A stretch of DNA of 35,871 nt from Gammaproteobacteria bacterium (GTDB lineage Bacteria; Pseudomonadota; Gammaproteobacteria; Chromatiales; Chromatiaceae), in NCBI GenBank assembly GCA_024276875.1, contig JAJRWL010000150.1, positions 1-35,871 on the forward strand, written 5' to 3'. The notes below the pieces were generated by a model. The model was not told the origin of the DNA. It did not search any database and was given only the letters and a program-made list of their open reading frames with translations. The position numbers and the translations under genes are program-made. Shown piece after piece: positions 1-35,871 of this stretch (position 1 is its first letter; each line of letters starts with the position of its first letter).

Positions 1-2272
1 CCGCCCAATTTAATAACGGTGTCTGATCCGTCGCCTGAAAGGGGGTGCGGGAAATCTCTCGCCAATTGCCTGCACCGTGGCACTGAGCCGCGCAGTAGGG
101 GTCAACACTGTTACTGATCAGGATGGATTCATTACTGGCAGCCAGGGTGACATTGCTCGGATTGGGTGTGCCCGGCGGATTGGGAAGCGGGCCAAAGGCG
201 GTATTCCAGAACCAGAGGCGGATCGGGGTGTAACCCACCAGTTCACCCGTGCGAATCATGGAGTGATTTTTGGTGCCATGGGGATTGTGGCAAGTGATGC
301 AGGTCAGGCGGCTATTAAAGGTCGTGCCCCAATCGGCCTTTATCAGGTCAGGAATATGGCTGAGATGCTTGTAGTGCAGACTGCCGCCCGCCGCCAGATC
401 ATAAAAATTAGAGTTAGTGGCCGCCGGATCGGTAAAGGCGGTGGTGATATCACCATGACAACCGGAACGCAGACAGAGCAGGAAGTCCGTGGTTTGCACT
501 CCGCCGCCAATACGTGGCATCTTCAAGGGGGCTGAACCGGCAAAGAAGCGCATCCGGTAGCTTGTGCCGTACTCATTTGAATCGCAGCCATCGCTGCAAT
601 CAAAGGTGCGGGCATTTCCATCAATATGCAGTTTTATGCTTTGGTGACAATAGGTGCAGCTCTTGTCCGGCCCTGGTTTGATGCCCCCCGTGGCGGGGAG
701 GGTCGTGCTGCTGGGTGTGCCATGGCCGGTCTTATAAAACCCCCAACCCACACCATAGTTAAATGCTTCTGTCTCATTACCAATCGTCATTGGTGCAGTA
801 ACATCAATGCCCCTGTCTACTAGCACGATGTGGGAGGGATCATTGTCATGACAGCCGGCACACCACTTCTCTTTGCCTGGCTTGAAGTTGTAGTCAGCAT
901 CATAGATGCCCTCTGAGTGCCAATTGTCCTTGGCGCCCACCGAGCCATCCACCGAATCCACCCCGTTATAGTCCCCACCCGGACTATGACAGCTGGCACA
1001 GATGCTGGTCTCAGCCAGACTGATCTTGCCATCCGCATTGGTGTCATCCGCCGCATAGACACCATCCTTCCTGAAGGTCGGCATGTTATCGGTATCATGG
1101 CAGTAACTACAGTAGATGCCGGGGCCGCGCAGGTCATCATCACCTGCACCGGCCGGTTTAGTGGTCTCCCAAGTCGCACCATTGGTCGTCCAGCTCTCAG
1201 TGTGGGTGGTATGCGGAATGACAGAACCAAACCCTCGACTGGTTTTGGTGCTGCCATTGGGAAAGTAGGGATAGGTGCCATCTGGGTCATAGATCGTGCC
1301 CTCTTCGTGGCCATGGCACTCAATACAGAGGGTGACATTGGTATTACCTTTACCATGGCCAAAACCACCGATATGTTGATGGCATTTATCGGTGCAGTTC
1401 TCACCCGCTGTTCCGTTGGGGTCACCCCGGTCAGCATTCATATGCAACTGGTCTATCCCTGTACCATCATTCTTAAAATGTGCTGTTTTTGTATGGCAGA
1501 CCTGACAGACACCGTCTAGCGTAACATCACTGTCGGCAAAGGAGTTTGTACCTGTTTGACCAAAGAATTTAACCTGCTTCCAAGTCGTCGTCCCTGGCAC
1601 CTTAATTTGATTCCGAATGACTTTTCCATAAACGACACCATAGGTATCACCTGCTGCAATATAGGCAGTATTGATGATGCCATCCAGGGTCAGCGTGGTC
1701 GCAGTGTTGCTCAACACCCGATAGCTGAGATTTCCCACCGGTACACCACGACGGTCGCGCACATTAATATCTGGAAAGACAACACGACCCGCATGTTCAT
1801 CGACCGTCCAGGTTGCATCGTTGTCAGTTAGGGTGCTAGTGGCTCCGGAGGCAACGGCCTCAAGTACGCCCGTCGCAAGAAAAGATGCCGTGCCAAAGGT
1901 TTGAAATTGGGATTGATTGTGCGGGTCATGACAATCTTTACACTCAACATACCAAGCACCGAAATCCTCTTCACCAATCACCCCACTGGAGTGCGGCACA
2001 CGGTAAGGCGCTAATGCAGGGCCGGTATGGCAACTCCAGCAAAGGTTATTGGCCTCGGTGTTATCCGCTCCCATACCGGGGTTAGGGGTTGAAGACTTCA
2101 GCAAACTACCCGCTGAGCCATGCAGATCATGGCAGCTAAGGCAGCCGATATTAGGAAGTATGGGATTGGCAGGCTCATGAGGGAAATCCAAGCCATGAAC
2201 AATAGAGGCCATGAAGGCTAAAAATATAGCCAAAGATAGGCTTTTTATAGATATTCTTGCTTTTGCTACCAT
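1..2272 (-). CDS. Secreted multiheme c-type cytochrome (CxxCH / CxxxxCH type), 3' end truncated by the window edge
   Basis: Manual minus-strand translation from ATG at 2272 (MVAKARISIKSLSLAIFLAFMASIVHGLDFPHEPANPILPNIGCLSCHDLHG...) stays open to position 1. Canonical CXXCH motifs read: CLSCH, CWSCH, CKDCH, CQVCH, CIECH, CSYCH, CASCH, CAGCH, CTYCH, CITCH. Variant motifs: CTDKCH, CLRSGCH, CAAQCH. N-terminal signal peptide. Not in the ORF track because no stop codon lies inside the window. Confidence 0.93.
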   Translation of the reverse strand, partial: MVAKARISIKSLSLAIFLAFMASIVHGLDFPHEPANPILPNIGCLSCHDLHGSAGSLLKSSTPNPGMGADNTEANNLCWSCHTGPALAPYRVPHSSGVIGEEDFGAWYVECKDCHDPHNQSQFQTFGTASFLATGVLEAVASGATSTLTDNDATWTVDEHAGRVVFPDINVRDRRGVPVGNLSYRVLSNTATTLTLDGIINTAYIAAGDTYGVVYGKVIRNQIKVPGTTTWKQVKFFGQTGTNSFADSDVTLDGVCQVCHTKTAHFKNDGTGIDQLHMNADRGDPNGTAGENCTDKCHQHIGGFGHGKGNTNVTLCIECHGHEEGTIYDPDGTYPYFPNGSTKTSRGFGSVIPHTTHTESWTTNGATWETTKPAGAGDDDLRGPGIYCSYCHDTDNMPTFRKDGVYAADDTNADGKISLAETSICASCHSPGGDYNGVDSVDGSVGAKDNWHSEGIYDADYNFKPGKEKWCAGCHDNDPSHIVLVDRGIDVTAPMTIGNETEAFNYGVGWGFYKTGHGTPSSTTLPATGGIKPGPDKSCTYCHQSIKLHIDGNARTFDCSDGCDSNEYGTSYRMRFFAGSAPLKMPRIGGGVQTTDFLLCLRSGCHGDITTAFTDPAATNSNFYDLAAGGSLHYKHLSHIPDLIKADWGTTFNSRLTCITCHNPHGTKNHSMIRTGELVGYTPIRLWFWNTAFGPLPNPPGTPNPSNVTLAASNESILISNSVDPYCAAQCHGAGNWREISRTPFQATDQTPLLNWA

Positions 2273-3021
2273 AGCTAAAAACCAACCTCACTATATTTAT
2301 GGTTGAACCTCCGGTGCATGCAAATACCACAACCCGAAAAAATAAGAGAGACTATCTACTGATCAAATAGCTCAACCACAATAATTGATTTACTTACAAT
2401 TCAATTTTTAATCCATCAGCTAACTCTTTAGCTCTAATTATTTGCTGGCACTCCATTCAAAATAAAATCGCACCCATAATCTGACCGTAGCCATTATTTC
2501 ACTGCTCCACAGGTTCTAAATCGGTCAAACAACAGAAATCTTTAACATCACCAGTCTATTAATTCATACGGTTTAAATCTTATTCATCCACCCCCCGTAA
2601 GAGCACGCTAAAAACCACAATAAAAAAGCCTGCCAGAACAATGCCATATAAGGAAAATAAACATGGACTTGCTGCAGCGGTGTTTTAATCTACATTAATG
2701 GTTTAAATTAACATCAGTGAAAATTGTTGAACTGGAAAACACCAGCACAAGTTTTTGCAAAAAAATGTGGCGTGAAATTGGTTGATGATGCAATTGCTAC
2801 CTGAACGCGGGAAAAAACTGTGGATAAACAGACAAATAAAAAAAATTCTCAGAGTTAATAATTTAAAAGAAATGACTCCAGGAGGGCTGGATGGGCATCG
2901 CTATCTATTATCTATAGATGTTGGTGGGGCTAACCTCTACATGCTCATCATTATCGGCTACTATGTGAAATTAGACGCATTAATTTTATTAAATTAATGA
3001 AGTAAGATTGCTGAAAAATAA

Positions 3022-4275
3022 ATGCCTAAAAACCACATAAAACCCAGTCAACTTTGCATCGGTCTGTATATTCAGCTAGATCTATCCTGGATACAGCACT
3101 CATTTATTTCGAGTAACTTCAAAATAAAAAATGAAAAACAACTGGCAGATTTAAAAAAGCTGAAGCTATCTGGCATTAGATATGACCCTTCCCGCAGTGA
3201 TGTTGAGCCACTATCTCTTACACAAAAAGTAGCCGCTGATCCTAATGCTGAAGCTAAAATATCAACTCAATTAGAGGCCAGAAAACAAAAGGCAAAACAG
3301 GCACGCATCAAAAAAATGGCAGCGAGGACACAAAGCCTAAACCGCTGTGAAAAAGCCTATACAGAGACCGCCTCTACACTACGAAATGTGATGCGCAACA
3401 TCATGTCACAACCTAAAGCGGCTATTGAGGAAGCTGAAGTAATGGTTTCAGGCATGGTGGGGTCTCTGATGCAAGATCAGGAAGCCACTATGCATTTGGT
3501 TAATATGAAGGGAAAGAATGAAAATACCTATTTTCACGCCATCAATGTCACCATCCTTGCATTAATGCTAGGTAAGCAGCTGGGGTTAAATAAACAGCAG
3601 ATGGAAGATCTTGGAACGGGCGCATTGTTTCATGACCTTGGATACAGTGAGATTCCAGATAAAATCCTGTTAAAGACAGAACCATTAAATAGGGCTGAAT
3701 TGAATTTTCTTCATATGCACCCAGAATATGGCGCACGTCAGGCTAAGCAGATTGGCAGTATTCCACCTGAAGCAATAAAAATCATAGAGCAGCACCACGA
3801 AATGATTGATGGAAGTGGCTATCCAAAAGGATTAAGAGAACATCAAATTTCAGACCTGTCACAAATTGTTGCTATTGTGAATGCCTACGATAATTTATGT
3901 AATCAAAAAGATGCCAGCAAATCTTGCTCACCTTATGAAGCTATTTCCATCCTATTTGCTAGGGAAAAGCACCGATTTAATAAAGAGAAAATAACCTTAT
4001 TTATTTCAAATATGGGGGTCTATCCTCCTGGAACAGTGGTTAAATTATCAGACGAAAGCATTGCCGTTGTTATGTCAATTAACCCAAAAGCACTGCTGAC
4101 ACCAAAAGTGATGCTTTACGACCCAAAAATCCCTAGCTCTGAAGCCTACATTTTGGATCTTTATGAAGCGGGGCTTAAAATTACAGACAGCATTCGTATA
4201 AGTAATTTACCCGAAGAGGTACGCAATTATTTTAATTTGGGTGATGCTGTAAACGTATTTATCGATTCTAATTAG
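3022..4275 (+). CDS. DUF3391 + HD-GYP domain protein (putative c-di-GMP phosphodiesterase)
   Basis: N-terminal DUF3391-like region; HD motif (GALFHDLGYSEIPDKIL), HPEYGA, HHEMIDGSGYPKGL (GYP) and IVAIVNAYDNL. Confidence 0.9.
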   Translation: MPKNHIKPSQLCIGLYIQLDLSWIQHSFISSNFKIKNEKQLADLKKLKLSGIRYDPSRSDVEPLSLTQKVAADPNAEAKISTQLEARKQKAKQARIKKMAARTQSLNRCEKAYTETASTLRNVMRNIMSQPKAAIEEAEVMVSGMVGSLMQDQEATMHLVNMKGKNENTYFHAINVTILALMLGKQLGLNKQQMEDLGTGALFHDLGYSEIPDKILLKTEPLNRAELNFLHMHPEYGARQAKQIGSIPPEAIKIIEQHHEMIDGSGYPKGLREHQISDLSQIVAIVNAYDNLCNQKDASKSCSPYEAISILFAREKHRFNKEKITLFISNMGVYPPGTVVKLSDESIAVVMSINPKALLTPKVMLYDPKIPSSEAYILDLYEAGLKITDSIRISNLPEEVRNYFNLGDAVNVFIDSN

Positions 4276-4293
4276 CAATCTTCGCCCCTAGAT

Positions 4294-4345
4294 GCCTCAG
4301 CCTCCGGTTTCACCAACAAGGTGATCCGGGGCAGGCTTTAGTTTT
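4294..4345 (+). terminator. Candidate intrinsic terminator between the convergent HD-GYP and XRE genes
   Basis: CCGG-ttt-CACC-aacaa-GGTG-at-CCGG hairpin followed by ctttagtttt. Confidence 0.45.
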
Positions 4346-4351
4346 GCGATA

Positions 4352-4705
4352 CTAATTGGAGAGTGTCGTTTGAGAGTAATGTAGAATTTCAGCTCTGATA
4401 CGTGAACGAAAAGGCTCAGGAAGACGAGACCATGCTTCAGCCACCGTACGCGCCTCTGTGTTTATATTGTTGTTGGTCTCTTCTCCAAACATTAACCAAG
4501 AAGGCGTTACTTCAAGCGCAGACGCAATTTCATTAATCTTTCTGGGTCGTAAACTGCGACCATTCTCAATCTTCTGAATAACGGCTTGATTCGTTCCAGC
4601 CTGTGCTGCCAACTGGTCTTGTGTCCAACCCTTCTCTCGTCGCCGGCAACGTAGCCTTTCGCCAAGTGAAAGTGGATAAGTAGGTATCGTGTTAAATTCA
4701 GTCAT
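4352..4705 (-). CDS. XRE-family helix-turn-helix transcriptional regulator
   Basis: LGERLRCRRREKGWTQDQLAAQAGTNQAVIQKIENGRSLRPRKINEIASALEVTPSWLMFG is a classic Cro/C1 HTH. Confidence 0.9.
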   Translation of the reverse strand: MTEFNTIPTYPLSLGERLRCRRREKGWTQDQLAAQAGTNQAVIQKIENGRSLRPRKINEIASALEVTPSWLMFGEETNNNINTEARTVAEAWSRLPEPFRSRIRAEILHYSQTTLSN

Positions 4706-5300
4706 AAATCAACTCCCTCATAGGGATAATCATCTGTTAACCAAGTGTCGTTGTAGCTAGCGGCATAAAAGCAGAGGTTCTTTAGGTTCCTCATACCGCA
4801 GAAAAGCGAGATTAATTAAGACTTAAGCACGTTTAAAAATAAAACTTAGCGCACGGTTTTATTATGATTTGATGGTTCGGCAGGCCACAGCACAGGTATC
4901 ACTTATACAGACATTCTGCCCATTTGATTTAACTTTTCTTGAGCCAATTAAAAACAGCAATGCAGCAATCAAATAAATTAAAAACAATGGGTTAAGCTGT
5001 TTTCAGCGCACCTACATGTGGCTAACATTTGTAGATTTATGAAATAAAAATAATGGCGAGGCTATAATTTCAAAGCGCACAGCACACTAAATAAATTAAG
5101 ATTGCACAAACGGTATTTTATCTGCTTCCCACCACTGTTTGCTGTAGATCTGGGCTATTTTCTATCTGGCAATCTGTGACTGGCATCACATTTTTAGAGG
5201 CATTAAATTAATCAAAAAGGCTCTTTAAAGGAAATAAACGATTAGTTCAATACGGAAATTGCCACTTACATGCTTAAATCTATAAAGATTTTTTTAAGCA

Positions 5301-5639
5301 TCATGCATCTTGGTTATCCGCAGGTTTATGGGTTGAAAAAGTAGCATCACGATCAACTTGGAAGCTTCCAGTAAGAAGTTGACCATTGGATTTTACCATC
5401 CACCATGAGTAGATAGGCGAACCAAGAACAGAGAGCAACAAGCCTGTAACAGCACCAATAATCGTTGCGCCTATGAGCAAATTTAATAGGCCATAGGTTT
5501 TTCCCAAGGATGTTAATAACAGAAGGGGGATTGCAAACAGCCCCGCACAAAACCCCAATAGAACTGTGAATTTAACCAATGAGCCATAGGTCAATCGCAC
5601 TCTGCACTGGCCATATATTTCATTTTTCATAAAAGTCAT
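5301..5639 (-). CDS. Small membrane protein, function unknown
   Basis: 112 aa with hydrophobic segments (FTVLLGFCAGLFAIPLLLLTSL, LLNLLIGATIIGAVTGLLLSVLG); its start abuts the end of the dihydroorotase gene. Confidence 0.65.
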   Translation of the reverse strand: MTFMKNEIYGQCRVRLTYGSLVKFTVLLGFCAGLFAIPLLLLTSLGKTYGLLNLLIGATIIGAVTGLLLSVLGSPIYSWWMVKSNGQLLTGSFQVDRDATFSTHKPADNQDA

Positions 5640-6973
5640 CAGCGATTATGTGTTAAACGTCGACCCAGTATACGCTCATCCAGCTTGCCCTGATGATAGG
5701 CGAGGTGACCGTTAACAAAGGTAGACTCAATGGTCGAGTGAAAAATTCGCCGTTCTACCGGTGACCAGCCACATTTGTAACGTACATTCTCTCGTTCAAC
5801 ACGTTCACGCTTGTCCAGGTCAACCAAAACCAAATCAGCCAAATAACCTTCACGGATATAACCACGCTCTGGAATATTAAACAGCCTTGCTGGGCCATGA
5901 CTGATCTTTTCTACAATCAGCTCCAGTGACAACAGCTTGTCATGATACATCTCCAACACCATCGGCAGCGCATATTGCACCAAAGGTAGTCCAGCAGGGG
6001 CATTGAAGTAGCTGTTACACTTCTCATCCAGCGTATGTGGAGCATGATCGGTAGCAATCACATCAATACGACCATCTATTAACGCCTGACGAATGGCATC
6101 CCGATCCATACGTGTTTTGATGGCAGGGTTACACTTAATAAAGGTCTGCTTTTGCTCATAGTCTGAATCATCAAAATAGAGGTGATGCACACAGGCCTCA
6201 GCAGTGATCCGTTTATTATCCAACGGCCCTTTTTGGAACAGCTTCATCTCCCGCGCTGTTGTAAGGTGCAACACATGCAGGCGAGTTCCATGCCGTTTTG
6301 CAAGGTCAACCGCAAAGGATGATGAACGAAAACAGGCCTCTTCACTGCGAATTTCAGGATGCGACTCCATCGGCACATCTTCACCAAACTGCTCCCGAAA
6401 GGATTGCTCATTGGCCAGGATGGTGGGGGTATCTTCACAGTGGGTGGCAACCAGTATGGGGGCATCACGGAAGATGGCCTCCAGTGCCGTTTCGCTATCC
6501 ACCAGCATGTTGCCGGTAGAGGCCCCCATAAACACCTTGATGCCACAAGCCTGTTTGGGGTTTAGCGCCCGAATGACATCAATATTGTCATTGGTGGCTC
6601 CCAGGTAGAAGGCATAATTGGCCAATGATTTTTTAGCCGCCAGGGCATATTTATCTTCCAATGCCTCAAGTGTGACCGTCAGCGGATGGGTATTGGGCAT
6701 ATCCATAAAACTGGTAATACCACCCGCCACCGCCGCCCGAGACTCTGTGTAAAGATCCCCTTTATGCGTTGCCCCTGGCTCACGAAAGTGAACCTGATCA
6801 TCAATCATGCCAGGCATCAAAACCTTATCAGCCGCATCAATGATAATATCCGCCGGTTTGGCACTGAGATTGCTGCCAATCTGTTCAATCCGCCCATTGC
6901 GAATCCAGACATCCTCTTCCGTAATTCGCCCATCATTGATCATGCGCGCATTGAGTATCAGAGCATCTTTCAT
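5639..6973 (-). CDS. pyrC: Dihydroorotase (amidohydrolase family)
   Basis: VHFREPG, THKGDLYTESRAAVAGGITSFMDMPNT, GIKVFMGASTG, VIATDHAPH and PAGLPLVQ motifs. Confidence 0.9.
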   Translation of the reverse strand: MKDALILNARMINDGRITEEDVWIRNGRIEQIGSNLSAKPADIIIDAADKVLMPGMIDDQVHFREPGATHKGDLYTESRAAVAGGITSFMDMPNTHPLTVTLEALEDKYALAAKKSLANYAFYLGATNDNIDVIRALNPKQACGIKVFMGASTGNMLVDSETALEAIFRDAPILVATHCEDTPTILANEQSFREQFGEDVPMESHPEIRSEEACFRSSSFAVDLAKRHGTRLHVLHLTTAREMKLFQKGPLDNKRITAEACVHHLYFDDSDYEQKQTFIKCNPAIKTRMDRDAIRQALIDGRIDVIATDHAPHTLDEKCNSYFNAPAGLPLVQYALPMVLEMYHDKLLSLELIVEKISHGPARLFNIPERGYIREGYLADLVLVDLDKRERVERENVRYKCGWSPVERRIFHSTIESTFVNGHLAYHQGKLDERILGRRLTHNR

Positions 6974-6982
6974 AAGATTACC

Positions 6983-7762
6983 TTAGTCGTAGTCACGGTC
7001 TTTCCATCTGCGTAGTGCTGTAAATATAGCGGCATTATTACTTAAAGGCATTGCTGCCCACTTTTCTGCTGCGGCAACCACTGCGGGTATCTGGGTGCGC
7101 AAAAAAGGGTTGCTTTCCAGTTCCAGCGAAAGCCGTGATGGAACCGTTGGTTTACCCTGCTGACGCGCTATTTGCGTTGCTTTTTGACGTGCTTTTATCG
7201 CCCGGTTTCCAGGCTCTACCCAGAGCGCAAAGCCCAAATTATCTTCTGTATATTCATGAGCACAATAGAGGAGGGTCTCTTCAGGCAGCTTGGCAATACG
7301 CTGTAGCGACGCTGCCATCTGCTCCATCGTGCCATCAAACACCCGCCCACAACCACCTGCAAAAACAATATCACCACAAAATAACACGCCATCCCCCAAA
7401 TAGGCGATATGACCTGCGGTATGGCCTGGCATATCAAGCACCTTGAGACGATCACCCCGCCAGGGCAGCTCAACTTCAGCCCCTTCAACCAGTGAATCTG
7501 TTATCCCAGGGATCGATTCATGTGCCGAACCATACACCTTAGCATGAGGAAATCGCCCCTTTAGCTGACGAATACCCCCCGTATGATCGCCGTGATGATG
7601 GGTAATTAAAATAGTACCCAGGCTCAGCTGCTCATGCTGCAAATACGCCAGTACAGGCGCGGCATCGCCAGGGTCAACTACGGCCACCTCTGGGCTGCAT
7701 TCGCGCTTAAGCAACCAGATGTAGTTATCATCAAATGCGGGGATAGGGACAATATCAAACAT
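6983..7762 (-). CDS. gloB: Hydroxyacylglutathione hydrolase (glyoxalase II)
   Basis: Metallo-beta-lactamase motif THHHGDHTGG; DMPGHTAGHIAY; YCAHEYTEDNLGFA; C-terminal RRWKD. Confidence 0.95.
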   Translation of the reverse strand: MFDIVPIPAFDDNYIWLLKRECSPEVAVVDPGDAAPVLAYLQHEQLSLGTILITHHHGDHTGGIRQLKGRFPHAKVYGSAHESIPGITDSLVEGAEVELPWRGDRLKVLDMPGHTAGHIAYLGDGVLFCGDIVFAGGCGRVFDGTMEQMAASLQRIAKLPEETLLYCAHEYTEDNLGFALWVEPGNRAIKARQKATQIARQQGKPTVPSRLSLELESNPFLRTQIPAVVAAAEKWAAMPLSNNAAIFTALRRWKDRDYD

Positions 7763-7767
7763 GATTT

Positions 7768-8193
7768 TTATTTATAAAGCTCTTTGGGGTCGATAAGTGG
7801 CTCGCTGATCACCTCTAAACGATCACCTCTTATCGCATTATAAAAACAGCTGCGCCGACCCGAGTGACAAGCCGGCCCCGTTTGATCAACCTGCAACAGG
7901 ATGGTGTCACCATCGCAATCCAACAGCATATCTTTGAGTATCTGCACCTGTCCGGAGGATTCACCCTTGCGCCAAAGTTTTTGCCGCGAACGAGACCAAT
8001 AGCAGACGCGACCTGTCTCCAGCGTCTCCGCCAATGACGCTCTGTTCATCCAGGCCATCATCAACACTTCACCCGTATCCTGCTGCTGAGCAATAGCAGG
8101 CAACAGGCCATCCTGGTTAAAGGGTAATGTTTTCACAGCCTCAGCCCACGACAGGCTCTCTCCCTTTTTAAAGGATTCCGTCTCTTTCAGCAT
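7768..8193 (-). CDS. hisI: Phosphoribosyl-AMP cyclohydrolase
   Basis: MMAWMNRASLAETLETGRVCYWSRSRQKLWRKGESSGQ...DCDGDTILLQVDQTGPACHSGRRSCFY. Confidence 0.95.
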   Translation of the reverse strand: MLKETESFKKGESLSWAEAVKTLPFNQDGLLPAIAQQQDTGEVLMMAWMNRASLAETLETGRVCYWSRSRQKLWRKGESSGQVQILKDMLLDCDGDTILLQVDQTGPACHSGRRSCFYNAIRGDRLEVISEPLIDPKELYK

Positions 8194-8285
8194 AGCATTC
8201 CTCTCAAAATTAAATTATTCCCCGATGGTACATTCTATCCCGATCAGTGATGTTTTTGCCCCCCACACAGAGTAGAATTTAAACC

Positions 8286-8711
8286 GTGACTAACTATTCC
8301 GACAAACTAAAGCGTGCAGGGCTTAAGATTACATTTCCTCGGATCAAAATCCTGGAGATGTTTGAGTCGCACTCGAATCAACACCACACGGCTGAGGGTC
8401 TCTACAAGCTGCTTTTACAGCAAGGAGGAGAGATTGGCGTAGCCACAATCTACCGAGTGCTCACCCAATGTGAGCAAGCAGGGTTGGTGACACGGCTTCA
8501 GTTTGACGATGGCCCTGCCATGTTTGAGTTAAGCCAAAATGATCATCACGACCACTTTATCTGCACTCGATGCGGACAGGTGGATGAATTCCACGATAAT
8601 ATTATCGAAGCACGGCAGCAAGAAATTGCCGCCGAAGCTGGCTATGAAATCGCAGATCACAGCATGATTCTCTACGGCATCTGTGCAACCTGCCAAAAAC
8701 AGTTGAAATAA
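8286..8711 (+). CDS. fur: Ferric uptake regulator Fur
   Basis: KRAGLKITFPRIKILEMFE, EGLYKLLLQQGGEIGVATIYRVLTQCEQAGLV, NDHHDHFICTRCGQVDEF, CATCQK. Confidence 0.94.
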   Translation: MTNYSDKLKRAGLKITFPRIKILEMFESHSNQHHTAEGLYKLLLQQGGEIGVATIYRVLTQCEQAGLVTRLQFDDGPAMFELSQNDHHDHFICTRCGQVDEFHDNIIEARQQEIAAEAGYEIADHSMILYGICATCQKQLK

Positions 8712-8715
8712 TCCC

Positions 8716-9045
8716 ATGCAGATCTATCGCGTATCCTTTATCAACCACGGCAAGATTTACGAGCTTTATGTTCAAACCGTTCGCCAGGCTGAGCTGTTTG
8801 GTTTTGTTGAGTTTGAAGATATTGTCTTCAATGAATCCAGCGGCATTGTCATCGACCCCGCCGAAGAGAAATTAAAGGATGAGTTTACTGGCGTGACCCG
8901 CACAATGGTGCCCATGAATGCCATCATCCGCATTGATGAGGTTAAAAAGAGAGGCATCAGCAAAATACTGGATCTGGATAAAAGTGCCAATGTGACCCCT
9001 TTTCCAACCCCTGTCTACCCACCAGACCGCAGCACTGATGCCTAA
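8716..9045 (+). CDS. DUF1820 family protein
   Basis: 109 aa (QIYRVSFINHGKIYELYVQTVRQAELFGFVEFEDIVF...VPMNAIIRIDEVKKRG), resembling the DUF1820 family from memory; follows fur closely. Confidence 0.75.
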   Translation: MQIYRVSFINHGKIYELYVQTVRQAELFGFVEFEDIVFNESSGIVIDPAEEKLKDEFTGVTRTMVPMNAIIRIDEVKKRGISKILDLDKSANVTPFPTPVYPPDRSTDA

Positions 9046-9055
9046 GGAGAATTAA

Positions 9056-9397
9056 GTGAAAAAATATGCAGCCATTCGTCAACAGCTGTTGATACGACGT
9101 GAAGCGCTAAACAAGCGCATCAATCAGCTCTCCAATAGCGCCCGCCATATAGACGAGCCGCTAACCGCTGATTTTGCTGAACAGGCGGTTGAACGGCAAA
9201 ATGATGAGGTACTAGAAGCTCTGGGTGAGGCGGGTCGCCAAGAACTCATTCAAATTAATTATGCTTTGGCTCATCTTGAAGCCGGTGACTATGGTATCTG
9301 TGATAGTTGTGGTGCAACCATTCCCCCTGCACGTCTTGAGGTGCTACCCTTTTCTGACCTCTGCGTAACATGTGCAGAAAAGCAGGCTATTGATTAA
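9056..9397 (+). CDS. DksA/TraR-family zinc-finger protein
   Basis: GTG start; C-terminal CDSCGATIPPARLEVLPFSDLCVTCAEKQ (CxxC...CxxC). Confidence 0.88.
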   Translation: MKKYAAIRQQLLIRREALNKRINQLSNSARHIDEPLTADFAEQAVERQNDEVLEALGEAGRQELIQINYALAHLEAGDYGICDSCGATIPPARLEVLPFSDLCVTCAEKQAID

Positions 9398-9623
9398 ACA
9401 TCTCTGATAATTTTTTGCATGAGCCTTTAATTAATATATCTAAAACTGCGTTCCATTCCTGAATATCACCTTTCACTATTCCATAAAAGTGCGTATTAAA
9501 GTATTCTGCGCCAAGCTTGGGGACACCTCCAATAAGGCAGTGGAAATGCACAATAGAGATTGTAGGCATACATAGTGCAAGCAAATTGCAGACAATACGT
9601 TAATAACACTGAGTTAAACAGTT

Positions 9624-10013
9624 ATGACAGATGAAAAAACAGAATCCCGATTAGCGCTATTTGCTCAAACCTATAGTGCCGATCTATTGGTCAGCCAGCC
9701 TACCGTAGGGCTGGACGATCTTGCACATCAAAACCAAGCCTACGCAGGAACCGGCGGCACCAGCCAGGGCAACCATGGGCGGGGGTATTCTCCTGCATAT
9801 ATGGATGCTGAAACCGGCAAGATAGTCGCATCCTCATTTACCGATGGCCGACCTGCCCCCATCCATCTCCTCTGCGGGTTACCCGATGAGTGGATACTAA
9901 ACCAGGGCTACAGTAGTGAGGAGCCAAAACTGAAAGAGAGTATTATTGTCGGTTTTGTTAAAAATGATATTTTCTACACCCGAGCAGAAGCAGCCAAGGC
10001 CTGCGCCCATTAG
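9624..10013 (+). CDS. Hypothetical protein (129 aa)
   Basis: Intact ORF followed by an intrinsic terminator; no recognised domain. Confidence 0.6.
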   Translation: MTDEKTESRLALFAQTYSADLLVSQPTVGLDDLAHQNQAYAGTGGTSQGNHGRGYSPAYMDAETGKIVASSFTDGRPAPIHLLCGLPDEWILNQGYSSEEPKLKESIIVGFVKNDIFYTRAEAAKACAH

Positions 10014-10038
10014 GATGACGACTTAAAGCGCTATCAAC

Positions 10039-10067
10039 TAAAAGAGCCTAATCGGCTCTTTTTTGTT
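10039..10067 (+). terminator. Intrinsic terminator downstream of the 9624-10013 ORF
   Basis: aaagagcc-taatc-ggctcttt followed by a T-run (ttttttgttttt). It overlaps the 3' end of the convergent symporter gene. Confidence 0.75.
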
Positions 10068-11412
10068 TTTCAGCCTGAAAAAAGTCTCGCGTAAGGGAAA
10101 ATACAACGGGGCTTAACAGTAATAGCGCCAATAGATTAGGCAGCGCCATCAAGCCGTTAAGCGTATCCGCCACCAGCCAGATAAAACTTAGTTTGGCCGT
10201 CGCACCCATGGGAATGGCGATAATCCAGAGGACTCTAAAAGGGATGATTGACCGTACGCCAAACAGATATTCAACGCATTTTTCACCATAGAAGCTCCAC
10301 CCCAGCAACGTGGTAAAGGCAAAGACACTCAACCCCAACGCAACAACGTAGCCACCAACCCCCGGCAGTGCCTGCTCAAAGGCGGCGGATGAGAGTGCAG
10401 CACCTGTCTCACCACCAGTCCATGCACCAGAGATCACAATCACCAGCCCCGTGATGCTGCATATAATGAGGGTATCGATAAAGGTGCCCAACATGGCTAC
10501 CGTGCCCTGTCTGACAGGGCTATCTGTTGCGGCAGCCGCATGAGCAATGGGAGCGCTACCCAGCCCAGCCTCATTGGAGAAGATACCACGCGCCACCCCC
10601 ATCTGAATGGCCAACATAACAGAAGCACCCGCAAAACCACCTGTAGCCGCCGTTGGAGTAAAGGCATCGGTAATAATTAAAACAAGTGCCGCAGGAATCT
10701 CAGAAGCATGGGTGGCCAAAATCACCAGGCCTGCCATGAGGTAAGCGATTGCCATAAACGGCACGAGTTTGCCCGCAACCTCTGCAATACGCTGGATACC
10801 ACCCATCAGCACCAATGCAGCCAAAGCCGCCATAACCCATCCGGAAACCCAATGCGGAATAGCAAAACCAATGACACCAGACCCCAAGACATCGGCCACT
10901 GAATTAGCTTGCACAGTATTACCGATACCAAAACCCGCCAGTGCGCCAAAGATAGCAAAGAGAGTGCCCAGCCAAGCCCACCGTCTATTCAACCCATTTT
11001 TGATGTAGTACATAGGGCCACCCACATGATTACCCCGTTCATCGACCTCTCTGAAATGCACCGCACAAACGGCCTCTGCATATTTCGTCGCCATGCCAAG
11101 CAGCGCCGTACACCACATCCAAAAGAGCGCCCCTGGCCCGCCGATAAAAATAGCCGTAGCCACACCGGCTATGTTGCCGGTTCCAATCGTTGCGGCAAGT
11201 GAGGTCATCAATGCATTAAATGGGCTGACATCGCCCTCGCCCTCGCCTTTACGTCCTCGCCAAAGCGTGAGAAAGCCATACCTGAGCTGACGCAGTGGCA
11301 TCCCTTTTAAGCCGATCATTAAAAATAGCCCCGTACCCAAAATGAGCACCAGCATATATTTGCCCCAGACCAGGCCATTCAGCATCTCTATCAGAGGGGT
11401 AATCGTCTCCAC
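10048..11412 (-). CDS. Sodium:alanine symporter family protein (AGCS)
   Basis: ATIGTGNIAGVATAIFIGGPGALFWMW, GGPMYYIKNGL, GIFSNEAGLGSAPIAHAAA and FTTLLGWSFYGEKCVEYLFG are AGCS signatures. Confidence 0.93.
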   Translation of the reverse strand: METITPLIEMLNGLVWGKYMLVLILGTGLFLMIGLKGMPLRQLRYGFLTLWRGRKGEGEGDVSPFNALMTSLAATIGTGNIAGVATAIFIGGPGALFWMWCTALLGMATKYAEAVCAVHFREVDERGNHVGGPMYYIKNGLNRRWAWLGTLFAIFGALAGFGIGNTVQANSVADVLGSGVIGFAIPHWVSGWVMAALAALVLMGGIQRIAEVAGKLVPFMAIAYLMAGLVILATHASEIPAALVLIITDAFTPTAATGGFAGASVMLAIQMGVARGIFSNEAGLGSAPIAHAAAATDSPVRQGTVAMLGTFIDTLIICSITGLVIVISGAWTGGETGAALSSAAFEQALPGVGGYVVALGLSVFAFTTLLGWSFYGEKCVEYLFGVRSIIPFRVLWIIAIPMGATAKLSFIWLVADTLNGLMALPNLLALLLLSPVVFSLTRDFFQAEKQKRAD

Positions 11413-11510
11413 ATTTCATCTCTCTTGTTATTGATAAGCGCACTATACACCTTGATTATCCATCAGCCCATGCGCTTGTAGCGGGCTGAAAAACAAGCTA
11501 ACTTAGAATC

Positions 11511-12389
11511 ATGCCGAATAAAACAGCGCATTATATGACGCACCCTGACACCTTCAGAATAACGCCTTTTTTACTGATTCTGGCCATATTGGCCGGATGT
11601 ACCTCATTTGCCTCCAAAACTGAAAAAATAGCCGCTAATCTCTCCCGTGCCATGCTGAATCAGGATGACCCTGAAATTGTACGCACCGGCGCACCCGCCT
11701 ATCTTTTATTGTTGGATGGGATGATCGAAGGAGCACCTCATGATCGCGCGCTATTAATGGCCGGCGCACGGCTTTACAGCGCCTATGCGATGGGTTTAGT
11801 CAAAAATGCAACGCGCCGTGAGCGGTTAAGCACAAAAGCCAGAAACTATGCTCGCCGAGCACTCTGTAGCACGCAGCCCGCCATCTGTAAAAATGAGAAC
11901 CAACCGTTCAGGGTATTTGCCCCCTATATTGATATGATTGGGCAGGCTGATCTAAAGGCGCTCTACATCTATGGCATCAGCTGGGTAGGCTGGATTCAAG
12001 CACACAGCAGCGACTGGAGCGCTGTAGCCGACCTACCGAAGGTTGAATATATTATGCAGCGGATTATCACCCTGGAGCAGGGACATGACCGAGGACGCGC
12101 ACAGCTCTATCTTGGTGTAATGCATACGCAGCTGCCCCCTGCGATGGGCGGCAAACCTGAGGTGGGAAGAGCTCACTTTGAACAAGCCATTAAATACTCT
12201 AACGGCAGGGATTTAATGGCCAAGGTTGAGTTTGCTCGTCGCTATGCGCGGTTAGTGTTCAACCAACCGTTGCATGATCGGCTATTGAAAGAGGTACTGG
12301 AAGCTGAACCAACGGAACCGGAATTGACTCTAAGCAATATTCTGGCACAGCAACAGGCTAAAGCGTTACTGGCTGATGATTACTTCTAA
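11511..12389 (+). CDS. TRAP transporter TatT component family lipoprotein
   Basis: Lipobox LAGC; helical TPR-like architecture; YIYGISWVGWIQAHSSDW, LYLGVMHTQLPPAMGGKPEVGRAHFEQAI. Located next to dctP. Confidence 0.82.
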   Translation: MPNKTAHYMTHPDTFRITPFLLILAILAGCTSFASKTEKIAANLSRAMLNQDDPEIVRTGAPAYLLLLDGMIEGAPHDRALLMAGARLYSAYAMGLVKNATRRERLSTKARNYARRALCSTQPAICKNENQPFRVFAPYIDMIGQADLKALYIYGISWVGWIQAHSSDWSAVADLPKVEYIMQRIITLEQGHDRGRAQLYLGVMHTQLPPAMGGKPEVGRAHFEQAIKYSNGRDLMAKVEFARRYARLVFNQPLHDRLLKEVLEAEPTEPELTLSNILAQQQAKALLADDYF

Positions 12390-12401
12390 CCTGGAGCACC
12401 C

Positions 12402-13397
12402 ATGCGTCACCTTTTAATTCTATTACTGGGTTCTCTACTCAGCTTCCAAACCCAGGCAGCGACCTTAAAGATCGCCACACTCGCCCCCGATGGTACCCTC
12501 TGGATGAAACTCATGCGGGAAGGGGCAAAGGAGGTAAAAAAAGCCACCAACGGCCGAGTTAAGATCCGTTTTTACCCCGGTGGAGTCATGGGCAATGATA
12601 AAAGCGTATTGCGCAAGATCAGGGTAGGGCAGCTACAGGGTGGCGCACTGACAGGAGGTGGGTTAATCCCTATCTGCCAAGCATGTCAACTCTACAGTCT
12701 CCCTTTCATCTTTTACTCTTATGCTGAAGTTGATTATGTACGCCAACGCATGGATCCACGGCTCAATCGTTCTTTAGCGGACAAGGGGTTCATTGGCTTT
12801 GGTATCAGTGAAGGGGGGTTTGCCTATCTCATGTCAAATCACCCCGTTACCCAGGTAAAGCAACTCAAAGAGCAGAAGGTCTGGGTTCCTGAGTGCGATC
12901 AAGTCAGCCGCACCGCCTTTGAGTCGCTGGCCATATCCCCCATCCCTTTACCACTCACCGATGTACTGACCGGATTACAGACAGGACTCATCAATACCGT
13001 TGCAACCTCTCCAACTGCCGCTATCGCCTTGCAGTGGCATACCCAGGTTAAATATCTTACCGACATGCCACTGCTCTATCTTTACGGCATGCTGGTGATT
13101 CAAAAGCGTGCCTTTCAACGACTCTCAAAACAGGATCAGATCACCGTGAGAGGGATTATGGAAAACACCTTCCATAAAATTAACGAACAGAGTCGACAGG
13201 ATAATATCAATGCCCAAAAAGCACTACAGAGCCAAGGCATCCAATTTACCCACCCATCGCCCACTGATATTACCCAATGGCGAACAATTATTGATCAGGC
13301 TGTGAACCAAATGGGAGAGAAGGGTGTCTACCCATCAAAGATGCTGGCAGAGTTACGCCAACATCTTAAGAAGTTAAGAGGCTCAGTGAATCAATAA
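12402..13397 (+). CDS. TRAP transporter substrate-binding protein (DctP family)
   Basis: Signal peptide; LKIATLAPDGTLWMKLMREGAKEVKKATNGRVKIRFYPGGVMGND; ALTGGGL. Confidence 0.9.
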   Translation: MRHLLILLLGSLLSFQTQAATLKIATLAPDGTLWMKLMREGAKEVKKATNGRVKIRFYPGGVMGNDKSVLRKIRVGQLQGGALTGGGLIPICQACQLYSLPFIFYSYAEVDYVRQRMDPRLNRSLADKGFIGFGISEGGFAYLMSNHPVTQVKQLKEQKVWVPECDQVSRTAFESLAISPIPLPLTDVLTGLQTGLINTVATSPTAAIALQWHTQVKYLTDMPLLYLYGMLVIQKRAFQRLSKQDQITVRGIMENTFHKINEQSRQDNINAQKALQSQGIQFTHPSPTDITQWRTIIDQAVNQMGEKGVYPSKMLAELRQHLKKLRGSVNQ

Positions 13398-13452
13398 CCC
13401 TGCTTTTTTAGCGTATTGATTGAAAACCTGAGTGAGTTAGTCAGAAATTAAA

Positions 13453-13483
13453 TTTGACCAATGTCAAAACCACTGGTATAAAT
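13453..13483 (+). promoter_or_regulatory. Near-consensus sigma70-type promoter upstream of the cytochrome c5 gene
   Basis: TTGACC (13454-13459), 17-nt spacer, TATAAA (13477-13482). The -35 box lies within the palindrome TTTGACcaatGTCAAA (13453-13468). Confidence 0.6.
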
Positions 13484-13605
13484 CGCAGTTCTTTTTATTT
13501 GACCACAATACACTAGTTGTATGGTCAACTATTGCTTTACAACAACTCATGCCCCAAAACAGTTTTAATAGGACTAGAAATGGGGCCTTTGCGGAGATAG
13601 ATAGT

Positions 13606-13929
13606 ATGAAAAAAACCATTATCGCAATGGCTGCTGCCGGAATGGTGGTATTCGGAATTAACGCCCAGGCCCGTTCTGGTGAAGATGTATTCAACGCTGT
13701 ATGCAAAAACTGTCATGCTGCCCCTATGGCCGCTGCTCTTATGGCACCAGAGATTGGCAACAAAGAGCAATGGGCTCCACGTATTGCCAAAGGTAAGGAT
13801 GCCCTGTATGCAGTCGCCCTCAACGGTTCTACCGTAAACCCTGCTATGGTTCCTCGCGGTACCTGCCCAGATTGCTCCGATGATGAGCTGAAAGCGACTG
13901 TTGATTACATTATCAGCAAAAGCCAGTAA
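13606..13929 (+). CDS. Cytochrome c5-like monoheme cytochrome c (start revised from the 13549 ORF start)
   Basis: Signal peptide MKKTIIAMAAAGMVVFGINAQA; heme motif CKNCH; C-terminal MVPRGTCPDCSDDELKATVDYI typical of c5; purine-rich RBS gcggagat before the ATG. Confidence 0.9.
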   Translation: MKKTIIAMAAAGMVVFGINAQARSGEDVFNAVCKNCHAAPMAAALMAPEIGNKEQWAPRIAKGKDALYAVALNGSTVNPAMVPRGTCPDCSDDELKATVDYIISKSQ

Positions 13930-13962
13930 AACACCGTAGCGTCATCATCTGATAACACTACT

Positions 13963-13998
13963 AAAAAAGCGGGGGATCAATGATCCCCCGCTTTTTTT
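13963..13998 (+). terminator. Strong intrinsic terminator after cytochrome c5
   Basis: AAAAAAGCGGGGGATCA-a-TGATCCCCCGCTTTTTTT near-perfect hairpin with a T-tract, potentially bidirectional. Confidence 0.92.
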
Positions 13999-14056
13999 AT
14001 GCTCATCTAAAAATTTTAGTGTCTGTCTTACCTGCAATCCTCTATAAATAGAGGAT

Positions 14057-14380
14057 ATGCCCCCAATCAATCTTTTCTCTGCTGTTTCTGGCTTATCTCA
14101 AGGTGAAAGCTTTAAAACGCTTCTGCGCCATAAAAATATTGTCATTGAGCGCATTGTCAGTACCGACAATATTAAAGCCAAATGCTATAACCAACCGCAA
14201 GATGAATGGGTCGCCCTGCTGCAAGGGGAGGCCAAATTAGCATTGGATGGCAAAGAGATCACGCTACGCCGTGGGGATAGCTACTTTATTCCTGCCCACA
14301 CGCCACATCACATCATTACCACCTCAGCTGAACCACGCTGCATTTGGCTGGCCATCCATATTTTTGCGGATGAACCCTAA
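14057..14380 (+). CDS. Cupin-domain protein
   Basis: DEWVALLQGEAKLALDGKEITLRRGDSYFIPAHTPHHI cupin motifs. Confidence 0.88.
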   Translation: MPPINLFSAVSGLSQGESFKTLLRHKNIVIERIVSTDNIKAKCYNQPQDEWVALLQGEAKLALDGKEITLRRGDSYFIPAHTPHHIITTSAEPRCIWLAIHIFADEP

Positions 14381-14880
14381 TGAGCGAATCCCTCTTCCCG
14401 CTTTTGCGCTGCACTAAACGACACCTATTGGTTGTTGAAAATGGTCTATTGGTGCTGCTACTCACCGCCATGATCCTGCTGGCAACGCTCCAAATTATAC
14501 TGCGAAATGGCTGGGCTACGGGGCTCAGTTGGGCAGATCCCGCACTACGGGTGGCGGTGCTCTGGATCACTCTTTTAGGGGCGATGGCGGCCACACGAGA
14601 TAGCAATCACATTAAGATTGATCTGCTGACCCGTTTTCTACCCGCACAGCTAAAAATTTATGCCCAACTCATCACCGATCTTTTTAGTGCCTTTATCTGT
14701 GGCATATTGGCTTGGCATGGTGGCCATTTTGTCTATTTTGAGTGGCAGGATGAGAGCATCCTGTTTGCCTCTGTTCCTGCCTGGGCATGTGAACTGATTA
14801 TCCCCTTTGGGTTTGGCGTGATGGCGCTGCGCTTTCTGGTGAGTGGATTGCTAAAAATCAGCCCCCAGAGCAGCAGATGA
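14380..14880 (+). CDS. TRAP transporter small permease (DctQ family)
   Basis: Four-TM pattern; LQIILRNGWATGLSWADPALRVAVLWITLLGAMAATRDSNHIKIDLL. Overlaps the cupin and dctM genes. Confidence 0.9.
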   Translation: MSESLFPLLRCTKRHLLVVENGLLVLLLTAMILLATLQIILRNGWATGLSWADPALRVAVLWITLLGAMAATRDSNHIKIDLLTRFLPAQLKIYAQLITDLFSAFICGILAWHGGHFVYFEWQDESILFASVPAWACELIIPFGFGVMALRFLVSGLLKISPQSSR

Positions 14881-16151
14881 TTCTAACTGGGCTATTGCTT
14901 ATTCTGCTGGCGCTACTGGGCACACCCCTGTTTATTATTATTGCTGCCAGTGCCTTGCTGGGATTTCATCAATCAGAGATTGACCTCTCTGTCGTTACCA
15001 TCGAGTTCTACCGCATTGCCGAGATGCCGGTGCTGCTGGCTATCCCACTCTTTGCCTTTGCCGGTTACCTACTCAGTGAAAGCCAAGCACCCCAACGACT
15101 GGTTCACGTGACCCATGCGCTGCTGGGATGGCTTCCCGGTGGACTGGCTATTGTCTCATTGGTGGCCTGCGCACTCTTTACTGCCTTTACGGGGGCTTCC
15201 GGTGTCACCATTGTGGCTTTGGGCGCCTTGTTATACCCCGCACTGACACAAGCCGGTTACAAACAGAACTTTGGATTAGGGCTGGTAACAACCTCTGGCA
15301 GCCTGGGGCTGCTCTTTGCCCCTGCACTGCCTTTGATTCTCTATGCCGTGATTGCTCAACAGCTGGGCATCGGCAACGGTATCACCGTGGATGATATGTT
15401 TCTGGCCGGTATTCTGCCGGGACTGCTGATGCTGACCATGCTTTCAATCTGGAGCATCTGGTCTAGCCGTAATCAACCACTCTCACCCTTCTCTTGGGCG
15501 GAAGCAGGCCGTGCCCTGCGAGCAGCCGCTTGGGAGATACCCCTACCGATCGTGGTACTAGGCGGTGTTTATAGTGGCTATTTCGCTATTTCAGAAGCCG
15601 CTGCAGTGACGGCCTTTTATGTGCTGGTGGTAGAGGTGCTGATTCACCGTGAGATCAAGCCAAAGGCACTGCCAAAAATCATGCGGGAGGCAATGGTACT
15701 GGTGGGGGGGATTCTGGTTATTCTGGGGATGTCTCTGGCCTCGACCAGCTATCTTATTGATGCAGAGGTGCCTGCTCGTCTATTTGAGATGGTGCGTTCA
15801 CACGTCACAGATAAGATCACCTTTCTGATCCTGCTCAATCTATTCCTGCTGATACTGGGAACCATGTTGGATATCTTTTCTGCCATCGTACTGATGGTTC
15901 CACTGCTGCTGCCCATTGCACTAGGCTATGGCATTGATCCTGTGCATCTGGGCATCATCTTTCTGGCCAACATGCAGATTGGTTACTTCACCCCCCCCGT
16001 CGGCATGAATCTGTTCATTGCCAGCTATCGCTTTAATAAACCCATTCTTCAGCTCTACAAAGCAACGCTGCCCTGGTTTCTGATCCTGTTATTGGCCGTG
16101 CTGATCATCACCTACTGGCCTGCACTGTCACTCACATTGGTGGGAAGATGA
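14877..16151 (+). CDS. TRAP transporter large permease (DctM family)
   Basis: 424 aa polytopic; FTAFTGASGVTIVALGALLYPAL, GSLGLLFAPALPLILYAVIA, FLANMQIGYFTPPVGMNLFIASY. Confidence 0.95.
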   Translation: MILTGLLLILLALLGTPLFIIIAASALLGFHQSEIDLSVVTIEFYRIAEMPVLLAIPLFAFAGYLLSESQAPQRLVHVTHALLGWLPGGLAIVSLVACALFTAFTGASGVTIVALGALLYPALTQAGYKQNFGLGLVTTSGSLGLLFAPALPLILYAVIAQQLGIGNGITVDDMFLAGILPGLLMLTMLSIWSIWSSRNQPLSPFSWAEAGRALRAAAWEIPLPIVVLGGVYSGYFAISEAAAVTAFYVLVVEVLIHREIKPKALPKIMREAMVLVGGILVILGMSLASTSYLIDAEVPARLFEMVRSHVTDKITFLILLNLFLLILGTMLDIFSAIVLMVPLLLPIALGYGIDPVHLGIIFLANMQIGYFTPPVGMNLFIASYRFNKPILQLYKATLPWFLILLLAVLIITYWPALSLTLVGR

Positions 16152-16844
16152 GGATGATTTCCCTCTCTCATGCAGCCGTTTAACCAATCGTGGCAGATAG
16201 GCCATGATGACCAACAAGCCAAATGCAATCAGTGATTTTTGTATCAACGCATCACCGCCTGCCAGGGTCTCTTTTCCCACATAACCCAGATAGGTAATGG
16301 CAGCAACCCCTGGCAAAGTGCAGATAAAGGTGGCCACAATGTAGGGATAAAACCTGATGCGAGTCAGCCCCAAGGCGTAATTAAGGAGGAAAAAAGGGAA
16401 GATGGGAACCAATCGGACAAAGGCAACGAAGTACCACCCCTCTGACTCCACCCCCTCAATCAACTGTTTGAATCGCCCACAGCTCTTACGAGCAATCCAA
16501 TCAGCTGCAATATAACGTGCAATCAGAAAGGCAAAAGCCGCACCCACCGTAGCTCCTAACAGTGAATAGAGCGTACCAAATAACGGCCCAAACAGCGCAC
16601 CACCCACCAGCACAAATAGGGATGCGGGCATTAATAGAATAGTCGCGGCAACGGTCATCAAGATATAGATTAGTGGGCTATAAAACCCAACCGCACCCAA
16701 CCAGGTTTCAAGTGCGGCCATATCAAACTGGCCACGATACGCAATAAGCCAGGTAGCAGATCCCAGCAATAGCAGCAGTAGCATAATGCGTCTGATTTTG
16801 TTGCCGTTTAGTTTCAACATGCTACAGTGAATTGAGTTAACCAA
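16128..16844 (-). CDS. TVP38/TMEM64 family (VTT-domain) membrane protein
   Basis: LLMPASLFVLVGGALFGPLFGTLYSLLGATVGAAFAFLIARY and FVAFVRLVPIFPFFLLNYALGLTRIRFYPYIVATFI. Confidence 0.9.
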   Translation of the reverse strand: MVNSIHCSMLKLNGNKIRRIMLLLLLLGSATWLIAYRGQFDMAALETWLGAVGFYSPLIYILMTVAATILLMPASLFVLVGGALFGPLFGTLYSLLGATVGAAFAFLIARYIAADWIARKSCGRFKQLIEGVESEGWYFVAFVRLVPIFPFFLLNYALGLTRIRFYPYIVATFICTLPGVAAITYLGYVGKETLAGGDALIQKSLIAFGLLVIMAYLPRLVKRLHERGKSSSSSHQCE

Positions 16845-16919
16845 TTGATGTCAATGAATGTCCACACCCCTGCATAACAAAGATCTGTCCAAACCCGCTT
16901 TCACCCCAGCCCAGGGGAG

Positions 16920-18914
16920 ATGAGAGGCATGAATGTACTGAATGTACTGAATAGAGTGCTGCCTGTTGCGCTTGTTTGGGTGGCCGCTACTTTTCTGGTG
17001 CATGAACTTTGCTCACTGGATGTGTGGTGGCATCTGGTGATTGGCAGAGACATCCTGCAAACCTTTCAGATCCCTGAGATTAATACCTATTCTGCTGGCG
17101 CACTGAATCAACCCTATCATGATTCACACTGGCTATTTCAGGTCGCATTAGCGCTTTCTCACTCCTTGGTCGGGCTTAATGGCCCGATATTTTTTATGCT
17201 GCTTGTCTGGGGTGCGACACTTTTCATCATCTACCGAGAGAGTTATAGCTATAGCGGCAGAACAGCCGCCGTTTTTACTACTTTTCTCGTCATGGGGGCA
17301 TCCGCTGAGCGATTTCTACCCCGACCCGAGATCATCACCTTTCTGATGATTGCACTCTTTTATGCCCTGTTACAGCGGGAAAAATACCAAACAACCGCCC
17401 AAATAGCGCTGTTAGTGGTGCTACAAATTATCTGGGTCAACAGTCATGGGCTCTTTGTTATTGGTCCTTTTATGGTCGGATGTTACTGGCTATGGCATGC
17501 CATCAAGTTTTCTCATGGCAAAGAAAACCATTTTCACCCCCTTTCAATTACGCTGTTACTCATCTGCCTTGGCATGCTGGTTTCGCCCCATGGCACGGCC
17601 GCTTTAGCCTATAGCCTTCTGCTATTTAGTGAAGTAGGAAAAGATGCACCCCGCTATATGCAAGCGGTGAATGAGCTAAGCCCTACCTTCGGTGCAGCGG
17701 CAATGGCAGCCTCTGCTTTTTGGTTTTATATGGCGCTTATGCTGCTGACATTCACGGCCGTTATTTTTAACCGCAAACAGCTCTCTGTTCCGCGTATTTT
17801 AATTGTAGGGGCACTCTGTGTCGCTGCATTCACTGGGCGACGCAATATTGTGCTGTTTGCACTGGTTTCGGCTCCTTTTATAGCAGAGCTGCTTGGCTAT
17901 AAATTATCTCAACTTACCCTCAAACCCGCCGTCAGCAATGCCCTAAAAGGAGCCATGCTGGTGGTACTTTTGGGATGGAGCAGCTACCCACTCTCCGGCG
18001 CTTATTATCTCGATATGGAGATCCCCGCTCGCACTAAGCTGGGAGTAACGCCTGACTTTTTCCCCCATGCATTGCCTGCATTTATACGCCGACACAATAT
18101 TCAAGGACAGGTCTACAATACCAATCGGCTGGGCGGCTTCTACCTCTATCATCTCTATCCTGATCGCATCCCCTTTATAGATGGCCGCTGGGAGATCTAC
18201 GGCGCACCCTTTTTTCTCGCCAAACAGGCCGCACTGCAAAGCTTCCCTGCCTGGCAACAGTGGGCGGCAAAATATAACATTCGATCTGTACTGCTGCATC
18301 ACACCGCCTCTGAATCAGCCATGTTGGCTCCAGCGCTTTATCAAGATCCCAATTGGTCACTGGTCTACTATGATTTTGCCGCTTCATACTTTGTAAAAAA
18401 TGAGGCCATTGGCACGGCACAACCTATTACTTTTTCTACCGATTCAAAATTACCGATAGGGGCTGTACGTCCAGATAGCCGTTTTATATTGAACGCCTTT
18501 TATCGCAATATGGGGCTAAAATCCCTACTGCTTGCCAATCTTGAGCAGTTACTCCCTACCGGATTAAAGAGAGAGAAAATACTATTCGAACTCGCAAAGA
18601 TTAATCTAGAACTCAATCGCCTGACACTGGCCGAGCACTATTACCTGCAACGACTTGAGTCAGATAATTCACACACAGAAACACTTTCTGATCTATCATT
18701 TATCTATTATCAGAGACAGGCATTTCAACGGTCACTGATGTATTCAGAAAGCGCGATAAAAAGTGCTCCAAATAATTTGGATATACGATTCAATCACAGC
18801 CTTGTGCTGGTCGCGTTGAATCGAAAACAAGAGGCTATTAATGAACTTAACTCTATACTTTTGATTGAACCAAACTACACAAAAGCAACATATTTAAAGC
18901 AACAATTAAGATAA
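16920..18914 (+). CDS. Polytopic membrane protein with C-terminal TPR-like region; possible GT-C-like envelope glycosylation protein
   Basis: 664 aa; N-terminal [29 protein letters not shown]...[11 protein letters not shown], many TM segments, soluble C-terminus with repeated [14 protein letters not shown] / [21 protein letters not shown]-like helices; adjacent to a GT2 gene. Confidence 0.7.
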
Positions 18915-18922
18915 AAATAACG

Positions 18923-19681
18923 ATGATTCATGATAAAAGAGTGGCCGTCGTCATGCCCGCTTACAATGCTGAGGCAACACTCAGACAAACATTCAGCGAA
19001 GTGGATTTAAGCTTCGTTGATGATGTGATATTAGTCGATGATGCAAGTGCCGACCACACGGTGGATCTTGCCAAAAAGCTGGGCATAAAAACCGTTGTTC
19101 ATCTGCAAAACAGAGGCTATGGCGCTAACCAAAAAACCTGCTATCAAGTTGCACTGCATCGTAAAGCCGACGTTATTATTATGCTGCACCCTGACTATCA
19201 GTACACACCCAAACTTTTAGTTGCCATGGCTTCCATGGTAGCCACTGGCACATATGATGCGGTGCTTGGCTCCAGAATATTAACCGAGGGTGCATTAAAG
19301 GGCGGTATGCCTCTCTATAAATATATAGCCAACCGTATACTGACACTGTTTCAGAATACCTTGATGTCAAAAAAACTCTCGGAATACCATACGGGTTACC
19401 GCGCATTCTCCCGTGAAATTTTAGAGACGTTGCCACTCAATGAAAATTCCAATGATTTCGTATTTGATAACCAAATGCTGGCGCAGATTGCCTATTTTGG
19501 TTTCTCTATTGGTGAGATATCCTGCCCAACAAGATATTTTAAAGAGGCCTCCTCTATTAATTTTCAACGTAGCGTGGTCTATGGATTAGGTGTAGTCCAA
19601 ACATCCATACTCTATCGATTAAATAAATGGGGCATTATCCAAAGCAACATATTTAACGCGGCAGGTTGTAAATTAAATTAG
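18923..19681 (+). CDS. Glycosyltransferase family 2 (DPM1-like)
   Basis: [61 protein letters not shown]. Confidence 0.93.
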
Positions 19682-19729
19682 CTCGTTATTAATGTAATAA
19701 CCGCACATTTTTAGCCAAAAAGGAACGCT

Positions 19730-20179
19730 ATGAAATACTCTACTTTAGCACTGCCTATCATTATGCTAATGCTACTAGCAGGATGCCAAACACTACCCCG
19801 AACAACCGGTGGCACTGTTGACGTCGCCTCAAAAAATATTCAGCTTAAACTCTATTTTACTGAGCGCGAAAAAGAGCTGATTTACACGCATTATAAATAT
19901 CACAAAAAACACAAGAGAGCGCACCAGAAAAAGCATAAACACATGCCCCCAGGCTTAGCTAAGAAAAAACATCTACCCCCTGGTTTACAAAAACAGCTCA
20001 CAAAAAACGACACCTTACCACCAGGGATACAGCATAGAATGCTACCAAAAAATTTAGAGCAGAAAATGCATCGCTTGGGTCGCAACTATATTAGGGTAAT
20101 TGTTGGGCAAGATATTGTCTTAATGAACCAAAAAACGCGTGTCGTATTTGATGTGGTATTAGGTGCTGCACTCGATTAA
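19730..20179 (+). CDS. Lipoprotein with His/Lys-rich segment and PPGL-type repeats (CigR/RcnB-like)
   Basis: Lipobox LLAGCQ; HKHMPPGLAKKKHLPPGLQKQLTKNDTLPPGIQHRMLPKNLEQKMHRLGRNYIRVIVGQDIVLMNQKTRVVFDVV. Confidence 0.75.
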   Translation: MKYSTLALPIIMLMLLAGCQTLPRTTGGTVDVASKNIQLKLYFTEREKELIYTHYKYHKKHKRAHQKKHKHMPPGLAKKKHLPPGLQKQLTKNDTLPPGIQHRMLPKNLEQKMHRLGRNYIRVIVGQDIVLMNQKTRVVFDVVLGAALD

Positions 20180-20180
20180 A

Positions 20181-20708
20181 TTATATCTGCTCACAACCGT
20201 CTTTTAGGTCATCATTTACGACTATAAAATGGTGTTTCATATACGAGCATAAACGTACCGCATGGTTTTTATCTTCGTTATTTAACCTTTGAAATATTCG
20301 ATTTAAAGCAGAGCTTTGATTGTTATCCATAAAATTCTGATAGTGGATTTCACCGGCTGTTAATTCAAGCTTTAGCGCTGTATTAAAGGCATCTTCTACC
20401 GAGGGTGTTACATCTTTATATTGATCTATAAGTGCTGTTATTGTGGCATTTGAATCTTGAAGTTTTTCTATGCTTGAAGATAAAAGATCCGTTGGCACTT
20501 TCCCTGCCGGCTCAAAGTGCTCTTTTATAGACCTAATTAAAGCGGCGTGATTTTTCTCTTCCACATGTATTTCCCACCAAAATACGGCATGTTCAGAGAA
20601 TAACTCATAAAACAGATGGTAAAGCTTGGCCACATTCAATTCCAATAGGATCGATTCATCCAGCATTTTATGCAGCATATCACTCATGATTAACACCCAA
20701 TAATGCAC
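20181..20708 (-). CDS. Ferritin-like / rubrerythrin-type four-helix protein (start may be Met at 20687)
   Basis: Two ExxH-type motifs (HVEEKNHAALI and NNEDKNHAVRL) spaced as in di-iron four-helix bundles. Confidence 0.65.
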   Translation of the reverse strand: MHYWVLIMSDMLHKMLDESILLELNVAKLYHLFYELFSEHAVFWWEIHVEEKNHAALIRSIKEHFEPAGKVPTDLLSSSIEKLQDSNATITALIDQYKDVTPSVEDAFNTALKLELTAGEIHYQNFMDNNQSSALNRIFQRLNNEDKNHAVRLCSYMKHHFIVVNDDLKDGCEQI

Positions 20709-20977
20709 GTTAACTATTAGTATTTCTGATGTTACCTATACAGACAGAGACATCACACCCATTGCTAATGAAGAACCTCTATCAAATTTTGATCTTCACA
20801 CTAACTTTAGCAACATCACTTGGAAATGCATGCAATATATCCAAATAGCGCCTTATTTAAGGAAGCACTAAATTAAGCCACACAATTTATCCTGGTTTAA
20901 ATATTATTAGTCAATATGCGTTTGATCATAAGCTCTATATAATATGCTCCCAATTTCCCCCAACCTCGGTTTCTCCC

Positions 20978-23900
20978 ATGATTCAACCTACAGACCGCAG
21001 CCATGAACTAGAAGCTATCATGAATGAACGCATCATGATTTTAGATGGTGCCATGGGCACGATGGTGCAACGCCATAAATTAGAAGAGCAAGATTATCGC
21101 GGTGAACGCTTTGCTGATTGGCCGATTGACCTCAAAGGGATGAATGATCTGCTGATACTCACCCAGCCCAATGTAATCCAAGGCATCCATGAGCAGTATC
21201 TGGAAGCCGGTGCCGATATCATCGAAACCAACACCTTTGGTGCAACCCGCAGCGATCTGATCAAATTTCAACTCTCTGACTATGCCTTTGAGTTAAATGT
21301 CGCTGCCGCCAAGCTGGCCAAAGAAGCCGCAGACAAATACTCCACCCCTGAAAAACCCCGATTTGTAGCGGGTGTGCTAGGCCCCAATCAAAAAACCGCC
21401 TCCGTCTCTATTGATGTGAATGACCCTGGCGCGCGTGCCATTACCTTTGACGCATTGGTGGAAGATTACACCGAAGCGGCTCGTGGTTTGATTGAGGGTG
21501 GTGTAGATATCCTGCTCATCGAAACTGTCTTTGACACCCTTAATGCCAAAGCGGCCGTCTTTGCCGTACAGCAGGTATTTGAGGAGGATGGGGTCACACG
21601 ACCGATTATGATCTCCGGCACCATCACCGATGCCGCTGGTCGTACCCTCTCTGGCCAAACCACCGAGGCCTTCTACAACTCCCTGCGTCATGCTAACCCA
21701 ATCAGTTTTGGCCTGAACTGTGCACTGGGACCAGACCAGTTGCGCCAATACGTGGAAGAGGTTTCGCGCATCTCAGAGACACGCACCTCTGCCCACCCCA
21801 ATGCGGGGCTGCCCAATGAGCTGGGGGGGTACGATCTCAGCCCAGAGGATATGGCAGACAAGATTGCAGAGTGGGCGCAAAGTGGTTTTCTCAACATCAT
21901 CGGTGGCTGCTGTGGCACCTCGCCTGACCACATCCGCGCTATCGCCAAGGCCGTTGCTAATATTGCACCCCGCAAACTGCCCAAGTTATCGCATGCTTGC
22001 CGCCTGGCAGGGATGGAACCTTGCAACATCGAAGAAGATGCACTCTTCGTCAATATCGGGGAGCGCACCAATGTTGCAGGCTCTGCCCGTTTTAAACGGC
22101 TCATTATGGAAGAGGATTATGAGGCCGCACTAGAGATTGCTCGGCAACAGGTAGAGAACGGCGCTCAAGTCATCGACATCAATATGGATGATGCCATGTT
22201 GGACTCCACCGCCTCCATGGTGCATTTTCTCAACCTCATTGCAGGGGAGCCGGATATTGCCAAGGTCCCCATTATGATCGACTCTTCCAAATGGGAGGTG
22301 TTGGAAGCCGGACTCAAATGCATCCAAGGTAAGGGGATACTGAACTCCATCTCCATGAAAGAGGGAGAAGCCAAATTTATTGAACAGGCCAGACTGATCC
22401 GCCGCTACGGTGCCGCCGTCATCATCATGGCCTTTGATGAAAAGGGGCAAGCTGACTCATTTGAGCGCAAGATTGAAATCTGTAGTCGCGCCTACAAAAT
22501 CCTCACCGAACAGGTCGGCTTCCCCGCTGAAGATATTATCTTTGACCCTGCGGTGCTCACCGTCGGCACCGGCATGAAAGAGCACAATCGCTACGGTCTG
22601 GATTTTATCGAAGCCTGTGCGGCCATTAAAAAGCAGCTCCCGCATGCACGCATCTCCGCCGGTGTCTCCAACATCTCTTTTGCCTTTCGTGGCAACAACC
22701 CCGTGCGCGAAGCGATCCACGCCGTATTTCTCTACCACACCATCCAGGCCGGACTGGACATGGGCATTGTCAATGCCGGTCAGCTGGCCATCTATGATGA
22801 TCTACCAAAAGAGCTGCGAGCGCTGGTCGAAGATATGGTGCTCAACCGCCATCCCGATGCGACCGAACAACTGTTGGATGTGGCTGAAAAATATCGCGGG
22901 GATGGCAGCGTTAGCGTACAAAAAGAGGATCTCGCTTGGCGTGATCAACCTGTCACCCAGCGCCTTGAACATGCCCTAATCAAAGGACTCACAGAGTATA
23001 TCGATGCTGATACAGCAGAGGCCTTGGTCGAATTGGGTCGTCCGCTGCATGTCATCGACGGCCCTTTAATGGCAGGGATGAACCATGTCGGTAAACTATT
23101 TGGTGAAGGAAAGATGTTCCTGCCACAGGTGGTTAAATCCGCACGGGTAATGAAAAAATCCGTGGCCTTTCTGCAACCCTATATGGAGCAAGAAAAGGAG
23201 GGCGGCGGCGCACAGTCCGCTGGCCGCATCCTACTGGCAACAGTCAAAGGCGACGTGCATGATATTGGCAAAAATATCGTGGCCGTGGTGCTGCAATGCA
23301 ACAATTATGAAGTGATTGATATTGGCGTCATGATACCGGCAGAAACTATCCTGCAACAGGCTCGTGAATTAAACGCTGATATCATTGGCCTATCTGGTCT
23401 CATCACCCCATCACTGGATGAGATGGTACACATCGCTAAAGAGATGCAGCGGCAGGGGTTTAAAACGCCGCTACTAATAGGCGGTGCCACCACCTCCAAG
23501 ATTCATGCTGCGGTCAAGATCAACCCAGAATATGACGGGGCGGTAGTACATGTCATGGATGCCTCACTGGCCGTCGGTGTTGCTGGCAAACTGCTATCCG
23601 CAACACAGCGAGATGATTATATTCAATCCATTAAAAAGGATTATGCTGAGGCTCGTACAGCACGCTTAGGCAAAAATGAGCAGCGCAAACTGGTCTCACT
23701 GGAAGCCGCGCGTGCCAATGCCATGCAGACGGATTGGACCGTGGTACAACCTGTTAAACCCGCTCAACTTGGCATCCAGGTTTTTGATGATATTTCACTG
23801 ACAGCCATCGCTGAGTGCATTGATTGGAGTCCCTTCTTCTTCACCTGGGAGATGAAAAAGCGTTACCCCGCCATCCTGAATGACCCCAAAAAAGGCGCAG

Positions 23901-24676
23901 AAGCCCGCCGTCTTTTTGCAGATGCCCACGCCATGCTAAAACAGATCATTGATGAGCGATGGCTCCAGGCCAAAGCCGTGATTGGCCTCTTTCCTGCGGC
24001 TCGTATTGGGGCAGATGATGTTGCCGTTTACACCGATGACAGCCGCAATGAAGTTAGCGCTCACTTTCATTTTATCAGGCAACAGATAGGCAAACAAAAA
24101 GCAGGCGAACCCAATCTCTGTCTCGCCGACCTTATCGCCCCAGAAGATATTGGGGTAGCAGATTATATAGGTGCCTTTGCCGTTACTACCGGCATTGGCA
24201 TTGAGCAAAAGCTGGCAGAATTTGAGGCCGAACATGACGACTATAAGAGCATCATGCTCAAAGCACTGGCAGATCGTCTGGCTGAAGCACTGGCAGAATG
24301 GATGCACCAACAGGTGCGTACAAAATTCTGGGGATACAGTGCCGATGAACAGCTCAGCAATAATGAATTGATTGCAGAAGCGTATCAGGGCATTCGACCG
24401 GCAGCAGGCTACCCATCCAGCCCCGAGCATACTGAAAAAGAGCTGCTGTGGCAGCTATTGCAAGCTGAAAAGAATACCGGCATTACATTAACTGAGAGCT
24501 ATGCCATGCACCCAGGTGCCTCAATAAGTGGACTCTACTTTGCCCACCCCCAAGCACGTTACTTTGGCACGGGTAAGATTAACCGCGATCAAGTGACAGA
24601 TTATGCCCAGCGCAAAGGCATGGATGTTAAAACAGCCGAACGTTGGTTGGCTCCCATACTGGGCTACTCAGTATAA
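20978..24676 (+). CDS. metH: Cobalamin-dependent methionine synthase
   Basis: 1232 aa; [52 protein letters not shown] (B12 binding), C-terminal activation domain [24 protein letters not shown]. Confidence 0.98.
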
Positions 24677-24768
24677 GCTGAATACTTTGTTACAAAAAGA
24701 ATTCCTAAGATCGGTTATCATTAACCCCATAGGCTGCAAAAAGCAGCCTCTGCAATCCAGGAGAATGC

Positions 24769-25131
24769 ATGCAAGCTGAAAAACTGCGCGATATAGTCAT
24801 CAAAGCGCTTGAAGATATGAAGGCCAAAGATATCGTTGTAATCGATGTTAAAGGCCGAAGCAGCGTCACTGATATCATGATAATCGCCAGCGGCACCTCC
24901 GCCCAACATGTTAAATCCCTTGCTGAAACCGTTGCCATCCAAGCCAAAGAGGCTGGAGAAGCGCCCTTAGGTTCAGAAGGTGTCAGTGAAGGTGAGTGGG
25001 CACTGATCGACATCAATTGTATCGTGGTTCACATCATGCTGCCCAAGGTACGCGATTTCTATCAACTGGAGCGATTATGGAATCTAGACATACCCACCGT
25101 TGAAGTAACCGCTGAAACGAACTCACACTGA
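24769..25131 (+). CDS. rsfS: Ribosomal silencing factor RsfS
   Basis: KAKDIVVIDVKGRSSVTDIMIIASGTSAQHVKSLAE...GEWALIDINCIVVHIMLPKVRDFYQLERLW. Confidence 0.95.
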   Translation: MQAEKLRDIVIKALEDMKAKDIVVIDVKGRSSVTDIMIIASGTSAQHVKSLAETVAIQAKEAGEAPLGSEGVSEGEWALIDINCIVVHIMLPKVRDFYQLERLWNLDIPTVEVTAETNSH

Positions 25132-25142
25132 TTTAACAATGG

Positions 25143-25268
25143 ACGCTGCAAAGCGGCGTTCATCAAACCCATCTAATAAACCACCCCGCAGCCAGCTGAC
25201 GGGGTATTACGGAATCTCATAATCTAAACGCCGCAAGCAGCGAGAAATTGAACCCCAAGAGATTAAAA
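25143..25268. repeat. Two diverged direct copies of a hairpin-containing ~38-41 bp repeat flanking a third hairpin
   Basis: 25143-25180 ACGCTGCAAAGCGGCGTTCATCAAACCCATCTAATAAA versus 25228-25268 ACGCCGCAAGCAGCGAGAAATTGAACCCCAAGAGATTAAA; between them ACCCCG-N11-CGGGGT (25183-25205). Confidence 0.5.
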
Positions 25269-25353
25269 TTCACACCATGCGCCAAACCTTGAATTCTGGT
25301 AGAATCTACCAAAAATAAAAACACCCTCCACACAGCCTTCTACACCAAAAACA

Positions 25354-25908
25354 TTGAAAATAACTATCGCTTTACTGCTGCTTCTCTTCACGAGCATGGC
25401 ATCTGCGGACGAAGGAAACACCTGTCTGCTAAAACATTATGATGAATATATCGAAAATCGAATTACCTTATTTGAAAAGGTAGATATCGTCTATAAAGCA
25501 ACATACCCAAAAATTTATAAAGTATATAAACCTGTACTAACAGGCCATCGGTTGTTTGCAAAGATAAATCAATTTGTATTTCACCATTTTGTTGAACATG
25601 ATATCCGCAAATTAAAGCTCCGCCATGGTTTTATTAATGCCGCTCCAAACTGGATCAAAGATGCCTGTAATGGACGTGATTGCATTAATGCACTGTATGT
25701 AAAACTTACAAAGCTGCCTGGTTTTAATGCACTGTATACACAATGGTCTGAAGCTAGAAAGCAGATCAAAAAATCATATGCACAAAAAGAGATCGCTCAG
25801 GCAGGCAGCACCTATTTTAAATTATTAGGTGAAAAAAGCGTGTTGCCTTACGCCCTTAAAGATATGCGATATTATGGTTTAAAAGTGGATAAACTGGTTT
25901 GTGAATAA
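25354..25908 (+). CDS. Secreted hypothetical protein
   Basis: TTG start with signal peptide MKITIALLLLLFTSMASA; 184 aa, four Cys, no recognised domain. Confidence 0.6.
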   Translation: MKITIALLLLLFTSMASADEGNTCLLKHYDEYIENRITLFEKVDIVYKATYPKIYKVYKPVLTGHRLFAKINQFVFHHFVEHDIRKLKLRHGFINAAPNWIKDACNGRDCINALYVKLTKLPGFNALYTQWSEARKQIKKSYAQKEIAQAGSTYFKLLGEKSVLPYALKDMRYYGLKVDKLVCE

Positions 25909-26004
25909 CATCGCTACCATCTACAAAATCAACTTATCTCTTTCAATTTCTATAAGGTTCGCGACTGTGAATCCTCCACCGGCTAAAAGCAGGCTGTCGC
26001 TAAA

Positions 26005-26113
26005 CTACATAAAAGCCATCGCCTGATTCTAGTGGTGCTCGGTTCTTGATATATTCCTTCCAAACTTCATCCATTACATTTCCACTCGAAGAAAATAAAC
26101 ATCCCCGAGGCAA
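26005..26113 (-). pseudogene. IS200-like (Y1-type) transposase C-terminal remnant
   Basis: Minus-strand reading LPRGCLFSSSGNVMDEVWKEYIKNRAPLESGDGFYVV* resembles the C-terminus of IS200/REP-associated Y1 transposases (LW..GYF..S.GNVT.E....YI..Q....DD.F.V). An in-frame stop lies immediately upstream, so no catalytic part remains. Confidence 0.6.
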
Positions 26114-26170
26114 GCCCTCTCACTATCGCTCAACTTTCTCGTTCCTCGAAAGCGCGGCACTAACCCGTAC

Positions 26171-26362
26171 ATTTTTGAAGAGTTTACATGGGTAAATACG
26201 ATGATAACTAATGTTAAAAATGCCGTAACAGGAACCTATCATGCTATTGAGCCAAAACATTTGTCCCGCCATCTTGCTGAATTTTGCTATCGGTTTAATC
26301 GTCGATTTCAACTTAGAGATATGTTGCTTTACGGACTCCGCCAATGCCAAATAGACTATTGA
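26171..26362 (+). pseudogene. IS1595-family transposase C-terminal remnant
   Basis: Plus-strand reading FEEFTWVNTMITNVKNAVTGTYHAIEPKHLSRHLAEFCYRFNRRFQLRDMLLYGLRQCQIDY* carries the IS1595 signature (WVNT...N.K....GTYHA..PKHL.RYLAEF.YRFNRRF). No intact N-terminal or DDE part upstream. Confidence 0.82.
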
Positions 26363-26453
26363 AACGGGCTGAGAGTTGTGGGTAATCAGGTTGATTTATA
26401 GGCTTTAGGTTCAAAACTCATAAAGTAGCAATAATGGGAGGTAATATAGAAAT

Positions 26454-26492
26454 AACCCCATCAGCTTTTATGGCCGGCGGGGCTGTGGGGTT
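26454..26492 (-). terminator. Candidate terminator of the mlaC-like gene
   Basis: AACCCCA-c-AGC ... GCT-ga-TGGGGTT hairpin at the stop codon on the minus strand, followed by ATTTCTATAT. Confidence 0.4.
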
Positions 26493-27147
26493 AACGAGAA
26501 GCCTGTTGGGGTATTGCCGTGCGGCGGTTGTTTAGTTTGGTAATACGTTTAATTAAACCCTTCATGCCATTGCGGCGAACCTCTTTAGAAAAGGTGCTGC
26601 GGTAGTTGGTAACTAGACTGATGCCTTCGATGACTACATCATATACCAGCCAATCGTTCTCTTTTTTATGCATGCGATAATTGACGGAGATAGGGGGTGC
26701 ATCAGAGCGCAGGATTTCACTGCGTACCATGATGTTTTTAGCCTCTGTTGTGTTATGTCGAGGAATAAAATGGAGTGACCAATCGCCAAATTCGCGAAAT
26801 GCTGTGGAATAGGTTCTTACCAGTAGGCGTTGAAATTGTTGCATAAATTCTTCTTTTTGGGCGCTGGACGCACGTCGCCAATGTTTGCCCAAGGCCAAGC
26901 CTGATAGCCGATGGAAATCAATATGTGGGGCAAGAACTTCGTTGGCGAGTTGATAAACATAGGCTCTATCTATTTTAATGCGTGCCCGATTCTCTTTTAA
27001 AAGTGTTTTTAAAGATTCAGAGACATCCTGTACCGCCTGCTCAGGTGCGGGCAGTGTTTCAGCTGCAGTAGCAAAGGTGCAGAAAAGTAGTAGCAGCGCA
27101 AAGGTTACATTAATCCCAATATGAAAATGTGGTTTTAAATATGCCAT
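26491..27147 (-). CDS. MlaC/Ttg2D-family phospholipid-binding (toluene tolerance) protein
   Basis: Signal peptide; LLKENRARIKIDRAYVYQLANEVLAPHIDFHRLSGLALGKHWRRASSAQKEEFMQQFQRLLVRTYSTAF; YDVVIEGISLVTNYRSTFSKEVRRNGMKGLI. Confidence 0.93.
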   Translation of the reverse strand: MAYLKPHFHIGINVTFALLLLFCTFATAAETLPAPEQAVQDVSESLKTLLKENRARIKIDRAYVYQLANEVLAPHIDFHRLSGLALGKHWRRASSAQKEEFMQQFQRLLVRTYSTAFREFGDWSLHFIPRHNTTEAKNIMVRSEILRSDAPPISVNYRMHKKENDWLVYDVVIEGISLVTNYRSTFSKEVRRNGMKGLIKRITKLNNRRTAIPQQASR

Positions 27148-27402
27148 ATTCGTTCCTGTTATTGAGTGGCGTATATACCTAGCATCGGCTAGGTAGGAAA
27201 TATATGAATGATGCTTAGAAGCTATTATTGGTTTTTACGAATCTGCTTCGTTTTAACTGAATAGTTTGGCGGTAGTACTACTGCTAAGGTATCGTATATC
27301 AGAGAAAAGCGTGTAGGCATCCTCTTAAATACAAAATGAGAATGCCTCAATCCAAAGACCATTATAATAGCTTATTAAAACTATCGACAATTATATTTTT
27401 AG

Positions 27403-28419
<1,017 letters not shown>

Positions 28420-28420
28420 G

Positions 28421-29245
28421 ATGGCGACTGATATTGATCAATATGCTGTTATTGGCAACCCCATCGCGCACAGTAAATCACCGCTCATTCATCATGCCTT
28501 TGCCGAGCAGACGGGCGAGCAGCTGGAGTACAGTCGGCTGCTTGGAGAACCCAAACGCTTTGCAAAAAATGTGGCAGACTTTTTAGCCGCAGGTGGCCGA
28601 GGTCTCAATGTTACCGTCCCTTTTAAGGAAGATGCCTGGCAGCTGGTTGATGAGTTGAGTGTGCGTGCAGAATCAGCTCGGGCTGTAAATACCATCATTC
28701 AGTTGGATGACGGTCGTCTTCGTGGTGATAACACGGATGGCATGGGTCTTGTTAGAGACCTGCAAGAGAATCAACATCTGAAACTGGCGGATTCGCGTAT
28801 CCTTCTGCTGGGTGCGGGGGGGGCTTCCCGTGGGGTATTGCGACCACTTTTAGAGGCAAACCCTAAGCAGATTGTGATCGCAAATCGTACTGCATCTAAA
28901 GCCATTGCACTGGCTTCGGATCTAACGACACTTGAGGTAGTGGCAGGCTGCGGTCTTAATGATCTTGCGGGCAAGAGGTTTGACCTCATTATTAATGCGA
29001 CGGCTGCGGGTCTGACGGATCAGGTTCCAGACATCCCCAATGGGCTGCTGGAAAAAGGGGGCAGCTGCTACGACATGATGTATGGCGACAAACCGACCGC
29101 CTTTATGCGCTGGGGTTTGGGGCAAGGAGCTGCCAAGGTTATTGATGGATTGGGCATGCTGGTTGAGCAGGCAGCCGAGTCATTCTACCTTTGGCGTGGC
29201 ATTCGTCCGGAGACGGCAACAGTCATGAAAATGATGCGTGGCTAA
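28421..29245 (+). CDS. aroE: Shikimate dehydrogenase (start revised to ATG 28421)
   Basis: YAVIGNPIAHSKSPLIHHAFAEQTG, NVTVPFKEDAW, NTDGMGLVRDL, LLLGAGGASRGVLRPLL, IINATAAGL, DMMYGDKPTAFMRWG. Confidence 0.96.
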   Translation: MATDIDQYAVIGNPIAHSKSPLIHHAFAEQTGEQLEYSRLLGEPKRFAKNVADFLAAGGRGLNVTVPFKEDAWQLVDELSVRAESARAVNTIIQLDDGRLRGDNTDGMGLVRDLQENQHLKLADSRILLLGAGGASRGVLRPLLEANPKQIVIANRTASKAIALASDLTTLEVVAGCGLNDLAGKRFDLIINATAAGLTDQVPDIPNGLLEKGGSCYDMMYGDKPTAFMRWGLGQGAAKVIDGLGMLVEQAAESFYLWRGIRPETATVMKMMRG

Positions 29246-29586
29246 TGTTTACTTTTACGGCGTTCAGTTACCCTGCGTTCTGTTTGATGCCAAGGTCTCT
29301 CCCGCCAATTGAGCGCACGTCGTTCGCGGCAATAGCTTCGATGGACGAATTCGCGCACATCAAGCGGTTGCCCATAGTATGAGACACCATCCATCTCTTG
29401 CATCAACTGTTCGGCCTCTGCTGTATTATTGGGAGAAAATTGAGCTAGAAAATAGTGGAACTCCCGCCCCTGCCTATCTTGATCATCAACACGTTTAATG
29501 GGTACATCAAAATCCCAGTTGCCATGCAGCTCACGGATTTCGCTAAATGAGATGCGTGAGGGTAGATTGCCAATAAAAACATCCAT
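29242..29586 (-). CDS. RNA-binding protein, RRM domain (start likely Met at 29586)
   Basis: MDVFIGNLPSRISFSEIRELHG...HYFLAQFSPNNTAEAEQLMQEMDGVSYYGQPLDVREFVHRS; RBS-like TTTGGAGATAATAAA upstream of the revised ATG. Confidence 0.75.
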   Translation of the reverse strand: MDVFIGNLPSRISFSEIRELHGNWDFDVPIKRVDDQDRQGREFHYFLAQFSPNNTAEAEQLMQEMDGVSYYGQPLDVREFVHRSYCRERRALNWRERPWHQTERRVTERRKSKH

Positions 29587-29694
29587 TTTATTATCTCCAA
29601 AAATAACCATACAAGTATCCATGATGGATATAAGTTTAGTTGCTAGCCAAAATATTTGAATCTTTTCCTGCGTAAAACTTGACGCTCAAATAGC

Positions 29695-29900
29695 CATTCC
29701 CTATGCTGACGAGCAGTTACAGGGATCAGGAAGCCGGTCAAATACCGGCACTGCCCCCGCAACGGTAGACGAGTTATTCATTTGCACAAGCCACTGCACT
29801 CCGGTGTGGGAAGGCGCAATTGAAGAGAGCCAAGCGTTCACTCGTGAGTCCGGAGACCGGCCTGTAGTCAATCAGTTCCTAGTCATCGCGGAGGGCGATA
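29695..29900 (+). ncRNA. Cobalamin (AdoCbl) riboswitch
   Basis: Conserved cores: cagggatcaggaagccggt, caaataccggcactgcccccgcaacggta, gccactgcactccggtgtgggaaggc, and B12 box gagtccggagaccggcctg. Directly upstream of the cob operon. Confidence 0.93.
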
Positions 29901-29963
29901 ACAGGGTATGACACTGCCGTTCTCTTAAGCTATTCAGCAGAGAACCGTTGGCCTGCCCCCTGT

Positions 29964-29995
29964 TGATCCTCCCACAAAGTAGGTTGCGAGGATTA
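29964..29995 (+). promoter_or_regulatory. Candidate Shine-Dalgarno-sequestering hairpin upstream of cobO
   Basis: TGATCCTC (29964-29971) pairs with GAGGATTA (29988-29995), one G-U pair, 16-nt loop. GAGG is the likely SD before ATG 30003. Confidence 0.45.
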
Positions 29996-30002
29996 CAGCA
30001 AA

Positions 30003-30539
30003 ATGAAAAGCCGAGACAAACGTACCGGCATCACCCTGGTTCATACCGGCAAAGGCAAGGGCAAATCCTCCAGCGCCTTTGGCATGGTCTTTCGTGCGGC
30101 GGGTTCGGGCATGAAGGTCTGCGTTATTCAATTCATCAAAGGCAAGTGGAAGACCGGCGAAGAGAAGGCCGCCGCACAATTCGATAATATCGAATGGCAT
30201 GTGCTGGGCGATGGCTTTACCTGGGACACCAAAAACCCCGAACAAGACCGAAAAACCTGCCGAGAGGCGTGGGCATTCAGCCAACAAAAGATCCTTTCCG
30301 AAGCCTTCGACATGGTGGTACTGGATGAGATCAACTACTGCTGCGGCTATGGCTGGCTTGCAGGCGAAGAGCTGGCGGACTTTATCACACAAGAGAAACC
30401 ACCCTGGCTGCATCTGATACTGACGGGTCGCAATGCCCCGCAAGAGGTGATTGATGTGGCAGATACGGTGACTGAGATGACGATGATCAAACATGCCTAC
30501 GCACAAGGCATCAAGGCCCAGCAGGGCACAGAATTCTAA
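30003..30539 (+). CDS. cobO: Cob(I)yrinic acid a,c-diamide adenosyltransferase
   Basis: GITLVHTGKGKGKSSSAFGMVFRAAGSGMKVCVIQFIKGKWKTGE, VVLDEINYCCGYG, HLILTGRNAPQEVIDVADTVTEM. Confidence 0.96.
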   Translation: MKSRDKRTGITLVHTGKGKGKSSSAFGMVFRAAGSGMKVCVIQFIKGKWKTGEEKAAAQFDNIEWHVLGDGFTWDTKNPEQDRKTCREAWAFSQQKILSEAFDMVVLDEINYCCGYGWLAGEELADFITQEKPPWLHLILTGRNAPQEVIDVADTVTEMTMIKHAYAQGIKAQQGTEF

Positions 30540-30553
30540 CCACAGAGATAACA

Positions 30554-31207
30554 ATGAAAAACAACTCCATAGAGATTACCCCCACGGAACGCGATGGCCT
30601 GTACAAAACCATCTACAACCGCCGTGATACCCGTGGTGAATTCCTGCCCAACCCCATCTCTGATGAGGTGCTGCAACGAATACTGAATGCCGCCCACAAT
30701 GCCCCCAGTGTGGGTTTTATGCAGCCGTGGGATTTTATTCTTGTGCGGGATCAATCCATCCGCCAGCAGATCAAGGATGCCTTTGAGATCGCACACAGTG
30801 AAGCGGCAGAGATGTTTGAAGGGGAGCAGCAAGCAACATACCGCACCCTTAAACTGGAAGGGATAATGGAGGCTCCACTCGGTATCACCATCACCTGTGA
30901 CCGTAAACGAACGGGACCGACCGTGATTGGCCGCACCGCTAATCAAGAGATGGATCTCTACAGCTCAGTCTGTGCGGTACAGAACCTCTGGCTGGCGGCG
31001 CGTGCTGAAAACCTGGGTGTTGGTTGGGTCAGCATCATTCACCACAAACGGCTGAAAGAGATTCTGGGCATCCCCAAATTTGTCGTGCCCATTGCCTACC
31101 TCTGCATTGGTCACGTCAGTCATTTTCATGAAAAGCCCGAGCTAGAAAAAGCGGGTTGGTTGCCGCGTCTGCCGATTGAAGAGCTGATCCATAATGATCG
31201 TTGGTAA
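30554..31207 (+). CDS. bluB: 5,6-dimethylbenzimidazole synthase
   Basis: YKTIYNRRDTRGEFLPNPISDEVLQRILNAAHNAPSVGFMQPWDFILV, RTANQEMDLYSSVCAVQNLWLAARAENLGVGWVSI. Confidence 0.95.
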   Translation: MKNNSIEITPTERDGLYKTIYNRRDTRGEFLPNPISDEVLQRILNAAHNAPSVGFMQPWDFILVRDQSIRQQIKDAFEIAHSEAAEMFEGEQQATYRTLKLEGIMEAPLGITITCDRKRTGPTVIGRTANQEMDLYSSVCAVQNLWLAARAENLGVGWVSIIHHKRLKEILGIPKFVVPIAYLCIGHVSHFHEKPELEKAGWLPRLPIEELIHNDRW

Positions 31208-31210
31208 CGG

Positions 31211-32110
31211 ATGACCGCTGTTTGGATTATTCTGGGCGCGCTGCTGCTGGATGCCCTGCTGGGTGAGCCGCGCCGCTGGCATCCGTTGGTCGGTTTTGGT
31301 TGGCTGGCCGCCCGATTGGAAGCACGCCTAAATCGTACCGAAGGAAGCACTCACTTACGTGGGATAGCAGGCCTGCTACTGCTGGTTGCCCCCTTTGTTT
31401 TAATCACCGCTTTTTTGGAACAGCTCACCCCTCTTGTTGGTTTGGTGCTGCTCTACCTGGCAATTGGTGGCCGCAGTCTGATGGAGCATGCCCGACAGAT
31501 TGTTACGGCATTGAAGGCGCAAGATCTGCCGCTCTCACGGCAGCGGGTTGGTTGGATTGTCAGTCGTGAGAGCCATGCAATGCAGCCAGCGGATGTGGCG
31601 CGTGCCACGGTTGAATCGGTGCTTGAAAATGGCAGTGATGCCATCTTTGCCGCCCTCTTCTGGTTTCTGATTGCCGGTGCTCCGGGGGTGGTTGGCTATC
31701 GATTGGTCAACACACTGGACGCAATGTGGGGCTATCGCAATACCCGTTTTCAAAATTTTGGCTGGGCAGCCGCTCGGCTGGATGATCTGCTCAATTGGAT
31801 ACCTGCCCGACTCACCGCCCTCAGCTATGCCGCCGTTGGCTCCTTTCAGCAGGCACTACGCTGTTGGTCACGGCAAGCCAAACAGTGGGATAGCCCCAAT
31901 GCGGGATCGGTGATGGCCGCAGGTGCGGGTGCGCTAAAAATAGAGCTGGGCGGTGCAGCTACCTATCATGGGAAAATCCATCAGCGCCCGACCCTGGGCT
32001 GTGGCGAAGCGCCCGATACAGAGGCCATCGAAAGAGCCATTACCCTGGTGCGCAATAGCTTGTTACTCTGGGTGGCCGTGATTTTAGTGGGGGGCTGGCT
32101 TCTTGCTTGA
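31211..32110 (+). CDS. cbiB: Adenosylcobinamide-phosphate synthase (CbiB/CobD family)
   Basis: LLDALLGEPRRWHPLVGFGWLAARLEARLN, GWIVSRESHAMQPADVARATVESVLENGSDAIFAALFWF, PNAGSVMAAGAGAL. Confidence 0.95.
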   Translation: MTAVWIILGALLLDALLGEPRRWHPLVGFGWLAARLEARLNRTEGSTHLRGIAGLLLLVAPFVLITAFLEQLTPLVGLVLLYLAIGGRSLMEHARQIVTALKAQDLPLSRQRVGWIVSRESHAMQPADVARATVESVLENGSDAIFAALFWFLIAGAPGVVGYRLVNTLDAMWGYRNTRFQNFGWAAARLDDLLNWIPARLTALSYAAVGSFQQALRCWSRQAKQWDSPNAGSVMAAGAGALKIELGGAATYHGKIHQRPTLGCGEAPDTEAIERAITLVRNSLLLWVAVILVGGWLLA

Positions 32111-33101
32111 ACATGGTGGAAAACTGCGGGCGGCTGCAAATCAATATGGCATCCCCTGGGTTGAGTGGCTGGATCTCTCCACCGGCATCAACCCCAATGG
32201 TTGGCTTGTTCCTGTGGTTCCAGCAGCCTGTTGGCAGCGGCTACCGGAGGAAGAGGATGAACTGGTCGCTGCGGCAACAGATTACTACCAGGCGCCTTCA
32301 CTGCTGCCGGTTGCGGGTTCACAGGCCGCTATTCAAATATTGCCAAAGCTGCGCGCTGGCTGCCGAGTGGGTATCATTTCGCCCAGCTATGCTGAACATG
32401 CAAGCGCCTGGTCACGGGCGGGGCACAGTGTGCAAACACTCACTTCAGGCAGGATTGAGCAGCACATCAATGAGCTGGATGTGCTGCTATTGATCAACCC
32501 CAACAATCCGACGGGTGAGGCGCTTGAACGGGAGCAACTCCTGGCCTGGCGACAGCAGCTAGCCAGACGGGGTGGCTGGTTGATCGTTGACGAGGCATTT
32601 ATCGATGTGACACCCCAGCACTCATTGGCCTCAGAGTCACAGCTGCCAGGGCTTATTGTGCTGCGCTCATTGGGTAAATTTTTTGGTTTGGCCGGTGTTC
32701 GTGTGGGCTTTGTATTGGCTGAGCCCGCACTGCTGAACCGACTGCATGAACAGCTTGGCCCTTGGGCCATTGCCACGCCCTCTCGTTGGGTTGCCAGCCA
32801 AGCACTGCGTGACTACACCTGGCAACAACAGGCGCGTCAACAACTGCGACAACAGACAGAACAATTGACGCAACTGCTTAAATCTGTGGGATTGGCTCCA
32901 GCGGGTGGCACCATGCTTTTTCAGTGGGCTGTAACCTCAGAGGCCGCTGAGATCCATCGGCAATTGGCGGAGCAGGGCATCCTTACTCGCTATTTTACGG
33001 AATCGACCAGCCTCCGTTTTGGACTGCCTGCGAATCAGGCTGGGTTCCAGCGGTTGGCCGATGCCCTACAGCAGATTCGACAAGCGGCCTGCATGACATG
33101 A
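32103..33101 (+). CDS. cobD: Threonine-phosphate decarboxylase (aminotransferase class I/II)
   Basis: [62 protein letters not shown]. Confidence 0.92.
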
Positions 33102-34555
33102 GCACGCTAATGATTCAAGGCACTACATCGGATGCTGGCAAGAGTGCGCTGGTCACGGCAATCTGTCGTTTGTTGGCGCGGCGTAACCTTTCCGTTGCCC
33201 CATTCAAACCACAAAATATGGCACTGAATAGTGCAGTTACGGCAGACAATGGAGAGATTGGACGTGCGCAAGCGGTGCAGGCACAGGCCGCCAATATCGC
33301 TTGTCATACCGATATGAACCCTGTGCTGTTGAAGCCCAATAGCAATACCGGATCACAAGTCATCATCCAGGGAAAGGCGGTGGCCACACTGGAGGCGCAG
33401 GGCTATCATCGTTATAAAAAGGTGGTCATGCCTGCGGTGCTGGAGTCTTATAAGCGTCTTGCCCAGCAGTATCAAACCATCGTGGTAGAAGGGGCGGGCA
33501 GCCCCGCAGAGATCAATCTGCGTGAAAATGATATTGCCAATATGGGCTTTGCCGAGGCGGTAGATTGCCCCGTCATCCTGATTGCAGATATCAACCGAGG
33601 GGGGGTCTTTGCTCACTTGGTGGGTACGTTGGAGCTGCTCAGTGAGTCGGAGCGAGCGCGGATAAAGGGTTTTGTTATCAACCGTTTTCGGGGTGATATT
33701 GGGCTGCTAAAGGATGGGCTGGATTGGCTGGAACAGCGTACCGGTGTGCCTGTGTTGGGTGTGCTGCCCTATCTTCATCAGCTGCATCTGGAGGCAGAAG
33801 ATAGCCTCAATCTCGATGCGGTTAAAGCCAGCAGTGATGGCCTCAAGATCATCATTCCCGCCCTGCCCCGTCTGAGCAATCATACTGATTTTGATCCATT
33901 GCAGCTGCACCCCCAGGTTGATCTACAGATCATCCGCAAAGGGCAGCCCATACCAGCGGCAGATCTGATTATTCTGCCGGGTAGTAAATCAGTTTGTGCC
34001 GATCTGGCGGCATTAAAAGAGCAGGGTTGGGAGCAGGCGCTTCAGCGTCATCTGCGATATGGCGGCAAGGTGCTGGGGATCTGTGGGGGCTTCCAGATGT
34101 TGGGGCAATCCATTGATGACCCTGATGGCATTGAAGGTGAGCCTGGAAAAACTGCCGGACTTGGGCTGCTGGAGATGCAGACCTTGCTACAATCAGAAAA
34201 ACAGCTGTGCAATGTTGCGGGCAGGCTGCTGCTGGAGGATACGGCGATCAGCGGTTATGAGATTCATGCCGGTCATACCCAAGGTGTGGCATTGGATCGG
34301 CCACTGGTTGATCTGGGTGCGACAACGGATGGAGCCATATCAGAAGACAGGCAAGTTATCGGAACCTATCTGCATGGCTTGTTTGAAACGCAAGAGAGCT
34401 GCGATAGCCTGTTGCGCTGGGCGGGTCTAACCAATCCGCAAAGCCCGGATTACCATCAACAACGTGAACAGGGGATAGACCGAATCACCGATGCTGTCAC
34501 AGCGCATCTCGATCTTCCTGCGTTGGCTCGACTATTGGCGCTGGATTCGCTATGA
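33098..34555 (+). CDS. cobQ: Cobyric acid synthase
   Basis: [96 protein letters not shown]. Confidence 0.97.
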
Positions 34556-35073
34556 AACGACTTATCCTCGGGGGTGTCCGCTCGGGCAAGAGCCGATTGG
34601 CTGAGCAGTTTGCTCAAGCATCGGGGCTGCCGGTCACTTACATTGCCACAGCTACCGCGCAGGATGATGATGCGATGCAACGCCGCATTCGCCATCACCA
34701 GGCAGGTCGGCCTGCGGAGTGGGGGCTGATCGAAGCGCCTTATTCACTGGCTGCAACACTGGAAAAGGCGGCAGATGTTGACCACTGTCTGCTGGTTGAT
34801 TGCCTGACCCTGTGGCTGACCAATCTGCTATTGCTAAATGATGATGCTCGGCTAAAAAGTGAACTACAGGCGTTGCAGGAGCTGCTCCCCACTCTGCCGG
34901 GAGAGATACTACTGGTCAGCAATGAGACAGGGATGGGAATCGTCCCCATGGGAGAGCTCTCCCGAAGATTTTGTGATGAAGCGGGATGGCTCCATCAACA
35001 ACTCGCCCAAATCTGTGATCAGGTCATACTGACGGTCGCAGGCCTGCCCCACATCCTAAAAGGTAATAACTGA
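34552..35073 (+). CDS. cobU: Adenosylcobinamide kinase / adenosylcobinamide-phosphate guanylyltransferase
   Basis: [62 protein letters not shown]. Confidence 0.96.
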
Positions 35074-35871
35074 TGCTTGATTGGCTTACTCAACCCGCCG
35101 CCCCATTGAATGAATCCGCACGTCTAACAGCAGAGATGCGTCAGGCTCAGCTCACCAAACCCCCCGGTTCACTGGGTATACTGGAGTCTATCGCTATCCG
35201 ATTGGCCGCCATGCAGGGGGTCACCTGTCCCACGTTGGATCATGCCAAAATCGCTATCTTTGCAGCAGATCATGGGGTTGCCGCTGAAGGGATCTCGATC
35301 TTCCCCCAATCGGTCACGCTGGAGATGGTGCGCAATTTCGCCCGTGGTGGTGCAGCGATCAGCGTGTTGGCACAGCAGCTCAATGCCACATTTGAGGTGA
35401 TCAACCTGGGTACGGTAGAGGATGATGCCAGCCTGCAAGGGGTGCATCACCAGCGTATCGCCCCTGGTACAGCCAATTTTACTCGGCAACCGGCCATGAC
35501 GTTGGCAGAGTTGGCTCAGGCCGTGGATGCGGGCCAGCAATCGGTCGCCCGAGCTGTAGCGGCAGGCGGCCAGATCTTTATTGGTGGTGAGATGGGGATT
35601 GCCAACACCACCAGTGCCAGTGCCCTGGCGTGTGCCATGACCGGCATGTCAGCGGAGCAGATGGCGGGGCCTGGTACGGGGTTGGATGAAACAGGCGTTA
35701 ATCGCAAGGCGGAGGTGATTCAACGAGCACTTGAGCTGCACCAGGCTTATCTCAATGATCCTATTGAGGTGTTGCGCCGATTGGGTGGATTTGAGATTGC
35801 CGCACTTGTAGGTAGCTATATTGCCTGCGCGCAAAAAGGGATACCGGCATTGGTCGATGGCTTCATCTCCA
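35073..35871 (+). CDS. cobT: Nicotinate-nucleotide-dimethylbenzimidazole phosphoribosyltransferase, 3' truncated by the window
   Basis: Manual translation: KPPGSLGILESIAIRLAAMQG, IFAADHGVAAEGISIFPQSVTLEMVRNFARGGAAISVLA, FIGGEMGIANTTSASAL, GPGTGLDETGVNRKAEVI. Not in the ORF track because it is open to the edge. Confidence 0.95.
   Translation, partial: MLDWLTQPAAPLNESARLTAEMRQAQLTKPPGSLGILESIAIRLAAMQGVTCPTLDHAKIAIFAADHGVAAEGISIFPQSVTLEMVRNFARGGAAISVLAQQLNATFEVINLGTVEDDASLQGVHHQRIAPGTANFTRQPAMTLAELAQAVDAGQQSVARAVAAGGQIFIGGEMGIANTTSASALACAMTGMSAEQMAGPGTGLDETGVNRKAEVIQRALELHQAYLNDPIEVLRRLGGFEIAALVGSYIACAQKGIPALVDGFIS

Follow-up and report, generated by a model that had tools for sequence, protein, structure and literature searches.

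A putative giant secreted cytochrome with a 13-haem head and an adhesin-like tail in a Sedimenticola-like gammaproteobacterium

An open gene at the contig end and its intact orthologues

The window, meaning the whole stretch of DNA that was analysed (35,871 bp), is the entire contig C127 of a draft genome of 239 contigs and 2.47 Mb. At its left end, a minus-strand frame starting from an ATG at position 2272 stays open down to position 2 and runs past the contig end, yielding 757 codons without a single stop as against 13-67 stops in each of the remaining five reading frames. This feature (2..2272, minus strand) represents the 13-haem head, the 5′ part of a giant multihaem cytochrome gene orthologous to proteins of 3332-3357 aa. 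Identity between the window protein and its orthologues in three genomes of the same genus amounts to 89, 85, and 82% across all 757 residues, with a dN/dS ratio of about 0.08 (dN and dS pairs of 0.06/0.74, 0.09/1.26, and 0.11/1.38). Judged by these full-length orthologues, 82-89% identical, and by the ratio near 0.08, the minus-strand frame is a real gene, and the gene as a whole is, on the same substitution rates, under strong purifying selection. Since the window is a whole contig, the gene, with its 3′ end cut off at codon 757, is not completable leftwards in the present assembly, and the length of the intact orthologues (3,332, 3,341, and 3,357 residues) implies that about 23% of it lies in the window.

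A probable Sec signal peptide occupies residues 1-27 (MVAKARISIKSLSLAIFLAFMASIVHG; 2192..2272, minus strand), as read from the translation and from an N-terminal hydropathy peak in the orthologues. It has no lipobox; the end of the signal peptide is devoid of cysteine, the first cysteine of the window protein being residue 44, and hydropathy revealed no transmembrane-like stretch thereafter.

The orthologues, which align over their full length at 81% and 72% identity, carry all 13 haem motifs before residue 740, within the first ~735 aa, and none in the remaining ~2,600 aa. In the orthologue of genome G005 (3331 aa read), this tail, continuous with the haem head in one polypeptide, exceeds the Pfam cut-offs for beta-helix regions (PF13229 Beta_helix, six stretches, 112 bits) and for fn3 (PF00041, 37 bits). 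The orthologue tail also displays weak GEVED-like repeats and a choice-of-anchor Q match, and is acidic and without any membrane-helix-like stretch. When the orthologous tail was sought in the other contigs of the window's genome, it was not found, and the tail of the window gene is therefore taken from the orthologues. On that reading, the window gene would encode a protein of ~3,300 residues, consisting of a 13-haem head and a ~2,600-residue haem-free tail of the adhesin kind.

An ORF on contig C34 (790 aa, 5′ end open, with FN3 and beta-helix domains) was considered as the missing tail and rejected, since it shares 78% identity with the end of G005 paralogue b (see below) and not with that of a, the type to which the window gene belongs. 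The same identity indicates that the window's genome also contains a b copy at least in part, namely its 3′ end, and the three a orthologues argue against an a-type head joined to the C34 tail in this genome.

The original prediction, made from the window sequence, was right in every checkable detail of its observation, having described a minus-strand frame of at least 757 aa open from 2272 to the window edge, a signal peptide, at least ten CXXCH motifs along with CTDKCH, CAAQCH, and CLRSGCH, and a haem-free stretch of ~140 residues between the third and fourth haems. As far as orthologue evidence reaches, the frame would also continue to the left of the window, with neither frameshift nor stop in the three orthologues. 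Its description of a multihaem cytochrome holds for the head, in which 13 motifs are seen; the haem-free tail, three quarters of the orthologous proteins, was missed.

The thirteen haem motifs and the haem-free insert

The window protein contains 13 haem motifs in total, comprising ten CXXCH, two CX3CH, and one CX4CH. Shuffling of its residues produced a mean of 0.15 and a maximum of 3 motifs in 2,000 trials, and the five alternative reading frames contain 0-4, compared with 13 in the real protein. Haems 1-3 (CLSCH at residue 44, CWSCH at 78, and CKDCH at 111; 1928..2143, minus strand) form a Paired_CXXCH_1/Cytochrome_C7-like group, and haems 4-13 (77..1507, minus strand) include a stretch, residues 291-480, matching PF22113 (MtrC/MtrF domains II/IV); Paired_CXXCH_1, Cytochrome_C7, and PF22113 all exceed their Pfam cut-offs in the head. 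Two cysteines outside the haem motifs, in CSDGCD (residues 559-564; 581..598, minus strand), are limited in the alignment to the a and b clades. Across the nine closest sequences, 15 histidines that belong to no haem motif are invariant, a number sufficient for a distal ligand at each of the 13 haems, so that every haem probably has a distal histidine. With its several CX2-4CH motifs, predicted export by Sec, and candidate distal histidine ligands, the protein is to be classed as a c-type multihaem cytochrome. AlphaFold2 on the whole head reached a pLDDT of 30 (9 sequences).

The haem-free stretch between haems 3 and 4 spans residues 116-255. Within it, AlphaFold2 modelled a conserved insert (residues 118-229; 1586..1921, minus strand; alignment of 16 relatives) as a small all-beta domain with a pLDDT of 80, and in the model the insert is a structured domain and not a linker. 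A comparison of this beta-insert with solved structures in the PDB returned no significant relative (best E 0.078, TM about 0.4-0.5).

The three unusual motifs lie at sites 5 (CTDKCH, residue 293; 1379..1396), 11 (CLRSGCH, residue 600; 455..475), and 13 (CAAQCH, residue 727; 77..94), all on the minus strand. Site 5 is CX3CH in paralogues a, b, and c and in all three copies of G311, a member of another genus of the family, and is CXXCH at the equivalent place in G353 (CTQCH), in a Calditrichaeota protein (CLDCH), and in G017 (protein G017d, CTFCH). The CX4CH form of site 11 occurs only in the four a-clade genes, a well-supported group in the tree; at this position b, c, G311, and G353 have CXXCH, and the Calditrichaeota protein has CX3CH (CWQSCH). 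At site 13, CX3CH is shared by a, b, and c, G311 and G353 show CXXCH, and the Calditrichaeota motif is CX4CH (CNIGHCH, taken from the sequence by eye, one alignment having split the motif). Between paralogues, and in further genera and a second phylum, the spacer thus shifts among two, three, and four residues; the branches of the G353 and Calditrichaeota rows are long. At all three sites, both cysteines and the histidine are retained in nine of the nine closest sequences, with spacers that vary in length and letters.

It is very likely, from this conservation of the odd sites or from the ordinary motifs at equivalent positions in relatives, that all 13 sites hold haem. The unusual positions are kept, or canonical, at homologous places. 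The remark in the original prediction that haem attachment to CX3CH and CX4CH motifs is usually unknown was too strong, given that MmcA of Methanosarcina acetivorans, with five CXXCH, one CX3CH, and one CX4CH, was demonstrated by LC-MS/MS to carry haem on all of them (PMC11024163); CX4CH is also present twice in cytochrome c3 (PMC10454114).

Paralogues, distant relatives, and genomic surroundings

Two paralogues share the same 13 sites and differ in their tails, namely b (2,707 and 2,723 aa), in which Chlam_PMP and GEVED are additionally over cut-off in the tail, and c (1,654-1,662 aa). Paralogues a and b lie close together on one strand in G005, as do c and a in G003. In G002, the c copy is intact and apparently broken a-type and b-type remains with internal stops are seen (G002:C27:18031-18512 and G002:C21:4210-4940); with only broken a and b copies seen, these copies appear dispensable there. 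G311 encodes three copies (2,327, 2,325, and 1,087 aa) of 13 sites each, with beta-helix/NosD or Big_5 tails, and the more distant G017 protein (2,053 aa) has 16 motifs and a LamG domain. The G353 homologue (L088:3019-5490; 823 aa, 10 motifs) lacks a long tail and bears a lipobox-like LITAC, as read from the sequence, and may possibly be an outer-membrane lipoprotein form of the head. Further afield, the last ten haem sites of the Calditrichaeota protein (L044:9059-12469; 1,136 aa, 28 motifs) correspond by homology to sites 4-13 in the window protein, and a Nitrospirae protein (L050:1613-13036; 3,807 aa) has no motif in its N-terminal ~775 residues and 57 CX2-4CH motifs beyond them, with many CX4CH among these.

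A class-wide search of 274 genomes found strong relatives only in the window's own genome. Only a few genera of the family have relatives of the protein, and weaker ones occur in Calditrichaeota, Planctomycetota, and other groups. The records of the nearest ones are labelled Sedimenticola sp., Gammaproteobacteria or, for one MAG, Polarisedimenticolaceae, and their isolate names suggest deep-sea sampling.

The upstream region of the gene contains a divergent gene with an HD domain (HD-GYP-like; 3022-4275) and a regulator of the Cro/C1 type (4352-4705, minus strand). In five genomes, that of the window included, a very similar 117-aa Cro/C1-type HTH protein is encoded upstream of a giant cytochrome of type a or c (relatives at G005:C66:50796-51149, G003:C21:9151-9504, G004:C13:28705-29058, and G002:C27:9736-10089), making it a candidate regulator of the giant cytochrome. 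Elsewhere in the window, TRAP transporter genes occupy 12402-16151, of which DctP was confirmed with Pfam and the DctQ- and DctM-like genes were recognised by reading; a gene for a single-haem cytochrome c (13549-13929) separates the binding protein from the membrane parts.

The adjacent porin or MtrA-type partner that the original prediction suggested looking for was not recognised among the ORFs read in the window or in the neighbourhoods of its relatives. Profile searches of the draft genomes detected MtrB (PF11854) in none of seven and TIGR03508 below cut-off only; the T2SS secretin GspD exceeds its cut-off in every one of the seven. Multihaem genes are numerous in the window's own genome, among them genes for 24- and 28-haem proteins next to those for NHL proteins. 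Its clusters L067 (G000:C141) and L069 (G000:C218, 6550-12286) contain multihaem genes (24, 11, and 28 motifs, and smaller) together with NHL beta-propeller proteins, and the C141 cluster also holds ResB/CcsA-type assembly genes; the two clusters are likely an electron-conduit region. CcmF was not found in this draft genome and is over cut-off in three relatives.

Proposed role and comparison with known systems

The reading favoured here, at a probability of about 0.62, is that of a giant secreted cytochrome of a Sedimenticola-like gammaproteobacterium, in which a 13-haem electron-transfer head is carried on an adhesin-like stalk. The protein would be exported by Sec, receive its haems in the periplasm, and then most likely be transferred to the cell surface, the T2SS secretin being present. 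The tail would bind a cell surface, matrix, mineral, or partner cell, and the head would relay electrons between the other multihaem cytochromes of the cell and the bound surface, the most likely role thus being contact-dependent electron exchange supplied by the other multihaem clusters. We infer haem occupancy, surface location, adhesion, and electron transfer alike from sequence. An outer-surface location is likely in view of the adhesin-like tail, the PF22113 match, and the presence of the T2SS; neither an anchor nor a sorting signal was identified for the giant cytochrome, nor was a neighbouring porin gene.

Sedimenticola is a genus known for sulfur oxidation. The Sedimenticola labels of the nearest relatives, together with the conserved beta-domain and the PF22113 (MtrC/MtrF) match in the head, would suit a multihaem enzyme at the surface that reduces or oxidises a specific substrate such as a metal oxide or sulfur compound, with the head as the enzyme and the tail as an anchor only. 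Such an enzyme is considered unlikely, however, as the 15 invariant spare histidines suffice for every haem, so that an open iron site is not indicated, and the octahaem reductase models of NCBIfam were unmatched at E<=10. A somewhat lower probability still is assigned to a protein that is mainly an adhesin or biofilm matrix component, whose haem head polymerises or stores electrons in the manner of a cytochrome nanowire or capacitor: the adhesin-like part makes up most of the orthologues and each genome has several paralogues with changing tails, but sequence comparison with PDB chains showed no likeness to a cytochrome filament or other cytochrome, a profile search included, which gave nothing credible. 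Least probable is a 10-haem head with the CX3CH and CX4CH sites as degenerate leftovers, for although relaxed constraint could also produce the variation in spacers, the haem-binding residues persist despite it in all nine closest sequences, relatives have canonical CXXCH at the equivalent positions, the gene as a whole is strongly constrained, and MmcA carries haem on both unusual motifs (PMC11024163).

Beyond the preferred reading of a secreted cytochrome on an adhesin-like stalk, a broader and distinctly more tentative proposal is that of an electroactive adhesin family in Sedimenticola-like gammaproteobacteria, whose 13-haem heads, mounted on interchangeable stalks (beta-helix, Big, or FN3), would both attach the cell to a mineral or partner and connect it electrically, the haem sites drifting between CX2CH, CX3CH, and CX4CH without loss of haem. 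A homologous set in which one haem site occurs as CX2CH, CX3CH, or CX4CH makes haem attachment to unusual motifs, and the effect of motif spacing on redox potential, testable site by site. The giant fusions of cytochrome and adhesin-like parts in Sedimenticola-like bacteria also point to contact-based electron exchange in this group, which is not described in the literature searched; the titles and abstracts on Sedimenticola and multihaem cytochromes contain nothing on proteins of this kind.

With regard to established families, the outer-membrane decahaem family OmcA/MtrC resembles the head in its beta-domain and multihaem parts and in the PF22113 match, but here there are 13 haems arranged as 3 + 10, no lipobox, a huge tail, and no MtrB in the genome. 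Model TIGR03507 was not matched by the window protein at E<=10 nor by three full-length relatives at E<=1, and OmcA/MtrC membership was rejected on that ground and for want of a lipobox and of MtrA/MtrB partners in the draft genomes. Kinship to the Geobacter CxxxxCH/CxxCH type, which the original prediction mentioned, was likewise rejected, since the window protein matched neither TIGR01904 nor PF09698 at E<=10; the CX4CH motif is common to both, whereas here it is one clade-specific variant of a CXXCH site. Failing both sets of models, the head belongs to neither family.

Closer parallels are found in architecture and motif usage. MmcA shares the mixture of CXXCH, CX3CH, and CX4CH sites, but has seven haems in 476 aa, is membrane-associated, and has no adhesin tail. 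The PCC3 cytochromes of Gallionellaceae, multihaem and predicted to be extracellular, have 10-35 motifs similarly counted as CX2-4CH (PMC10734462), and are encoded beside a porin and a periplasmic cytochrome, whereas no such neighbours were recognised here. In OetF, the cytochrome c of a likely conduit in syntrophic sulfate reducers, fibronectin domains are suggested to bind the matrix or partner (PMC10553843), a comparable pairing of cytochrome c and fibronectin domains; OetF is part of the oet conduit, whereas the present gene stands alone without a porin neighbour. The ANME MHC type C proteins are multihaem cytochromes with a pectin-lyase-like domain suggested to recognise the outer wall of the partner (PMC9012536), and likewise join a giant multihaem c-type cytochrome to a domain of the parallel beta-helix kind; they are archaeal, often with many more haems, and their domain is N-terminal whereas the present one is C-terminal, the likeness being one of architecture. 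Fusions of beta-helix and multihaem parts, and of fibronectin domains and cytochromes, are thus already known from ANME MHC-C and OetF, to which the combination of a 13-haem head with an adhesin-like tail adds a variant.
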